Source: an uncultured Bacteroidota bacterium
Lineage (GTDB): Bacteria > Bacteroidota > Bacteroidia > Flavobacteriales > Flavobacteriaceae
DNA length: 64,000 bases
Direction: 5' to 3'
NCBI GenBank assembly: GCA_902618245.1
Contig: CACMZR010000005.1
Coordinates: 1 to 64,000, forward strand
Of this stretch, positions 1 through 64,000 are shown in pieces. The translations under genes were made by a program, and so were the position numbers. The first letter of the stretch is position 1; each line of letters starts with the position of its first letter. Under the pieces are notes generated by a model, which was not told the DNA's origin, made no database searches, and saw nothing but the letters and a program-made list of their open reading frames with translations.

Positions 1-284
1 TTAAACATAAACGCTCAAAGCATAGACTTACGAATCCTAAAATGCTAGACATTTATAAAAAAATTCTAAAAGACAATGGTATTGTTCATCTTAAAACAGA
101 TAGTGAATTCTTTTTTGGTTATACAATTGGTATTGTTTCTCAACTCGGTAAAGTTATTTATGCCCATAACAATATTTATAGCAATTCAACTGCACCAAAA
201 GATGCGGTTGCTGTTCAGACTTTTTATGAAAAGATCTTCATTAATCAAAATAAACCTATAGCCTATATGCAATTCCGATTTTAA
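1..284 (+). CDS. trmB: tRNA (guanine-N7-)-methyltransferase, C-terminal part
   Basis: This is the 3' end of a gene cut by the window edge. The open frame runs from base 3 with no start inside the window; the visible segment begins KHKRSKHRLTNPKMLD. KRSKHRL and the following LDIYKKILKDNGIVHLKTDS are the typical C-terminal core of TrmB, which uses S-adenosylmethionine to methylate G46 of the tRNA variable loop in the cytoplasm. The ATG at 42 is internal and is not the start. The TAA stop is directly followed by the ATG of the next gene, so the two are probably co-transcribed and translationally coupled. Confidence 0.85.
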   Translation, partial: KHKRSKHRLTNPKMLDIYKKILKDNGIVHLKTDSEFFFGYTIGIVSQLGKVIYAHNNIYSNSTAPKDAVAVQTFYEKIFINQNKPIAYMQFRF

Positions 285-620
285 ATGAGTAAAAATGATT
301 TTTTTGATAAGGTTTACAAAGTAGTAAGAAAGATTCCTGAGGGAAAGGTTACATCTTACGGTGCTATAGCAAGTTATTTGGGAGCCAAAAAAAGTGCAAG
401 ACTTGTTGGTTGGGCTATGAATGCCTCCCATGGAGATAATTCAATACCGGCCCACAGAGTAGTTAATAGAATAGGTCTTTTAACTGGTAAACATCATTTT
501 GGAGGGACAAAAGTTATGCAACAGCTTCTTGAGAATGAAGGAATTGTAATTAAGGCCAATAAAATTCAAAACTTAGAAAATTTTTTTTGGGATCCTAGAA
601 AAAGTTTACCACCTGTTTAA
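285..620 (+). CDS. alkyltransferase-like protein (MGMT DNA-binding domain, no acceptor cysteine)
   Basis: The 111-residue protein consists of only the DNA-binding domain of O6-alkylguanine-DNA alkyltransferases. The helix-turn-helix and arginine-finger region is seen in VRKIPEGKVTSYGAIASYLG and in GWAMNAS. The active-site motif that is PCHRV in true transferases reads PAHRVV, so the alkyl-accepting cysteine is replaced by alanine. Such ATL proteins bind O6-alkylguanine lesions without repairing them and hand them to other repair systems; that role is known for the family and inferred here. The start ATG abuts the trmB stop, and no other start is needed. Confidence 0.82.
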   Translation: MSKNDFFDKVYKVVRKIPEGKVTSYGAIASYLGAKKSARLVGWAMNASHGDNSIPAHRVVNRIGLLTGKHHFGGTKVMQQLLENEGIVIKANKIQNLENFFWDPRKSLPPV

Positions 621-680
621 TTCAAAATATTTTCAGAAGTTTAATCCTTAGTACTATCTTTACGGCTTTACTGATCACCA

Positions 681-1814
681 ATGAAAATTAATAAAGAAAA
701 CGTATTAAAAGCTTTGGAATCAATCTCCGCTCCAGGAGAGGGGAAAAATATTGTTGAAAGTAAAGCTGTTTTGAATGTAATGACTTTTGGTGACCAAATT
801 GATATAGACCTTAAACTCGAAAACCCTACTTTGCAGGCTAGAAAAAAAATAGAGGTCAATATTCTAAAAATTATTCATGAACAAGTTTACGAAAAGGCAA
901 AAATTAAAGTAAATTTTAAAATATTGCCATCTAAAAAGTCCGAAAATAGGACCAAAGTAATGTCTATTCCTGGCATTCAAAATGTGATTGCTATATCATC
1001 TGGAAAGGGTGGTGTTGGGAAATCAACTGTAACTGCTAATATTGCTGTAACACTTTCAAAAATGGGTTGTAAAGTAGGTGTTTTAGATGCGGATATATAT
1101 GGACCTTCTATTCCTACAATGTTTGATGTGGATGGTGCGAGACCACGTTCCATCGAAGTTGATGGTAAATCCAAAATGAAGCCCATTGAAAATTACAATG
1201 TAAAAGTTCTTTCAATAGGATTTTTTACTAAACCTGATCAAGCTGTAATTTGGAGAGGGCCTATGGCTTCAAAAGCTTTAAATCAAATGATTTTTGATGC
1301 CGCTTGGGGTGATCTAGATTTCTTGATTGTTGATTTACCCCCAGGGACAGGAGATATTCATCTCAGTATTGTTCAATCACTCCCTTTAACAGGAGCAGTT
1401 GTCGTAAGTACACCACAAAACGTTGCTCTGTCAGATGCTAAAAAAGGAATAACTATGTTTCAAAATAAAAACATTAAAGTTCCCGTTTTGGGAATAGTAG
1501 AAAATATGAGTTATTTTTCACCTCCAGAGTTACCCGAAAATAAATATTACATTTTTGGAAAGCGCGGTGCAGAATATCTTGCAAACGACAAAAAAGTTCC
1601 TTTTTTGGGTTCTATTCCTATAGTTCAAAGTGTAAGAGAAGCATCTGATTATGGACATCCTGCATCACTACAGGAAAATTCAAGTATTGCTAAGGAATTT
1701 GAAAATGTAACAAAAAATCTTGTTTCAGAAGTTCTTTTGAGAAATAAAAATTTACCCCCTACAAAAGTCGTGGAAATTACTAATTTAGTGGGCTGTGAGG
1801 CAATAAAATCGTAA
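681..1814 (+). CDS. Mrp/ApbC-type iron-sulfur cluster carrier P-loop ATPase
   Basis: The 377-residue protein has an N-terminal MIP18/DUF59 domain (about 1-85) and a ParA-like P-loop domain with deviant Walker A GKGGVGKST (near residue 110) and the PPGTGD motif. The family loads Fe-S clusters onto target proteins in the cytoplasm. The CxxC pair that follows ENMS in many Mrp proteins is absent: this sequence reads ENMSYFSPPELP. It sits 4 to 8 bases upstream of a NifU-domain gene and a ferredoxin, which fits an Fe-S maturation operon. The symbol apbC or mrp would be reasonable. Confidence 0.9.
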   Translation: MKINKENVLKALESISAPGEGKNIVESKAVLNVMTFGDQIDIDLKLENPTLQARKKIEVNILKIIHEQVYEKAKIKVNFKILPSKKSENRTKVMSIPGIQNVIAISSGKGGVGKSTVTANIAVTLSKMGCKVGVLDADIYGPSIPTMFDVDGARPRSIEVDGKSKMKPIENYNVKVLSIGFFTKPDQAVIWRGPMASKALNQMIFDAAWGDLDFLIVDLPPGTGDIHLSIVQSLPLTGAVVVSTPQNVALSDAKKGITMFQNKNIKVPVLGIVENMSYFSPPELPENKYYIFGKRGAEYLANDKKVPFLGSIPIVQSVREASDYGHPASLQENSSIAKEFENVTKNLVSEVLLRNKNLPPTKVVEITNLVGCEAIKS

Positions 1815-1817
1815 GAG

Positions 1818-2063
1818 ATGAATACTGAGGAAATAGAATCAAAAATACATATAGCTCTAGAGGAAATTAGACCTTTTTTAAATTCAGATGGTGGGGATAT
1901 TTCTCTAGTTTCTATTGATGACGGCAAACATGTTAAGGTTCAACTTCATGGCGCTTGTGCTGGTTGTTCTGTAAATCAAATGACCCTTAAAACTGGGGTT
2001 GAAATGACCATTAAAAAGCATGTTCCACAAATTGAAACAGTCACCAGTATTGATCCTGAATAA
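1818..2063 (+). CDS. NifU C-terminal domain protein (Fe-S scaffold)
   Basis: The 81-residue protein is a stand-alone NifU C-terminal domain. The N-terminal signature IRPFLNSDGGDISLVSID is followed by the cluster-binding CAGC (CxxC) near residue 46. It is expected to hold a 4Fe-4S or 2Fe-2S cluster and transfer it to apoproteins. It begins 3 bases after the Mrp-type gene and ends 3 bases before the ferredoxin, so the three genes form one operon. The length is normal for single-domain NfuA-like proteins of Bacteroidota. Confidence 0.9.
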   Translation: MNTEEIESKIHIALEEIRPFLNSDGGDISLVSIDDGKHVKVQLHGACAGCSVNQMTLKTGVEMTIKKHVPQIETVTSIDPE

Positions 2064-2066
2064 AAA

Positions 2067-2390
2067 ATGGATAAAGATATTACTATCCATTTAACAGATA
2101 GGAACGGGAATTTACATAAATTAAATGCTCCTGTCGATATGCAGCTAAACTTGATGGATCTATGCAAGGTTTATAATTTTCCCGTCGAAGGTATTTGTGG
2201 TGGAATGGCGCTTTGTGCTTCATGTCAATGCTATGTAACAAGTAGCCATTCAATACCTGAAAAGTCTGAGGATGAGAAAGCCATGCTAGCTGAGGCATTT
2301 AATGTAAGAGAAAACAGTCGTCTAGGTTGTCAAATTTTTCTAACACAGGAATTGAATGGCCTTTGCATTACATTAGCTCCTGAAGAATGA
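2067..2390 (+). CDS. 2Fe-2S ferredoxin (adrenodoxin type)
   Basis: The 107-residue soluble protein has the vertebrate/ISC-type 2Fe-2S pattern C-x5-C-x2-C in CGGMALCASC (near residues 44-53) and a fourth cysteine in LGCQIFL near residue 90. Electron-transfer ferredoxins of this type serve Fe-S cluster assembly or P450-like enzymes. Its position as third gene after an Mrp-type ATPase and a NifU-domain protein favours the Fe-S assembly role, which is an inference from context. Confidence 0.9.
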   Translation: MDKDITIHLTDRNGNLHKLNAPVDMQLNLMDLCKVYNFPVEGICGGMALCASCQCYVTSSHSIPEKSEDEKAMLAEAFNVRENSRLGCQIFLTQELNGLCITLAPEE

Positions 2391-2421
2391 ATTTGACTGG
2401 TATTTTAATTTTCCTTACCAA

Positions 2422-3072
2422 ATGAAGCACGAACTCGCTTTATTTGACTTAGACGGAGTGATAGTTGATACTGCTAAATATCATTTTATTTCTTGGCGTA
2501 AAATTGCAAAATGTTTTAATTATGAATTAAAAGTAGAAGATAATCGAAAATTAAAGGGACTGAGTCGTGCAGATTCTTTAAATCAAATTCTAAACTTAGC
2601 TAATATAACTTTAGATCCCAGCTCCTTTAAAATTTATCTTGAAAAGAAAAACCAAGACTACCTTAGTTATGTTAGAGAGATTACAGTTGATGATATCCTA
2701 CCAGGAATTTTAGAAGCATTAGATTTTCTAGATAAAAGAAGGATAAAAATAGCTTTAGGATCTGCTAGTAAAAATGCTAGATTAATTCTTGACCAATTAG
2801 AAATTACTTCTTTTTTCAAAATTATTGTTGACGGAAATCAGCTAAAAAAAAGTAAACCTCATCCTGAGGTTTTTTTAAAAGCTAGTATGGAAATGGGTAT
2901 AACTTCAAAAAAATGTGTCGTTTTCGAAGACTCTCAGGCTGGTATTATAGCAGCTAAAGCAGCTGGAATGACAGCGGTAGCTATTGGAGATAAAAATGAT
3001 TTTGCAAATTACGATTATTGTTATCCGAATTTTTCGTCAATAAATACTAATGAGTTAGAGATGCTGTTTTAG
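2422..3072 (+). CDS. pgmB: beta-phosphoglucomutase (HAD superfamily)
   Basis: The 216-residue HAD protein has motif I FDLDGVIVDT (residues 8-17, nucleophile Asp followed by acid/base Asp), SAS motif II (LGSASKNA) and a C-terminal FEDSQAGIIAAKAAGM acidic motif. The cap region KGLSRADSLNQIL is characteristic of beta-PGM, which interconverts beta-glucose 1-phosphate and glucose 6-phosphate. The next gene is a GH65 phosphorylase, which makes beta-glucose 1-phosphate, so the pair forms a cytoplasmic maltose route. Confidence 0.9.
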   Translation: MKHELALFDLDGVIVDTAKYHFISWRKIAKCFNYELKVEDNRKLKGLSRADSLNQILNLANITLDPSSFKIYLEKKNQDYLSYVREITVDDILPGILEALDFLDKRRIKIALGSASKNARLILDQLEITSFFKIIVDGNQLKKSKPHPEVFLKASMEMGITSKKCVVFEDSQAGIIAAKAAGMTAVAIGDKNDFANYDYCYPNFSSINTNELEMLF

Positions 3073-3114
3073 AATTAAAATAAAATTATAAATTGCTTTA
3101 TATGACATTTTCAA

Positions 3115-5394
3115 ATGCAGAAAGTACATTATAAAATAGATCCTTGGAAAATAATAGAAAAAGATTTTGATTCTTCCAAAGTCAAAGCTTCGGAAAGTAT
3201 TTTTAGTTTAGGAAATGGATATATGGGCCAACGTGCAAATTTCGAGGAGCATTACTCAGGGACTTCTTTTCAGGGCAGTTATATAGGGGGTATTTATTAT
3301 CCAGATAAAACTAAAGTGGGTTGGTGGAAAAACGGATATCCAGAATATTTTGCAAAAGTTCTGAATTCCCCTAGTTGGATTGGGATCCACATCAATGTCA
3401 ATGGTTTTCCACTTGATTTGAATAAATGCTTAGAAGTTTCAAACTTTAAAAGAATTCTTGACATGAAGTCTGGTATCTACATACGATCATTTGAAGCACA
3501 ACTTACTCATAGTATTAGAATTGCTGTTGAGGTAAAGCGCTTTTTATCAATGGATAAAAACGAATTAGGGGTTATAAATTATAAAATAAAATCATTACAG
3601 GGTAAATCCAAATTAACTATTGAATCATTCATTGATGGTAACATTAATAATGAAGATTCAAATTGGAGTGACCCTTTTTGGAAACATAGAGGTTCAGTTT
3701 GCTCCCAAGATTTAATTTTACTTAATTCTCAGACGTTAAAAACAAAATTTGATATTGCAACGTATGCTCAAACTGAACTATTAAATCATTCTGGACACCG
3801 TTTATCAAAATTTAACTTTAGTGAAAAAGAATTTAGAATAAGTCAAACTAAAGAACATGACTTGAATGAGCTTGAGCATTGTACCATTTTAAAATATGGG
3901 GGTTATATTAATGGATTAAATCATAATCGAAACAAGTTTGAAAAAATCGCAGAAGATACAGTTAAATATGCCTCTGACAAAGGTTTTAAAATTCTAGAAG
4001 ATGATCATCGAAAAGTTTGGTCGGAAATATGGGATCAATCTGATATTGAAATTGTAGGAGATGATAAAGCTCAACAGGGTATACGATTTAATATTTTCCA
4101 ACTTAATCAAACTTATGATGGAAGAGATTCGAGACTAAATATTGGTCCTAAAGGATTTACAGGCGAAAAGTATGGAGGAAGCACATATTGGGATACTGAA
4201 GCCTATTGTTTACCCTTTTATATGGCCACCAAAAGTCATAAAGTTGCTCGTAATTTACTTAAATATCGATATGATCATTTAGAAAAGGCTATAGAAAATG
4301 CTGAAAAATTAGGTTTTAAGAATGGATCAGCTTTATATCCTATGGTAACAATGAATGGTGAGGAGTGCCATAATGAATGGGAAATAACTTTTGAGGAAAT
4401 ACACAGAAACGGTGCAATTGCATATGCTATTTTCAATTATGAAAGATTTACTGGAGATCTTACTTATATACCTGAAATGGGCCTTGAAGTGCTAATTGCA
4501 ATTTCAAGATTTTGGGCTGAACGCGTTAATTATTCAGAAAACAAAAAAGCCTATGTTATTTTAGGTGTTACAGGGCCTAATGAATATGAAAATAATGTAA
4601 ACAACAATTGGTATACAAATTATTTAGCACAGTGGTGTTTGCAATATACTACTAGGGAAATTCTAAAGATCAAAAAAATGCATCCCCAGCATTGGAATAG
4701 AATAAAAGAAAAAGTTTCATGGCAAGAATCTGAAATTGATAAATGGAATCAAATTGCAACCCAGATCCACTTTCCAAGACATCCAGAAAATGATATTTTT
4801 TTACAACAAGATGGTTTTTTAGATAAAATTATAATTCCAGCAAGTACAATAGATAAAAGTGAAAGACCAATTAATCAGCATTGGTCATGGGATAGAATTC
4901 TGCGCTCACCATTTATTAAACAGGCAGATGTTTTGCAGGGTTTATTCCTTTTTGAAGAAAATTTTGATTACGAGTTCATTAAGAAGCATTTTGATTTTTA
5001 TGAACCTTTAACTGTTCATGAATCATCACTTTCTGCATGCGTACATTCTATTTTGGCATCTCGTTTAGGTAGAATAGAAAAAGCGTATTCACTTTATCTT
5101 AGGACTTCTCGTTTGGATTTGGATGATTATAATAAAGAAGTTGAAGAGGGACTTCATATTACAAGTATGGCTGGAACATGGATGAGTTTAGTTCAAGGTT
5201 TTGGAGGTGTTCGTGTTATTAACGATCAATTGCACATAGATTCAATTCTTCCAAAATCATGGGAAAAGTATAATTTTAAAATCAACTACAGAAACACTTC
5301 TATAAATGTTGAAGTTGATATGAAAAAGGTAAACATAATTCATTCAAATCCAAGCCTTGAAATTTACTGTCATGGAGAACTAGTCAATATTTAA
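3115..5394 (+). CDS. glycoside hydrolase family 65 phosphorylase (maltose phosphorylase-like)
   Basis: The 759-residue protein has no signal peptide. The N-terminal super-sandwich carries SLGNGYMGQRANFEE, and the (alpha/alpha)6 barrel carries YWDTEAYCLPFY and VTGPNEYENNVNNNWYTN, whose Glu is the general acid of GH65 enzymes. Phosphate attack on maltose gives beta-glucose 1-phosphate and glucose. The neighbouring pgmB supports phosphorylase rather than hydrolase activity. Specificity for maltose versus kojibiose, trehalose or nigerose cannot be read from sequence alone; the alpha-amylases downstream favour maltose. Confidence 0.88.
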   Translation: MQKVHYKIDPWKIIEKDFDSSKVKASESIFSLGNGYMGQRANFEEHYSGTSFQGSYIGGIYYPDKTKVGWWKNGYPEYFAKVLNSPSWIGIHINVNGFPLDLNKCLEVSNFKRILDMKSGIYIRSFEAQLTHSIRIAVEVKRFLSMDKNELGVINYKIKSLQGKSKLTIESFIDGNINNEDSNWSDPFWKHRGSVCSQDLILLNSQTLKTKFDIATYAQTELLNHSGHRLSKFNFSEKEFRISQTKEHDLNELEHCTILKYGGYINGLNHNRNKFEKIAEDTVKYASDKGFKILEDDHRKVWSEIWDQSDIEIVGDDKAQQGIRFNIFQLNQTYDGRDSRLNIGPKGFTGEKYGGSTYWDTEAYCLPFYMATKSHKVARNLLKYRYDHLEKAIENAEKLGFKNGSALYPMVTMNGEECHNEWEITFEEIHRNGAIAYAIFNYERFTGDLTYIPEMGLEVLIAISRFWAERVNYSENKKAYVILGVTGPNEYENNVNNNWYTNYLAQWCLQYTTREILKIKKMHPQHWNRIKEKVSWQESEIDKWNQIATQIHFPRHPENDIFLQQDGFLDKIIIPASTIDKSERPINQHWSWDRILRSPFIKQADVLQGLFLFEENFDYEFIKKHFDFYEPLTVHESSLSACVHSILASRLGRIEKAYSLYLRTSRLDLDDYNKEVEEGLHITSMAGTWMSLVQGFGGVRVINDQLHIDSILPKSWEKYNFKINYRNTSINVEVDMKKVNIIHSNPSLEIYCHGELVNI

Positions 5395-5402
5395 GATCTT
5401 AT

Positions 5403-7226
5403 ATGAAATATTTATTTATTTATTTATTATTATCTTTTTTAGCAACAGCTCAAATAGATCGGGTAGAACCACCATTTTGGTGGCAAGGAATGAAAAATAA
5501 TAAGCTGAAAGTTTTATTATATGGAAAAGATGTATCTAAATATGATGTTAAAGTACAGGGTATGAATTTAGTCAGCATAGAAGAGGTTGAAAATAAAAAT
5601 TATCTTTTTCTGAATTTTGATCTCACCAACCAAAAGGCTGGAAATTTTAAAATTAATTTGATTGAAGGAAAAAAAACAAAACACACATTTAGATATGAAA
5701 TTAAAAGGCGAAATAGAAACTTTGATTTTTCAAGCTTTGATTCTTCTGATGTTATTTATCTTTTAATGCCAGATAGATTTGCTAATGGAAACCCATTAAA
5801 TGATTCCCATCCGGACTTAAAAGATAAACTTAATCGCTCCGACAAAGATGGAAGACATGGAGGTGATTTGGAGGGTATTATAAAAAACTTAGACTACATC
5901 GAAGAATTAGGCGCAACCGCTATTTGGTCAACTCCTCTTTGCGAGGACAACGATCCAAGTGTTTCTTATCACACTTATGGCCAAAGCGATTTGTATCGAA
6001 TTGATCCAAGATATGGATCTAATCAAGACTATAAAAGATTGGCTACTAGTCTTCATAAACGAGGCATGAAACTAATTATGGATTATGTAACTAATCATTG
6101 GGGCACTCAACATTGGATGGTTAAAGATCCCCCAACAAAAGATTGGATTCATTATTTTGAAGAGTATACAAACACTAATCATAGAAAAGAGATACATTCT
6201 GATCCATATGCATCAATAATTGATAAAAAGGAATTACTAAAAGGCTGGTTTGTTCCTACTATGGCAGATCTTAATCAAAGTCAACCGAAACTATTGAATT
6301 ATTTGATTCAAAATGCCATTTGGTGGATAGAATTTGCTGGCATTGATGGTTTTAGGGTTGATACATTTCCATACAATAATCCTAAGCCGATGGTTGAATG
6401 GCTAGAAGCTATTCGTCTGGAGTATCCAACATTTAATATTGTTGGTGAAGGATGGATGTATAACAGTATTCATCTTTCATATTGGCAAGAAAACAGTCAA
6501 ATTGCAGCAATACAGGAATTTAATTCAAAGTTACCTAGCGTAAAAGATTTTGCTTTATATAAAGCTTTTACAAAAGCGTTCAGTGAGAGAGATGAGCATT
6601 GGGAGCATGGAATGACTAGAATTTATAAAACATTACAAAATGATTTTCTTTATCCAAATATTAATAATGTTCTGATATTTGCAGAAAATCATGATACTAA
6701 CAGAATAAATGATTCTTATCCTGAATTTAAGTCATATAAAAGAATAATGGCAGCTTTGATGACTCTAAGAGGAATACCTCAAATTTATTATGGAAGTGAA
6801 ATTGGAATGACTGGAAAAAAGGAAAATGGAGATGGTGATATTAGAAGAGATTTTCCCGGAGGTTGGATTTCTGACAAAAAAAGTGCGTTTAATGAGAAAG
6901 AAAGAACCCCATTTCAAAAATCATATTTCAATTTTACAAAAAAATTGATTAACTGGCGCCGAACTAAAAGTGTTATCCATAAAGGTAAAACTCTTCATTA
7001 TGTTCCAGAAAACGACGTTTATGTGTATTTTAGATATTCAGAAAAAAGTTGTGTAATGGTAATTATTAATAATAGCCCCAAAAAACAAAATCTTTCTCTC
7101 GACAGATTCCATGAAGGAATTTCAGGAAGAACAAATGGTTATGAAATAATATCCGAAAAACAAATTCACTTAACCAAAAATCTTGAGGTTTCACCTGAAA
7201 CAGCCTATATTATTGAATTACAATAG
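5403..7226 (+). CDS. GH13 alpha-amylase/neopullulanase-like enzyme, exported (SusA-type)
   Basis: The 607-residue protein has an N-terminal hydrophobic signal ending near ATAQ, then a cyclomaltodextrinase-type N-domain (VEPPFWWQGM) and the GH13 barrel. The four conserved regions are visible: DYVTNH, GFRVD with nucleophile D320, GEGW with acid E349, and ENHD with D431. It probably cleaves alpha-1,4-linked malto-oligosaccharides or cyclodextrins in the periplasm, as SusA does. It begins 8 bases after the GH65 gene and lies 3 bases before a second amylase. The window contains no SusC/SusD partner. Confidence 0.88.
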   Translation: MKYLFIYLLLSFLATAQIDRVEPPFWWQGMKNNKLKVLLYGKDVSKYDVKVQGMNLVSIEEVENKNYLFLNFDLTNQKAGNFKINLIEGKKTKHTFRYEIKRRNRNFDFSSFDSSDVIYLLMPDRFANGNPLNDSHPDLKDKLNRSDKDGRHGGDLEGIIKNLDYIEELGATAIWSTPLCEDNDPSVSYHTYGQSDLYRIDPRYGSNQDYKRLATSLHKRGMKLIMDYVTNHWGTQHWMVKDPPTKDWIHYFEEYTNTNHRKEIHSDPYASIIDKKELLKGWFVPTMADLNQSQPKLLNYLIQNAIWWIEFAGIDGFRVDTFPYNNPKPMVEWLEAIRLEYPTFNIVGEGWMYNSIHLSYWQENSQIAAIQEFNSKLPSVKDFALYKAFTKAFSERDEHWEHGMTRIYKTLQNDFLYPNINNVLIFAENHDTNRINDSYPEFKSYKRIMAALMTLRGIPQIYYGSEIGMTGKKENGDGDIRRDFPGGWISDKKSAFNEKERTPFQKSYFNFTKKLINWRRTKSVIHKGKTLHYVPENDVYVYFRYSEKSCVMVIINNSPKKQNLSLDRFHEGISGRTNGYEIISEKQIHLTKNLEVSPETAYIIELQ

Positions 7227-7229
7227 AAC

Positions 7230-8630
7230 ATGAAACAAAATTTTGCACTTTTTTTTATCCTTTTAATTTTATCCTGTCAGTCTGGAAGTGAGGACACTAG
7301 AAAGCCTGAAGATTCAAATTTTCAAGTTAAGCCTATTGAACCCATCACAAAAAATATTATATCCCAATCTGTATTGTATGAAGCCAATATCAGACAATAT
7401 TCAAATGAAGGAACTTTTAATGCTTTTGTTAATGATTTATCTATTATCAAAAAACTAGGAGTTAAGATCCTATGGCTAATGCCAATTAACCCAATTTCTA
7501 CAACAAAAAGTAAGGGACCATTAGGTAGTTATTATGCTGTTTCTGATTACACCAAAGTTAACCCTGAGTTTGGTTCATTAGAAGACTTTAAAAATTTAGT
7601 TGATAAAGCTCATGAATTGGGTATGTATGTTATTTTGGATTGGGTTCCAGGTCATACCGGCTGGGATCATCACTGGATTACTGAAAAGAGTAATTATTAC
7701 CTAAAAAATAAAAAAGGTCAAATTATTGACCCAATAGATTTTAGGACAGGGAAATCTTTTGGTTGGACTGATGTCGCTGATTTAAACTATAATAATATTA
7801 AGATGCGTGAAGAACTTCGAGAGGCAATGATATACTGGGTTAAAGAAACAAAAATTGATGGATACCGAATTGACCAAGCATATGCAGTTCCTCAAGAATT
7901 TTATGATAAAACCTTAAAAGCATTAAGGGAAATAAAGCCATTATTTATTTTAGCAGAGACAGATATTTATCACCCTGGGGGAATAAAATTGGTTAGTAAA
8001 TTTGATGCGACTTATGATTGGCTAGGACATCAACTTGCAAAGGACGTAGCTCAAGGGAAAAAAAATGCTAACGATTATCATAAACATGTTAACAGGACAT
8101 TACGGTTATATGGTACTGATAATATTTTGGTAAATTTTGTTTCTAATCATGACGAAAATTCATGGAATGGAACTGTTGAAGAAAGTTTTGGTAAAGCAGG
8201 TCACACTTTTATGACATTAAACTTCACTCTTCCAGGGATGCCTTTAATTTATTCAGGTCAGGAATATGACTTAGGTAAACGATTACACTTTTTTGAAAAA
8301 GATAGCTTTCCAAAAATAAAAGGTAAAACCATGAATTTACTTAGACAACTTGGATCACTTAAAAACAATCATAGGGCCCTTGAAACAGGTTCTTCAGGAG
8401 GTTCTTACAAACGTATAAATACGACAAGAAATGACAAAATATTAGCTTTTGAAAGAGAAAAATCAGGAGATAAAATTGTAGTACTAGCAAACCTTAGTAA
8501 GGATTATGTTCAATTTACTATGCAATATGACGGAGACTTTCATAGATATCAAGATTTCAAGCGAAAAATCCTATCTTCTTCATACCAATATGATATGAAG
8601 CCCTGGGAATTCTGGATTTTGATTAAATAA
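7230..8630 (+). CDS. GH13 alpha-amylase family lipoprotein
   Basis: The 466-residue protein starts with a lipoprotein signal (lipobox LILSC, Cys16) and a short linker, then a GH13 barrel. Catalytic residues can be placed at D215 (GYRID), E243 (AETD) and D308 (SNHD). Bacteroidota surface or periplasmic lipoprotein amylases of this kind start breakdown of starch-like glucans. Its products would feed the SusA-like enzyme and the cytoplasmic phosphorylase upstream. The N-terminal region lacks a recognisable starch-binding module. An outer-leaflet location is inferred, not shown. Confidence 0.86.
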   Translation: MKQNFALFFILLILSCQSGSEDTRKPEDSNFQVKPIEPITKNIISQSVLYEANIRQYSNEGTFNAFVNDLSIIKKLGVKILWLMPINPISTTKSKGPLGSYYAVSDYTKVNPEFGSLEDFKNLVDKAHELGMYVILDWVPGHTGWDHHWITEKSNYYLKNKKGQIIDPIDFRTGKSFGWTDVADLNYNNIKMREELREAMIYWVKETKIDGYRIDQAYAVPQEFYDKTLKALREIKPLFILAETDIYHPGGIKLVSKFDATYDWLGHQLAKDVAQGKKNANDYHKHVNRTLRLYGTDNILVNFVSNHDENSWNGTVEESFGKAGHTFMTLNFTLPGMPLIYSGQEYDLGKRLHFFEKDSFPKIKGKTMNLLRQLGSLKNNHRALETGSSGGSYKRINTTRNDKILAFEREKSGDKIVVLANLSKDYVQFTMQYDGDFHRYQDFKRKILSSSYQYDMKPWEFWILIK

Positions 8631-8649
8631 AAGTTTTTAAATTATCTAT

Positions 8650-9426
8650 ATGAAAAATAAGAACAGACTTTTAGTTTTAAATTTAACCTTAGTTTTTAAT
8701 CTAATTATGGTTAATTGTACAACGCAGTCATTCCCTATAATTATAGGTCATCGAGGGGCAATGGGATACATAGCTGAAAATACATTGCCATCGATCGAAA
8801 AAGCCATAGATCTAGGAGCAAATGGTGTAGAAATTGATGTTTTTAGATGTGCCAGTGGAGAGCTTGTAGTTTTTCATGACAAAACCTTAGAAAAATTGAC
8901 TAACGCAACTGGTTATATTGAAGCACTAGATATAGACTCTATTCAAAAGATAGAAGTTTTAGAAGGTTTTACCATCCCAACACTAAATGAAGTGTTAGAT
9001 CTTATAAAAGGGCGAATTTTTGTAAACATTGAATTAAAAGGAAGCCAGACGGCCATCAAAACGAATGAAATTTTGACTAACTATTTAAAAAATAACATAT
9101 GGTCTTCTGATAAATTTTTAATCTCAAGTTTTGATTGGGACGAGCTTAAGATATTTCGAAAATTAAATCAGAAAGTACCTGTTGCAGTAATCACAGAAGA
9201 CGATCCATTGGATGCTATTCCTGTAGCCTTGGAATTAAATGCCGTGGCAATTAATCCAGATTATAAAACTCTCAACTCATTTAATATTAAAAAGATCAAA
9301 GAAAAAAAACTTAAAATTTACCCTTGGACAGTAAATGAAATAGATGATATAAATATGATGATTGATTTTCAGGTGGATGGAATAATAACTGACTATCCTG
9401 ATCGTATCCCAAAACCAATAAACTAA
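8650..9426 (+). CDS. glycerophosphodiester phosphodiesterase lipoprotein
   Basis: The 258-residue protein has an N-terminal hydrophobic stretch ending in a VNC lipobox. The mature part has the GDPD signature GHRGAMGYIAENTLPSIEKA, the metal-binding Glu/Asp pair in VEIDVF and the second catalytic His in VFHD. It hydrolyses glycerophosphodiesters to glycerol 3-phosphate and an alcohol outside the cytoplasm. It follows the amylase gene by 19 bases and may ride on that operon, although the function is unrelated. Its stop overlaps the convergent tspO gene by 4 bases. Confidence 0.88.
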   Translation: MKNKNRLLVLNLTLVFNLIMVNCTTQSFPIIIGHRGAMGYIAENTLPSIEKAIDLGANGVEIDVFRCASGELVVFHDKTLEKLTNATGYIEALDIDSIQKIEVLEGFTIPTLNEVLDLIKGRIFVNIELKGSQTAIKTNEILTNYLKNNIWSSDKFLISSFDWDELKIFRKLNQKVPVAVITEDDPLDAIPVALELNAVAINPDYKTLNSFNIKKIKEKKLKIYPWTVNEIDDINMMIDFQVDGIITDYPDRIPKPIN

Positions 9427-9908
9427 TTTAAAAATATTATTGCACCATTTAGAATTGCTGCAAAACTCACCCAAGCTATGTAGGGGTACAGCATGAAAGA
9501 TGCCTTTAGATCAATTAAGCGAAACCAGAAAATACTCCGTTGGATTAAAAACCACAAAGTAATTATTACGATCATTGATAAAGAAGTCATTTTAAAACCG
9601 AAAAAAATTAATGACCACAATCCGTTTACCAAAAGTTGAAAGGTAAAATATAAAACTGCTATTTTTTTGTTTTGATTATGTCTCCCGTAATACCAAACTC
9701 TACCTAAAGCAATACCCATTAGGATATATAAAGTAGTCCAAACGGGTGCAAAAATCCAATTTGGTGGAGAAAAAAAAGGCTTATTTAAATTTGCATACCA
9801 ATTAGGTATTGCCTGCCTCGTAATTTTACTAGAAATAAAACCAACAAATAATGAAATAATTATACCAATTATACAATAAATAAGAAGTCTATATTTGTTT
9901 TCTTTCAT
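9423..9908 (-). CDS. tspO: TspO/MBR family membrane protein
   Basis: The 161-residue, five-helix membrane protein carries the TspO core NWYANLNKPFFSPPNWIFAP, then VWTTLYILMGIA and a C-terminal WVSFAAILNGAI helix. Bacterial TspO binds porphyrins and is linked to light or stress control of tetrapyrrole metabolism. It is encoded opposite to its neighbours, converging on the GDPD gene with a 4-base overlap. The start ATG at 9908 is followed by a basic N-terminus, as expected for the family. Confidence 0.92.
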   Translation of the reverse strand: MKENKYRLLIYCIIGIIISLFVGFISSKITRQAIPNWYANLNKPFFSPPNWIFAPVWTTLYILMGIALGRVWYYGRHNQNKKIAVLYFTFQLLVNGLWSLIFFGFKMTSLSMIVIITLWFLIQRSIFWFRLIDLKASFMLYPYIAWVSFAAILNGAIIFLN

Positions 9909-9973
9909 AGTTTATAAAACTAGAAAAAATACATTTAGAATAATTATCTAAATAAAGATTTCAATTGAAGCCC

Positions 9974-9981
9974 TATATTTG
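9974..9981 (+). promoter_or_regulatory. candidate -7 box for mvaD
   Basis: TATATTTG matches the Bacteroidota sigma-A -7 consensus TAnnTTTG in full. No clear TTG -33 element is seen 17-23 bases upstream. The box ends 2 bases before the first in-frame ATG (9984) and 8 bases before the second (9990), so transcription would begin at or very near the start codon. Confidence 0.5.
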
Positions 9982-9983
9982 AA

Positions 9984-11063
9984 ATGAAAATGAATGAAAA
10001 TTTTTTTATTTCAAAAGCTATAGATCCATTACCATATGAATCGAATTGGGAAGCACCAAGTAATATCGCATTAATCAAATATTGGGGAAAAAAGAATCTA
10101 CAAATACCGAAAAATCCTTCACTTAGTTTCACTTTAGATAAAAGTGTAACTAGAACTTCTATTCGTTTTGAGCCGTCTAAATCTGGGAAATTTAACTTTA
10201 AATTTTTCTTCAATGATTCTCTCAAGCCTGATTTTGACGATAAACTGCATGTTTTCTTTGATCGTATTAAAAAATATGTATGTTGGATAACAAATTATGA
10301 TTTAACAATAAAAAGTATAAACACATTTCCACACAGTAGCGGTATTGCTTCTTCAGCATCAGCAATGGCAGCACTTTCTTTAGCGATCATGGATTTAGAG
10401 AGCTATTTATTTAATTTTGAAAAAAATGATTTTTTCTTCACTAAAGCATCATTTTTAGCCAGAATCGGTTCTGGGAGTGCATCTAGAAGTATAAAAGGGC
10501 CTGTTACAATTTGGGGAGATAATAGAAAAATATCAAACTCCTCAGACCTGTATGCCATCGAATTTGGTAAAGATTTAAATTCAATTTTTAAATCTTACCA
10601 AGATACCATATTACTAGTTGATAAAGAATCAAAAAATGTATCGAGTACAAAGGGTCACGATCTAATGCATTCTAACCCATATGCTGAAAAAAGATTTTTA
10701 CAAGCTAGAAGAAACTGTGATTCTTTAATCCCTATTATGAAATCAGGTGATTTAGACGCATTCATTAAAATTGTCGAATTGGAAGCTTTATCATTACATG
10801 CTATGATGATGACATCAAATCCTTATTATATTCTCATGAAACCTAATACGTTACTAATTATTGAAAAATTATGGGATTTCCGTAAGGAAAAAAATATTCC
10901 TGCTTGCTTTACAATGGACGCAGGAGCTAATGTTCATATCTTATATCCTTCAGAATATGAAAAACAAATGATCCCATTTATTGATCTAGAATTATCTTCA
11001 TTTTGTAAGAACAAAGAATATATTGTTGATCAAGTTGGTGCTGGAGCAAGGAAACTAGATTAA
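9984..11063 (+). CDS. mvaD: diphosphomevalonate decarboxylase
   Basis: The 359-residue GHMP-superfamily protein shows SNIALIKYWGKK (substrate and ATP binding), SLSFTLDKSVTRT and the glycine/serine loop SSGIASSASAMAALSLAI near residue 115, then GSGSASRSI. It decarboxylates mevalonate 5-diphosphate to isopentenyl diphosphate with ATP. The following gene is a mevalonate-kinase-like GHMP kinase, and idi lies at 54705 in this window, so the organism makes isoprenoids by the mevalonate route. The start may be the ATG at 9984 or 9990; the promoter spacing slightly favours 9990. Confidence 0.92.
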   Translation: MKMNENFFISKAIDPLPYESNWEAPSNIALIKYWGKKNLQIPKNPSLSFTLDKSVTRTSIRFEPSKSGKFNFKFFFNDSLKPDFDDKLHVFFDRIKKYVCWITNYDLTIKSINTFPHSSGIASSASAMAALSLAIMDLESYLFNFEKNDFFFTKASFLARIGSGSASRSIKGPVTIWGDNRKISNSSDLYAIEFGKDLNSIFKSYQDTILLVDKESKNVSSTKGHDLMHSNPYAEKRFLQARRNCDSLIPIMKSGDLDAFIKIVELEALSLHAMMMTSNPYYILMKPNTLLIIEKLWDFRKEKNIPACFTMDAGANVHILYPSEYEKQMIPFIDLELSSFCKNKEYIVDQVGAGARKLD

Positions 11064-11086
11064 ATATCTTTTTGATTATAAATTTT

Positions 11087-12016
11087 ATGAACCAGTCTTT
11101 CTTTTTTTCTAAAATTTTACTTTTCGGAGAATATGGTATAATAAAAAACTCAAGGGGTCTAACGGTACCCTATAGGTTGTATAAAGGTAATTTGAATACA
11201 TCTTCAAAAATTAATAATGAAATTGATTCTTCTCACAAAAAGATTTTAGAATTCGTAAAATATCTTAAGAATTTAAATCAAAATTTTGTAGAATTTAATT
11301 GGCAGAAGTTAGATAATGATCTCAAAGAAAATTTATATTTCAATAGCAATATACCTCAAGGTTATGGTTTAGGAAGTAGTGGTGCCCTTATAGCAGCAGT
11401 ATATGAAAAGTATGCTATGTCAAAGATTATTCCTAGTAATTATACAACCTTGAAAAATATTCAAACTCTAAAAAAAATTTTTAGTCATATGGAATCTTAT
11501 TTTCATGGTAATTCTTCTGGATTTGATCCTTTAGTTAGCTATTCAGACACCTCAATTTTGATGGGTCCAGGTAATCATATTAGTACTACTCAAATCCCTT
11601 CTCAAAAGAAAAATGCCAAAGGAGCTATTTTTTTAATTGACAGTGGAAAAAGCAGAAAGACTACATCTATGATTTCAATATTTATGGAAAAAATGAAAAG
11701 CTCAAAATTTAGCCAGATAATCTTTAAAGATTTTATAAAGTTTTCTGAAAATTGCATTGATGACTTTCTAAATGAAAATCATGATTCTTTTTTTAGAAAT
11801 ATCAAAATATTGTCGTCTTTGGTCTTACAAAATTTTGATAAAATGATTCCAAAGCCAATTTTTCAATTATGGGAAAAAGGTATAAATACTGATAATTATT
11901 ATCTTAAATTATGCGGATCTGGAGGAGGTGGTTATTTTTTAGGCTTTACAAAAGATTTTAAATCTGCAACAAAACTCTTGAAAGATTATCCTCTAGAGGT
12001 GGTTTATAAGCTTTAA
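11087..12016 (+). CDS. mevalonate kinase-like GHMP kinase
   Basis: The 309-residue protein (from ATG 11087; an in-frame TTG lies 15 bases upstream) begins SFFFSKILLFGEYGIIKNS, the GHMP N-terminal signature. The ATP-binding loop is NIPQGYGLGSSGALIAAVYEKY, and the C-terminal glycine loop is LCGSGGGGYFLGF. Position directly after mvaD points to phosphorylation of mevalonate or phosphomevalonate. The short protein resembles the Bacteroidota mevalonate kinase more than eukaryotic forms, but the choice between mevalonate and phosphomevalonate is not certain. Confidence 0.85.
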   Translation: MNQSFFFSKILLFGEYGIIKNSRGLTVPYRLYKGNLNTSSKINNEIDSSHKKILEFVKYLKNLNQNFVEFNWQKLDNDLKENLYFNSNIPQGYGLGSSGALIAAVYEKYAMSKIIPSNYTTLKNIQTLKKIFSHMESYFHGNSSGFDPLVSYSDTSILMGPGNHISTTQIPSQKKNAKGAIFLIDSGKSRKTTSMISIFMEKMKSSKFSQIIFKDFIKFSENCIDDFLNENHDSFFRNIKILSSLVLQNFDKMIPKPIFQLWEKGINTDNYYLKLCGSGGGGYFLGFTKDFKSATKLLKDYPLEVVYKL

Positions 12017-12056
12017 TTTATAAATATCTTAAATTTTATTAGTTGTTCAAAAAAAC

Positions 12057-12818
12057 ATGAAATCAAAAAACATCTCCCTAAACTCAGAAAAAAATACTAA
12101 TAATATGAATCAACATGTTAGAATTAATAAATTTTTGTCAAATGCTGGGCTTTGCTCTAGAAGAGAGGCAGATCAATATATTAAAATGGGTTTAGTAGAG
12201 GTAAATGGTAAAATAATTACAGAATTAGGTTTTAAAGTTAAGGCTTCAGATGAAGTTAAATATGATGGTACTCGCATTAAAACAAAACCATTTTTATATA
12301 TTCTGATAAATAAACCAAAAGGATTCATTGCAACTTTTCAAGGTGACAAAATAGATAAGTCAATTCAACATTTAATAAGTACTAAAACCAATCCTGGGTT
12401 ATTACCTGTTGATGATATGGGTAGACCCATGACAGGTCTTTTGATTTTGACAAATGATGGTGAATTAAGGAAAAGACTCAACAAATCTAAATCTACAAAA
12501 ATGGTCTATAAAGCCGTATTAAATGAAAATGTAACAAAGCAAATAATTAATAAATTAAAAACAGGTCAGATGGTATATAATAGACTTTTAAAAATAAAAG
12601 ATATTAGCCATATTAAAGGGAAGCCTAAAAATGAGGTTGGTTTAGAGGTCAATTCTATAGGTACATCTGAACTTGTAAAGCTTTTTAGTATATGTGGCTT
12701 AAGAGTTGTTTTAATTGATAGAGTTATATACGGTAGCCTCACAAAAAAAGATTTGCCAAGAGGAAAGTGGAGAAATTTAAGTTCTAAGGAAGTTGGTTTT
12801 TTGAAGATGATGTCCTAA
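12057..12818 (+). CDS. RsuA/RluB-family pseudouridine synthase-like protein lacking the catalytic Asp
   Basis: The 253-residue protein has an N-terminal S4 RNA-binding domain (VRINKFLSNAGLCSRREADQYI, residues 21-42) and an RsuA/RluB-type domain, ending with the family motif DRVIYGSLTKKDLPRGKWR. The catalytic motif GRLDxxTxGLL reads DDMGRPMTGLL: the catalytic Asp position is Gly122. The RNRQVRRM motif is also lost (IGTSELVKLF). The K-x-Y stretch KMVYKAV is kept. The fold and RNA binding are probably intact, but pseudouridylation is unlikely. An internal ATG at 12105 (MNQHV) is an alternative start. The 3' end overlaps the convergent gene by 42 bases. Confidence 0.8.
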   Translation: MKSKNISLNSEKNTNNMNQHVRINKFLSNAGLCSRREADQYIKMGLVEVNGKIITELGFKVKASDEVKYDGTRIKTKPFLYILINKPKGFIATFQGDKIDKSIQHLISTKTNPGLLPVDDMGRPMTGLLILTNDGELRKRLNKSKSTKMVYKAVLNENVTKQIINKLKTGQMVYNRLLKIKDISHIKGKPKNEVGLEVNSIGTSELVKLFSICGLRVVLIDRVIYGSLTKKDLPRGKWRNLSSKEVGFLKMMS

Positions 12819-14117
12819 ACGCTCCCTAAAAAGCTCATAAAAAACACAAATGTAAACCAAAAAATAAGCCCCTATCTGCCAATATAATTTTTCTTCGACT
12901 ATTTCTACTCCATAGGCGCTGTAGCTCCAAAAGACAGTCATACTCCACAAAACCGGGTATAAATATCCGCTTAAAATTCCTAGAATTATTAAGTTAATAA
13001 TGTACCAAGGATGGACTGTTGTTGAGAGAAAAAAATAGATGCTTAAAATAAATAGCATATTTTTAAAAATATCTTTCGGCTCAAGATTTGATTTAATAAA
13101 AGAGAAAACAAAAACAAATACTGAAATAAGGTAAGGTGTTATTTTTCCTATATCTTTAATAATGTTATATCCTTTCAATTTATATCCAATTGCTCTTATA
13201 ATATTGTAAATACTACCGTTAAATTCAAAAGTTGAAAACCAAAGTTGTATGGTTTGAAGATAATTTGGAAAAAAATTTTCATCCCAATATGGTAAAAATA
13301 TGATCCCACCAAAAATCAAAATAAATACACCATAGACTATAAAATTCTTCAGTCCTAAATACTGAAAGAAAAAAGGAACTAGAATCAGAGGTAAAAGTTT
13401 AGTACCTATTGCAAATGCCATAAAAATTCCACCTAAAATAGGTTGTCGCTTAATGCAATAAAGCCATGAAATAAAAGTAAAACACATCATAAGACATTCT
13501 CCATGAAGATTTCCGTAACCTTCAATAATTACCAATGGATTTAGGAAATACCATGCTAGATATTCTTTTGATAGTATTAATTTTTCTAACAAGCTTTTTA
13601 TTACAAAAAATATTATCATCTCACTTACTAAATAGACGCTGCGTATGCAAAGAATTGGTGTGAAAATATTTTCAGAGTTAAAGTTGGCTGCTAAGGCAAA
13701 TAAGTATTGACTTATTGGAGGATAATTTGAAAAATTATTTCTACTTAGATTCCCCATTTTTTCAAATAATAGTTGCGAATTGGGAAAACCTACTAAATCA
13801 ATTATTTGATTTGGTGTGTAATGATAAGGATTAATTCCAAAAAGCTGAATGCTTCCATCCCAAATAAAGCGATAAAAATCTTGTGACAGATTAGGTATAT
13901 AATTCCAAAAAATTAAACGGCATATTATTCCTAAAAAAAAAATATTTCCTATTGAAGAATACTTTTTAACCCAAATCCAAATTAAAAGAAATAAAAACAC
14001 GTATGTACCAATTAAGGGTAGCGTTTGAAACCTTTTTAATTCAAACGAAAATAAAGCAAAGGCAAAAAATATTCCAAGTAATGTTATTGAACTTGAAATG
14101 ATATAGTTTTTATTCAT
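12777..14117 (-). CDS. multi-pass GT-C-type glycosyltransferase (mannosyltransferase-like)
   Basis: The 446-residue protein is almost wholly hydrophobic, with roughly a dozen membrane segments. The first large loop carries SQDFYRFIWDGSIQLFGINP, the acidic-residue loop typical of GT-C enzymes using polyprenyl-phosphate sugars. It starts inside the end of the upstream GT2 gene (8-base overlap), so translation is probably coupled. A role in adding a sugar from a lipid-linked donor at the periplasmic side is inferred from fold and neighbours; the acceptor is unknown. The 3' end overlaps the convergent RluB-like gene by 42 bases, both frames remaining open. Confidence 0.72.
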   Translation of the reverse strand: MNKNYIISSSITLLGIFFAFALFSFELKRFQTLPLIGTYVFLFLLIWIWVKKYSSIGNIFFLGIICRLIFWNYIPNLSQDFYRFIWDGSIQLFGINPYHYTPNQIIDLVGFPNSQLLFEKMGNLSRNNFSNYPPISQYLFALAANFNSENIFTPILCIRSVYLVSEMIIFFVIKSLLEKLILSKEYLAWYFLNPLVIIEGYGNLHGECLMMCFTFISWLYCIKRQPILGGIFMAFAIGTKLLPLILVPFFFQYLGLKNFIVYGVFILIFGGIIFLPYWDENFFPNYLQTIQLWFSTFEFNGSIYNIIRAIGYKLKGYNIIKDIGKITPYLISVFVFVFSFIKSNLEPKDIFKNMLFILSIYFFLSTTVHPWYIINLIILGILSGYLYPVLWSMTVFWSYSAYGVEIVEEKLYWQIGAYFLVYICVFYELFRERLGHHLQKTNFLRT

Positions 14118-15609
14118 TATTTATGTTTTGGCTAATCCCAAAATAGCTTATAATTCCAAATCCAATAAAAAGAACCAGATGAAATAAAAACATTCCTAAA
14201 TTAAATGATTTATTAAAACTCAAAGAGCATAGAATCCCAAAAAGAAAATAAATTGATAGCACTAATTCTAGCAAAGAATATGGAGATATCTTATTTTCAG
14301 AATATTTAAAATTCTTCAAAGAACTCTGGTTAAACTTTGGTGTACGAATAAAGGCACTTTTTTTACCTAAATAAGCCTCTAAAACTGCAACTGAATTGTG
14401 CACCGAGAATCCCAGAATTAATGTATAAAAGTTTATAAACCGCTTAATGTAAATCAAGAAAGAATAAAATCCACCTCCAAATGAGTGTTTGTGAACATGC
14501 CAATAACAATAAAAAAATATTATTGTACTTAAAATGAACAGGGAACTCATATTAAATACTAACTCATATTCGGGGAAAGTTTCTTTTATAAATATTAAGG
14601 GAACACTCAAAATTGCTATTAAAAAAACATTTAAAAACATATTGCTACTAAATAAATGGAAAAAAGCATTTATTTTTTTGTTGAATGTATATTTATCAGA
14701 AAATAAAATCTTTGCAACCAAATTTCTAAAATTTTCCGCACCCCCTTTATTCCATCTGAATTGTTGAGAACGTATTGCATTGATTGTTATAGGAAGTTCT
14801 CCAGGTGTAACCACGTTATCCAAATAAACAAACTCCCAGTCTTTTAATTGGGCTCGATAGCTTAGATCTAAATCTTCTGTTAAAGTATCTGCTTTCCAAT
14901 TCCCTGAATCCATTATGCAATCTTTTCTCCAAATCCCAGCTGTTCCATTAAAATTTATAAAATGTTTTTGCTGATTCCTACCTACTTGTTCTAGAAGAAA
15001 ATGAGCATCTAGAGCAAAGGCTTGAACTTGAGTAAGAATTGAATATTCACGGTTTAAATGCCCCCATCTGGTCTGAACTACACCTACTTTATTGTTTTGA
15101 AAATATGGAATCGTTTTTAGAAGCCAATCTGGATTGGGTAAAAAATCTGAATCAAAAATAGCAATGAATTCACCACTTGCTGTTTTCAATCCATTTTTAA
15201 GTGCTCCAGCTTTAAACCCTTTTCTTTTAGTTCGAATAATATGATGTATAGGTATACCTTTGTCTTTATATTTTGAGACTATTTTTTTTGTAACTAATAG
15301 TGACTCGTCTGTTGAATCATCTAGTACCTGAATTTGAATTAACTCTTTTGGATATTCTAGATTTGTTATACATTTTAATAAGCGTTTTATGACATAAAAC
15401 TCGTTGTAGAGCGGCAATTGAATTGTTACTCTTGGAAGCTTTTCAGGAATTTTACATTTTAGCTTGTTTTTTTTTTGATAAATTTTAAAATACTTTAACA
15501 TATTTAGTTGCAATAAGCTATAACAAAATATTATAACTAAACAACATACATATACTACTATAATCAACGGGACAAATATTTTAATAACTAAATCTGTTAC
15601 TACTTCCAT
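14110..15609 (-). CDS. processive-type family 2 glycosyltransferase (CslA/cellulose synthase-like)
   Basis: The 499-residue protein has an N-terminal membrane segment, then a cytoplasmic GT2 domain with VTIQLPLYNE, LDDSTDES, FDSDFLP (DxD), TLTEDLD and QQFRW (Q-x-x-R-W, the acceptor motif of processive beta-glycosyltransferases), followed by three or four C-terminal membrane helices. This layout resembles glucomannan synthase CslA and related enzymes. It lies in an overlapping operon with a dolichyl-phosphate-mannose-synthase-like GT2 upstream (10-base overlap) and a GT-C enzyme downstream. Substrate and product are not known. Confidence 0.85.
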   Translation of the reverse strand: MEVVTDLVIKIFVPLIIVVYVCCLVIIFCYSLLQLNMLKYFKIYQKKNKLKCKIPEKLPRVTIQLPLYNEFYVIKRLLKCITNLEYPKELIQIQVLDDSTDESLLVTKKIVSKYKDKGIPIHHIIRTKRKGFKAGALKNGLKTASGEFIAIFDSDFLPNPDWLLKTIPYFQNNKVGVVQTRWGHLNREYSILTQVQAFALDAHFLLEQVGRNQQKHFINFNGTAGIWRKDCIMDSGNWKADTLTEDLDLSYRAQLKDWEFVYLDNVVTPGELPITINAIRSQQFRWNKGGAENFRNLVAKILFSDKYTFNKKINAFFHLFSSNMFLNVFLIAILSVPLIFIKETFPEYELVFNMSSLFILSTIIFFYCYWHVHKHSFGGGFYSFLIYIKRFINFYTLILGFSVHNSVAVLEAYLGKKSAFIRTPKFNQSSLKNFKYSENKISPYSLLELVLSIYFLFGILCSLSFNKSFNLGMFLFHLVLFIGFGIISYFGISQNINNE

Positions 15610-16301
15610 TTTGAAAAGTAAAATTTAAATATCCAAGTTAATATTTTATAGCCCGCTAAGAGAGTTCCTTTTATTGTTCCTGAAACTTTTGAAACACCAA
15701 GACGCTTACGATATCTGACAGGAATTTCTTTATAAGATATTTTTTTTCTTAAAACTTTGAGTTGCATTTCAATTGTCCATCCATAAGTTTTATCCTCCAT
15801 TTTTAATTCTTGAAGAGATTGCCATTTAATAGCACGAAATGGACCTAAATCAGAAAACTTACCTTGATATAGCCATTTCATTAGAAAACAAGCTAATTTA
15901 TTTCCAAAGATTTGTTGATATTTTAGAGAGCCCTTTTCCCTCAATTTTTTGTCTCTAGCGCCAATACAAAAATCAACTTCTTTAAGAATAATCGGAGAAA
16001 CAATTTTGTCAAGGTCTTCTGCATAATCTGAATAATCACCATCCAAAAAAACTACAATATCTGGACTATTTTGGGCTAGGTGTTTTAAACCTTTTAAACA
16101 TGCATAACCATAACCTTTTCTGTTTTCTGTAACTACTTCAGCTCCTTTTTTCTCTGCTATTTTAGATGTATTATCGGTTGACGCATTATCAACAACAACT
16201 ATTCTATCTACACTTTTCGGAATTGCATCAATTACAAGGCCTATTGATTGTGATTCATTATAAGCTGGTATAATAACAGCAATTTTTATATCAAATTCAA
16301 T
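15600..16301 (-). CDS. family 2 glycosyltransferase (polyprenyl-phosphate sugar synthase-like) with non-standard start
   Basis: Read from 16301, the frame encodes about 233 residues with a complete GT2 domain: IKIAVIIPAYNESQSIG at the N-terminus, VVVDNASTDNT, VFLDGDYSDY (DxD) and IPVRYRKRLGVSKVSG. It resembles DPM1/DPMS-like enzymes that make polyprenyl-phosphate sugars. No ATG, GTG or TTG occurs in frame before a TTG at 16046, which would delete the nucleotide-binding half. The first codon after the upstream gene's TAA (16304-16302) is ATT, in the same frame. Start by ATT, ATA (16289) or stop readthrough are the options. The start assignment is therefore uncertain, but the domain call is firm. 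Confidence 0.7.
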   Translation of the reverse strand: MEFDIKIAVIIPAYNESQSIGLVIDAIPKSVDRIVVVDNASTDNTSKIAEKKGAEVVTENRKGYGYACLKGLKHLAQNSPDIVVFLDGDYSDYAEDLDKIVSPIILKEVDFCIGARDKKLREKGSLKYQQIFGNKLACFLMKWLYQGKFSDLGPFRAIKWQSLQELKMEDKTYGWTIEMQLKVLRKKISYKEIPVRYRKRLGVSKVSGTIKGTLLAGYKILTWIFKFYFSKWK

Positions 16302-16718
16302 TTAGATGTTTAACTCTTTTTGCTGTTGAGGAACAATAAATTCGTCAAAATACCAGGAAGACCACGACTCTAATGCTAAGAAAAAAGAAACACCAAATGT
16401 AATTAATAAAAAAATTAGCATTGCTAAGTTTAAATTTTTTCTTTTGGGATCTATAGAACATTGATTTTGTTTTTTTCTAAAAACGTAGGCTGCATAGATT
16501 CCTAGACCGATCGCAACTGTTCTTAAGATAATAGATCCTGTTCCTAAACTTCCATCTTCTTTGTAAAAAAAATCTGCGAATGATATAGCTACTACCCCCC
16601 CCATCAAACCAAACATAAAAAGAACAGCAGGGGCAACACAACATAACATCCCTGTCAAGGCTGAAATAAGACTATATTTTATTGACCACTTAAACGCATT
16701 TGGACTTTTCATATTCAT
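16302..16718 (-). CDS. small membrane protein, MerT-like
   Basis: The 138-residue protein has about four membrane helices. The first holds a vicinal cysteine pair followed by Pro (GMLCCVAPAVLFMFGLMGG), the arrangement seen in MerT/MerC mercury transport proteins. No MerP or MerA is present, so heavy-metal transport is only a resemblance. The C-terminal tail (QQQKELNI) ends at a TAA that is immediately followed, in the same frame, by the GT2 coding sequence, so the two products could be coupled or even fused by readthrough. Confidence 0.65.
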   Translation of the reverse strand: MNMKSPNAFKWSIKYSLISALTGMLCCVAPAVLFMFGLMGGVVAISFADFFYKEDGSLGTGSIILRTVAIGLGIYAAYVFRKKQNQCSIDPKRKNLNLAMLIFLLITFGVSFFLALESWSSWYFDEFIVPQQQKELNI

Positions 16719-16742
16719 TTATTTAAGAATCAAAAATATTTA

Positions 16743-17438
16743 TTATTCGTTTAAATCCCAATTGTACGGTAAATAATCGATTTTAAATTTATTAAGTTTA
16801 ACTCCTGAATATTTAGATATGAATTCTTTGATCATTTTTTTAGATCCAAAGTCTTTTCCAAACCAAAGAAAGATTTTCGAGATCATGGATTTATTTTCTT
16901 TAATTATATTTTTTGTAGAATCAATTAAAAATTCCTTTGTTGCTGCATTCAACTGATTATTAAGATTTTTTTCAATATAAGCTTCATTAAGAAGTTTTGG
17001 ACATGATTTTGAAGCACAATTTATTGCAAAATGAATCCTAGGTTCATCCATTTTTCTAAGAATTTTATGTTCTATATCTCCAAGACTGTAATTGTTTTTA
17101 CCATCATTGAAGCATTTTATTTTCCAAGGAAATTTGATTTCTTTAATACTTCTTAGAGGGTAATTTTGAATTATAAGATCTATTGTAAGAGCATTATATG
17201 CATTTATCCAATATGCTAGTTTATATTCTTTCGAAGTATTTTCATTAGGAGAATTTGATTCTAAAGTATTAATATAAGCTTTTAGCTGATCTATATTTTT
17301 CACCCATTCTTTGTAGTTAACAATGCCGTTATTTGATACATATTTTTTTAATTGTGTATTCCATCTATGATGAATATTTTTTTGTGCAAACAAACTAGCT
17401 GAAAAAATTATGAAAAAAGCAAAATATAAAGTCCTCAT
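16743..17438 (-). CDS. exported DUF547 domain protein
   Basis: The 231-residue protein has an N-terminal signal peptide (FAFFIIFSASLFAQ). The DUF547 core contains YWINAYNALTIDLI, the IKFPWKIKCF stretch and HFAINCASKSCP with conserved cysteines. The family is widespread in marine bacteria and eukaryotes with no settled biochemical role. In other Bacteroidota it often lies beside the TIGR04282-type glycosyltransferase that follows trpA here and is linked there to arsenosugar gene sets. No ArsM or radical-SAM ArsS gene is present in this window, so that link is only suggestive. Confidence 0.82.
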   Translation of the reverse strand: MRTLYFAFFIIFSASLFAQKNIHHRWNTQLKKYVSNNGIVNYKEWVKNIDQLKAYINTLESNSPNENTSKEYKLAYWINAYNALTIDLIIQNYPLRSIKEIKFPWKIKCFNDGKNNYSLGDIEHKILRKMDEPRIHFAINCASKSCPKLLNEAYIEKNLNNQLNAATKEFLIDSTKNIIKENKSMISKIFLWFGKDFGSKKMIKEFISKYSGVKLNKFKIDYLPYNWDLNE

Positions 17439-17499
17439 GATGTTCTATAAATAAATCTTTAAATTAAAATTTTTAAATCAAATGAAAATTAGACAAACT

Positions 17500-18111
17500 C
17501 TATCCAAATTTTTCCAAATACATATTATAAAGATTTGAATCATTTTTGAGATCGATAAAATCATCAATGTCATTTTCTATTCCTAGAAAGTAGACAGAAT
17601 CATTTTTAATTTTTTTTAATGTTTCCTCTAAAACGCGGTCTGTACTCCAAGGAATATTTTGAAAAATTTTCTTTTTCATTTTTTTCATACCAATCAAATA
17701 ATATCCACCATCATAAGTAGGGCCAATCACAAAATCTTTATTCTCTAATACATTTCTAGCTCGAATTACCATACTCTCACTAATATTCCATAGATCGGTT
17801 CCAATTAGTATAACATTTTTATATTTTTCATTGAAGGCCCACTGAAAAGCTGATAGCATTTTATCTCCTAGATCAGATCCATTTTGAACTAAAAATTTTT
17901 TTGCGTTAACAAAAATTGATTTGATTTTTTTATTTGGTTTACTCTGAAATACAATAATATCTTGATTGTTATTTGATATATTTTCAGCTGTTTTTTTAAT
18001 TAGTTGTAAATAAATCCAATGAGATTTTTCGGATCCTATATTGTGACCAAGTCTGGTTTTAACTTCACCTTTTATAGGTGACTTTGCAAAAACCATCAAT
18101 AAGTTTTTCAT
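17500..18111 (-). CDS. TIGR04282/DUF2064-type glycosyltransferase
   Basis: The 203-residue protein begins NLLMVFAKSPIKGEVKTRL, the nucleotide-binding signature of the DUF2064 family, and has IGTDLWNIS and GPTYDGGYYLIGM as the second conserved block. It is a GT-A fold nucleotidyl/glycosyl transferase annotated in some genomes as arsenosugar biosynthesis glycosyltransferase. Its start codon shares one base with the trpA stop, so it is translated from the trp operon message. Sixty-one bases separate it from the DUF547 gene downstream. The substrate is unknown. Confidence 0.82.
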   Translation of the reverse strand: MKNLLMVFAKSPIKGEVKTRLGHNIGSEKSHWIYLQLIKKTAENISNNNQDIIVFQSKPNKKIKSIFVNAKKFLVQNGSDLGDKMLSAFQWAFNEKYKNVILIGTDLWNISESMVIRARNVLENKDFVIGPTYDGGYYLIGMKKMKKKIFQNIPWSTDRVLEETLKKIKNDSVYFLGIENDIDDFIDLKNDSNLYNMYLEKFG

Positions 18112-18872
18112 TAACGTATAGAAGAAATAAATGAACCTATATTTTCCACACCTTCTTCTTCAAGAAATTTAATAAATGCTGATCCAATTATTGCTCCACT
18201 TGAGTGTTTAATGGCTGTCAAATAGGTTTCTGAATTACTTATCCCAAAACCTACAACCGTTGGTGTGGATAGTTTCATTTTAGCTATGCGATTAAAATAG
18301 TCTGTTTGTGTGCTCCCGAATTTATCCTTAGCTCCAGTGACACTTGCACTACTAACCATATAAATAAATCCATTTGATACTTTATCAATATATTTAATTC
18401 TTGTCTCAGGAGTTTGTGGAGTTATCAAAAACATATTGTATAAACCATATTTTTTAAATAGGCTTTTATAATTTTCATGATAAACATCAACAGGTAGATC
18501 AGGAATAATTAATCCGTCAATACCTATTTTTTGACAATTTTGACAAAATTTTTCAATTCCGTATTGCATCATTGGATTTAAGTAACCCATTATTACCAAG
18601 GGAATTTTAATTTTTTTACGAACATTTTCAAGTTGTGAAAAAAGTTTTTGTGTCGTCATCCCGTTTTGCAGTGCTTGAGTAGAACTTTTTTGGATAGTTG
18701 GCCCATCTGCTAATGGATCGGAAAACGGAAGTCCAATTTCGACCATATCAACCCCAGAGGACTCAAGTTTTTCCAAGATAGTTAATGTATCCTCAAGCTT
18801 TGGATGGCCAGCTGAAAAATAGATAGACAAGAGTTTCTTGTCTTCTTTAAACTTTTTATCAATTCTATTCAT
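18111..18872 (-). CDS. trpA: tryptophan synthase alpha subunit
   Basis: The 253-residue TIM-barrel protein has VEIGLPFSDPLADGPTIQ (active-site Glu and Asp region), YLNPMMQYG and GFGISNSE. It cleaves indole-3-glycerol phosphate to indole, which is channelled to TrpB. It is the last biosynthetic gene of trpEGDCFBA and shares one base with both trpB upstream and the DUF2064 gene downstream, so the operon continues past trpA. Confidence 0.97.
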   Translation of the reverse strand: MNRIDKKFKEDKKLLSIYFSAGHPKLEDTLTILEKLESSGVDMVEIGLPFSDPLADGPTIQKSSTQALQNGMTTQKLFSQLENVRKKIKIPLVIMGYLNPMMQYGIEKFCQNCQKIGIDGLIIPDLPVDVYHENYKSLFKKYGLYNMFLITPQTPETRIKYIDKVSNGFIYMVSSASVTGAKDKFGSTQTDYFNRIAKMKLSTPTVVGFGISNSETYLTAIKHSSGAIIGSAFIKFLEEEGVENIGSFISSIR

Positions 18873-20053
18873 TAAAGTTTGAAATAGTCTATATAAGTTG
18901 ATAAATCCTTATCACCTCTACCAGAACAATTAAAAACAATTATTTCCTCAGGACCAAACTTACGGACATCAAGAACCGCAAATGCGTGAGCTGTTTCAAT
19001 CGCTGGGATAATGCCTTCGGTTTGAGATAAAGTTAGCCCCCAATCCATTGCCTCTTGATCAGGTATAGAGACAAATTCAGCCCTCTTAGATCTGAACAGA
19101 TGCGCGTGCATTGGCCCTACACCGGGATAATCTAAACCCGCTGAAATGGAGTAGGGTTCTGTAATTTGTCCATCACTGGATTGCATCAAAAGAGTTTTGC
19201 TACCGTGTATTATTCCCTCTTTACCTAGCGCAGATGTAGCAGCACTTTGACCTGAATCAATACCCTTACCTGCAGCTTCTATTGCAATTATATTAACCCG
19301 TTCATCGTTTAGATAATGATAATATAGACCTGCAGCGTTACTACCCCCACCAACACAAGCAATGACATGGTTGGGATAGTCTCTTCCCTCTTGTTCTTCA
19401 AGTTGCCATTTTGTTTCTTCACTAATAACAGATTGAAAACGTGCAACCATATCTGGATAAGGATGAGGTCCAACTACTGAACCAATTATATAATGAGTAT
19501 CTATTGGATTGTTTATCCAGTCCCGAATTGCTTCGTTCGTTGCGTCTTTGAGGGTTTTACTACCAGACTTTGCTGAACGTACCTCAGCTCCCAACATTTT
19601 CATTCGAGCTACATTAGGGGCTTGCCGGTGAATATCTAATTCGCCCATATACACAATACACTCGATGCCCATTAAAGCACAAACAGTAGCTGTAGCAACA
19701 CCATGTTGTCCAGCTCCAGTTTCGGCAATAATTCTATTTTTTCCAAGACGTTTTGCTAAAAGTATTTGTCCTATGGTATTGTTTACTTTATGTGCCCCAG
19801 TATGGCATAAGTCCTCTCTTTTTAAATAAATTTTTGTTTTGTATTTTTCTGATAAGCGACTTGCAAAATATAGTGGTGTTGGACGTCCAACATAAACTTT
19901 TAAAAGATTTTCAAACTCTTTTTTAAAATCAGCTCGCCCAGTTATTTCTAAATAATTATCACGCAATTCAGCCACATTTGGATATAACATTTCTGGAATA
20001 AAAGCCCCTCCAAAATCACCATAATATCCTTTTTCATTTACATTATAATTCAT
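18872..20053 (-). CDS. trpB: tryptophan synthase beta subunit
   Basis: The 393-residue protein shows LKREDLCHTGAHKVNN, in which the Lys forms the Schiff base with pyridoxal phosphate, and CVGGGSNAAG, the phosphate-binding loop. It condenses indole with serine to make tryptophan. The length and the GDFGGAFIPEML N-terminus match the TrpB1 family. It overlaps trpF by 11 bases and trpA by one base, consistent with strict co-expression. Confidence 0.98.
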   Translation of the reverse strand: MNYNVNEKGYYGDFGGAFIPEMLYPNVAELRDNYLEITGRADFKKEFENLLKVYVGRPTPLYFASRLSEKYKTKIYLKREDLCHTGAHKVNNTIGQILLAKRLGKNRIIAETGAGQHGVATATVCALMGIECIVYMGELDIHRQAPNVARMKMLGAEVRSAKSGSKTLKDATNEAIRDWINNPIDTHYIIGSVVGPHPYPDMVARFQSVISEETKWQLEEQEGRDYPNHVIACVGGGSNAAGLYYHYLNDERVNIIAIEAAGKGIDSGQSAATSALGKEGIIHGSKTLLMQSSDGQITEPYSISAGLDYPGVGPMHAHLFRSKRAEFVSIPDQEAMDWGLTLSQTEGIIPAIETAHAFAVLDVRKFGPEEIIVFNCSGRGDKDLSTYIDYFKL

Positions 20054-20660
20054 ACAATTCCTTTTTAAAAAATTTTAATTTATCAATATTTTTTTTTGCA
20101 GGTGAAATTTCAAATTTACTATTTACATCAATAGCATATAATGGTAATTGAGAATTTAATAATTTTTTGATTTGATCTATGTTATCTATCCCAATTCCAC
20201 CACTTAGAAAAAAGGGTTTTTGAAGCGAATAATTTTTAAGAATACCCCAATCAAAATTTATACCGTTTCCACCTGGCAGATCTCCTTTTGTGTCAAATAA
20301 AAAAAAGTCGCAATTTTTTTCATAGCTTTTCAAAATTGAAAAGTTATAACTATTACTTATCGAAAATGTTTTAATTACCTCAACATTTAAGTTTTTTATC
20401 ACCTTGCAATAATCAGGTGTTTCATCACCGTGTAATTGTACTGCACTCAATTGATGTTTTACTATCATGGTTTCGATATAATCAATTGAAGCATTAACAA
20501 AGACTCCCGTTTTTTTAATACTATCGTCTATTTTTGGAGTTTTATCAGTAACGTGTCTTTTCGAAGGAGCCCAAAAAATAAAGCCAATATAGTTTGGTTT
20601 CAGCTTACAAAGTGAATTTATGTTTTCAAACTCTCGCATGCCACAAACCTTTAATTTCAT
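20043..20660 (-). CDS. trpF: phosphoribosylanthranilate isomerase
   Basis: The 205-residue TIM-barrel protein starts MKLKVCGMRE, whose Cys is the catalytic base of the family, and carries VQLHGDE and LPGGNGINFDW with the substrate-phosphate region near FLSGGI. It isomerises N-(5-phosphoribosyl)anthranilate in the third committed step of Trp synthesis. TrpF is a separate protein here, not fused to TrpC as in enterobacteria. It overlaps trpC by 4 bases and trpB by 11. Confidence 0.95.
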   Translation of the reverse strand: MKLKVCGMREFENINSLCKLKPNYIGFIFWAPSKRHVTDKTPKIDDSIKKTGVFVNASIDYIETMIVKHQLSAVQLHGDETPDYCKVIKNLNVEVIKTFSISNSYNFSILKSYEKNCDFFLFDTKGDLPGGNGINFDWGILKNYSLQKPFFLSGGIGIDNIDQIKKLLNSQLPLYAIDVNSKFEISPAKKNIDKLKFFKKELYEL

Positions 20661-21442
20661 TGTGTAATTCTTCTGATAAAATCTTTAGCTGTATCCCCAG
20701 GGTGATCTGATTTCATGAAGTTTTCACCAATTAAAAAACCTTTGTAGCCAAATTCTATTAATTCTTTTATACTATTAGTATCGCTTATTCCGCTCTCTGA
20801 TACTTTTAAAAACTGGTCAGGTATTTTTTCTGCTAAACTTCTGCTTGTTTCTAATGAAACTTCAAAGGTTTTTAGGTTCCTATTGTTAACTCCAAATAAA
20901 TCAATTGTTGGCATAATTGACTTTTCAATTTCTTCAAGGTTATGAACCTCTAATAATACTTCTAGGCCTAAGTTATTTGCTAGAGACGAAAAATTCTTAA
21001 TTTCTTTTCTAGATAATACTGCTGCAATAAGAAGAATAACGTCAGCCCCATTAGCTTTAGCTTCAATTATTTGATATTCATCAATAACAAAATCTTTTCT
21101 AAGAAGAGGTAAGCTAATAATTGATCTTGAAAGAATTAAATCTTCGAGAGACCCACTAAAATATTTTCCATCAGTTAAAACAGACATTCCACTCACACCA
21201 GCTTCCTCATACTCTTTAGCAACTTTAGTTACAGAAAGTGAACTATTAATATTTTTTTTTGAAGGGGAACGACGTTTGAATTCTGCGATAATACCAAAAT
21301 CATTAATCTTAATTTTCTTTACAAGCGAGTTACAATGCCTTTCAAAAAGAGGAGATGTTTCTAAATAAGAGATTGGAAGTAATTTTTTTTTCTGAATCAC
21401 TTCAGCTTTTTTATCAGCTACTATTTTATTGAGAATATTCAT
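20657..21442 (-). CDS. trpC: indole-3-glycerol-phosphate synthase
   Basis: The 261-residue protein has the IGPS signature IIAEFKRRSPSKKNIN, then VLTDGKYFSGS, LRKDFVIDEYQI and VSESGISD. The Lys in FKRRSPS is the conserved catalytic-region residue. It converts CdRP to indole-3-glycerol phosphate. It overlaps trpD by 4 bases at its start and trpF by 4 at its end, the ATGA-type coupling repeated through the operon. Confidence 0.96.
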   Translation of the reverse strand: MNILNKIVADKKAEVIQKKKLLPISYLETSPLFERHCNSLVKKIKINDFGIIAEFKRRSPSKKNINSSLSVTKVAKEYEEAGVSGMSVLTDGKYFSGSLEDLILSRSIISLPLLRKDFVIDEYQIIEAKANGADVILLIAAVLSRKEIKNFSSLANNLGLEVLLEVHNLEEIEKSIMPTIDLFGVNNRNLKTFEVSLETSRSLAEKIPDQFLKVSESGISDTNSIKELIEFGYKGFLIGENFMKSDHPGDTAKDFIRRITQ

Positions 21443-22452
21443 TCTTTACTAATATTTTGAAGTTTATTAAATGCTTCAAATGCTTTTCCTGATACCAAAG
21501 ATTCTTTTGCCAACTTAAAACCCTCAATTGGAGAAAGATCTAAGGCAGTGGCAATAGCCATACCAGCATTTGCACATACTACGTCTTCTTGTGATTTAGT
21601 ACCCTTGTTTTGTAGTACATCTATAAAAATTTTAGCTGATGATTTAACATTATTTCCACCTTGAATAGATTTTGCTTTTATTTGTTCTGTACCAAAATCT
21701 TTGGCTGTAATTAATTTTTCAAAATCATTTCCAATTGCTTTTGCAGGACTAGTTAAAGAAATTTCATCATATCCATCTAGGGAGTAAAGAATGGTAAAAT
21801 TTATATTGGTTTTTTGTAATAGGTAATTATAAAGACGGGCTAGTTCAAGATTAAAAACTCCGGTTAGTTGATTTTTAGGAGAACATGGATTGACTAGTGG
21901 TCCAAGCATATTAAAAAATGTTTTCAAACCTAGCTCCTTGCGAACGGGTCCAACATTTTTCATAGCAGGATGAAATAAAGGGGCATGAAGAATACATATT
22001 CCAGCCTTCTCTAAACAACGTTTTAAAAAGTCTTTATTATTGGAAAATTTAATTTCTAAAGCTTCGAGTACATTACTAGAACCGCATCCTGAGGAAACCC
22101 CGTAATTTCCATGTTTTGTAACCTTTATACCAGCTCCTGCAGTTACAAATGAGGATAATGTTGAAATATTAAAAGTGTCCTTGCCATCACCACCTGTACC
22201 ACACAAATCTATTGTGTTAAATTCACTTAAGTCTACTGAAATACATAATTCGAGTAGTGCCTCTCGAAAACCTTCAAGCTCTTCAAGGCTAATATTTCGC
22301 ATCATAAACACAGTTAGAAAAGAAGCAATTTGTGAGTTATTATATTTGCCTTCAGCAATATTAGTGATTATCTCTTTAGCCTCATCTTTACTAAGGGATT
22401 CATAGTTCGTAAGTCTTTTAAGAGTAGCTTTCATGCCTAACTTTTTATCCAA
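21439..22452 (-). CDS. trpD: anthranilate phosphoribosyltransferase
   Basis: The 337-residue protein carries the PRPP-binding GTGGDGKDTFNIST motif, KHGNYGVSSGCGSSNVLEAL and the C-terminal NAGMAIA segment of the nucleoside phosphorylase-like fold. It transfers phosphoribose to anthranilate. It is independent of trpG here, though the two genes overlap by 16 bases. The length is normal for the family. Confidence 0.96.
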   Translation of the reverse strand: MDKKLGMKATLKRLTNYESLSKDEAKEIITNIAEGKYNNSQIASFLTVFMMRNISLEELEGFREALLELCISVDLSEFNTIDLCGTGGDGKDTFNISTLSSFVTAGAGIKVTKHGNYGVSSGCGSSNVLEALEIKFSNNKDFLKRCLEKAGICILHAPLFHPAMKNVGPVRKELGLKTFFNMLGPLVNPCSPKNQLTGVFNLELARLYNYLLQKTNINFTILYSLDGYDEISLTSPAKAIGNDFEKLITAKDFGTEQIKAKSIQGGNNVKSSAKIFIDVLQNKGTKSQEDVVCANAGMAIATALDLSPIEGFKLAKESLVSGKAFEAFNKLQNISKE

Positions 22453-23000
22453 TTCTCTAATATTTTTTTTCCATTGGGAGTTAATACGGATTCGGGATGG
22501 TATTGAACAGATCTAACATCATAAGTTTTGTGTCTTAATGACATAAGATGCCCCTCATCATCAAAAGATGTAGCTATTAATTCGTTTGGTAATGGAGTAG
22601 CGACTACCCATGAATGGTATCGACCTATTTCAAACTTTTTTGGTAAGTCTTTAAAAAGTATGTCACTTTCCGATATAGTTACAGACGTTGAAATGCCGTG
22701 GTAAACTTTTTCCATATTTACCAGGGTTGCACCAAAAACCTCCCCAATTGCCTGCTGTCCTAAGCATACCCCTAGTATTTTTTTTGTTGGAGCATAATGT
22801 TGAATAGCTTCTTTTAATAAGCCAGATTCATCTGGTATTCCAGGACCGGGTGATAAAAGAATTAATGGATATTCTTTAATTTCATCAAGTTTGAATTCAT
22901 CATTACGTTTGACAGTAACATTACAATCAAGCTCCTCTAGATAATGAACAAGATTATATGTGAAGGAGTCATAATTATCTATAACAAAAACTTTTTTCAT
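22437..23000 (-). CDS. trpG: anthranilate synthase component II (glutamine amidotransferase)
   Basis: The 187-residue class I amidotransferase has the oxyanion/nucleophile motif GVCLGQQAIGE (catalytic Cys near residue 79) and the C-terminal catalytic His-Glu in VQYHPESVLT. It supplies ammonia from glutamine to TrpE. It could also serve p-aminobenzoate synthesis, as trpG does in several bacteria. No pabB is visible nearby. It lies 3 bases after trpE. Confidence 0.95.
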   Translation of the reverse strand: MKKVFVIDNYDSFTYNLVHYLEELDCNVTVKRNDEFKLDEIKEYPLILLSPGPGIPDESGLLKEAIQHYAPTKKILGVCLGQQAIGEVFGATLVNMEKVYHGISTSVTISESDILFKDLPKKFEIGRYHSWVVATPLPNELIATSFDDEGHLMSLRHKTYDVRSVQYHPESVLTPNGKKILENWIKS

Positions 23001-23003
23001 TAA

Positions 23004-24404
23004 TCAAATTTTTTCTGCTTGTAACAAAGCTTTGTCTAAAGCACCTAACTTATTATATACTTCTTGTAATTCATTTTCTGGTACAGAAGCTGCTACAATA
23101 CCAGCTCCAGCTTGATAATGCAATCTATTGTTCATACTCAAAAATGATCGTATTATTATTGCATGGTTAAAATTTCCATAGAAGTCCATATATCCAATAG
23201 CCCCACCATAAAAATTTCGTTGTGTTTTTTCATACTTATCTATAAGTTGAAGCGCTTTATGTTTTGGCGCTCCGCTTAAAGTTCCTGCAGGAAATGTGTC
23301 TGCCACTACTCTAAATGTCTTGGCTGAATCTTTCATATTGCAAGTAACTTTAGAAACTAGATGTATTACATGCGAAAAAAATTGAATCTCACGATTTTTT
23401 TCAACCAAAACACTTGAACCGTTTCTACTCAAGTCGTTTCTGGCTAAATCGACTAACATTACATGCTCACTATTTTCTTTTGGATCTTTGGCTAATTCTT
23501 TAGCTGCTTGAGTATCTTTTAGGTCATTACCTGTTCTTCGGAAAGTACCAGCTATAGGATGAATTTCAGCTTTTCCATTATCAACAATTAATTGTGCTTC
23601 TGGTGAACTTCCAAATATCTTGAAATATCCATAGTCGAAAAAAAATAGATAAGGTGACGGATTTATGGAACGAAGAGTTCTATATACATTAAACTCATCA
23701 CCTTTAAATTGTTGTGAAAATTGACGAGATAATACTAGTTGAAATACATCTCCTCTGTAGCAATGTTCTTTTCCTTTTTTTACAAAATCAATAAATTCTG
23801 AATCAGTTAGATTAGAAGACTTTTCTCCAACTTTTTCAAATTTGAAAGGAGTACTAATTTGAGAATTTAATAAGTTTTCTATCACATCTAAATTATGATC
23901 ACTATCATAAGTATTAGAAAATAAATAGGCTTCATGATTAAACAAACTTATAGCAATAATATTTTCATAGACAGCATAATACATATCAGGCATCTCTATT
24001 CCGGTTTTATTTCTGTCTAGTTTGATTTTATCAAAACGCTCAACAGCTTCATGAGCGATAAATCCAAAAATACCATTACTAATAAATTCAAAGGGTAGTT
24101 TTTCACTTTTAAATTGAGTTGAGAATTCATGTACTCGTTCGGGAATATCAATTGATTCATCTACTTTCTCAACTATTGAACTTTTATCAGGAAAATGAGT
24201 TGTTAATTTTTTATTTTTTAATTCAATTGAGGCAATAGGATTACAGCATATGTATGAAAAGTTTTTGTTATTTGAAGAATAATCACTACTCTCAAGAAGT
24301 AGGGAATGTGGAAATACATCTCTTACTTTCAGATAGACATTTACTGGTGTAATTGTGTCTGCTAGTATTTTTTTAAATACTGTTTTTAAAGAATAAATTT
24401 TCAT
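23004..24404 (-). CDS. trpE: anthranilate synthase component I
   Basis: The 466-residue chorismate-utilising enzyme has IFGSSPEAQLIV, IAGTFRRTGND, EHVMLVDLARNDLSR and GTLSGAPKHKALQLID. The N-terminal LLLESSDYSSNNKNFSYI contains the LLES motif of the tryptophan feedback site, so allosteric inhibition by Trp is likely. It is the first structural gene of the operon. Its ATG lies 16 bases after the attenuator terminator stem, placing it under transcription attenuation as well. Confidence 0.97.
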   Translation of the reverse strand: MKIYSLKTVFKKILADTITPVNVYLKVRDVFPHSLLLESSDYSSNNKNFSYICCNPIASIELKNKKLTTHFPDKSSIVEKVDESIDIPERVHEFSTQFKSEKLPFEFISNGIFGFIAHEAVERFDKIKLDRNKTGIEMPDMYYAVYENIIAISLFNHEAYLFSNTYDSDHNLDVIENLLNSQISTPFKFEKVGEKSSNLTDSEFIDFVKKGKEHCYRGDVFQLVLSRQFSQQFKGDEFNVYRTLRSINPSPYLFFFDYGYFKIFGSSPEAQLIVDNGKAEIHPIAGTFRRTGNDLKDTQAAKELAKDPKENSEHVMLVDLARNDLSRNGSSVLVEKNREIQFFSHVIHLVSKVTCNMKDSAKTFRVVADTFPAGTLSGAPKHKALQLIDKYEKTQRNFYGGAIGYMDFYGNFNHAIIIRSFLSMNNRLHYQAGAGIVAASVPENELQEVYNKLGALDKALLQAEKI

Positions 24405-24420
24405 ACGTCTACAAAATTAA

Positions 24421-24449
24421 AAAAGGCTTGTCGTGATGACAAGCCTTTT
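24421..24449 (-). terminator. trp attenuator: intrinsic terminator hairpin
   Basis: On the minus strand a 12-bp perfect stem (left arm AAAAGGCTTGTC, loop ATCAC, right arm GACAAGCCTTTT) runs into further T residues, then TTAATTTT. It lies between the Trp-rich leader ORF and trpE, so it is positioned to stop trp operon transcription when tryptophan is plentiful. A competing pairing (24471-24479 with 24431-24440) would open the lower part of this stem. Confidence 0.88.
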
Positions 24450-24497
24450 AAAATAGTAATATCAGATTTAGTCACACGAGAATTTGTTGCATCGCGT
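24431..24497 (-). promoter_or_regulatory. trp attenuator: antiterminator and anti-antiterminator pairings
   Basis: TCGTGTGAC (24479 to 24471 on the minus strand, overlapping the leader stop codon) can pair with GTCATCACGA (24440 to 24431) over nine base pairs with one bulged T, which breaks the terminator. The same TCGTGT can instead pair with ACGCGA (24497 to 24492), just after the two Trp codons, in six pairs including one G-U. A ribosome stalled at the Trp codons would cover ACGCGA and so favour the antiterminator. Confidence 0.72.
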
Positions 24498-24531
24498 ACC
24501 ACCAGTTAATATTGCAAATAAAATTTTTCAT
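24472..24531 (-). CDS. trpL: trp operon leader peptide
   Basis: The 19-codon ORF MKNFICNINWWYAMQQILV ends in TGA and has two adjacent tryptophan codons at positions 10 and 11 (24504-24499). It sits 68 bases upstream of trpE and directly in front of an attenuator hairpin. The peptide itself is not expected to have a function; ribosome progress through the WW pair reads the level of charged tRNA-Trp. The ATG lies only 4 bases from a TATATTTG -7 box, so the leader mRNA may have almost no 5' untranslated region. Confidence 0.87.
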   Translation of the reverse strand: MKNFICNINWWYAMQQILV

Positions 24532-24535
24532 TGTT

Positions 24536-24543
24536 CAAATATA
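24536..24543 (-). promoter_or_regulatory. candidate -7 box of the trp operon
   Basis: On the minus strand TATATTTG is a full match to TAnnTTTG, and it ends 4 bases before the trpL ATG. No TTG -33 element is evident 17-23 bases upstream. The YceI gene upstream could also contribute readthrough, since no terminator is seen between it and trpL. Confidence 0.5.
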
Positions 24544-24610
24544 ACATAAATTTTAGAAACCTTTAACCTTAATGATTATTCAAACGAATCAAAAAACTTT
24601 AATATCGTAT

Positions 24611-25171
24611 TTAAAAATAAAGGTTGACTTCTAATTCGATATCGTCGTAAATAAGTTTATCACCTAAATTAGAAAAAAAGCTTGATGATCTATGCTTAAC
24701 ATCAAATTTAGATCTATCAAAAACCATTTCTACTGTTGCACCGTCATCGTTTAGTAATAATATAAAATTAGTTGATTTAGTTATGCCTTTGATTGTTAAA
24801 TCCCCTGTAACTTCATATTTATCTATGTCAATTTTTTCTGCAGAGGTTATCTTTAATGAAGATCTAGGATATTGCTCCACTGAAAAAAAATCTTCAGAAC
24901 GCAAATGATTTTCTAGATAATCTTTGGACCTTCCAGTCAAATCCTCATTCAATAAGCTTAACATATCAACAGAAAATTCACCCCCAACTATTAGATTGTT
25001 ATCGAACAGTATATTCCCTGATATAAATCTTAGCGAGCCATAGTGTATTTTTGTTGTAATTTCCTTTCCAGTCCATTTAATCTTGCTTAATTGTAGGTTT
25101 ATATTTTTATTTTGCCCGGATAAATGGAGGTTTATAAAGCATATAAACGTTAATATAAATAACTTTTTCAT
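24611..25171 (-). CDS. YceI family periplasmic protein
   Basis: The 186-residue protein has a signal peptide (FILTFICFINLHLSGQ) and a YceI lipocalin-like beta-barrel, with SKIKWTGKEI, GEFSVDMLSL and VTGDLTIKGITKSTNFILLL. Members bind isoprenoid quinones or other lipophilic molecules in the periplasm; the ligand here is unknown. It is encoded upstream of the trp operon on the same strand, 79 bases before the trp leader ORF, and it faces away from the rhodanese gene. Confidence 0.85.
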   Translation of the reverse strand: MKKLFILTFICFINLHLSGQNKNINLQLSKIKWTGKEITTKIHYGSLRFISGNILFDNNLIVGGEFSVDMLSLLNEDLTGRSKDYLENHLRSEDFFSVEQYPRSSLKITSAEKIDIDKYEVTGDLTIKGITKSTNFILLLNDDGATVEMVFDRSKFDVKHRSSSFFSNLGDKLIYDDIELEVNLYF

Positions 25172-25287
25172 GATTTTATTTACAAATTAAAAAATTAATC
25201 TTTTAAGTAATAAATATATTATAATTCAAATTACGTTGATACTATTTTTAATTTGTTTAATCACAATCACTGTTGTAATTTTAAATT

Positions 25288-25596
25288 ATGGATTTGAATC
25301 AAAATGAATGGGCAGCAATGCACCGAAGTAAAGAAGAAACCATTTTATTAGATGTACGAACTTTAGAGGAGTATAGGCAGGGACATATCCCAAATGCTAA
25401 ACTGATCGATATTCAAAATCCTCCAAATTTCTTACACGAATTAGAATTACTTAACCCTTCAAAAACATATCTAGTTTACTGTAGGTCCGGGGCTAGAAGT
25501 TCACAAGCATGTATATTAATGAAAAATAAAGGGATAGAAAACTGTTTTAATTTGCTAGGAGGTATTAATCAGTGGAACGGGGAGATTGTTATTTAA
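25288..25596 (+). CDS. rhodanese-like domain protein
   Basis: The 102-residue protein is a single rhodanese domain. It has LLDVRTLEEYRQGHIPNA and the active-site loop YCRSGARSSQAC, whose first Cys (near residue 73) would carry the persulfide. It has no signal peptide, so it is cytoplasmic. The stop is followed 1 base later by the pspC-domain gene start. Sulfur transfer, or a redox role beside PspC, cannot be chosen from sequence alone. Confidence 0.9.
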   Translation: MDLNQNEWAAMHRSKEETILLDVRTLEEYRQGHIPNAKLIDIQNPPNFLHELELLNPSKTYLVYCRSGARSSQACILMKNKGIENCFNLLGGINQWNGEIVI

Positions 25597-25597
25597 A

Positions 25598-25825
25598 ATG
25601 AAAAAATCAACTAGAGTTCGTATTTTCTTTGAACGATATGGTTTCGCCGTTTGTTCTCGTTTAGCTGAAATATTGGGAATGAAAGTAAAAAGTGTTCGTT
25701 TATTTTTTATTTATGCCTCATTTACAACTCTTGTAGGAGGTTTTGTGCTTTATTTAACATTAGCGTTTTGGCTAAAATTAAAAGACCTAATTTATACTAA
25801 GCGTACCTCAGTATTTGATTTGTGA
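25598..25825 (+). CDS. PspC domain protein
   Basis: The 75-residue protein contains the PspC domain: a short amphipathic start (RVRIFFERYGFAVCSRLAEILGM), RLFFIYASF, then a membrane helix TTLVGGFVLYLTLAFWL. PspC proteins are linked to envelope-stress responses. The true start is the ATG at 25598, which lies 1 base after the rhodanese stop, not the TTG 12 bases earlier. A rhodanese-PspC pairing resembles the PspE-PspC neighbourhood of phage-shock operons. Confidence 0.85.
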   Translation: MKKSTRVRIFFERYGFAVCSRLAEILGMKVKSVRLFFIYASFTTLVGGFVLYLTLAFWLKLKDLIYTKRTSVFDL

Positions 25826-25944
25826 ATTTAGAATTTTAACTTTTTATTTTCTCTTTATCTATTTTTAATTAAATCTTTACCTTTTAATAATTTGATATTC
25901 TAATCCTTTTTATGATATTGAGCAACCAAATTTATATCTAGAAA

Positions 25945-27561
25945 ATGAAGCCCACTTATCTTGCTAAACACACATTTTTATATTTTTTTTTCTTAATTCC
26001 ATTTAGTAACCTTTTTTCACAAGAGAGAGGATTAGACGAAAAAATTAATGAAGCTTTTGCACCAATTGCAAATTGGTGGGAAGGATTAATACTTCATAAT
26101 TTTCCAGGTACAGAGATTCCAACAATAATAATTCTATTGGTGGGAGGGGCAATATTTTTTACTTTCTATTTTGGCTTTGTTAACATACGCCATTTTTCAA
26201 CCGCTATAAATACAGTGCTAGGGAAATATGATAGTGCAGATGAAAATATAAAGAAAGAAAATAAAACTCAAAATTTTGAAAGTCTAGATACAGCTCAATT
26301 TAAAAAAAATGACCAAGGAGAGGTAAGTCACTTTCAAGCGCTGGCAACAGCAGTCTCTGGAACTGTGGGTAACGGAAATATTGCTGGCGTAGCACTGGCT
26401 ATAGCGGTTGGAGGGCCAGGCGCTACTTTTTGGATGATCCTATGCGGTTTAATAGGAATGTCAACAAAATTTGTAGAATGTACCTTAGGAGTAAAATACA
26501 GAGATGTTGGTTCAGACGGTACAGTTTATGGGGGCCCTATGTATTACTTAACTAAAGGGCTCCAAGAGAAAGGATTTGTTTCTTTGGGAAAAACATTAGC
26601 AGTTATATTTGCTTTTTTGTGTATTGGAGCTTCTTTTGGAGGGGGTAATGCTGCTCAATCTAATCAGGCTGCTATGCAACTTGTAAGTTCTTTTGGAATG
26701 ACCGGTGGAAGTGCTAGAACTATTATAGGAATAATAATGATGATTTTGGTGGGCATTATAATAATAGGTGGAATTAAGAGAATTGCTTCTGTAACCGAAA
26801 AGGTAGTTCCATTTATGGCGTTAATGTATATAATCGCCTGTTTATACATAATTATTTCAAACTTTAGTTTTGTTGATGATGCGTTTGGTATGATCTTTAA
26901 ACAAGCTTTTAAACCCCAGGCTGGACTTGGAGGCTTGTTAGGTGTGTTGATCACAGGCTTTAGGAGAGCTGCTTTTTCAAACGAAGCAGGAGCTGGTTCG
27001 GCATCAATTGCTCATTCAGCTGTAAAAACAAAATATCCAGCTTCGGAAGGTTTAGTAGCTTTGCTAGAGCCATTTATTGACACCGTTGTTATATGTACAA
27101 TGACAGCTTTAGTAATAATCATTTTTAATGGCAATAATAGTGTATTTGAATATGGAGGTATTGGTGGCGTAGTAATGATTGACGGTATACCTGCTGAGGG
27201 TGCTGGAATTACCGCAGCTGCATTTTCAGAATACATTTCATTTTCCGGTCCTTTTCTTACTATTGCTGTCGTATTATTCGCCATCTCAACAATGATTTCA
27301 TGGTCGTATTATGGTTTACAATCATGGATGTATATTTTTGGAAAAAGCAAAGTTTCTGAACTAACTTACAAATCAATTTTTCTTATTTTTATTGTAATTG
27401 GTGCTGCTGGCGACATGTCATCAGTTTGGGCATTTTCAGATGCGATGATTCTGGCACTAGTTTTTCCCAATATGGTAGGATTATTAATTCTATTCCCTAG
27501 AGTTAGAGATGAATTGAATAGTTACTTAAATTCAATAAAGGCATTAAAAATTAAAAACTAA
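25945..27561 (+). CDS. alanine/glycine:cation symporter (AGCS family)
   Basis: The 538-residue transporter opens with a hydrophobic signal-like segment (FFLIPFSNLFSQ), followed by about ten membrane helices. AGCS signatures are present: GTVGNGNIAGVALAIAVGGPGATFWM, GGPMYYLTKGL, and RRAAFSNEAGAGSASIAHSAV. It imports D/L-alanine or glycine with Na+. An insertion around residues 90-125 (hydrophilic, KKENKTQNFESLD) separates the first helix block. It is monocistronic, with 119 bases free upstream and 173 downstream. Confidence 0.93.
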   Translation: MKPTYLAKHTFLYFFFLIPFSNLFSQERGLDEKINEAFAPIANWWEGLILHNFPGTEIPTIIILLVGGAIFFTFYFGFVNIRHFSTAINTVLGKYDSADENIKKENKTQNFESLDTAQFKKNDQGEVSHFQALATAVSGTVGNGNIAGVALAIAVGGPGATFWMILCGLIGMSTKFVECTLGVKYRDVGSDGTVYGGPMYYLTKGLQEKGFVSLGKTLAVIFAFLCIGASFGGGNAAQSNQAAMQLVSSFGMTGGSARTIIGIIMMILVGIIIIGGIKRIASVTEKVVPFMALMYIIACLYIIISNFSFVDDAFGMIFKQAFKPQAGLGGLLGVLITGFRRAAFSNEAGAGSASIAHSAVKTKYPASEGLVALLEPFIDTVVICTMTALVIIIFNGNNSVFEYGGIGGVVMIDGIPAEGAGITAAAFSEYISFSGPFLTIAVVLFAISTMISWSYYGLQSWMYIFGKSKVSELTYKSIFLIFIVIGAAGDMSSVWAFSDAMILALVFPNMVGLLILFPRVRDELNSYLNSIKALKIKN

Positions 27562-27711
27562 ATTGAAGTAAGATAGTTTTTGCAGCGTAAACAATCCTAA
27601 ACTGTTGATAGATATTTATTTAATAATTTCATTGTGACAAAGTGTTTATAACAATACCCATTTTGTCTTAACTTTTTGTTATTTTCCCAAACAAACTCTA
27701 AATAATAAAAC

Positions 27712-27719
27712 TATATTTG
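27712..27719 (+). promoter_or_regulatory. candidate -7 box for acyl-CoA dehydrogenase gene
   Basis: TATATTTG matches TAnnTTTG and lies 15 bases before the ATG at 27735. No -33 TTG is seen at the usual spacing. Transcription would start about 10 bases before the start codon. Confidence 0.45.
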
Positions 27720-27734
27720 TAATAAAAATTGTTT

Positions 27735-28898
27735 ATGATTGATTTCGAACTTCGCCCAGACATAAAAACTTCCGAAACTCAACGGATGGTTTATGAAGCA
27801 GCTAGAGACTTTGCAACACAATTTATCAAGCCAAATGTTATGGAGTGGGATGAAGCCCAATATTTTCCTGTGGAAATTTTTGATAAAGCAGGAGCACTCG
27901 GGTTCATGGGGATGCTTATACCAGAAAGTTATGGTGGCTCAGGTATGGGTTATCATGAGTATGTCACATTAATTGAAACAATATCAATAGTTGACCCTTC
28001 CATAGGTCTTTCAATAGCTGCACATAATTCTTTATGCGTAAATCACATATATTCATTTGGAACTGAAGAACAGAGACTTAGATGGTTACCAAAGCTATGT
28101 GAAGGAACAGCTATTGGAGCTTGGGGCTTAACTGAACATAACACTGGATCTGATGCTAAAGGCATGTCAACTACAGCTATAAAACAAGGAGACCAGTGGA
28201 TTTTAAATGGTACCAAAAACTTTATCACACACGGTATTTCAGCTGACATTGCAGTTGTCATTGCTAGAAGTGGTAATAAAGGTGATAGTCGTGGAACCAC
28301 AGCGTTTGTTGTAGAAAGGGGAACACCTGGATTTTATTCTGGAAAAAAGGAAAATAAGTTGGGTATGAGAGCATCAGAGACTGCAGAAATGATTTTTGAG
28401 AATTGTGTAATCCCAGATGAAAATCGTTTGGGTCCTGTTGGTGACGGTTTTATACAATCAATGAAAATTTTAGATGGAGGAAGAATTTCAATAGCTGCAC
28501 TTTCCTTAGGAATAGCTAAGGGAGCTTATAATGCATCTCTTTCATATTCAAAGGAGAGAAAGCAATTTGGTAAATCAATAAGCGACTTTCAGGGAATCTC
28601 TTTTAAACTAGTTGATATGGTTACTGAAATTGAAGCTGCTTCACTTTTGACTCAGAAGGCATCAGAAATGAAGAATCAAAACTTAAGTGTAACCCAGTCT
28701 GGAGCTATGGCTAAGCTTTTTGCGTCAGAAACTTGCGTAAAAGTTGCAAATGAGGCTGTACAAATCCACGGTGGATACGGATTTACAAAGGATTATCCAG
28801 TTGAGAAATTTTTGAGAGATTCTAAGTTATGTACAATTGGAGAGGGAACAAGTGAAATCCAAAAAATTGTAATAGCAAGAAAAATTTTGAATTCTTAG
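27735..28898 (+). CDS. acyl-CoA dehydrogenase
   Basis: The 387-residue flavoenzyme (from ATG 27735; an in-frame TTG is 6 bases upstream) has ACAD signatures [16 protein letters not shown] and [23 protein letters not shown]. The Glu in [11 protein letters not shown], near the C-terminus, is at the short/medium-chain catalytic position. It oxidises acyl-CoA to enoyl-CoA with FAD and passes electrons to ETF. In Flavobacteria this type is often annotated as short-chain/butyryl-CoA dehydrogenase, but chain length is not decided here. Confidence 0.93.
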
Positions 28899-28939
28899 AG
28901 TTAGAATTTAAATTAGACTATTAAATAAATTCTTTTGTT

Positions 28940-28947
28940 TATATTTG
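28940..28947 (+). promoter_or_regulatory. candidate -7 box for rpsU
   Basis: TATATTTG fits the flavobacterial -7 consensus. It predicts a transcript starting near 28952, that is, at the small upstream ORF, with roughly 25 bases of leader before the rpsU ATG. Confidence 0.5.
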
Positions 28948-28952
28948 CCCCC

Positions 28953-28982
28953 ATGCTGAAAAGAGGTACTAAAACATGTTGA
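28953..28982 (+). promoter_or_regulatory. rpsU leader: Shine-Dalgarno inside a 9-codon upstream ORF
   Basis: An ATG at 28953 opens a 9-codon frame (MLKRGTKTC) whose TGA (28980-28982) overlaps the rpsU start region. Within it GAGGT (28963-28967) sits 8 bases before the rpsU ATG and is complementary to the 16S anti-Shine-Dalgarno. Most genes in this window have no such sequence. In Flavobacteria bS21 occludes the anti-SD and rpsU keeps an SD for autoregulation, so this element is probably the control site. Whether the mini-ORF is translated is unknown. Confidence 0.6.
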
Positions 28983-29170
28983 TAATTCCAATCAAAGAAG
29001 GCGAAAGCATTGACCGAGCCTTAAAAAGGTTTAAGCGAAAGTTTGATAAGACTGGTGCTATGAGACAATTGCGGGCTAGAAAGCAGTTCGTAAAACCATC
29101 TGTTAAACATCGTCAAAAGATACAAAAGGCTCAATATATTCAACGTTTAATGGACAACGAGGATATCTAA
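28976..29170 (+). CDS. rpsU: small ribosomal subunit protein bS21
   Basis: The 64-residue basic protein has the bS21 signature EGESIDRALKRFKRKFDKTG and a Lys/Arg-rich C-terminal half. It binds the 30S platform near the 3' end of 16S rRNA. It heads the conserved Bacteroidota order rpsU-xerC-hpf-tRNAs-tuf. The start at 28976 is supported by the well-placed GAGGT upstream. Confidence 0.96.
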   Translation: MLIIPIKEGESIDRALKRFKRKFDKTGAMRQLRARKQFVKPSVKHRQKIQKAQYIQRLMDNEDI

Positions 29171-29236
29171 TTTTTAATCTGTTTTTTTTATTTTGTTTTA
29201 TTTAGTTGAAGTAATTAAATTTACTTGAAAAGTTAT

Positions 29237-30127
29237 ATGGCTATACAGGCTTTTATAGACCACATTTCCCTAGAAAAAAAATATTCTCCCAACACATTAA
29301 AAGCTTATAAAAAAAACCTTGATGACTTTCAAAAGTTTATTCTTTCAAATGATTTTGATATTTCTATTGAAAAGGCTACTTATCAAGAAATTAGATCTTG
29401 GATTGTCTTTCTTGTAGAGCAAAGAAATAGTAGAAGAACTATTAATAGAAAAATTTCTGTTTTAGCTTCTTATTATAAATTTTTATTAAGAATTGAAACA
29501 ATTACTATTTCTCCACTTAAAGAGCATAAAGCTTTAAAAACAGAAAAGAAAGTAGTCATTCCTTTTTCTAAAGATGAAATAAATAAATTAATGTCTGACG
29601 ATTATTTTTCAGATAGTTATAAAGGTTTTCTTCAACAAACAATTATCAAACTCTTTTATTTTACTGGTATAAGAAGAAGTGAACTTATTGCATTAAGGAT
29701 TAATGATTTTCATTTCTCACAGGGTTTAATAAAGGTGTTAGGAAAAGGAAATAAAGAACGTTTAATCCCTCTTTTACCAGAGATAACGGATCAAATAAAT
29801 AAACTTTTGGACTTTCAAAATGTAGAAAAAATTCAAAGGGAAGAAAACTTATTATTTGTTAATAACAATGGGAAAAAGCTCTCTACAGCATTTGTTTATA
29901 AGACAGTAAAAATGTACTTTGGATATGTGTCAAGTAAGATAAAACGAAGCCCACATGTTCTTAGACACAGCTTTGCAACACATCTGCTTGACCAGGGAGC
30001 GGATTTAAATGCAATCAAGGATCTTTTGGGACATACTAGTATAGCTGCAACGCAGCATTACACGCAAAGCAGTATGGCAAAGATTCAAGAAGTTTATAAA
30101 AAAGCTCACCCTAAAGAAAAAAAATAA
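29237..30127 (+). CDS. xerC: site-specific tyrosine recombinase (XerC/XerD type)
   Basis: The 296-residue protein (ATG 29237; an in-frame TTG at 29225 is possible) has an N-terminal SAM-like core-binding domain (AFIDHISLEKKYSPNTLKAY). The catalytic set is complete: Arg in TGIRRSEL, Lys in GKGNKERLIPL, His-x-x-Arg in HVLRHSFATHL, His in LGHTS, and Tyr in HYTQ. It resolves chromosome dimers at dif with a partner recombinase. Position between rpsU and hpf is the usual housekeeping location in Bacteroidota and not a sign of an integrated element. Confidence 0.92.
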   Translation: MAIQAFIDHISLEKKYSPNTLKAYKKNLDDFQKFILSNDFDISIEKATYQEIRSWIVFLVEQRNSRRTINRKISVLASYYKFLLRIETITISPLKEHKALKTEKKVVIPFSKDEINKLMSDDYFSDSYKGFLQQTIIKLFYFTGIRRSELIALRINDFHFSQGLIKVLGKGNKERLIPLLPEITDQINKLLDFQNVEKIQREENLLFVNNNGKKLSTAFVYKTVKMYFGYVSSKIKRSPHVLRHSFATHLLDQGADLNAIKDLLGHTSIAATQHYTQSSMAKIQEVYKKAHPKEKK

Positions 30128-30147
30128 TTAACTAAAAATAAACTCTT

Positions 30148-30447
30148 ATGGTAACAATGCATTTTAGAGCTGTAAATTTTAAGGCTGGTGAAAGGCTCAA
30201 AGAATTCACAAAAAAGCGAATTGAAAAGCTTTCTTTATTTCATAAGCAAATATTAGAGGTTTTTGTTTTTACTAAAGTTGAAAATAATTCTGATGGTTTT
30301 AATAAGTGGGCCGAGCTCAAAATTGAAATACCAGGAGATTATGTTGTAGTCAAGAAAATTTCTCGGTCTTTTGAAGAATCTATTAACAATGCAGCCGAAA
30401 CTGCTGTAAGAATTTTAAAGAAAAGAAAAGGTAAAGAAAGGAGCTAG
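30148..30447 (+). CDS. hpf: ribosome hibernation-promoting factor, short form
   Basis: The 99-residue protein is of the RaiA/HPF family: beta-alpha-beta start MHFRAVNFKAGERLKEFTKKRIEKL and a C-terminal helix with DYVVVKKISRSFEESINNAAETAVRIL. It lacks the long C-terminal dimerisation domain, so it is the short form that binds the 30S channel in stationary cells. It follows xerC by 20 bases and precedes the tRNA cluster, its conserved site. Confidence 0.92.
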   Translation: MVTMHFRAVNFKAGERLKEFTKKRIEKLSLFHKQILEVFVFTKVENNSDGFNKWAELKIEIPGDYVVVKKISRSFEESINNAAETAVRILKKRKGKERS

Positions 30448-30466
30448 TAAATTTTGATTTTTTCTT

Positions 30467-30496
30467 TTGATTCCAATAAAATTAACATTTAATTTG
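30467..30496 (+). promoter_or_regulatory. candidate promoter of the Thr-Tyr-Gly-Thr tRNA cluster
   Basis: TTG at 30467-30469 and TTAATTTG at 30489-30496 are separated by exactly 19 bases, the standard flavobacterial -33/-7 spacing. The second box deviates from TAnnTTTG at one position. It would start transcription about 25 bases before tRNA-Thr. Confidence 0.45.
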
Positions 30497-30524
30497 CAAT
30501 CGATTTTATAAAAATATTTAATTT

Positions 30525-30598
30525 GCCGATGTAGCTCAGCTGGCTAGAGCAGCTGATTTGTAATCAGCAGGTCGTGGGTTCGAGTCCCTCCATCGGCT
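30525..30598 (+). tRNA. tRNA-Thr (anticodon TGT)
   Basis: The 74-base cloverleaf has acceptor GCCGATG pairing with CATCGGC. The anticodon stem-loop CTGATTTGTAATCAG has TGT at the centre, and the T-loop is GGTTCGAGTCC. No CCA is encoded. It is the first of four tRNAs in the order thrU-tyrU-glyT-thrT known from many bacteria. Confidence 0.96.
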
Positions 30599-30663
30599 CT
30601 AATTTTTAAAAAGAACAAGCAATATGTTTTTAAATTAATTTATGGTTCAAAATCATTAAAATA

Positions 30664-30746
30664 GGGGAGATACTCAAGCGGCCAACGAGGACAGACTGTA
30701 AATCTGTTGTTTTTTAACTTCGCAGGTTCGAATCCTGCTCTCCCCA
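30664..30746 (+). tRNA. tRNA-Tyr (anticodon GTA)
   Basis: The 83-base class II tRNA has acceptor GGGGAGA with TCTCCCC. The anticodon loop CAGACTGTAAATCTG reads GTA. A long variable arm (about TTGTTTTTTAACTTCGCA) precedes the T-arm GGTTCGAATCC. CCA is not encoded. Confidence 0.96.
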
Positions 30747-30822
30747 CAACCTTATTTTAATAGAATTAATTATATTCACAAGTAAAAACACTAAACTATA
30801 AAGTGAAACCTAAAAACAATAT

Positions 30823-30895
30823 GCGAGAGTAGCTCAGTTGGTAGAGCGTCAGCCTTCCAAGCTGAATGTCGCCGGTTCGAACCCGGTCTCTCGCT
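30823..30895 (+). tRNA. tRNA-Gly (anticodon TCC)
   Basis: The 73-base tRNA has acceptor GCGAGAG with CTCTCGC. The anticodon stem-loop CAGCCTTCCAAGCTG has TCC at the centre, and the T-loop is GGTTCGAACCC. It lies third in the cluster. Confidence 0.96.
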
Positions 30896-30905
30896 CTCTT
30901 TTTTT

Positions 30906-30977
30906 GCCGATGTAGCTCAGGGGTAGAGCGTTTCCTTGGTAAGGAAGAGGTCACGAGTTCAAATCTCGTCATTGGCT
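30906..30977 (+). tRNA. tRNA-Thr (anticodon GGT)
   Basis: The 72-base tRNA has acceptor GCCGATG with CATTGGC (one G-U pair) and a compact D-loop. The anticodon region TTCCTTGGTAAGGAA reads GGT. Only 10 bases separate it from tRNA-Gly. In the usual order tuf follows directly, but here 9.2 kb of other genes intervene. Confidence 0.95.
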
Positions 30978-31283
30978 CTTAAAATTAACACTAAACTTCA
31001 ATATATAATGCACTTAACAAGAAATACATGTTAGGTGCTATTTTTGATACAAAATAAGTGTAACAAAATTTTAACTAATTAATTAAGAGGTGAAATTGTA
31101 AGAAAATTTGGCCCTACACTTTGGATAGATATGCCTAATAGAGTTTCTTTCTCTTTATTTTGATGATTATGATTATAAAGGCAGGACAGAGGGTAATTAT
31201 CAAAAACAGTTATGATAGAGTAGAAGGTATTTCTTATTAAGAGGTTTGTGATTGATAACGAAAAAATCTAGAAGTACAGCTTT
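30978..31283 (+). other. intergenic stretch after the tRNA cluster
   Basis: 306 bases without a convincing gene. The first part carries the terminator-like hairpin at 31010-31038. A 23-codon frame (MIIKAGQRVIIKNSYDRVEG..., about 31164-31235) is open but has no recognisable similarity. Nothing else structured was seen. Confidence 0.6.
31010..31038 (+). terminator. probable intrinsic terminator of the tRNA operon
   Basis: GCACTTAAC and GTTAGGTGC form a nine-pair stem (one G-U) around an 11-base loop, followed by TATTTTTG. It lies 32 bases after tRNA-Thr(GGT), where the transcript would otherwise continue into unrelated genes. Confidence 0.55.
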
Positions 31284-31589
31284 TTATTCTGCTTTTCTCT
31301 CGCTAATTTTTGGTTTTAATGTGTTATAGCTGCCCCCTCTAGGTGCTGATCTTGCATTTAAGGGAATATGGGTTTTCATTATCAAATAAGGATTTAAAAA
31401 AGTGCCATGCCATTTTTTAAAGTTTCCGTATAACTTAACTCCCTCTTTATTTAAAACGTATTCCCTGTAATATCCGTGATCATAAAAAATTTTATTTTCT
31501 ATAAATTTGTAGGATGTTGGGGCTTTTATTGGCTTATAGGAGTAACAACCTGACAAAAGCAATACAAAATTTAAAACTGAAAATTTCAA
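31284..31589 (-). CDS. small lipoprotein of unknown function
   Basis: The 101-residue frame starts with TTG (31589); there is no in-frame ATG near the N-terminus. The signal LNFVLLLSGC is a clear lipobox with Cys15. The mature part is rich in Tyr and Lys (YKFIENKIFYDHGYYREYVL) and has no recognised domain. It is transcribed alone, away from the next gene. It could be envelope-associated, but nothing more can be said. Confidence 0.5.
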   Translation of the reverse strand: MKFSVLNFVLLLSGCYSYKPIKAPTSYKFIENKIFYDHGYYREYVLNKEGVKLYGNFKKWHGTFLNPYLIMKTHIPLNARSAPRGGSYNTLKPKISERKAE

Positions 31590-31663
31590 CTTTATAAATT
31601 AACTACAGTAAATTTAAGAATTGTGTTTGAAATAAATCTATGTGGTTTTTGTAATTTTACTTA

Positions 31664-31852
31664 ATGGAAAAATACATAAATAGAACTGCAATAATTTTGT
31701 ATATAAACCTTCTGATCGGACTAATTCATATCTTACATGAGTTTGAAATCCTAAATTTCATACCAGACACATATTACTTTATAATTCCAATATCATTTTT
31801 ATTCACATTAATTGCTTGGAACGGTCTTTTAATATTAGATAAAAATAAATGA
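31664..31852 (+). CDS. small two-helix membrane protein
   Basis: The 62-residue protein has two hydrophobic segments (IILYINLLIGLIHIL and YYFIIPISFLFTLIAWNGLLIL) and a short charged tail. Its stop (TGA) overlaps the ATG of the CPXCG gene by the ATGA arrangement, so the two are translationally coupled. A TTG and TAATTTTA pair upstream (31627-31659, spacing 22) may be its promoter. No family is recognised. Confidence 0.5.
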   Translation: MEKYINRTAIILYINLLIGLIHILHEFEILNFIPDTYYFIIPISFLFTLIAWNGLLILDKNK

Positions 31853-32019
31853 TTGAATATTTTTTCACTTGTCCATTTTGTTGGGAGAAAATTTCAATGT
31901 TGTTAGAAAGATCGGATGAAGTTCAAAATTACATTGAAGATTGCGAAGTTTGTTGCCAGCCAATTCAAATTGAATATTTATTTCAAAAAGAGGTAGAAAG
32001 ATTTAATGTCATTTCATAG
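31849..32019 (+). CDS. CPXCG-motif cysteine-rich protein
   Basis: The 56-residue protein begins MIEYFFTCPFCWEKISMLL and has a second cysteine cluster YIEDCEVCCQPIQIEYL, matching the small Cys_rich_CPXG family. The first motif is CPFCW where CPxCG is usual. The two Cys pairs probably bind one zinc ion. The start overlaps the preceding stop by the ATGA arrangement. The function of the family is unknown. Confidence 0.8.
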   Translation: MIEYFFTCPFCWEKISMLLERSDEVQNYIEDCEVCCQPIQIEYLFQKEVERFNVIS

Positions 32020-32053
32020 TTTTATTTTCTATTTATTTTATAAGCGTTTTATG

Positions 32054-32061
32054 TAATTTTG
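32054..32061 (+). promoter_or_regulatory. candidate -7 box for the first DUF423 gene
   Basis: TAATTTTG fits TAnnTTTG and ends 4 bases before the GTG start at 32066. No -33 TTG is present at the right distance. If used, the transcript would be nearly leaderless. Confidence 0.35.
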
Positions 32062-32065
32062 GCAT

Positions 32066-32434
32066 GTGAAAATAGCAAAACTATTTGGGGCTACATTCGC
32101 CTTGTTATCCATCATTTTAGGTGCACTAAATAGCCATAATTTCAAAAAGATACTTCCTGAAACGGCATTTGAATCCATTGATTTAAGTCTAAGATATATG
32201 ATGTTTCACGGCCTAGCACTATTAATATTATCTGTGTTATCTGTTGAGGGTAAAAAACTGATTTCATTTTTTTTAATTACTGGCACACTACTTTTTTCTT
32301 TTAGTATTTTATTACTATCATTTCAATCACAAATTAATTTTAATCTCAGCTGGTTAGGACCCATTACACCTATTGGAGGGTGCCTTTTAATTTTTGGATG
32401 GATTTTAATTCTATTCCAATTCATTAAAAATTAG
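32066..32434 (+). CDS. DUF423 family membrane protein (copy 1)
   Basis: The 122-residue protein starts with GTG and has four membrane helices. DUF423 features are visible: LFGATFALLSIILGALNSH near the N-terminus, RYMMFHGLALLIL, and LGPITPIGGCLLIFGW at the C-terminus. The family (YgdD/TMEM256-like) has no firm function. A second, diverged member lies at 37253-37633 in the same island. Confidence 0.85.
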   Translation: MKIAKLFGATFALLSIILGALNSHNFKKILPETAFESIDLSLRYMMFHGLALLILSVLSVEGKKLISFFLITGTLLFSFSILLLSFQSQINFNLSWLGPITPIGGCLLIFGWILILFQFIKN

Positions 32435-32527
32435 TTTTGATTTTTTTAGAAATTGAATAATTAGAAATAAATTAAAGAGTGTAAAACAATTTTTATATTA
32501 GTATTGAAATCAAAAAATTTATACAAA

Positions 32528-32932
32528 ATGAAAAAATATATAATTGCTTTTATTTCTTGCTTTGTATCAGTATCTATTGCAAGTATCATACCGACAATAC
32601 TATTTTATCAGCCTGAACAAGCTGAATTGAGCAAGATTTTCCCAGGTGTTGTAAATGAAGTTCCTGACCCTTTGTTTATTCTAGTTAGTGCATCTGCACT
32701 TATAACCTTATGGGTTATAACTTTTGATAAAATGGGTATTACAAATTTAAAAAATGGATCAATTACAGGAATTTGGTTTGGAGCTCTAACCTTTACCTTT
32801 TTTGGCTTTCAATTTATGGCTTTAACTAATATTGTCTCGATCCAATTTGCTTTAACAGATATATTTATATCGGCAATTATGGGTGCCATTCAGGGAGGAG
32901 CTATTGGATGGTCTTTAGGGAGATTTGCTTAA
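32528..32932 (+). CDS. conserved membrane protein of unknown function
   Basis: The 134-residue protein (ATG 32528; an in-frame TTG lies 24 bases upstream) has four predicted helices, including IIAFISCFVSVSIASIIPTILF, ALITLWVITF and ISAIMGAIQGGAIGWSLGRF. The segment between helices 1 and 2 (QPEQAELSKIFPGVVNEVPD) would lie outside the membrane. No catalytic motif is seen. It is monocistronic and typical of small flavobacterial membrane proteins. Confidence 0.6.
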   Translation: MKKYIIAFISCFVSVSIASIIPTILFYQPEQAELSKIFPGVVNEVPDPLFILVSASALITLWVITFDKMGITNLKNGSITGIWFGALTFTFFGFQFMALTNIVSIQFALTDIFISAIMGAIQGGAIGWSLGRFA

Positions 32933-33000
32933 AATAATTGTATAATGCAATAGGGCTGTTGTAAAAATGGTAAATTAAGATTATTCTCAGCTAAATATTT

Positions 33001-33360
33001 TCATATCTTAGGATAGTTATCTTTTGTAATTTCAGTTATTAAGTTCCCTGTGTGCTTTGTACTGGTTGGCTCAAACAAAAGAATCCAAGTTTCTATTTTA
33101 GCTGACGGACGATGTTCTACTCCCTTTGGAACTACAATCATTTCTCCAGGTAAAACCTCTACTGTTTTGTCACGGTATTCCATGTTGAGCTTTCCTTTTA
33201 TTACATAAAATAATTCATCTTCATCTTTGTGTGAATGCCAAACAAATTCTCCATTTATTTTTGCTAATAAAACTTGTTGATCATTTAGTTCTGCAATACA
33301 ATGAGGACTCCATATAGCCTCAAACTCTTTGTATTTTGATAAGATATTTATTTTGTCCAT
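33001..33360 (-). CDS. cupin domain protein
   Basis: The 119-residue single-domain cupin has motif 1 FVWHSHKDEDELFYVIKGKL, with the His-His/Glu metal ligands, and motif 2 PGEMIVVPKGVEHRPSA. It is cytoplasmic. Small cupins may act as isomerases, dioxygenases or metabolite sensors, and the substrate is not apparent. It is divergent in orientation from its upstream neighbour and 31 bases downstream of the PAS gene on the same strand, so they may be co-transcribed. Confidence 0.85.
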   Translation of the reverse strand: MDKINILSKYKEFEAIWSPHCIAELNDQQVLLAKINGEFVWHSHKDEDELFYVIKGKLNMEYRDKTVEVLPGEMIVVPKGVEHRPSAKIETWILLFEPTSTKHTGNLITEITKDNYPKI

Positions 33361-33391
33361 TTATATGAACTTAGTAAATATTTAAGGATTT

Positions 33392-33907
33392 TTAAGACAA
33401 GTAGGTATTAATTCTAGACTTATCAACTGAGATTTCCTTTTCGAAAGCTATGAAATTATCTAACCTCTCTTTAGCGTCATATATTGGAAATATGGAGATC
33501 TGACATAAATAGGGCTCCCCGTTTTTTCTATAATTCAAAAGTGATCCACTGAAAGTGTGATTATAAAACAATTCTTCACGAATTTGGTTTTTGACCGATT
33601 TAGAAGTTTCTTCTCCTTGAAGAAAGGAGGGTCTTTTACCCACTGCATATTTTTTTGAGTAGCCTGTCATGTCTCTAAATCCGTCACTAACCCATAGTAT
33701 TTTTTGGTTTGTATCCGTTAGAACGATAGCATCATAATCTTCTTGAAATACTTTTTTAGTAAGGTCCGTTGTCCAGCTATCATTTAAAATAGATTTAATA
33801 TGTGAAATATCATTATTTCTTCTAAACTCATTAACCAGGCTTTGGTAATTCTCAAGATGAATATCAAAACTGGCTAGTGGTAAAAAGTTTTTTTTACTTC
33901 CTTTCAT
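33392..33907 (-). CDS. stand-alone PAS domain protein, LOV-like without the photoactive cysteine
   Basis: The 171-residue protein has a helical N-terminus (1-50) and a PAS core (about 53-160) with DAIVLTDTNQKILWVSDGFRDMTGYS and SLLNYRKNGEPYLCQISIFPI. The helix that is GRNCRFLQG in LOV photoreceptors is GKRPSFLQG (90-98), with Pro93 in place of the adduct-forming Cys. The rest of the LOV-type pattern is kept (FLQGEET). It has no output domain, so it would signal through a partner. Flavin binding is unproven. Confidence 0.8.
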   Translation of the reverse strand: MKGSKKNFLPLASFDIHLENYQSLVNEFRRNNDISHIKSILNDSWTTDLTKKVFQEDYDAIVLTDTNQKILWVSDGFRDMTGYSKKYAVGKRPSFLQGEETSKSVKNQIREELFYNHTFSGSLLNYRKNGEPYLCQISIFPIYDAKERLDNFIAFEKEISVDKSRINTYLS

Positions 33908-34201
33908 TTTAAATTAGATGGAAAATCCATCAATTGTTTTAGCATTATCTATTATGCTAAGACTTTTAAATTAAATAATTGATTATAGTCTAAATTCTAT
34001 AATAAATATAATACAATATGATTATATCTCAAAAATTACTCCATTAATAATAAAGGAAAAAAACTACTTTTTTGGGTAGTTATTTTAAATTAATTTTTGA
34101 TTTCATAGAAAATTTAAATTTAAATTGAGAAGATGCAAAAATATTATCTAATTAATAACTCCTTGAAATCTAACCTTTTTTTGTGTTGTAATATTTTTGA
34201 C

Positions 34202-34552
34202 TTAGGTTCTATTTTTTCGTGCTGAAATAAAGCTTTTTATAAAACTTATCATAGCCCATATGGAAGATATTATCATTAATAATACGCGAATTATAGCATA
34301 GGTATTTTCTCTTTCAAATGCACCCAACAAAGGCTTTACAAGGCCTAATAATATTAAAAATGTAAGTAAAACAGCAACATGTGCAAGAGCCTTATTTTCA
34401 TTTTTCACGCCCTTATTTACAAGCAAAAGTATTGTACCAATAATTACTGGAATTAATGCTGTGATTGCTTTAGATTCTGATTCAAAATAGCCCCATAATC
34501 CCATTGAAATTAGAATTATAGCGTTTAATAAACTTGATGAACTTGCTTTCAT
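34202..34552 (-). CDS. conserved small membrane protein
   Basis: The 116-residue protein has four hydrophobic segments (LLNAIILISMGLWGYF, ITALIPVIIGTILLLV, LAHVAVLLTFLILLGL, IIRVLLMIISSIWAMISFI) and a basic C-terminus (SARKNRT). The layout resembles the TMEM14-like four-helix group but similarity is weak. It stands alone, with 294 bases before the PAS gene and 140 before the next gene. Confidence 0.6.
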   Translation of the reverse strand: MKASSSSLLNAIILISMGLWGYFESESKAITALIPVIIGTILLLVNKGVKNENKALAHVAVLLTFLILLGLVKPLLGAFERENTYAIIRVLLMIISSIWAMISFIKSFISARKNRT

Positions 34553-34692
34553 AATTTTTATTTAAAGTTAAAAATACAAAGAAAAAAAAAGTTTTTATTT
34601 TGATTTGTGTTGACCTTGTTTTGTAATTCGTTAATCAAAATCAGCTGTTATTTTGGCTTTAAAAACAAATGTTACATTTAAGTTTTTTAATA

Positions 34693-35178
34693 TTATTTTT
34701 TACAATTGCATTGATTGCCCCACCTTCCGTCAGTTTGTTTTATTCTTTCAAAACAAATATTTAAGCATTCGTATATATCTTTTATCTTTTCATTAAAACT
34801 GGGGTTTAATAAACTGATATCAGCTTGGTTTTTTAAATCGTTAAATACATTTTTTGAAATTTCAACTACTAGTTTTACACTTCCTATATGGTCATAATTT
34901 TCTTGAAAAAAGCGCCAGTCACCTGATGTGACATGTACATTATTTGTAATTCTGACTTCATAGCTAGGGAAATAATGTTCCTTATTTTTCACTTGATTTA
35001 AAAATAAAATCCCTTTATCATTGTATTCACTTGGAATAAATACATCATTTGCAATCTCGTTTTTTATTTTTTCTTTTATTGAAATTTCTTTTACATCATT
35101 AGAAGGTTTTTGAGATAAAATATATATGATGCAAAGAAAAAATGTAACAAAAAATAATACTAAAATACTTTTTTTCAT
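34693..35178 (-). CDS. membrane-anchored or exported protein of unknown function
   Basis: The 161-residue protein has one N-terminal hydrophobic segment (ILVLFFVTFFLCIIYILS), then a soluble region predicted to be outside the cytoplasm. The C-terminus is Cys-rich (YECLNICFERIKQTDGRW followed by GNQCNCKK), which suggests disulfides or metal binding. No known domain was recognised. It is transcribed away from the phosphoribosyltransferase gene. Confidence 0.5.
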   Translation of the reverse strand: MKKSILVLFFVTFFLCIIYILSQKPSNDVKEISIKEKIKNEIANDVFIPSEYNDKGILFLNQVKNKEHYFPSYEVRITNNVHVTSGDWRFFQENYDHIGSVKLVVEISKNVFNDLKNQADISLLNPSFNEKIKDIYECLNICFERIKQTDGRWGNQCNCKK

Positions 35179-35372
35179 ATTCTATACAATTATAAAAATA
35201 CAATGTTTGAAAGCTAAAGCATATAAATTTAAGAGAAACTAAAAAAATTGAAAAATTATATTGTTTGTATATTTCCATATTATCAGAAAAATATTCTAGA
35301 TGTTTAGTTTAAAAACATTTTTTTTTGTTAGTTATTAAATTACCTAAGTGTTAAACTATTAAAAATTTGATC

Positions 35373-35834
35373 ATGAAAAAAAAAGATTATTTCAGCCAAA
35401 AAGAGATGGAACAAGCATTATTAGAAATAACAAATCAGATAGATCAATCAAATTTTTCCCCCGAGATAATTTTTAGCATAAATAGGGGGGGATGCATCCC
35501 AGGAGTTTATCTTTCTCATCTACTCAATATCCCCCATTACGTAATAGATGTACAACTAAGGGATCAGAAGAATAATATTAATATTTCTAATTTATTAGAG
35601 TCAGCTAAATTGGAAAGGAATATTCTAATAGTAGATGATATTAATGATACAGGGGCTACTTTTAATTTTGTCAAAAATTCTTTGACTGAATATAAGGGAA
35701 ATTTTAGTTATGCTTCATTAATTGAAAATAAGTCTAGTAACTTTAAAGTAGATTTTAAAGGAAAAATAATTGACAAAAAAATAAATCCAAATTGGATCGT
35801 CTTTCAGTGGGAAAATCTTAACCAATCAAATTGA
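35373..35834 (+). CDS. phosphoribosyltransferase family protein
   Basis: The 153-residue protein (ATG 35373) is a type I PRTase: substrate-side INRGGCIPGVYLSHLL and the PRPP loop ILIVDDINDTGATFN. It resembles xanthine/hypoxanthine-guanine PRTases (Gpt-like) more than orotate PRTase. It lies 10 bases upstream of a YhhQ-type queuosine-precursor transporter, so the pair may salvage a purine-like base. That link is an inference. Confidence 0.8.
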   Translation: MKKKDYFSQKEMEQALLEITNQIDQSNFSPEIIFSINRGGCIPGVYLSHLLNIPHYVIDVQLRDQKNNINISNLLESAKLERNILIVDDINDTGATFNFVKNSLTEYKGNFSYASLIENKSSNFKVDFKGKIIDKKINPNWIVFQWENLNQSN

Positions 35835-35844
35835 ATTATAATAA

Positions 35845-36450
35845 ATGATGAATAAAAATTTATTGTTTTTTTTAATCATAATTCACGTTTTTATTACCAC
35901 TTTATCGAATGCATTAGTAGCAATACCATTAAATATTTTTGATTTTAAAATAACGTGGGGTGCACTGATTTTTCCTCTTGTTGTAGTTGCAACAGACCTT
36001 ACAGTGAGATTAGTAGGTAAAAAGATTGCCCAAAAGACTATTCTTTTTTCATATCCTCTTGCAATTATTTCGTCTATACTAGTGGTTTACCTCGAGGGTA
36101 ATTTATTGTCTGTAGCATTTAGGATAGGTATCGCAAGTGCGACGGCTTACGCCCTAGGGATGACAATTGATGTTTTTGCCTTTCAGGCTATACGAGAAAA
36201 ATATTCATCTTGGTGGATAGCTCCATCATTATCTACTGTAATATCTAATGTAATTGATTCATACATATTTTTTTTTGCTGCTTTCTACAGCTCAGAAAAT
36301 ATCTATATGTCAAACAATTGGCTTGAAATTGCAACTACCCAAACGATTATTAAAATTATTATTGGTTTAATTTTCTTTTTACCAGCTTATGGAATTTTAC
36401 TCAATTTTCTTCTGAAATATTTAAAAAAAAAGGATAATATCATTAATTGA
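35845..36450 (+). CDS. YhhQ/VUT-family transporter (queuosine precursor type)
   Basis: The 201-residue membrane protein has six helices. The DUF165/YhhQ signature is visible: WGALIFPLVVVATDLTVRLVGKK near the second helix, GMTIDVFAFQAIREKYS, and PSLSTVISNVIDSYIFFFAAF. YhhQ proteins import preQ0/preQ1 or related 7-deazaguanines. It follows a PRTase by 10 bases. A QueD homologue for de novo synthesis also occurs at 55226, so the cell may both make and import precursors. Confidence 0.85.
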   Translation: MMNKNLLFFLIIIHVFITTLSNALVAIPLNIFDFKITWGALIFPLVVVATDLTVRLVGKKIAQKTILFSYPLAIISSILVVYLEGNLLSVAFRIGIASATAYALGMTIDVFAFQAIREKYSSWWIAPSLSTVISNVIDSYIFFFAAFYSSENIYMSNNWLEIATTQTIIKIIIGLIFFLPAYGILLNFLLKYLKKKDNIIN

Positions 36451-36493
36451 TAAATGCTTTTTTTAAGTTTAAGAGTGAATTTTTATTAAAATC

Positions 36494-36856
36494 ATGGAGA
36501 AAAATGTTTTTGGTGAGCCTATAAAAGTTTGTTGTTCAAGCCCTATGACAGGTTATTTTAGAGATGGTCTATGTAGAACTATTTCGCAAGATACAGGGAC
36601 ACATACAGTATGTGCAGTAATTACTGACGAGTTTTTGAAATTTTCAGCCTCTAAGGGTAACGATTTAATTACACCAGTACATTTTTACCAATTTCCTGGG
36701 TTAAAAGAGGGTGATAGATGGTGTTTATGTGTGACCAGATGGATTGAGGCAGAAAAAGCAGGTAAAGCACCGAAGATTATCTTAGAAGCAACACATGAAA
36801 AGACACTAGAATATACTTCTCTAGACTTACTTGTTCAATACGCTCATAAAGATTGA
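36494..36856 (+). CDS. DUF2237 family protein
   Basis: The 120-residue protein begins NVFGEPIKVCCSSPMTGYFRDGLC and has TGTHTVCAVITDEFL and GDRWCLCVTRWIEAEKAGKAP, the whole-length signature of DUF2237. Several conserved cysteines and tryptophans suggest a metal or cofactor site, but the function is unknown. It is 43 bases after the YhhQ gene and may belong to the same transcript. Confidence 0.88.
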   Translation: MEKNVFGEPIKVCCSSPMTGYFRDGLCRTISQDTGTHTVCAVITDEFLKFSASKGNDLITPVHFYQFPGLKEGDRWCLCVTRWIEAEKAGKAPKIILEATHEKTLEYTSLDLLVQYAHKD

Positions 36857-37252
36857 CAATTACAACTCAAACTGTTTGAAACTAAAATTAAAATTATCTT
36901 GATAGGGTGCTTACTAAATGTTTTACAGCGATTGTTTTAATCTCTAGTTTATCATCTGTTGTAATATTTTCATCAATAAGTTTTAATTATATGTGCATTG
37001 AGATTAAGTATTTGCTATAACATTAATAAATTTTGATTTTTTAGAAATTTGTTTATTGTTCATAATAATTTATTGTTTTGTTTGACGATGTGGGGATAAG
37101 GTAATGAAGTAGGATGATGACTGATGGATTAATCCTTGTTATTTACTCCCCACTTTTTTAGGGTTTGAAAAGTTTAAATTTCAAACTTCTCCTTTGTTAA
37201 ACTTACATTATTATAATTTCATTAATTTTCCTATAGTTCATAAATTTAAAGG
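36857..37252 (+). other. intergenic region with possible structured RNA
   Basis: 396 bases between DUF2237 and the second DUF423 gene. A GTG-started 37-codon frame (36907-37020, MLTKCFTAIVLISSLSSVV...) looks like a signal peptide without a mature protein and may be a decayed gene. The segment 37090-37159 folds into a terminated hairpin and is listed separately. Confidence 0.5.
37090..37159 (+). ncRNA. candidate small structured RNA with terminator-like end
   Basis: GTGGGGA (37090-37096) pairs with TCCCCAC (37147-37153), and the latter runs into six T residues. Inside, GTAA pairs with TTAC directly next to the outer stem, and AGGAT pairs with ATCCT. The loop of about 50 bases is too long for a plain terminator, so a small RNA or a regulatory leader of the DUF423 gene downstream is possible. 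No known RNA family was recognised. Confidence 0.35.
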
Positions 37253-37633
37253 ATGTTATATGTTAATGAAATCTTAGGTGCTTCCTTCTGTCTTTTTTCT
37301 GTAGTTCTTGGGGCCTTTACCTCACACTATTTAAAAAATATTATTTCTGATTCAGCTATCCAATCTTTTGAAGTGGGAGTAAGATATCTTATGTATCATG
37401 GGATAGTTTTAATGATATTACCACAATTCTACCTTGATATTAATCCTCTGGTTTTTCAATTTTTTGTCGCAGGGACATGCATTTTTTCGTTTAGTATTTT
37501 TTTACTTTCAATCAAAAGTTTGATAAAAATAAATTTAAACTGGTTAGGACTTTTAACACCAGTAGGTGGAGGAATTTTAATTATTGCTTGGATATTTCTT
37601 TTAATCGAGTTGATTCTTCCATTTATAAATTAG
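37253..37633 (+). CDS. DUF423 family membrane protein (copy 2)
   Basis: The 126-residue protein is a diverged paralogue of the DUF423 protein at 32066. The shared pattern is ILGASFCLFSVVLGAFTSH, RYLMYHGIVLMIL, and NLNWLGLLTPVGGGILIIAW. It has four helices and no soluble domain. Two copies within 5 kb suggest an old duplication or a deliberate pair; the intervening genes are not duplicated. Confidence 0.85.
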   Translation: MLYVNEILGASFCLFSVVLGAFTSHYLKNIISDSAIQSFEVGVRYLMYHGIVLMILPQFYLDINPLVFQFFVAGTCIFSFSIFLLSIKSLIKINLNWLGLLTPVGGGILIIAWIFLLIELILPFIN

Positions 37634-37832
37634 TTCAAAAAAAAGAATCTGCAATTAAATGAAAAAGTGGATGGAATGAGACTTTACGAATATTTATTAT
37701 TCACCACTGATTATGAAACAAAAGAGAAGCATCAATCATTAATAAATAAATTTATATTAGATTGACACTCACTCTACAATTAGATCAACTTTTAAGATTA
37801 TTATTGAGTATTTTTAAATAAAATTTAAAACA

Positions 37833-38357
37833 ATGAAAAAAACCTTTTTAACATTAATTACCATTTTAATTGTGTCTTGCACTCAAACTAATAACAAAGT
37901 AAATTCTGAAAATAATTGTAACTCAGACCCTGAATATTTTTTACTAAGGCCAGAGGTAGAAAAGGCTTATGGGTATTCTCATGCAGTAAAAATTTGTAAT
38001 CAAATTAAAATATCTGGGGCCGTAAGTATGGATAACGAAGGTAGCCCAACTGCTGTAGGAAATTTAGAACAACAAATGAAAAATTGTTATTCAGATTTAC
38101 AAAAAATCCTAGAACATTTTAATTCTTCATTTGATGATGTTGTTGTTGAAAATATTTTTACTACTGATATGGGAAAATTTTTAGAGGTTGCTTCATATCG
38201 AAATGATATTTATGGTAATAGATTCCCAACCGGTTCTTGGTTAGGAGTGAAAGAGCTGGCATTGCCAGAATTCATGATTGAAATAGAGTTGGAGGTACAT
38301 GTTTCTGAAGAAAAAAATGAAATAGAAGAAGAGTACCCCGATCAAGATAATGATTGA
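37833..38357 (+). CDS. RidA-like (YjgF/UK114) lipoprotein lacking the catalytic arginine
   Basis: The 174-residue protein has a lipoprotein signal (ILIVSC, Cys16) and a RidA-fold domain: GYSHAVKICNQIKISGAVSMD, then NLEQQMKNCYSDLQKILEHF and the end VKELALPEFMIEIELEVHV. The Arg that aligns with E. coli RidA Arg105 (P-x-R-S) is Gly134 in FPTGSW, so 2-aminoacrylate deamination is unlikely. An acidic tail (EEKNEIEEEYPDQDND) is unusual. RidA proteins are normally cytosolic; an envelope-anchored form points to ligand binding. Confidence 0.75.
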   Translation: MKKTFLTLITILIVSCTQTNNKVNSENNCNSDPEYFLLRPEVEKAYGYSHAVKICNQIKISGAVSMDNEGSPTAVGNLEQQMKNCYSDLQKILEHFNSSFDDVVVENIFTTDMGKFLEVASYRNDIYGNRFPTGSWLGVKELALPEFMIEIELEVHVSEEKNEIEEEYPDQDND

Positions 38358-38476
38358 TTAGAGACATAAGTCTTAATATATTTTAATTTTTAAGAAACAA
38401 TGGCTTAAAAAAATCTTAATTTCAACAAAATCAAAATATGACGCTTTTTAGTAATAATCAAAATAACTATTAAAGA

Positions 38477-38644
38477 GTGCTTAGATTTATTCTATCAGTT
38501 ATTCTTATACCCGCTCCAATTGTTTATCAGTATAACCCCTTTTCGATAGTCCAGGCTGTTGTTGGGGTTATTTTACTCTTTAATGCTATTTCAGGTATGT
38601 GCGTTATTTACCGTTTTTTTGGAGCTAATACTTGTAAATTATAG
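38477..38644 (+). CDS. small DUF2892/YgaP-like membrane protein
   Basis: A 55-residue GTG-started frame, too short for routine calling, encodes LRFILSVILIPAPIVYQYN, then FSIVQAVVGVILLFNAISGMCVIYRFFG. Two hydrophobic helices with a short polar turn and the C-terminal G-x-C-x-I-Y/L pattern resemble the DUF2892 domain found after rhodanese in YgaP. The N-terminus is shorter than usual, so the start or integrity is uncertain. Confidence 0.48.
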   Translation: MLRFILSVILIPAPIVYQYNPFSIVQAVVGVILLFNAISGMCVIYRFFGANTCKL

Positions 38645-38658
38645 TTTTGAGTAAAAAA

Positions 38659-39699
38659 TTATTTATCCAAAATTAGCATATCCCAAACTTCACCAACATC
38701 ATTTTCTTCTAAAACAAAAGGTTCGTCTCCTACCCATATGCAAGGTGTACCAGGAAAATAAGATTTAGTTCCAGCAGATATAACTTTGCCATCAACTACT
38801 TTTAAACTTCTTATAACACCTGAGGTTTCTCCATTCTCAAGAATATATTTCTCACAATTTTTCCAATAGGTTGGATATTCAAAGTCCATATCTTGAGAAA
38901 AACCTGCCAAGTAAATATTTTCTTCATCATCTACAAATAAATCAAACACATCACTATTCTGCCAACCATCATCTACTGATCCAATTTGGCATGAGGTCCG
39001 AGCCCCATTTGTCCAATATGTCGGCTTAGTTAAGTAGCCCAGAAAATTGTGAGGTGCCATTACAGTTCCAGCTATAATTTTTTTATTCCCAAGGATTTTA
39101 ATGTATTTAGCTTCTCCGTCTCCATGTCTTGGGCGATTTAGATTTACTCTTTTTTTGTTTTTCCAAAAAGCTGGTATTAAGTTGTGAGATTTCATGTAGT
39201 AACCAACATTATAAATATTATTTTCAGAATCAAATTTTATTCCCCATGTCATAGAATCAGCATTAGTTGTCAAATTAAATTTTTCACCATTTTTCCAATA
39301 GCATGAACCATTTTGAAAATATCCTCCTACGTAAATGTCATCATCGTGTAAAATAATTCGTTGTCCTTCAGAAAATTGACCTTCAAGTTCTATTAATGTT
39401 TGATCTGTGCCATCTAAATTTAAACTCCAAATACTTCCAGATCCACCATATTTCCATCCAGTAACATAAATTTTTTCTTTGTGGAAAAACAATCCAGTAG
39501 CCTCATCAGAATCACCAATCAAAGTTATCTTATTTTGATTTATCCAAATAACAGCACCATCATTTAAGGTTGATCCAGCAACAATGATGTTTTTATTTTC
39601 TAAGTTATTGTTTAAGAAGTTATCTGATTCAAATAAAGCCTCCTCACCAGAACATCCAAGTAAAAGAACAAAAATTATATTTTTAAAAAATTTGGACAT
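38659..39699 (-). CDS. lipoprotein with seven W-containing repeats (propeller-like)
   Basis: The 346-residue protein has a lipobox (VLLLGC, Cys16). The mature part holds seven repeats centred on aromatic-Trp motifs, such as CYWKNGEKFNL, AFWKNKKRVNL, TYWTNGARTS and TYWKNCEKYIL, with Trp at residues 52, 91, 135, 179, 229, 279 and 322. The spacing of 39-50 residues and alternating IYVxG strands fit a beta-propeller, probably seven-bladed. The family is common but uncharacterised in Bacteroidota. It is probably surface exposed. Confidence 0.72.
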   Translation of the reverse strand: MSKFFKNIIFVLLLGCSGEEALFESDNFLNNNLENKNIIVAGSTLNDGAVIWINQNKITLIGDSDEATGLFFHKEKIYVTGWKYGGSGSIWSLNLDGTDQTLIELEGQFSEGQRIILHDDDIYVGGYFQNGSCYWKNGEKFNLTTNADSMTWGIKFDSENNIYNVGYYMKSHNLIPAFWKNKKRVNLNRPRHGDGEAKYIKILGNKKIIAGTVMAPHNFLGYLTKPTYWTNGARTSCQIGSVDDGWQNSDVFDLFVDDEENIYLAGFSQDMDFEYPTYWKNCEKYILENGETSGVIRSLKVVDGKVISAGTKSYFPGTPCIWVGDEPFVLEENDVGEVWDMLILDK

Positions 39700-39852
39700 A
39701 TTTTTATCAGTATTTTGAAGTTTTGAAATTACAATTCACTAAAATAAAATAAGCTATTATTGCTTCTTTATTCAATTTTAAAAAATTTTCTATAAACATT
39801 CAAAATTTCAGATATTTAAGATCCAAAGCAAAATCAACCAAAATTTATTTTT

Positions 39853-39945
39853 ATGGATAACTTATCAAAAACACAAAAACTTATTATAGCACTCCTGCTT
39901 TGGATTTCCGCAGGCTTTTTTTTCTATATTTACTTTTTTAAATAA
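39853..39945 (+). CDS. possible 30-residue single-helix membrane protein
   Basis: The frame encodes a short polar start (MDNLSKTQ), one hydrophobic helix (LIIALLLWISAGFFFYIYFF) and a terminal Lys. It has an ATG, a TAA stop and no overlap with other genes. Very small single-span proteins of this shape exist in Flavobacteria, but this one has no independent support, so it may be chance. Confidence 0.35.
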   Translation: MDNLSKTQKLIIALLLWISAGFFFYIYFFK

Positions 39946-40126
39946 AACTTAAGTGCTTATAATTCTTATCGCTTAAAGTTGATTATAAATTTAGATTATT
40001 TTATAAAAAAAGATAAGATTTATATCATATGTTCACAATTTTCAATAACATTATATTTACTTTTTTAAATATAAAATCTTAGTTCAAAAAAAACTCAAAA
40101 ACCGACGTGCTAATCAAAAAAATTAG

Positions 40127-40134
40127 TAAATTTG
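40127..40134 (+). promoter_or_regulatory. candidate -7 box for tuf
   Basis: TAAATTTG matches TAnnTTTG. It would give a 5' leader of about 28 bases before the tuf ATG. It supports independent transcription of tuf and the genes after it, as needed given the island that separates tuf from the tRNA cluster. Confidence 0.5.
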
Positions 40135-40167
40135 CGCTCCTTAAAATAACATTGAAACAACTATATT

Positions 40168-41355
40168 ATGGCTAAAGAAACTTTTGATCGGTCGAAACCT
40201 CACTTAAATATTGGAACGATCGGTCACGTTGATCATGGTAAAACTACCCTCACTGCTGCTATTACTAAGGTTTTAGCTGATGCTGGTTTTTCAGAAGCTA
40301 AAAGCTTTGACCAAATTGACAACGCCCCTGAAGAGAAGGAACGTGGTATTACAATTAATACATCACACGTTGAATATCAAACATCAAATAGACATTATGC
40401 CCATGTGGATTGTCCAGGACATGCTGATTATGTAAAAAACATGGTTACAGGAGCAGCTCAGATGGACGGAGCAATCCTTGTTGTAGCTGCTACAGATGGT
40501 CCAATGCCTCAAACTAGAGAACACATCTTACTTGGCCGTCAAGTTGGTGTTCCAAGAATCGTTGTATTTCTTAACAAGGCTGATATGGTAGATGATGAAG
40601 AATTATTAGAATTAGTTGAAATGGAGGTAAGAGAATTACTTTCTTTTTATGACTACGATGGTGACAATACTCCTGTCATTTTAGGATCAGCTTTGGGTGC
40701 CCTAAATGGTGAACAAAAATGGGTTGATACCGTTATGAAATTAATGGAACAAGTTGATACCTGGATTGAATTGCCAAAAAGAGATGTAGATAAAGATTTT
40801 TTGATGCCTGTTGAAGATGTGTTTTCAATTACTGGACGTGGAACAGTTGCGACTGGTAGAATCGAAACAGGTGTCGCAAATACTGGTGATGAAATTGATA
40901 TAATCGGTATGGGAGCTGAAAAAATGAAATCCACAATTACTGGTGTTGAAATGTTTAGAAAAATTCTAGACAGAGGTGAAGCTGGTGACAATGTTGGAAT
41001 ACTACTTAGAGGTATTGAAAAAACTGAAATCAAAAGAGGGATGGTTCTTTGTAAAACAGGATCTGTGAAACCTCACGCAAAGTTTAAAGCTGAAGTTTAT
41101 ATTTTGAAAAAAGAGGAGGGCGGTAGACACACACCTTTCCATAATAATTATAGACCTCAATTTTATGTACGTACGACTGATGTTACGGGAAACATTGTTT
41201 TACCAAACGGCGTTGAAATGGTAATGCCAGGAGACAACTTAACAATTAATGTTGATTTAATTCAACCTGTAGCATTAAACACTGGTCTCAGATTTGCAAT
41301 TCGAGAAGGAGGTAGAACTGTTGGAGCTGGACAAGTCACGGAAATTTTAGATTAA
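40168..41355 (+). CDS. tuf: translation elongation factor Tu
   Basis: The 395-residue GTPase has G1 [11 protein letters not shown]2 with RGITINT, G3 DCPGHADY, G4 NKAD and the domain II/III end [21 protein letters not shown]. It delivers aminoacyl-tRNA to the ribosome. It is immediately followed by tRNA-Trp and secE, the standard order. The length is normal. Confidence 0.99.
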
Positions 41356-41379
41356 TTATAAATTATTTTTGAATAACAC

Positions 41380-41417
41380 CTTGGACATTAAAGTTTTTGG
41401 GTGCCGCTAGTGTCAAG
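41380..41417 (+). other. RNA hairpin in the tuf / tRNA-Trp spacer
   Basis: CTTGGACATTA (41380-41390) pairs with TAGTGTCAAG (41408-41417) over ten pairs with one bulged G and one G-U. No T-run follows, so it does not look like a terminator. It lies 5 bases before the tRNA and may be a processing site separating tuf mRNA from tRNA-Trp. Confidence 0.4.
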
Positions 41418-41422
41418 AAAAT

Positions 41423-41495
41423 ACGGGTTTAGCTCAGTTGGTAGAGCACTGGTCTCCAAAACCAGGTGTCGGGAGTTCGAGCCTCTCAACCCGTG
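41423..41495 (+). tRNA. tRNA-Trp (anticodon CCA)
   Basis: The 73-base tRNA has acceptor ACGGGTT with AACCCGT. The anticodon stem-loop CTGGTCTCCAAAACCAG reads CCA, and the T-loop is GAGTTCGAGCC. It lies between tuf and secE, as in other Bacteroidota. Its charging level is what the trp attenuator at 24421-24531 would sense. Confidence 0.97.
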
Positions 41496-41509
41496 CAGAA
41501 AAACAATAA

Positions 41510-41704
41510 ATGGCAGAAATTATTAACTACATAAAGGACTCTTTCGAAGAACTAAAAAGCAACGTTTCATGGACGGAGCGCTCTGAACTTCAACGTCTGG
41601 TAGTAATTGTGCTAGTTTTTTCAGTTTTATTTTCTTTAGCGATATGGGGTGCTGATACAGTTTTATCCAGAGTAATTAAATTTTATTTTAAACTAATTGG
41701 ATAA
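41510..41704 (+). CDS. secE: preprotein translocase subunit SecE
   Basis: The 64-residue protein has an amphipathic N-terminal helix (IINYIKDSFEELKSNVSW), the conserved W-T sequence and one membrane helix (VVIVLVFSVLFSLAIWGADTVL). It is the small essential subunit clamping SecY. It begins 14 bases after tRNA-Trp and ends 1 base before the nusG ATG. Confidence 0.95.
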   Translation: MAEIINYIKDSFEELKSNVSWTERSELQRLVVIVLVFSVLFSLAIWGADTVLSRVIKFYFKLIG

Positions 41705-41705
41705 T

Positions 41706-42260
41706 ATGGCGACAACTACAAATGAAAAAAGATGGTACGTTGTTCGTGCTGTAAGTGGTCAAGAATCAAAAATCAAGGACTATATAAAGTCAGAAATCAC
41801 TCGACTTGGTTACGAGTCTGCGGTAGACGATCTCTTAGTTCCAACCGAGAAAGTTATTCAAATAAGAAATGGTAAAAAAATAAGTAAAGAAAGGACATAT
41901 TTTCCTGGCTATATAATGATTAAAGCTAACCTCTCAGGTGAACTACCTCACATAATAAGATCAGTCACAAATGTTATTGGATTTTTGGGTGAAACTAAAG
42001 GAGGAGCCCCGGTGCCAATGCGAGAAGCAGAGGTAAATAGGATGCTTGGAAAAGTTGACGAATTAGCGTTAACAACAGAACATATATCAATTCCCTTTGT
42101 TGTTGGGGAAAATGTTAAAGTGATTGATGGTCCCTTTAATGGATTTACAGGATCCATAGAGAAAGTTAATGAAGAAAAACGTAAACTTGAAGTTATGGTT
42201 AAAATTTTCGGAAGAAAAACTCCATTAGAGTTGAGTTATATGCAAGTAGAAAAGATTTAA
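41706..42260 (+). CDS. nusG: transcription termination/antitermination protein NusG
   Basis: The 184-residue protein (ATG 41706; a TTG 9 bases upstream overlaps secE) has the NGN domain start KRWYVVRAVSGQESKIKDYI, YFPGYIMIKA and the C-terminal KOW motif VKVIDGPFNGFTGSIEKV. It links RNA polymerase with Rho or the ribosome. The position between secE and rplK is the canonical one. Confidence 0.97.
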   Translation: MATTTNEKRWYVVRAVSGQESKIKDYIKSEITRLGYESAVDDLLVPTEKVIQIRNGKKISKERTYFPGYIMIKANLSGELPHIIRSVTNVIGFLGETKGGAPVPMREAEVNRMLGKVDELALTTEHISIPFVVGENVKVIDGPFNGFTGSIEKVNEEKRKLEVMVKIFGRKTPLELSYMQVEKI

Positions 42261-42271
42261 ATTAATATAAA

Positions 42272-42302
42272 TATGATGAGATTGTTTTGCATCACTATCA
42301 TA
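42272..42302 (+). promoter_or_regulatory. candidate leader hairpin of rplK-rplA (possible L1 autoregulation site)
   Basis: TATGAT (42272-42277) pairs with ATCATA (42297-42302), extended by a G-U pair, a small asymmetric internal loop and GAT/ATC inside. It occupies the 59-base spacer in front of rplK and contains a GATGA element of the type found in L1-binding sites. The L1 role is known for this operon in other bacteria; for this hairpin it is only inferred. Confidence 0.32.
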
Positions 42303-42319
42303 CAATAATATAAATATTA

Positions 42320-42757
42320 ATGGCAAAAGAAATAAACAAAATTTTAAAACTGCAAGTACGAGGAGGAGCTGCAAATCCTTCTCCACCTGTTGGTCCTGCT
42401 CTTGGGTCTGCAGGTGTAAATATTATGGAATTTTGCAAGCAATTTAATGCTAGAACACAAGATACTCCTGGAAAAATTTTACCAGTAGTTATAACTGTTT
42501 TTAAAGATAATTCATTTGAGTTTGTTATTAAAACACCTCCTGCTGCAGTTCAACTCATGGAAGCAGCTAAAGCAAAAAAAGGTTCTGGGGAACCAAATAG
42601 GGAAAAAGTAGCGACAGTAACTTGGGATCAAGTCAAGGTTATAGCTGAAGATAAAATGCCAGACTTAAATGCATTCACAATCGAATCAGCTATGAAAATG
42701 GTTGCTGGAACTGCCCGTTCAATGGGTTTTCAAATTTCAGGAGATGCTCCATTTTAA
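42320..42757 (+). CDS. rplK: large ribosomal subunit protein uL11
   Basis: The 145-residue protein has the Pro-rich N-terminal domain ([29 protein letters not shown]) and the C-terminal RNA-binding domain ending ARSMGFQI. It forms the GTPase-associated centre with 23S rRNA. It is followed by rplA 14 bases later. Confidence 0.98.
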
Positions 42758-42771
42758 TTTAAAATGTAATA

Positions 42772-43461
42772 ATGTCTAAACAAACTAAAAATCAAAAAAA
42801 ATTAATTTCAAAAGTGGACTCCAATAAGACATATTCTTTAAGGGAAGCCTCTTCGTTGGTTAAAGAAATTACTTTCACAAAGTTTGATGCTAGTATTGAT
42901 ATGGCTATTCGTTTAGGTGTAGATCCAAAAAAAGCTACCGAGATGGTTAGGGGTATTGTGACTTTACCTCATGGGACTGGTAAAAATGTAAAAGTTTTGG
43001 CATTGGTCTCAGCTGATAAAGAAAATGAAGCAAAAGAAGCTGGTGCTGATTTTTTTGGTCTTGATGAATATTTGCAAAAAATAAAAGACGGTTGGACCGA
43101 CATTGATATAATTGTAACCATGCCCAGTGTAATGGGAAGACTTGGTCCACTAGGAAAAATATTAGGTCCACGTGGTTTAATGCCAAACCCTAAAACAGGT
43201 ACAGTAACTATGGATATTAAAAAAGCGATATCAGATATAAAAGGTGGAAAAATTGATTTTAAAGTTGATAAAACCGGAATAATTCACGCATCCATTGGTA
43301 AAGTATCATTTTCCGCAGATAAAATTTTTGAAAATGCTGATGAACTTATTAAAACTGTCGAAAAAATTAAGCCATCAACCTCTAAAGGTGCATACATTAA
43401 AAGTATTTTTATGTCTAGCACAATGAGTCAGAGCATTTCCATTGACACAAAATTAGCATAA
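42772..43461 (+). CDS. rplA: large ribosomal subunit protein uL1
   Basis: The 229-residue protein has the L1 features [50 protein letters not shown] and the C-terminal [15 protein letters not shown]. It binds the L1 stalk and commonly represses its own operon. The downstream rplJ begins after 16 bases, leaving no room for an L10-type leader. Confidence 0.98.
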
Positions 43462-43477
43462 ATAATAATTTTCAAAA

Positions 43478-43993
43478 ATGATAAAAGAAAGAAAAAAACA
43501 AGTAGTAGAAGATCTTAAAGGAGCTTTAGAGGATGTTAGGAACTTATATTTAGCCGATATAAGTGGACTCAATGCTTCAGAAACAAGCGATCTGAGACGT
43601 ACTTGTTTTAGTAAAAAAATTAAGCTACAGGTTGTTAAAAATACATTGTTAGCCAAGGCCATGGATAATTCCAATCATGATTTTGGCGAATTGATAGATA
43701 CCCTTAAGGGTAATACATCCTTAATGATTTCTGACTCTGGTAGTGCTCCTGCTAAGGTTATTAAGAACTTTCGGAAAAAATCTGATAGACCAATTTTGAA
43801 AGGAGCTTTCATAGAGCAAACTGTTTATATTGGTGATGATCAAATCGATAAGCTAATGGCTATAAAATCGAAAGATGAAGTTATTGGTGATATTATATCA
43901 ATGTTACAATCACCCATTAAGAATGTAGTTTCCTCACTCCAGTCAGGGGGTGGGAAATTATCTGGAATTTTAAAATCACTTTCAGAAAAATGA
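43478..43993 (+). CDS. rplJ: large ribosomal subunit protein uL10
   Basis: The 171-residue protein has the N-terminal rRNA-binding part (KKQVVEDLKGALEDVRNLYLADISGL, then LRRTCFSKKIKLQVVKNTL) and a C-terminal helix that carries L7/L12 dimers. The short spacer from rplA suggests that control acts further upstream on the operon. Confidence 0.97.
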   Translation: MIKERKKQVVEDLKGALEDVRNLYLADISGLNASETSDLRRTCFSKKIKLQVVKNTLLAKAMDNSNHDFGELIDTLKGNTSLMISDSGSAPAKVIKNFRKKSDRPILKGAFIEQTVYIGDDQIDKLMAIKSKDEVIGDIISMLQSPIKNVVSSLQSGGGKLSGILKSLSEK

Positions 43994-44051
43994 TTCCTGA
44001 CGAAATTAGTTATTCACCCAAATAAAAAAGTTTAATTAGAAATATAATAAA

Positions 44052-44432
44052 ATGGCAGATTTAAAAGAATTCGCAGAAAAACTAGTCGGTTTGACAGTTA
44101 AAGAGGTCAATGAGTTGGCCGATATTTTAAAAGAGGAGTATGGCATAGAACCGGCTGCAGCGGCAGTAGCCGTTGCAGGACCAGCAGCTGGAGATACATC
44201 AGGAGATTCTGCTGGAGAAAAGTCGGAATTTGACGTAATCCTAAAAGCGGCAGGTGGTTCAAAGCTGGCTGTAGTTAAATTAGTAAAAGAATTGACAGGT
44301 CTTGGTTTAAAAGAAGCTAAGGATTTAGTTGATAAAGCACCAACTCCACTTAAAGAGGGTATAGCAAAAGATGAAGCTGAATCGCTTCAAAAATCTCTTG
44401 AAGAAGCAGGTGCAGAGGTTGAGCTTAAGTAG
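44052..44432 (+). CDS. rplL: large ribosomal subunit protein bL12
   Basis: The 126-residue protein has an N-terminal dimerisation domain ([23 protein letters not shown]), an Ala-rich hinge ([17 protein letters not shown]) and the C-terminal factor-binding domain ([35 protein letters not shown]). It is the last ribosomal gene before rpoB, with a 105-base spacer containing a hairpin. Confidence 0.98.
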
Positions 44433-44460
44433 ATTTAATAATAATTATTATTGTTTTAGA

Positions 44461-44479
44461 CTTTTGGATAATCCAAAGG
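44461..44479 (+). other. hairpin in the rplL-rpoB spacer
   Basis: CTTTTGG and CCAAAGG form a seven-pair stem (one G-U) with loop ATAAT. It is not followed by a T-run. In E. coli the equivalent spacer holds an attenuator and an RNase III site, so a partial stop or processing point is possible here. Confidence 0.35.
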
Positions 44480-44537
44480 TTAAACCTCTCTCTTTATATA
44501 CATTCAATTTATTCAAATACAATTAAACTTGATTTAA

Positions 44538-47500
44538 ATGCCAACTAAAAATAGTCAAAGAACTAGTTTTGCAGGTGCAAAACATACCCCTGAGTATCCA
44601 GATTTTCTTGATATTCAAATAAAATCATTTCAAGATTTTTTTCAACTAGAAACAAAATCTGATGAGAGAAACGAGGAGGGACTTTTCAATACATTTAAGG
44701 AGAATTTTCCTATTTCTGATACTAGAAACCAATTTGTTCTTGAGTTTTTAGACTACTTTGTAGATCCACCAAGATATACTATACAAGAGTGTATTGAAAG
44801 AGGACTTACTTATTCAGTTCCACTTAAGGCACGACTAAAATTATTCTGTAATGACCTTGAGCATGAAGATTTTGAAACCATTGTCCAAGATGTATTTCTT
44901 GGAACAATTCCATATATGACACCTAGTGGGACATTTGTAATAAACGGAGCCGAAAGAATTGTTGTTTCTCAGCTGCACCGTTCTCCTGGTGTATTTTTTG
45001 GTCAATCTTTTCATGCAAACGGAACAAAATTATATTCTGCAAGAGTTATACCTTTCAAAGGCTCATGGATTGAATTTGCAACAGACATTAACAGCGTAAT
45101 GTATGCTTACATTGATCGTAAGAAAAAATTACCAGTAACCACTCTTTTTAGAGCAATTGGATTTGAACACGACCGTGATATTTTAGAAATCTTTGATCTT
45201 GCAGAAGAGATAAAGGTCACCAAGACGGGTCTAAAAAAAATACTTGGAAGAAAATTAGCTGCACGTGTTTTAAAAAGCTGGATTGAGGATTTTGTGGATG
45301 AAGATACTGGCGAGGTAATATCAATTGAAAGAAATGAAATAGTTATAGATAGAGATACCATCCTTGAAAAAGAGCACATCGATGAAATTATAGAAGCTGG
45401 AGCAAAAAATATTCTTTTACACAAAGTGGATGCACACATGTCTGACTATGCCATTATATATAACACCTTACAAAAAGATCCTACTAACTCCGAAAAAGAA
45501 GCGGTTGAACATATTTATAGACAATTAAGAAATGCAGAACCACCTGATGAAGACACTGCAAGAGGAATAATTGATAAATTGTTTTTCTCAGACCAGAGAT
45601 ATAACCTGGGTGAGGTTGGTCGTTACAGAATGAACAAAAAGCTAGGATTAGACGTTGAAATGGATAAACAAGTTTTAACTAAAGAAGATATAATTACAAT
45701 CATAAAATATCTTATTGAGTTAATTAACTCGAAAGCTGAAATCGACGATATTGATCACCTTTCAAATAGGAGAGTTAGAACTGTTGGAGAGCAGCTCTCA
45801 TCCCAATTTGGTGTTGGATTAGCCAGAATGGCAAGAACTATTAGAGAAAGAATGAACGTAAGAGACAATGAGGTGTTTACTCCAATTGATCTTATAAATG
45901 CAAAAACACTTTCCTCAGTCATCAATACCTTTTTTGGGACCAACCAATTATCTCAGTTCATGGACCAAACCAACCCTTTAGCTGAAATTACCCACAAACG
46001 AAGGCTTTCTGCCCTAGGTCCTGGAGGATTATCTCGAGAAAGAGCTGGATTCGAGGTACGCGATGTTCATTATACTCATTATGGACGCCTATGCCCAATC
46101 GAAACGCCAGAGGGACCAAATATTGGATTAATATCCTCGTTAGGAGTTTATGCAAAGGTTAATAATCTTGGATTCATAGAAACTCCATATCGAAAAGTTG
46201 AAAATGGTAAAATTGATTTAAAGGAAACTCATTACTTGAGTGCTGAGGAAGAAGAGAATAAACTTATAGCCCAAGCTAATATAGATTATGATAATAATGG
46301 AAAAATACTTGATGACAAGATCATTGCTCGTGATCAAGCAGATTTTCCAGTTGTCGGCCCCCAACAGATAAATTATACTGATGTTGCTCCAAACCAGATA
46401 GCCTCTATATCTGCATCACTAATTCCTTTCCTAGAGCACGATGACGCTAATAGAGCATTAATGGGATCAAACATGATGCGCCAGGCAGTACCATTGTTAC
46501 GTCCAGAATCTCCAATTGTTGGTACCGGCCTTGAAAAGCAAGTAGCTTCTGACTCTAGGGTTCTTGTAAATGCAGAAAATGATGGAGTTGTTGAATATGT
46601 TGATGCTGATAAAATTACCATTCGTTATAGACTAACAAAATCCCAGGAACTAGTTAGATTCGAAGGAATGAAGAAAACATATAATCTTGTAAAATTCAGG
46701 AAAACAAACCAAGGAACCTGCATAAATCTTAAACCAATTGTAAAAAAAGGTGATCACGTTAGTAAGGGTCAAGTTCTTTGTCAGGGATATGCTACTGAGG
46801 ATGGAGAATTGGCTCTTGGCCGTAACATGAAAGTAGCCTTTATGCCTTGGAAAGGATATAATTTTGAAGATGCGATAGTTATTTCAGAAAAGGTAGTAAG
46901 AGAAGATATTTTTACATCTATTCATATTGATGAATACTCACTTGATGTACGAGACACAAAACTTGGAACCGAAGAATTAACAAATGATATACCAAATGTT
47001 AGTGAAGAGGCTACAAAAGATCTTGACGAAAATGGTATGATCCGTATTGGAGCAGAAGTAAATTCTGGTGATATTCTAATAGGAAAGATAACACCAAAGG
47101 GAGAATCTGATCCAACTCCAGAGGAAAAACTGTTGAGAGCTATTTTCGGCGACAAGGCTGGTGATGTAAAAGATGCATCTTTAAAAGCTCCTCCTTCTCT
47201 TAGTGGAGTTGTAATCGACAAAAAGCTTTTCACACGTTCTATGAAAGATAAACGTAAAAGAAATTTAGATAAAGAAGAATTAGAATCACTTGAAAAGATT
47301 TACGATGAGAAGTTTGAAGACTTAAAACAAATTTTAGTTGAAAAATTATTTTCTATTGTAAACGGCAAAACTTGCCAAGGTATAACTAACGATTTGGGTG
47401 AAGAAATTCTACCAAAAGGGAAAAAATATTCACTGAAATTACTCTCTTCAGTCGATGATTACACTCACTTATCTAAAAGCACTTGGACAACTTCGAAAGA

Positions 47501-48347
47501 AACCAATAGTTTAATTGCAGATTTGATTCACAATTATAGAATTAAAGAAAATGATCTTCAGGGAGCTTTACGCAGAGAAAAATTTACAATTAGTGTTGGT
47601 GACGAACTCCCTGCGGGTGTAAAGAAACTGGCAAAAGTTTATGTAGCGAAAAAACGTAAACTAAAAGTAGGTGATAAAATGGCCGGACGTCATGGCAACA
47701 AAGGGATTGTTGCTAGAATAGTTCGTGAAGAGGAAATGCCATTTTTAGAGGATGGCACTCCTGTAGATATTGTATTAAATCCGCTAGGCGTTCCATCAAG
47801 AATGAATATTGGTCAAATTTATGAAACAGTATTAGGTTGGGCTGGACAAAATCTTGGTGAAAAATATGCAACTCCAATTTTTGATGGTGCCTCAATAGAT
47901 GAAATAAATAAATTGACAGAAAAAGCCGAAGTACCAAAGTATGGCCATACATACCTTTTTGATGGTGGCACTGGTGAACGGTTTGATCAACCTGCCACAG
48001 TAGGAGTAATTTATATGTTGAAATTAGGACATATGGTTGATGATAAAATGCATTCAAGATCAATAGGTCCATATTCATTAATTACTCAACAGCCCCTTGG
48101 CGGAAAAGCTCAGTTTGGTGGCCAAAGGTTTGGGGAAATGGAAGTTTGGGCATTGGAGGCATATGGAGCATCAAGCACATTGCAAGAGATTCTCACAGTC
48201 AAATCTGATGATGTCATTGGTAGGGCCAAAACCTACGAGTCGATCGTGAAAGGTGATACACTGCCAGAGGCTGGACTACCAGAATCTTTTAACGTTTTAA
48301 TGCACGAGTTAAAAGGCTTAGGACTTGACATAAGATTGGAAGAATAA
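44538..48347 (+). CDS. rpoB: DNA-directed RNA polymerase subunit beta
   Basis: The 1269-residue protein includes the rifampicin region ([34 protein letters not shown]), [34 protein letters not shown] and the C-terminal clamp [15 protein letters not shown]. Residues in the Rif pocket look wild type (Q, D, H, R, S all present). It ends 17 bases before rpoC. The length is typical for Bacteroidota. Confidence 0.99.
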
Positions 48348-48364
48348 TTATTAAAACAAAATAA

Positions 48365-51300
48365 ATGGCTAGAAACAGCGAAATCATTACTCAAAAAAAA
48401 TTTAATAAAATCTCAATTGGACTGGCTTCACCGGAAACAATTTTAGGAAATTCTAGAGGTGAGGTTCTTAAACCAGAAACAATAAACTACAGAACACACA
48501 AACCAGAGCGTGATGGACTTTTTTGTGAAAGAATATTCGGTCCTGTTAAAGATTATGAGTGTGCCTGTGGCAAATACAAAAGGATAAGGTACAAAGGGAT
48601 TGTATGTGATAGATGTGGAGTGGAAGTAACTGAAAAAAAAGTTCGTCGTGACAGAGTAGGTCACATTAATTTAGTAGTGCCTGTTGCTCATATTTGGTAT
48701 TTTCGCTCTCTTCCTAACAAAATTGGTTATTTATTAGGCCTTCCTTCAAAAAAACTTGATATGATTATTTATTATGAAAGATATGTAGTTATACAACCTG
48801 GTAATGCAAAAAATGAAGAAGGTGAGAATTTTAAGCAATTAGATTTTCTAACTGAGGAAGAATATCTCAATGTATTGGAACAGATACCAGCGGAAAACCA
48901 ATATTTAGAGGACTCTGATCCAGAAAAATTTATTGCGAAAATGGGTGCAGAGTGTTTAATTGATTTATTGGCACGCATAGATTTAAAAACATTATCATAT
49001 GATTTAAGGCACAAAGCAAATAATGAAACATCTAAACAAAGAAAAACTGAGGCTTTAAAACGTCTTCAAGTAGTTGAAGCTTTTCGAGAAGCAAATGAAA
49101 GAGGAGAAAACTTACCAGAGTGGATGATAATGAAGGTAATTCCTGTAATTCCTCCTGAATTAAGACCTTTAGTACCTCTTGATGGTGGTCGTTTCGCAAC
49201 TTCAGATTTAAATGATTTGTATAGAAGAGTTATAATTAGAAATAATCGCCTTAAAAGATTAGTTGAGATTAAGGCTCCAGAAGTAATTTTAAGAAATGAA
49301 AAAAGAATGCTTCAAGAATCAGTTGACTCCCTTTTTGATAATACGAGAAAAGCTTCTGCGGTAAAAACTGATTCAAATAGACCGCTAAAATCATTATCTG
49401 ATTCTCTAAAAGGAAAGCAAGGTAGATTTAGACAAAATTTATTAGGAAAAAGAGTCGATTATTCCGCAAGATCAGTTATTGTAGTTGGCCCTGAGTTGAA
49501 ATTATTTGAATGTGGTCTTCCTAAGGATATGGCTGCTGAATTATATAAACCTTTTATAATTCGTAAGATAATTGAAAGAGGAATTGTCAAGACTGTAAAA
49601 TCAGCAAAAAAAATAATTGATAGAAAAGAACCTGTTGTTTGGGATATTTTAGAAAATGTTTTAAAAGGGCATCCTGTCCTCCTTAACCGTGCTCCTACTC
49701 TTCATCGACTTGGTATCCAAGCGTTTCAACCAAAATTGATAGAAGGAAAAGCAATCCAGTTGCATCCACTTGTTTGTACTGCATTTAATGCCGACTTTGA
49801 TGGTGATCAAATGGCAGTACACCTTCCACTTGGTCCAGAGGCAATATTAGAAGCACAATTATTAATGTTAGCCTCTCACAGTATATTAAACCCAGCTAAT
49901 GGGTCACCAATTACAGTTCCGTCTCAGGACATGGTTTTAGGACTTTATTATATGACTAAGGCTAAAAAATCTACCAGTAAAGAGAAAGTTAATGGGGAAG
50001 GACTCACTTTTTATTCTGTTGAAGAAGTTCATATCGCGTACAATGAGAAAATAGTTGAGCTAAACGCAATGATCAAAATAAGAACAAAAATTTTAAATGA
50101 TGAAGGTGTACTTGAGGAAAAAATCATTGATACAACTGTTGGACGTGTATTGTTTAATGAGGTAGTTCCAGAGGCCGCAGGTTTTTTTAATGTTGTCTTG
50201 ACTAAAAAAAATCTACGCGAGATTATTGGTGAAATACTTAAGGTAACAAGTGTTCCAGAGACTGCTGATTTTTTGGATAAAATTAAATCTATGGGATACG
50301 GCTTCGCTTTCAAAGGTGGATTATCCTTTAGCTTAGGTGATATTATTATACCACCAGAAAAGTTAAACATGATTGACGAAGCCAATGGACAAGTGGATGG
50401 TGTTATTGGTAATTATAATATGGGACTGATAACTAATAATGAAAGATATAATCAAGTAATAGATATTTGGACTTCCACTAATGCCAAGTTGACTGAGTTA
50501 GCAATGAAAAGAATTAGTGAGGATCAGATGGGCTTTAACTCTGTTTATATGATGTTAGATTCTGGTGCAAGAGGCTCAAAAGAGCAAATTCGGCAACTGA
50601 CAGGGATGAGAGGCCTCATGGCAAAACCAAAAAAATCAAATGTGGGTGGAGGTGAAATAATTGAAAACCCAATATTATCTAATTTTAAGGAAGGCCTATC
50701 CATTTTAGAGTACTTTATATCAACACATGGTGCGAGAAAGGGGCTTGCGGACACAGCGTTAAAAACTGCTGATGCAGGATATTTAACAAGACGCCTTCAT
50801 GATGTATCTCAAGACGTAATAGTTAATTTAGATGACTGTGGAACTTTAAGAGGAGTTGAAGTGAAGCCTCTAAAGAAGAATGAAGAGATAGTAGAGACTC
50901 TAGGAGAAAGAATTCTTGGCAGGGTGACACTACACGATATAGTTGATCCACTTTCTAATTCAGTAATTGTAGAATCTGGAAATGAAGTTAAAGAAAAGCA
51001 TTTATCCATTCTTAAAAATTTACCTATAGAGTCAGTTGAAGTACGTTCACCTTTAACATGTATAGCTAAACACGGTGTTTGTAAAAAATGTTATGGTAGA
51101 AATTTAGGGACTGGTAAAATGGTTCAGCTAGGAGAAGCTGTTGGTGTAATTGCAGCCCAATCTATAGGTGAGCCCGGAACACAATTGACACTTCGGACAT
51201 TTCATGTCGGAGGTGTTGCGGGTAATATTTCAGAGGAAAACAAACTCGTTACAAAGTTTGACGGTATTGTTGAGATTGAAGACCTTAAAACTGTTCAAGG

Positions 51301-52666
51301 AAAGGATTCTGAAGGTAATGACGCTGAAATTGTTATTTCAAGAACAACCGAAATAAAAATTTTAGATGTGAAAACCAAAAGTGTTTTAAGTACTAATAAT
51401 ATTCCATATGGATCGTCACTTAATCTCAAAAATGGTTCAAAAGTAAAAAAAGGAACCATCGTTTGCCAGTGGGATCCTTTCAATGGTGTCATAGTTTCAG
51501 AGTTTACTGGTAAAATTGTTTTTGAAAATATTGAGCAAGGAATCACTTATCAAGTTGAAATTGATGAGCAAACTGGTTTTCAGGAAAAAGTTATATCAGA
51601 ATCTAGAAATAAAAAACTTATCCCAACACTTTCAATCGTTGACAAAAACTCTAAAACACTTCGTTCATATAATTTACCTGTTGGGGCACATTTAATTGTA
51701 AATGAGGGTGAACAAATAGAGGAAGGTAAAATACTTGTTAAAATACCGAGAAAATCAGCTAAATCAGGTGATATTACAGGAGGCTTACCAAGGGTCACAG
51801 AACTTTTTGAAGCTAGAAACCCATCTAATCCAGCAGTTGTTTCGGAAATAGACGGGGTTGTTTCATTTGGTAAGATTAAAAGAGGAAATCGTGAGATTAT
51901 AGTAGAATCAAAATTCGGAGACATTAAAAAATATTTAGTCAAACTATCTAACCAGATTTTGGTTCAAGAGAATGATTTTGTAAAAGCAGGAATGCCTTTG
52001 TCTGATGGTTCTATAACCCCATCAGATATTTTGAACATAAAGGGTCCTTCAGCTGTCCAGCAATATCTTGTAAATGAAATCCAAGAGGTTTATAGACTTC
52101 AAGGTGTAAAAATAAATGATAAGCACTTTGAAGTTGTTGTTCGTCAAATGATGCGCAAAGTTCGAATTTTAGATCCAGCAGATTCAACCTTCCTTGAGAA
52201 TCAACTCGTTTTTAGTTATGACTTTATAAATGAAAATGACTCTTTGTATGGAATGAAAATTGTTGAAGAGGTTGGAGATTCTGAAAACTTTAAACAAGGT
52301 CAGGTTATAACGTCAAGACAATTAAGAGATGAAAATTCGTTGTTAAAAAGTGAAAATAAATCAACAGTGATGGCTAGAGAAGCAGCTCCTGCAACTGCAA
52401 AACCTGAACTTCAGGGCATCACTCGTGCTTCTTTACAAACTAAATCCTTCATTTCTGCAGCCTCTTTTCAAGAAACAACAAAAGTATTAAATGAGGCTGC
52501 TGTTAATGGTAAGGTCGATTTTCTTGAAGGTTTAAAAGAGAATGTTATCGTTGGTCATAAAATTCCTGCGGGTACTGGTTTAAGAAGATACAATGATCTA
52601 ATCGTTGGATCAAAAGAAGAGTATAATAGTCTTTTAATTGATAAGGAAGAAGAAATAACATTCTAA
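48365..52666 (+). CDS. rpoC: DNA-directed RNA polymerase subunit beta-prime
   Basis: The 1433-residue protein has the N-terminal zinc site [20 protein letters not shown], the catalytic [12 protein letters not shown] that holds the active-site Mg, the bridge-helix region ([19 protein letters not shown]) and the second zinc cluster around [13 protein letters not shown]. It is followed after 3 bases by a DUF3467 gene. Confidence 0.99.
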
Positions 52667-52669
52667 ATT

Positions 52670-52984
52670 ATGAGTGAAAAAAACATAGATAAACAAAAGC
52701 AATTAAATATAGCTATTGATGAAAATATTGCTGACGGTGTATATTCAAACCTTGCAATTATAAATCACTCAAAATCTGAGTTCATAATTGATTTCATAAA
52801 TGTTATGCCAGGATCACCAAAAGCAAAGGTAAAGTCAAGGGTAATCTTAACTCCCGAGCACGTAAAAAGATTTAAAATTGCTTTAAATGATAATATTCAG
52901 AGATATGAAGAATCTAATGGAACAATTCAAACAAATGAGTCTCCAAACATCCCACTGAATTTTGGGCCAACTGGCAAGGCTTAA
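52670..52984 (+). CDS. DUF3467 domain protein
   Basis: The 104-residue protein has the DUF3467 core: LNIAIDENIADGVYSNLAIINHSKSEFIIDFINVMPG and ILTPEHVKRFKIALNDNIQRYE. It is small, acidic and cytoplasmic. It regularly lies directly after rpoC in Bacteroidota and is co-transcribed with it, but no function is established. The position suggests a link with transcription. Confidence 0.92.
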   Translation: MSEKNIDKQKQLNIAIDENIADGVYSNLAIINHSKSEFIIDFINVMPGSPKAKVKSRVILTPEHVKRFKIALNDNIQRYEESNGTIQTNESPNIPLNFGPTGKA

Positions 52985-53026
52985 CAGCACTTAAAAAATG
53001 GAGTTTTATTTTTAAAAAAGTTTGGA

Positions 53027-54613
53027 TTAAAATTCTGATGTAAAATGGAATTTCAAGTCGCTATAATTTTGTTGTGCCATTTTGAGGGTAAATTCTGAAT
53101 CGGACAGATAAACAAGCTTTCCTTTTTTATCGCTTGCCAGATACTTTTGTTTTTTGCGTTTAAAATCATCCATCGAAGAGCATTCTTTATCCCCATCAAC
53201 CCAACATGCTTTATATATGTTAATATTTTCGTACTCACATTCTGCTCCATATTCATTAAGAAGACGATATTGAATTACGTCGAATTGCAATGCCCCGACT
53301 GTCCCAATTATTTTTCTTCCATTTAGGTTTAAAACAAATAACTGAGCTATTCCTTCATCCATCAGCTGATTAATTCCCTTTTCTAGCTGTTTTGCTTTCA
53401 TAGGATTTTTATTATTTATATATCTAAAATGTTCCGGCGAAAAGTTTGGAATGCCTATAAAATTTAAACTTTCACCGCTTGTTAACGTATCACCAATTTT
53501 AAAATTTCCAGAATCATGAAGTCCTACAATATCCCCTGGATAGGAAACCTCAATAATTTCTTTTTTTTCAGCGAAAAAAGTATTTGGTGCAGAAAATTTT
53601 AAATTTTTATTATTACGGACGTGAAGATATGATGTATTTCGTTTAAATGTTCCTGAGACAATTTTTACAAAAGCCAGACGATTACGATGATTAGGATCCA
53701 TATTGGCATGAATTTTAAAAATAAAACCAGTAAATTTTTCTTCTTTGGGTTCTACTATTCTTTTTTCGCTTTGTTTAGGCAAAGGAAATGGAGCTATTTC
53801 TATAAAACACTCTAGAAGATCTTCAACACCATAATTATTCAAAGCTGAGCCAAAAAAAACAGGGTGAAGATCTCCATTTAAATATAAATTTTTATCGAAT
53901 GATGGATATACTCCGTGTATAAGTTCTAACTCATCTTTTAGATTTTGAATATCTTTTTTTCCAATAATTGATTCAAGCTCGGGGTCATGTAAAGAATTAA
54001 AAGTGATTTTTTTTCCAATAATTTGCTTTTGGTCATTTTGATATATATTAATATTTTTTTTCCAGACATTATAAATTCCCTTAAAATTTAAACCCATTCC
54101 GATTGGAAATGAGAGTGGAGTAACAGTTAAACCAAGTTTTTTCTCAACTTCATCTAATAGATCAAAAGCATCTTTTCCTTCACGGTCAAGTTTATTGATA
54201 AAAATAATAATTGGTATTTGACGCATCCTACAAACCTCAACTAACTTTTCGGTTTGTTCCTCAACTCCTTTAGCAACATCAATGACAACAATTACACTAT
54301 CAACTGCTGTAAGAGTTCTATAGGTATCCTCAGCAAAATCTTTATGTCCAGGTGTATCAAGAATATTTATTTTTTTGTCTTTAAAATTAAAAGCCAGAAC
54401 AGAAGTAGAAACAGAAATGCCTCTTTGCCTTTCAATTTCCATAAAATCACTCGCAGCAGTTTTTTTAATTTTGTTTGATTTTACAGCTCCTGCCTCATTA
54501 ATGGCTCCACCGAAAAGTAATAGTTTTTCTGTCAGAGTAGTTTTTCCAGCATCTGGATGAGAGATTATTCCAAATGTCCTTCTTCTTTTTATTTCTTCTT
54601 CTAGCGACATCAT
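53027..54613 (-). CDS. prfC: peptide chain release factor 3
   Basis: The 528-residue translational GTPase has P-loop SHPDAGKTTLTEKLLLFGGAI, the RGISVSTS switch, DTPGHKDFAEDTYRTL and NKLDR. It recycles RF1/RF2 from the ribosome. The ATG at 54613 (MMSLEEEIKRRRTFGIISH) is chosen because it matches family N-termini; the frame stays open for 51 more codons upstream, but that stretch is not RF3-like. It diverges from idi with 91 bases between the starts. Confidence 0.95.
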   Translation of the reverse strand: MMSLEEEIKRRRTFGIISHPDAGKTTLTEKLLLFGGAINEAGAVKSNKIKKTAASDFMEIERQRGISVSTSVLAFNFKDKKINILDTPGHKDFAEDTYRTLTAVDSVIVVIDVAKGVEEQTEKLVEVCRMRQIPIIIFINKLDREGKDAFDLLDEVEKKLGLTVTPLSFPIGMGLNFKGIYNVWKKNINIYQNDQKQIIGKKITFNSLHDPELESIIGKKDIQNLKDELELIHGVYPSFDKNLYLNGDLHPVFFGSALNNYGVEDLLECFIEIAPFPLPKQSEKRIVEPKEEKFTGFIFKIHANMDPNHRNRLAFVKIVSGTFKRNTSYLHVRNNKNLKFSAPNTFFAEKKEIIEVSYPGDIVGLHDSGNFKIGDTLTSGESLNFIGIPNFSPEHFRYINNKNPMKAKQLEKGINQLMDEGIAQLFVLNLNGRKIIGTVGALQFDVIQYRLLNEYGAECEYENINIYKACWVDGDKECSSMDDFKRKKQKYLASDKKGKLVYLSDSEFTLKMAQQNYSDLKFHFTSEF

Positions 54614-54704
54614 AAAAAATTTGAATAAAAATAATCTAAATAATTTCTCACAAGTGAAATGACCCGATAGGTTTTTGACAAAAATATAGGTATTTTTACC
54701 ATGC

Positions 54705-55229
54705 ATGAAAAAAGAAAATGTTGTACTAGTAGATAGGAATGACAATCCTATGGGTTTAATGCCCAAACTAGAAGCTCATGAAAAAGGAGTTTTGCATCGT
54801 GCTTTTTCAGTTTTTATTCTAAATCGGAAAGGCCAACTAATGCTTCAGCGCCGTGCACTAGATAAATACCATTCTCCGGGGCTTTGGACTAATACATGCT
54901 GTAGTCATCCCAGAGAAAGTGAAAGTATTATTGAAGCTGGTTTAAGGAGACTTAAAGAAGAAATGGGTTTTACAACCCCATTGGAGCCTATGTTCAGCTT
55001 TATCTATAAATCAAAATTTGACAATGGTTTAACAGAACATGAGTTTGACCACGTACTTCTTGGTTATTATGATAAACCACCGTTTATTAATGCAATTGAA
55101 GTATCAGAGTGGAAATGGATGTCTTTAGAAAAAATAATTTTAGAAATAAAAAATAAACCAGAGGACTTTACAGTTTGGTTTAAGATTATTTTTGAGAGAT
55201 TTTATAATCATATATATAAAACAAGATGA
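54705..55229 (+). CDS. idi: isopentenyl-diphosphate delta-isomerase, type I
   Basis: The 174-residue Nudix-fold enzyme has HRAFSVFILNRKGQLMLQRRA, the catalytic Cys in TNTCCSHPRESE and Glu in GLRRLKEEMGF. It interconverts IPP and DMAPP and completes the mevalonate route begun by genes at 9984-12016. The ATG at 54705 is followed by a short basic start. It overlaps queD by 4 bases. Confidence 0.95.
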   Translation: MKKENVVLVDRNDNPMGLMPKLEAHEKGVLHRAFSVFILNRKGQLMLQRRALDKYHSPGLWTNTCCSHPRESESIIEAGLRRLKEEMGFTTPLEPMFSFIYKSKFDNGLTEHEFDHVLLGYYDKPPFINAIEVSEWKWMSLEKIILEIKNKPEDFTVWFKIIFERFYNHIYKTR

Positions 55230-55633
55230 AAGTAACTGTAAGTAGGAAAGCACATTTTAATGCTGCACACCGCCTTTATAATAAAGAATGGTCAGATAAA
55301 AAAAATTATTCTGTTTTTGGGAAGTGTTCAAATCCTCACTATCATGGGCACAATTATGAGCTGATTGTTCACGTGACAGGTATAGTTGATCCAAAAACGG
55401 GCTATGTTATTGATATGAAAATTTTAAAAGACCTCATTAAATCTGAAGTTGAGGAAAAGATGGATCATAAAAATTTAAATGAAGAAGTACCAGAATTTAT
55501 TGAAATGATTCCAACTGCAGAAAATATAGCTATAGTTATCTACAATAAACTCAAACCTCACCTAAATTCAAAACACTCTTTAGAGATAACTTTATATGAA
55601 ACTCCAAGAAACTTTGTTAGTTATTCAGGATAA
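55226..55633 (+). CDS. queD: 6-carboxytetrahydropterin synthase (QueD/PTPS family)
   Basis: The 135-residue protein has zinc ligands in HFNAAHRL and HYHGHNYEL, catalytic Cys in GKCSNPHYHGH and the acidic end with LEITLYETPRNFVSY. QueD converts dihydroneopterin triphosphate to 6-carboxytetrahydropterin in queuosine synthesis. A role in tetrahydropterin synthesis is also possible for the family. The 4-base overlap with idi indicates one operon although the pathways differ. Confidence 0.92.
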   Translation: MKVTVSRKAHFNAAHRLYNKEWSDKKNYSVFGKCSNPHYHGHNYELIVHVTGIVDPKTGYVIDMKILKDLIKSEVEEKMDHKNLNEEVPEFIEMIPTAENIAIVIYNKLKPHLNSKHSLEITLYETPRNFVSYSG

Positions 55634-55696
55634 AACCCTTTTTTTAGTTTTCATTTAAAAAAATATTTATATTCATTAATTATTTAACTAGTTAAG

Positions 55697-55963
55697 ATGC
55701 CGAGTATTAAACTTTTAAAAAAAGAAATTAATAATGACATAGGAGATCTTATTGAGGAGATTTATCTTTGGGAGTTGTCAAATCCTAATGGTGATCTAGG
55801 CCAAAGTGAAAAACTAGTTGAAGAAGCGCTTCAAGCCTTTGATAATTTGATAGTTATGATTAATGCTGTTAAAGGGGACAACAAGAAGGAACAGTTTAAA
55901 AAAATCGAAAAAGAGCGAAAGAAAGTTATGGACTCGTTACTCAAAAAATCAGCAGCACTTTAA
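55697..55963 (+). CDS. conserved small helical protein, unknown function
   Basis: The 88-residue protein is highly charged and helical (KLLKKEINNDIGDLIEEIYLWELSNP, then KLVEEALQAFDNLIVMINAVKG and KKEQFKKIEKERKKVMDSLLKK). It has no signal or membrane segment. A long amphipathic pattern suggests a coiled-coil or helical bundle. It ends 4 bases into the convergent DUF4369 gene. It was seen as a lone gene; no function can be given. Confidence 0.7.
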   Translation: MPSIKLLKKEINNDIGDLIEEIYLWELSNPNGDLGQSEKLVEEALQAFDNLIVMINAVKGDNKKEQFKKIEKERKKVMDSLLKKSAAL

Positions 55964-56694
55964 TTCGCTTCCATTTTTCGTCTTTGTTCAAGCAAGTTTA
56001 AAAACTCAATACCATATTTAGATGCTTTGACCTCATTTGTCAGTTTATTTGCAATTGAGTCTAATAACGTCAAATTCGCATCAAACACTTGAGTTATTGC
56101 TAGATAAGGAGCAATGTTTTGATCTGGGTTTTGTGCAGCAAAATTTATTGTATAGAGGTATCTCCTATTCAATAGATTAGCAATTTTTTTCTCTATTGAA
56201 TCAACTCTTTCAATTTTTTTTTCTGCTTTTGCTACATACAGATCCTTTAGTAAATCAAGATTTTTGTCATTAAACTTTCTACTCATCGATTCATATTTTT
56301 GAAGCAATTCTTGATTTTTTGAACCTGAAATTTTCGCACTGCTTTCAAATGTTTTGAGTAGTGTATTAATTTCTATTGTACCTTTTTCACCAAAAAATAA
56401 AATTCGGTCATTTAGGCTGTCACCATCATCTTTATTTAGGTAAAGGTAAAATACTTCAGCAGATTTAATAGGTGTTTGAAATCTAAACTCAGGTGAACCA
56501 TCTACAAAAGTTGAATCAAGATTTATTAATATAGTATCTTTTATTCTTTGAAGATATAGCTTACCTTTTCTTAGTCCCTTTATACTGCCTTTTACAATCA
56601 TGAGGTCTTTAAAATTAGATTTTTCATTTTGATTGCAAGAAAAAATAAAGGTGCCTAAAAAAGTAATCAGAAAATATTTTTTGAGTTTTAACAT
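55960..56694 (-). CDS. DUF4369 domain lipoprotein
   Basis: The 244-residue protein has a lipobox (FIFSC, Cys20) followed by a DUF4369 domain: VKGSIKGLRKGKLYLQRIKDTILINLDS and the strand-rich YLYLNKDDGDSLNDRILFFGEKGTIEI. DUF4369 usually precedes a thioredoxin-fold (TlpA) domain, but here only a helical tail follows and no CxxC is present. It begins 1 base after the DUF5916 gene stop, so both are in one unit. Confidence 0.83.
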   Translation of the reverse strand: MLKLKKYFLITFLGTFIFSCNQNEKSNFKDLMIVKGSIKGLRKGKLYLQRIKDTILINLDSTFVDGSPEFRFQTPIKSAEVFYLYLNKDDGDSLNDRILFFGEKGTIEINTLLKTFESSAKISGSKNQELLQKYESMSRKFNDKNLDLLKDLYVAKAEKKIERVDSIEKKIANLLNRRYLYTINFAAQNPDQNIAPYLAITQVFDANLTLLDSIANKLTNEVKASKYGIEFLNLLEQRRKMEAN

Positions 56695-56695
56695 T

Positions 56696-58900
56696 TCAAA
56701 TATTTAACCAGTATGTAAATTTCAAGTTAAAGCTACGATATCTTGGTGAAAAATTATCCGTACTAATATAATTATCGTTATAAACCAAAAATAAATCTGA
56801 AAGAGGAGCAAAACGCCACTGCATTCTAGAGTTCACGCCCAAATTTTCTCCTTGTGAGTTGTATTGAATGAAGGTGGTCCATGTTATGGTTTTCGTAAAA
56901 GTAAAATCAATTTTGGGACTTATTAACCAAATATTTTTTGATGGGTAAGGATTTGGAAGGTTTATAGAATTAAAATTTACAATAAAACTCGCGTTAACTA
57001 TAGGTTGTTTCCTCCAGTTAAATTTATTTTCAAGAGTAAATTTGGTTCCATTGAAAAAAGTTCCATAAGAAATTTTAGAGTCAAGATTAAAAATTTTTGT
57101 TTGATCAGATCGATAACCAAATTCTATGTCACCATATGAATAGTTAGAATTTGCAGGAAGATATGCTCCTTCGTAACTTCGAGTTGGGTCAAAATCTGAA
57201 ACTAGATATATATACCGGTTAATGTATTGAAGAGATAGACTGCTCGTATTTAGAAATCTTTTTTGAATAGTTGAGATAAAAACTCTATCTGTCATTAGAT
57301 ATTCTCTTGCTGTGTCATAAACAAAAAAACCTCTTTGTATGAAACTATAACTCGTTATTTCTGGATTTTTTGGATATATCCTAAAGGTGTATTCTGGTGT
57401 AAGTTTTAAAAATCCCGTACGCCTATAAAAACCTAAATTTGATCTGAAGTCATCGCCCCCATGAATCAATCCCATTCCAATTTTATGGCGAAGTGTATTG
57501 CGCTGAATTCTTAAACCTACTATTTGATCATCACCATCTAGTCCTTCAGTGAATGATTTATGTAAGTATGTACGACCTGACCATTTACTATCTGAAGATG
57601 CTAAATTATATTCTATTCCAGCAACACTGTTTTTTCTTTCTTCATTATCTAAGAAGTCATAGTTTTCAATAGCACTTCGATTCATAAAAAAGAAACTAAT
57701 ATTTGATCTATCAAATACTTTCTGCCTTAATGTAAAAACAGAATTTAAATTTGATGCAATTTCATTTTTCACATCTTCATCTGTAAGAATACTTAAAAGA
57801 CCAACTCGTAGGCTTGAATTTAATTTACCACTCAGCCGAGCTCCATAAATGATTTTATTCTCTATTGTATTTCCATCCAAATCTTCAGCAACACCTATTC
57901 TTCTTGAGAAAAAAGGAACAACATCTCTCACAGTACCAAAATCGTTAAAAAGGTCATTGTTTTGTGTAAAGAATTGACGTTTTTCAGGAAGTGCAATTGC
58001 AAAACGAGTGAGGTTTACAATCTGATCATCTGCCTCAACTTGGGAAAAATCAGGATTAAAAGTAAGGTCTAAATTTAGGGCATTCCCTATTGGAATCTTA
58101 GCATCACCTCCTATACCTGTATTTAAATTTGAAGATTGATTTAAGAAATCTTTTTGTGTTATACCACTAATATATGGGATTAATGAAATTGGATTACGTG
58201 CTTTTTTTAGGGGTTTTTCAAAAATCATTTTACCCATAAATCCTAAATTGCCAATGAGTTGATTTTGAGGAGTTTTCACCCATACACTATATTCATTATT
58301 TTGTCTATTTCCTCTATAAATGTTAAAACGCCACGAGCTATCTCTATTATTGTAAAAAAAGGAAGCGAATGGAATTTGAATTTCTACTGAATACCGATCT
58401 TCATATACTTTAGATTCAACAAACCATTTTGTATCCCATGTGTAGTTCCTATCTGTTCTGTATTCTTGATTTCCACCTGAAATAAGTCCCTCGTTTTTTA
58501 GCCCTAAGGGATTTGTTGAGAATGAGAAAGCGTTTGTCCCATCATTAAATGTATCGAAAAGAAGAGTTATAAACTCAGCTCCATAAGAGCTGAAGTCGCG
58601 TTTTAGACTTGGTGTAGTAAAATTTATTCCGTCTGTTAGTGATTCGACAAGGATATAGAGATTTTTCTGATTTTTAAGAATTTTGAATCTGGTTTGTTTT
58701 TCAGCTTTTAAACTATCATTTGGTCTCCATAGCCAAAATTCTGATTGCCATTCTGCTATATCCCATTCTTTTTCATTTCCAATTCCATCAATATTTATAT
58801 CAGATTCAATATTCTTAATTATAAACTCTTTCTCATTCTGAGTGAAACAAAATAAAGATTTAAATAAAAAAATTGTTAACACGACCCTTTGAATACTCAA
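56696..58900 (-). CDS. DUF5916 outer-membrane protein with CBM9-like N-terminal domain
   Basis: The 734-residue protein has a signal peptide ending near FCFTQ, then a carbohydrate-binding-9-like domain (INIDGIGNEKEWDIAEWQSEFW, then YILVESLTD, FITLLFDTFND). From about residue 230 a long stretch of alternating strands ends in FKFTYWLNI with a terminal aromatic/hydrophobic pattern, consistent with an outer-membrane beta-barrel. DUF5916 proteins are abundant in marine Flavobacteria without a proven substrate. The DUF4369 lipoprotein downstream may be a partner. Confidence 0.87.
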   Translation of the reverse strand: MSIQRVVLTIFLFKSLFCFTQNEKEFIIKNIESDINIDGIGNEKEWDIAEWQSEFWLWRPNDSLKAEKQTRFKILKNQKNLYILVESLTDGINFTTPSLKRDFSSYGAEFITLLFDTFNDGTNAFSFSTNPLGLKNEGLISGGNQEYRTDRNYTWDTKWFVESKVYEDRYSVEIQIPFASFFYNNRDSSWRFNIYRGNRQNNEYSVWVKTPQNQLIGNLGFMGKMIFEKPLKKARNPISLIPYISGITQKDFLNQSSNLNTGIGGDAKIPIGNALNLDLTFNPDFSQVEADDQIVNLTRFAIALPEKRQFFTQNNDLFNDFGTVRDVVPFFSRRIGVAEDLDGNTIENKIIYGARLSGKLNSSLRVGLLSILTDEDVKNEIASNLNSVFTLRQKVFDRSNISFFFMNRSAIENYDFLDNEERKNSVAGIEYNLASSDSKWSGRTYLHKSFTEGLDGDDQIVGLRIQRNTLRHKIGMGLIHGGDDFRSNLGFYRRTGFLKLTPEYTFRIYPKNPEITSYSFIQRGFFVYDTAREYLMTDRVFISTIQKRFLNTSSLSLQYINRYIYLVSDFDPTRSYEGAYLPANSNYSYGDIEFGYRSDQTKIFNLDSKISYGTFFNGTKFTLENKFNWRKQPIVNASFIVNFNSINLPNPYPSKNIWLISPKIDFTFTKTITWTTFIQYNSQGENLGVNSRMQWRFAPLSDLFLVYNDNYISTDNFSPRYRSFNLKFTYWLNI

Positions 58901-58920
58901 AATGCAATTTTTTAGAAGGA

Positions 58921-58950
58921 TTGTAAAAATAAGATTTAAAATTATATTTG
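58921..58950 (+). promoter_or_regulatory. promoter of the S1/P1 nuclease gene (complete -33/-7)
   Basis: TTG (58921-58923), 19 bases, then TATATTTG (58943-58950) is a full flavobacterial promoter. The ATG at 58954 begins 3 bases after the box, so the transcript would begin at about the start codon itself. Confidence 0.65.
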
Positions 58951-58953
58951 AGT

Positions 58954-59730
58954 ATGATTTTAAAACTCATATTCATTTATAACTTTTTCCTGGGATATTT
59001 TTTAACAAATGATATTTCATGGGGTAAAACAGGACACCGTGTTGTAGGTGAGGTTGCATCAAAATACATCTCAAAAAATACTAGAATTTCACTTGACAAA
59101 ATTTTGGAAGGCCAAAGCCTTGCTTATGTCTCAACTTATGCCGATGAAATTAAATCAGATAAAAAATATTTAAAGTATAATGCTTGGCATTATGCAAATC
59201 TTAATCTAAACGAAACTTACCAATCAAGCTATAAAAATCCAAATGGTGACATTGTTAAAGCAATAAAAACAAGTATAGAAATTTTAAAATCAAAATCTCC
59301 AACAAAAAACGAAAAACAATTTTATTTGAAATTGTTAGTTCACTTAGTAGGTGATTTACATCAACCACTACACTTAGGAAAAAAAGAAGATAGAGGTGGA
59401 AATGATATTGGTATTTTATGGTTTGGAAAAAAATCCAATCTTCATAGACTTTGGGATAGTGATATCATAGATAATAGTAAATTTAGTTTTACTGAATTAA
59501 GCCAAAATTTACCTATTATCTCTCCTGAAAAAAGAAAAAAAATTACATCAAGTTCTATAGATTCGTGGATTCAAGAAACGCATGCTTTAACTAAAAAAAT
59601 TTATATGGAATTACCAGAAAATAAGAATCTTGGATATAAATATAGTTATGAGAACTTTGAAATTATAAGGTACCAATTATTAAAAGCCGGTTTGAGATTA
59701 GCTTTTATTTTAGATGATATATTTAAATAA
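58954..59730 (+). CDS. S1/P1-type nuclease
   Basis: The 258-residue secreted zinc nuclease has a signal segment (LIFIYNFFLGYFLTNDIS) directly before WGKTGHRVVGEVA, whose Trp becomes the mature N-terminus and a zinc ligand. Other ligands are in YADEI, WHYAN, HLVGDLHQPLHLG, RGGND and HRLWDSDI. It degrades single-stranded DNA/RNA and 3'-nucleotides outside the cytoplasm, and may supply phosphate or nucleosides. It overlaps alkB convergently by 8 bases. Confidence 0.93.
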   Translation: MILKLIFIYNFFLGYFLTNDISWGKTGHRVVGEVASKYISKNTRISLDKILEGQSLAYVSTYADEIKSDKKYLKYNAWHYANLNLNETYQSSYKNPNGDIVKAIKTSIEILKSKSPTKNEKQFYLKLLVHLVGDLHQPLHLGKKEDRGGNDIGILWFGKKSNLHRLWDSDIIDNSKFSFTELSQNLPIISPEKRKKITSSSIDSWIQETHALTKKIYMELPENKNLGYKYSYENFEIIRYQLLKAGLRLAFILDDIFK

Positions 59731-60331
59731 TCTTACGAAAAGTTAAATTAATTCTCGTTCCAACTGGCTGTGAAGTTTTTGCAATTTGATGTAACCAATG
59801 TGTTTGAGTTTCTCCTTCCATAAAAAAAAGACTTCCAGACTTTAAAAGAATCTTAAAGCGTAATTCTTTTTTTTCCTTATGTTTAAGATGGAAAAATCGA
59901 TCTGAACCAAAACTTACCGAAGCTATAATGGGGTTTTTACCTAACTCTTTTTCATTGTCTGCATGCCAACCATTGCTATCGTTACCATTACGATATTGGT
60001 TTATTAATACAGTTGTAAATACATTATTACTAACCTTATGTATGCGATTCTGAATTTCAGATAATATGTGAGTCATTTTTTCTGGATGCATCTTAATTCC
60101 AGAATATGAGTAAGGTAAAGCATTATTTGCATATAGTGCTGTTAGTCTTGGTTGCATGTAAGTTTTTCCATAAACTTTAATTTTGTCTCGTTTCCAAGTA
60201 GTCGTATTTAAAATTTCAATAAAATAATTACTCGCTTCTTTTTTATTAAAAAAAGATTCATAGTACCTTAATTTTGCACCTGGTAAATTTAAGGGAGTAC
60301 CGTCACCTAAAATATTTAAAGGTTTAAGCAT
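59723..60331 (-). CDS. alkB: alpha-ketoglutarate-dependent dioxygenase, AlkB family
   Basis: The 202-residue protein has the Fe(II) ligands H-x-D in GWHADNEKE and a distal His in THWLHQIAK, then the 2-oxoglutarate-binding Arg pair in TRINLTFRK. It reverses N1-methyladenine and N3-methylcytosine damage in DNA or RNA. It is more like plant/human ALKBH2 forms common in marine bacteria than E. coli AlkB. It shares 8 bases with the convergent nuclease gene. Confidence 0.9.
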   Translation of the reverse strand: MLKPLNILGDGTPLNLPGAKLRYYESFFNKKEASNYFIEILNTTTWKRDKIKVYGKTYMQPRLTALYANNALPYSYSGIKMHPEKMTHILSEIQNRIHKVSNNVFTTVLINQYRNGNDSNGWHADNEKELGKNPIIASVSFGSDRFFHLKHKEKKELRFKILLKSGSLFFMEGETQTHWLHQIAKTSQPVGTRINLTFRKII

Positions 60332-60368
60332 TATTTGATTAGTTGTAAAAAATTTTTAAACCAGTTTT

Positions 60369-62249
60369 CTACTTGATTAAATCCACGCTCCTTTGAATAA
60401 ACTGCGTTAAAGCCTCACCCTTAAGCAGGTTTTGTGAAAGTTTTGCTAAATCTAATGCTTGTTTTATAAGATGTTCTTTTTTCTTTTTGGTTTTAGTATT
60501 TAAAATCTGGCCCACCAGTTCATGATTTGTGTTTACAACTAAGTTGAACATTTCGGGCATATTACCCATCATTCCCCCACCACCAGTTTGTTGCATTTCT
60601 TTCATTCGACGCATAAATTCTGGTTGTGTCAGAACAAATGGCATACTTTTACTATCCAATGACTCTAATTGAACTGTATATCCACCTTCCTTGACAACAT
60701 CCTCTATAAGTGGTTTCAATGTTTCTTTTTCTTTGTCTGAAAGTTTAGACACAGTGGCTTCGTCTTTTTTTATAAGATTTTCCAAAGTATCACCATCAAC
60801 CCTAGAAAAAGAAACTTTTTCTTTTTTACCTTCTAATTTTTGGATTAAGTGTCCAATTATAGGTGAGTCCAAAAGCAAAACTTTATAGCCTTTGCTCTTA
60901 GCCTGCTCAATATAACTATGTTGCGAATCAACATCAGATGCATAGAGAATGACTAGTTTGTCATCTTTATCGGTTTGATTATCCTTTATTGAATCTTTAA
61001 GTTCATCAAAGGTTAAATATTCCTTATCCGTAGTTGGATATAATGCGAAGCCTTCTGCTTTATCAAAAAACTTATCTTCGCTTAACATTCCATATTCAAT
61101 CACGACCTTTATATCGTTCCACTTTTCTTCAAATGATTTTCTATCTTTTTTGAATAAACTACTTAGTTTATCTCCAACTTTTCTTGTAATGTAATTACTA
61201 ATTTTTTTAACAGCACCGTCTGCTTGCAAATAACTCCTTGAGACATTAAGCGGTATATCAGGTGAATCAATTACGCCTCTTAGTAAGGTTAAAAACTCAG
61301 GAACAATTCCCTCAACATTGTCTGTTACGAAAACCTGATTTTGATAAAGCTGAATCCGATCCTTTTGAATATTAATATCATTTTTTATTCTTGGAAAATA
61401 CAATATGCCTGTTAGATTAAATGGATAATCAACGTTTAGGTGAATATTAAATAAAGGTTCTTCAAATTGCATAGGATAAAGTTCTCTGTAAAAAGACTGA
61501 TAATCTTCATCCTTTAGATCAGAAGGCTTTTTCGTCCAAGCAGGCTCTGAATTATTAATTATATTGTCAACAGTTTTAGTTTCGGGCTTTGCATCATCTG
61601 GAGAATTTTTAGGTAACGGTATTGTTTCTTCTTTAGTTCCAAACTTAATTGGTATAGGCATGAATTTATTATATTTAGACAGAAGCTCTTTAATGCGATT
61701 TTCTTCCAAAAACTCCTTAGAATCTTTATCAATGTGAAGAACAATCTCAGTACCCCTATCTTTTTTGTCCACTGTTTCGATACTATACTCTGGAGATCCA
61801 TCGCAAATCCAATGTGCCGCAGCATCTTTACTGTAAGATTTAGTTATTATCTCTACTTTATTTGCAACCATAAAAGCAGAATAAAATCCTAAACCAAAGT
61901 GACCAATTATTCCACTATCTTTTGCGGAATCTTTATACTTTTCAAGAAATTCCTCAGCACCGGAAAAAGCAACATCGTTAATATATTTTTGAACTTCCTC
62001 TTTTGACATTCCAATGCCCCTATCGATAATGTGGAGCTTTTTTCCTTTCTTATCAATTTTAACTTCTATTTGTAAGTTGCCTAAATCACCCTTTATTTTG
62101 CCTATACTACTTAGGTGGTTTAATTTTGTTGTTGCATCAGTTGCATTTGATATTAATTCTCTAAGAAAAATTTCTTGGTCACTGTACAAAAACTTTTTTA
62201 TTAATGGAAAAATATTTTCTACAGATACATTTATTTTACCTTTACTCAT
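60369..62249 (-). CDS. htpG: molecular chaperone HtpG (Hsp90)
   Basis: The 626-residue protein has the GHKL ATPase domain (FLRELISNATDATTKL, IDRGIGMSKEEV, GHFGLGFYSAFMV), the middle domain (LNVSRSYLQ) and a C-terminal dimerisation part with GGGMMGNMPEM. It handles client folding with Hsp70. A TTTG/TATTTTTT promoter lies upstream on the minus strand. It diverges from the TetR-like gene. Confidence 0.97.
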   Translation of the reverse strand: MSKGKINVSVENIFPLIKKFLYSDQEIFLRELISNATDATTKLNHLSSIGKIKGDLGNLQIEVKIDKKGKKLHIIDRGIGMSKEEVQKYINDVAFSGAEEFLEKYKDSAKDSGIIGHFGLGFYSAFMVANKVEIITKSYSKDAAAHWICDGSPEYSIETVDKKDRGTEIVLHIDKDSKEFLEENRIKELLSKYNKFMPIPIKFGTKEETIPLPKNSPDDAKPETKTVDNIINNSEPAWTKKPSDLKDEDYQSFYRELYPMQFEEPLFNIHLNVDYPFNLTGILYFPRIKNDINIQKDRIQLYQNQVFVTDNVEGIVPEFLTLLRGVIDSPDIPLNVSRSYLQADGAVKKISNYITRKVGDKLSSLFKKDRKSFEEKWNDIKVVIEYGMLSEDKFFDKAEGFALYPTTDKEYLTFDELKDSIKDNQTDKDDKLVILYASDVDSQHSYIEQAKSKGYKVLLLDSPIIGHLIQKLEGKKEKVSFSRVDGDTLENLIKKDEATVSKLSDKEKETLKPLIEDVVKEGGYTVQLESLDSKSMPFVLTQPEFMRRMKEMQQTGGGGMMGNMPEMFNLVVNTNHELVGQILNTKTKKKKEHLIKQALDLAKLSQNLLKGEALTQFIQRSVDLIK

Positions 62250-62279
62250 AATTAAATTTTATTTGTTTTAAATTGTCAA

Positions 62280-62310
62280 AAAAAATACCAATGTTAATTT
62301 CTGTGACAAA
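62280..62310 (-). promoter_or_regulatory. candidate htpG promoter
   Basis: On the minus strand TTTG (62310-62307) is followed after 19 bases by TATTTTTT (62287-62280), a -7 box with one mismatch to TAnnTTTG. The 5' leader would be about 25 bases. No CIRCE-type inverted repeat was seen. Confidence 0.5.
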
Positions 62311-62366
62311 GTGGCATTTCGTATTTTGGTATTTGTTTAATTTTTAAATAAAATAATTAAACAAAT

Positions 62367-62374
62367 TATATTTG
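62367..62374 (+). promoter_or_regulatory. candidate -7 box for the TetR-like gene
   Basis: TATATTTG, 17 bases before the ATG at 62392. No -33 TTG at the expected distance. It faces away from the htpG promoter within a shared 142-base gap. Confidence 0.45.
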
Positions 62375-62391
62375 TCTTTAAAATTTTGTTA

Positions 62392-63048
62392 ATGAAAAAG
62401 AAATCTAAAAATATAAAAGAGAAAATATTTGATGAATACTCAAAACTTGCTTTGGAAGAAAATGGTCAACTCAAATCGGTGTATCTATTTTGTAAAAAAA
62501 CAAATATTAAAGAGACTGAATTTTATGATCACTTTGGATCTCTAAATCATGTTAGAGACCAAATATTCTGCCAATTTTATAATAATACTTATGAATTAAT
62601 AAGTAATTCAAAAGAATTTTCCTCTCAATTACCGAAAGAAAAATTACTATCATTTTATTTTACTTTTTTTGAGGTACTTAAACTAAATAGGAGTTATGTT
62701 CTACTTGAATTAGGTGAATTTGAAAATAATATTCAAAAACTTTCAATTTTAAAAGGACTTAGGTCACTCTTTAAAAAATTCACAACAAATCTTATTGAAC
62801 AAGGGAACGCATCAAAAAAGTCGAACTTTACAAAGCATCCATCAAAAATTTTTTCTGAAGGGGCATGGATTCAGCTTTTATTTTTAATGAGATTCTGGAT
62901 TGAAGATAGATCACCTGGATTCGAAAAGACTGATATTGCAATTGAAAAATCTGTAAGATCTGTTTTTGATTTATTTGATAACACACCATTAGATAGCATC
63001 GTAGATTTTGGTAAGTTTCTTTGGGAAGAAAAAATTAAAACAAATTAA
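62392..63048 (+). CDS. TetR-like regulatory protein
   Basis: The 218-residue protein (ATG 62392) has an N-terminal helical region with a weak TetR-type helix-turn-helix (SVYLFCKKTNIKETEFYDHFGSLNHVRDQIF, residues about 28-60) followed by an all-helical ligand-binding part. It is 3' adjacent to an ABC1/AarF kinase with zero gap; this pair recurs in Flavobacteria, so it may control or partner the kinase. DNA binding is inferred. Confidence 0.7.
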   Translation: MKKKSKNIKEKIFDEYSKLALEENGQLKSVYLFCKKTNIKETEFYDHFGSLNHVRDQIFCQFYNNTYELISNSKEFSSQLPKEKLLSFYFTFFEVLKLNRSYVLLELGEFENNIQKLSILKGLRSLFKKFTTNLIEQGNASKKSNFTKHPSKIFSEGAWIQLLFLMRFWIEDRSPGFEKTDIAIEKSVRSVFDLFDNTPLDSIVDFGKFLWEEKIKTN

Positions 63049-64000
63049 TTGAAGACACTAAATTCAATTCCAACAAATAAGATTGAACGAGCAACTAAAC
63101 TGGTAGGTACTGGGGTAAAGTTAGGGGGCAATTACTTAAGATATTATGGCGAGAAATTTATTTTTGGTCAAAACGACAGGTCACGTCTCGATGAAAAAAA
63201 TGCGAGTGATATTTATGATGGTTTAAAGGAGTTAAAAGGAAGTGCATTAAAGCTCGCACAAATGTTAAGTATGGAGAAAAATCTTTTACCAAAGGCTTAT
63301 GTTGAAAGGTTCAGCTTATCTCAATTCTCTGTTCCTCCTCTATCCTGGCCATTAGTCAAGAAATCTTTAAAGAGATACTTAGGGTCTGATCCGGAAAATA
63401 TTTTTGACACATTCAATGTAAAATCTGAGAATGCTGCGAGCATCGGACAAGTTCATCGGGCAACAAAAAATGGTAAAATGCTTGCTGTAAAAATTCAATA
63501 TCCTGGGGTTGCAAATAGTATAAGTTCTGATTTATCAATTGTTAAACCAATTGCACTCAAAATTTTTAATCTGAAAGGTAAAGACACAGAAAAATATTTT
63601 CAAGAAGTCGAATATAAGCTGCTTGAAGAAACCGACTATGAAATTGAACTTAAAAACAGCCAATTCATCTCTAAAGCTTGTAGTAAAATACCAAATTTAA
63701 TTTTTCCTAATTATTATCCGGAATTGACCACATCAAAAACTCTGACAATGGACTGGATGGAAGGCATTCATCTTTCGGAGTTTGTAAAAAAAAATAAAAC
63801 GAATACTAAAAATAATAATTTGGGTCAAACACTTTGGGATTTTTATATGTTCCAAATCCACGGTTTAAAAAAAGTTCAGGCTGATCCACACCCAGGAAAC
63901 TTTTTAGTTTCAAAGAAGGGATCTTTGATTGCCATAGATTTTGGATGTATAAAAGAAATACCTGAGAATTTTTATGTTCCATATTTTGAGCTTTCAAAAA
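63049..64000 (+). CDS. ABC1/AarF (UbiB-like) family protein kinase-like protein, 3' truncated by the window
   Basis: The frame opens with TTG immediately after the TetR-like gene stop (no intergenic base) and stays open to the window edge, 317 codons. Motifs of the ABC1 family are in order: the LKLAQ form of the KxGQ motif near residue 69, the Ala-rich loop AASIGQVHRA near 128-137, EETDYEIEL, DPHPGNF with Asp279 and IDFG with Asp297. Family members act in quinone or lipid metabolism. No ATG start was found, so TTG with translational coupling is chosen. Confidence 0.85.
   Translation, partial: MKTLNSIPTNKIERATKLVGTGVKLGGNYLRYYGEKFIFGQNDRSRLDEKNASDIYDGLKELKGSALKLAQMLSMEKNLLPKAYVERFSLSQFSVPPLSWPLVKKSLKRYLGSDPENIFDTFNVKSENAASIGQVHRATKNGKMLAVKIQYPGVANSISSDLSIVKPIALKIFNLKGKDTEKYFQEVEYKLLEETDYEIELKNSQFISKACSKIPNLIFPNYYPELTTSKTLTMDWMEGIHLSEFVKKNKTNTKNNNLGQTLWDFYMFQIHGLKKVQADPHPGNFLVSKKGSLIAIDFGCIKEIPENFYVPYFELSK

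Follow-up and report, generated by a model that had tools for sequence, protein, structure and literature searches.

A tryptophan-codon leader with the features of a ribosome-mediated attenuator upstream of trpEGDCFBA in a flavobacterium

The trp operon and its leader region

The window, the whole stretch of 64,000 nucleotides that was analysed, carries a trp operon on its minus strand. The first structural gene is trpE for anthranilate synthase component I (23004-24404), and it is followed by trpG, trpD, trpC, trpF, trpB and trpA (18111-23000). The assignment of trpE comes from a profile match, its best NCBIfam match being TIGR00564 with an E value of 1.6e-119, yet under the equivalog cut-off of that family; the best NCBIfam match of trpF is likewise under its equivalog cut-off. 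The family identity of both proteins is clear, and the gene set represents a complete pathway from chorismate. A gene for a TIGR04282-family glycosyltransferase (arsenosugar biosynthesis type by its family name; 17500-18111, minus strand) begins at the final base of trpA and possibly shares the transcript of the operon. The upstream neighbour is a YceI-family gene (24611-25171) on the same strand. Elsewhere in the window, four tRNA genes form a cluster on the plus strand (30525-30977) and a fifth tRNA gene stands isolated at 41423. The host genome assembly is 1.83 Mb in length and 86% complete. Among the best 80 of 135 loci from named genomes, the nearest relatives by trpE are uncultured Bacteroidetes, then Flavobacteriaceae, Arcticimaribacter / MS024-2A, and the record titles of the relatives suggest that the host flavobacterium is marine.

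Between the YceI-family gene and trpE, on the minus strand, lies a compact leader region. A -7 box of the Bacteroidota sigma-A type TAnnTTTG (TATATTTG, 24536-24543) is located 4 nt before the AUG of a trpL-like ORF, MKNFICNINWWYAMQQILV, which has 19 codons and a stop (24472-24531; ATG at 24531, TGA at 24472-24474). Codons 10 and 11 are tandem Trp codons (24499-24504), the stall site predicted from sequence and conservation, and ACGCGA stands directly after them. A spacer of 22 nt separates the ORF from an intrinsic terminator hairpin, AAAAGGCTTGTC ATCAC GACAAGCCTTTT and then a T tract (24421-24449), with a 12-bp stem (arms 24438-24449 and 24421-24432), a loop of ATCAC and a distance of 16 nt to the trpE ATG at 24404. 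An intrinsic terminator between the leader and the first gene, a part by which a trp attenuator is recognised, is thus present at the locus. Folded together with its spacer (24421-24465), the terminator has an energy of -16.7 kcal/mol and a z of -6.2, which none of 200 shuffles equalled, and the fold of the whole leader has a z of -3.8 against shuffles. Without the complete terminator the leader is no more stable than shuffled sequences (z 0.28 for 24436-24531, z -0.37 for 24469-24505), so that support for a hairpin upstream of the terminator comes entirely from comparison with other loci.

The putative switch is formed by three further segments. Segment 2, the left arm of the antiterminator (TCGTGTGAC, 24471-24479), begins 19 nt past the second Trp codon and overlaps the stop codon of the leader, the TGA at 24472-24474 lying within it. 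Segment 3, the right arm (GTCATCACGA, 24431-24440), consists of the inner stem and loop of the terminator, and the two arms can pair with nine pairs and one bulge as an alternative to the terminator. The minimum free energy fold predicts in addition a protecting 1:2 hairpin (24458-24513), in which the codons before, through and after the Trp codons face 24458-24479. The original prediction had described the promoter box upstream of the leader, the 19-codon ORF with WW at codons 10-11, the nine-pair antiterminator with its bulge, the stop codon inside the switch segment and the T-tailed 12-bp terminator 16 nt before trpE, and each of these can be read directly in the minus strand. It had also called the leader very short, which does not hold, as 19 codons exceed the 14 codons of E. 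coli trpL.

Conservation of the leader, its spacing and its helices

The upstream regions of 190 trpE loci were collected from close relatives, named genomes and a phylum-wide draw. Of 120 genomes in the draw of relatives, 86 gave a trpE, the own genome included, and 30 loci (29 relatives and the own) plus 40 more were used; the named genomes contributed the best 80 of 135 loci; the phylum-wide draw found trpE in 83 of 148 genomes, again including the own, and 40 loci were used. One locus without the N-terminus and 11 duplicates were dropped, leaving 178 distinct regions. A genus group was defined as the loci among L001-L110 whose trpE is at least 73% identical and which have a WW leader (n=34); 29 of them share the genus, and the assignment of the other five (L036, L037, L038, L042 and L092) relies only on identity. 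The group excludes L027 and three genomes with partial trpE, and L111, from the same genus, is counted among the others, only part of its trpE having been compared.

A short ORF with adjacent Trp codons (WW or WWW) precedes trpE in 165 of the 178 distinct regions sampled across Bacteroidota. The run is WW in the genus group and WWW in most other loci listed, and across families the listed leader peptides are little alike except for the Trp codons. As a control, 586 other ORFs of the window and the named loci gave 10 matches, or 6 in 335 when ORFs directly behind another ORF were set aside; the control loci are related to one another, and two of the ten matches (L081 and L095) look like alternative trpE starts. 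Judged by these counts, the WW leader before trpE appears far from chance. Thirteen regions have no adjacent Trp codons. Five of these (L027, L047, L151, L162 and L173) keep a terminator and a Trp-bearing leader whose Trp codons are separate or single, and in the other eight no convincing trp leader was found. The relatives L027 and L047 have a single Trp codon in the leader (CWY and YWL), with the arm word and the terminator intact. Gelidibacter pelagius (L070) and G. gilvus (L071) have neither trp leader nor terminator before trpE and their upstream DNA differs, unlike eight other named Gelidibacter loci, where both leader and terminator are present.

The distance between the Trp codons and segment 2 is nearly fixed. 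Fourteen of the 165 leader loci have no hairpin by the rule applied and were left out of the spacing counts, leaving 151 with a recognised hairpin, and 96 of these carry the arm word TCGT[GA]. In 95 of the 96 the word begins 17-21 nt past the Trp run, and in the remaining one at 33 nt; measured from the stop codon, its position spans -12 to +10, a range of 22 nt. In the 61 loci without TCGTGA or TCGTGT, 11 of which belong to the genus group, the best arm starts 15-21 nt past the Trp run in 41, compared with 13.8% of shuffled segments, and 31 of the 61 pair with their own terminator loop region better than 95% of shuffles.

An identical or very similar terminator hairpin occurs in most of the Flavobacteriaceae loci listed. 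Because the terminator and TCGTGA vary so little there, conservation by itself cannot prove the pairing in this family, and RNAalifold, run on two alignments of leader plus terminator (34 and 44 sequences), returned the terminator only. In some loci with replaced arms the pairing is kept: TCGTAAG pairs with CTTACGA in Dokdonia, and TGTGAACAGC with GCTGTTCACA in the Cyclobacteriaceae loci L106 and L108. In swap tests the 2:3 helix gave z values of -17.0 for all loci, -13.1 for loci without the word and -5.3 for the other loci with the word, values from mixed sets that are partly confounded by base composition. The genus-group values are cleaner because the mixed sets differ in base composition; within the genus group, where the arms hardly vary, the 2:3 helix did not reach significance (p 0.087). 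In these tests 10 loci belong both to the genus group (34) and to the set without TCGT[GA] (56). The original prediction was to be given up if relatives showed no covariation or no pair of Trp codons; WW or WWW is found in the great majority of regions, as counted above, and the swap tests indicate that the alternative helices are co-adapted to their own partners.

Support for the 1:2 hairpin is weaker. The pair of ACGCGA with TCGTGT, named in the original prediction, is present in the window, and in the three closest relatives it is intact in one, weakened in one and lost in one. Tested locus by locus against shuffles, the pairing of the leader with segment 2 passes in 5 of 90 loci. A broader 1:2 helix, between the codons before and including Trp and the stretch past segment 2, lies roughly at the stem of the Rfam model discussed below and passes in 31 of 151 loci, with none of 35 at a trpE identity of at least 73%. 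The swap test favours the own partner in both cases, with z -3.0 (p 0.002) in the genus group and z -6.9 over all loci for the broader helix, and z -2.1 (p 0.02) and z -10.9, respectively, for the leader against segment 2. The absence of a protector hairpin, once read from the per-locus shuffles, was dropped since the swap test supports the 1:2 helix. That the 1:2 hairpin is real is moderately supported by these comparisons, with less certainty than the 2:3 helix. The earlier reading of the locus as a trp attenuator is thus sustained in the sequence half of its test, by the WW leaders and the co-adapted helices, while the particular 1:2 pair that it named is poorly kept.

Just past the terminator, and 7 nt before trpE, there is a second TAnnTTTG box (TAATTTTG, 24412-24419), which the original prediction had left unremarked. 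The T-rich tract may have produced it by chance, or it may act as a weak promoter from which transcripts could bypass the attenuator, a point against tight control. Such a box, 6-7 nt before trpE, occurs in 6 of the 34 genus-group loci, including the window and its three closest relatives; the 117 remaining loci with a hairpin have none. Together with the position of the YceI-family gene, whose end, on the same strand, is about 160 nt upstream of the hairpin, it lends something to the view that the hairpin is merely the terminator of that gene, trpE being constitutive or under a repressor and transcribed, for example, from the TAATTTTG box. This view is highly improbable, because a promoter box and a Trp leader ORF sit between the YceI-family gene and the hairpin, Trp leaders at a near-fixed distance from the arm accompany trpE throughout the sample, and the second box is confined to a few loci of the genus group among those with a hairpin.

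Predicted switch and start of transcription

Ribosome-mediated transcription attenuation is, with high probability, what controls trpEGDCFBA. In the proposed order of events, RNA polymerase would initiate on the leader AUG or no more than about two bases away from it, and a ribosome would load immediately to translate the 19-codon leader. When charged tRNA-Trp is scarce, the ribosome would stall on the two Trp codons with its front edge short of the segment-2 word; since the front edge would stop there, the 1:2 hairpin would be broken and segment 2 left free to pair with the inner stem and loop of the terminator as these emerge. The antiterminator formed in this way would allow transcription to proceed into trpE. 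When Trp-tRNA is plentiful, the ribosome would reach the stop codon on segment 2 and cover this segment, and the terminator would form. With no ribosome on the leader, the 1:2 hairpin would form and the terminator would win too.

Folding of the RNA is consistent with the timing predicted by this scheme. The growing RNA was folded after masking leader nt 1-42 to imitate a ribosome on codon 10, the positions of the ribosome being assumptions of the model; its most stable structure was the antiterminator when the 3' end lay at nt 100-106, and the terminator from nt 108. Once complete, the RNA has the terminator as its equilibrium fold in each of the four states tested, so the switch has to operate kinetically, as attenuators usually do. 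As far as sequence and folding can tell, the antiterminator would compete with the terminator and would be within reach during a Trp stall.

Initiation of translation in Bacteroidota does not rely on Shine-Dalgarno sequences, and if the 5' ends lie at the AUG, the leader would be a natural system for the study of how ribosomes start on Bacteroidota messages with neither a Shine-Dalgarno sequence nor a 5' UTR. In Flavobacterium psychrophilum the sigma-A box TAnnTTTG spans -12 to -5, according to the available text of PMC9723704; applied to the 4-nt gap at the window, this position would make the A of the leader AUG the +1 base. Box and ATG are 4-6 nt apart in all 34 loci of the genus group (5 nt in 26, 4 nt in six and 6 nt in two); in the 131 other loci the gap is 4-6 nt in 29 and longer in 74, and the search gave no box in 28. 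In contrast, 8 of 62 ORFs in the window have a box within 50 nt, with gaps from 2 to 33 nt and none of 4-6, and 17 of 112 ORFs from the genus-group loci and own-genome stretches have one, with gaps from 6 to 33 nt and a single one at 6. The leader probably sits on a leaderless or almost leaderless mRNA, whose 5' end is predicted at the AUG or about 1-2 bases from it. Leaderless mRNAs amount to 5.5% in F. psychrophilum (PMC9723704, available text).

A leaderless trp attenuator has been described in Sinorhizobium meliloti, where, as far as the accessible part of PMC7298713 states, the trpL RNA starts at the AUG of a Trp-codon ORF; the start at the window, which is a predicted one, would resemble it, and phylum and sequence are different. 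The S. meliloti RNA and peptide (rnTrpL and peTrpL) also have roles in trans according to the same part of PMC7298713, and with the RNA start predicted at or near the AUG here too, the terminated leader RNA or the peptide might likewise act in trans, as an addition to attenuation and not as an alternative to it. Such an additional role is unlikely at this locus, as it is supported by no test in this analysis and the listed peptides have little in common beyond the Trp codons.

Relation to known attenuators and to the his leader

The attenuator favoured here is of a kind already known. Bacteroid-trp (Rfam RF01692), which has the title 'Bacteroidete tryptophan peptide leader RNA' in Rfam, originates from Weinberg et al. 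2010 (PMC2864571) and, in the part of PMC6414381 available, is likened to the E. coli trp leader and located before the trp operon of F. psychrophilum. The window matches RF01692 with 38.2 bits and an E value of 0.0052 in a 401-nt search, and misses the gathering cut-off of 49 bits. The model, from position 1 to 131 of 131, aligns to 24438-24550 (minus strand) in register and upstream of the trp operon, and the opposite strand has a weaker match (29.2 bits). The AUG, the UGGUGG and the GGCUUGUC terminator arm of the model are all found in register in the window, which has two Trp codons where three are common elsewhere. Because the Rfam model stops within the 5' arm of the terminator, it does not contain the 2:3 and 3:4 helices. 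As the in-register match stays below the curated cut-off, the window leader is very probably a divergent member of Bacteroid-trp, working like the E. coli trp attenuator. The cut-off was reached by none of the 24 genus-group leaders tested, the window's own included, and was passed by three (L080, L053 and L084) of the 15 loci in a mixed test, which held four of the 24, suggesting that the Bacteroid-trp type extends well past the Rfam cut-off and includes the genus group of the window.

Riboswitches, T-boxes and TRAP-like systems control trp genes in other bacteria, and a ligand-binding or protein-binding RNA could be imagined to act on the same terminator in place of a stalled ribosome. For this locus the idea is barely tenable, since no such Rfam family matches, the coding strand matches a single trp element, the peptide leader Bacteroid-trp, and conservation is centred on the Trp codons and on the distance from them. 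Ribosome stalling is what operates in the E. coli trp attenuator (trpL, Rfam RF00513), and the tandem Trp codons, the stop codon in the switch segment, the T-tailed terminator before trpE and the alternative 1:2, 2:3 and 3:4 helices of that system have counterparts in the window, the 1:2 helix being a predicted one there. The window differs from E. coli in that its sequence is unrelated, its antiterminator uses the loop and inner stem of the terminator, its promoter has a Bacteroidota -7 box and almost no 5' UTR is predicted. The original comparison with the E. coli design in unrelated sequence agrees with these points and concerns a kind of leader that Bacteroid-trp already represents.

Leader-peptide attenuation has been noted in this group of bacteria. 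For F. psychrophilum, also a flavobacterium, 'strong clues' for attenuation by leader peptides before amino-acid biosynthesis operons have been reported in PMC9723704, the available text of which gives no switch geometry or operon names. In 2010, the authors of PMC2965389 stated, in the part accessible, that no leader-peptide system was known outside Proteobacteria and Actinobacteria before their own Firmicutes case, an antibiotic-sensing leader aside. In the literature searched, as far as its text was available, neither the Trp-to-arm spacing nor leaderless attenuators are mentioned for Bacteroidota; the Bacteroidota-wide pattern may have been described earlier by Lopatovskaya 2010 (cited in PMC4833913), Merino 2008 or Xie 2003. 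While the kind of attenuator is known, what is newer is the prediction of a leaderless start, together with the spacing rule and the extension past the Rfam cut-off. Across families the terminator sequences differ and the pairing and the distance from the Trp codons are kept, and the Trp-to-arm spacing provides a testable rule for finding such leaders.

Other biosynthetic operons of the own genome were inspected for the same design. No leader with a terminator was seen by eye before ilvD (about 320 nt) or thrA (about 160 nt), and the gene for prephenate dehydratase was not found in the incomplete assembly. A His-codon leader before hisG does share the design, and it is judged slightly on the probable side that the trp and his attenuators of the genus both lie on leaderless or near-leaderless mRNAs (start 0-4 nt from the leader AUG), that ribosome loading there depends on the very first bases of the transcript, and that the antiterminator arm keeps a nearly constant distance from the regulatory codons and not from the stop codon. 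If true, this would be a second occurrence, now in Bacteroidota, of the leaderless attenuator known from S. meliloti. The his leader, MKILLHHAHQFKNYSNEM and a stop codon, is located on contig C8 (L191:1234-1345), where no Rfam family reaches its cut-off; its promoter box is 6 nt before the AUG, and it is accompanied by the arm CTCAAACG and by a terminator containing CGTTTGAG. The gene hisG was found in 45 of 60 genomes, and the set covers 29 distinct loci of 30. All 29 distinct loci, the own included, combine adjacent His codons with both the arm word and the terminator word, the two words having been sought anywhere past the leader start, and the gaps between box and AUG in these loci are 5-8 nt.
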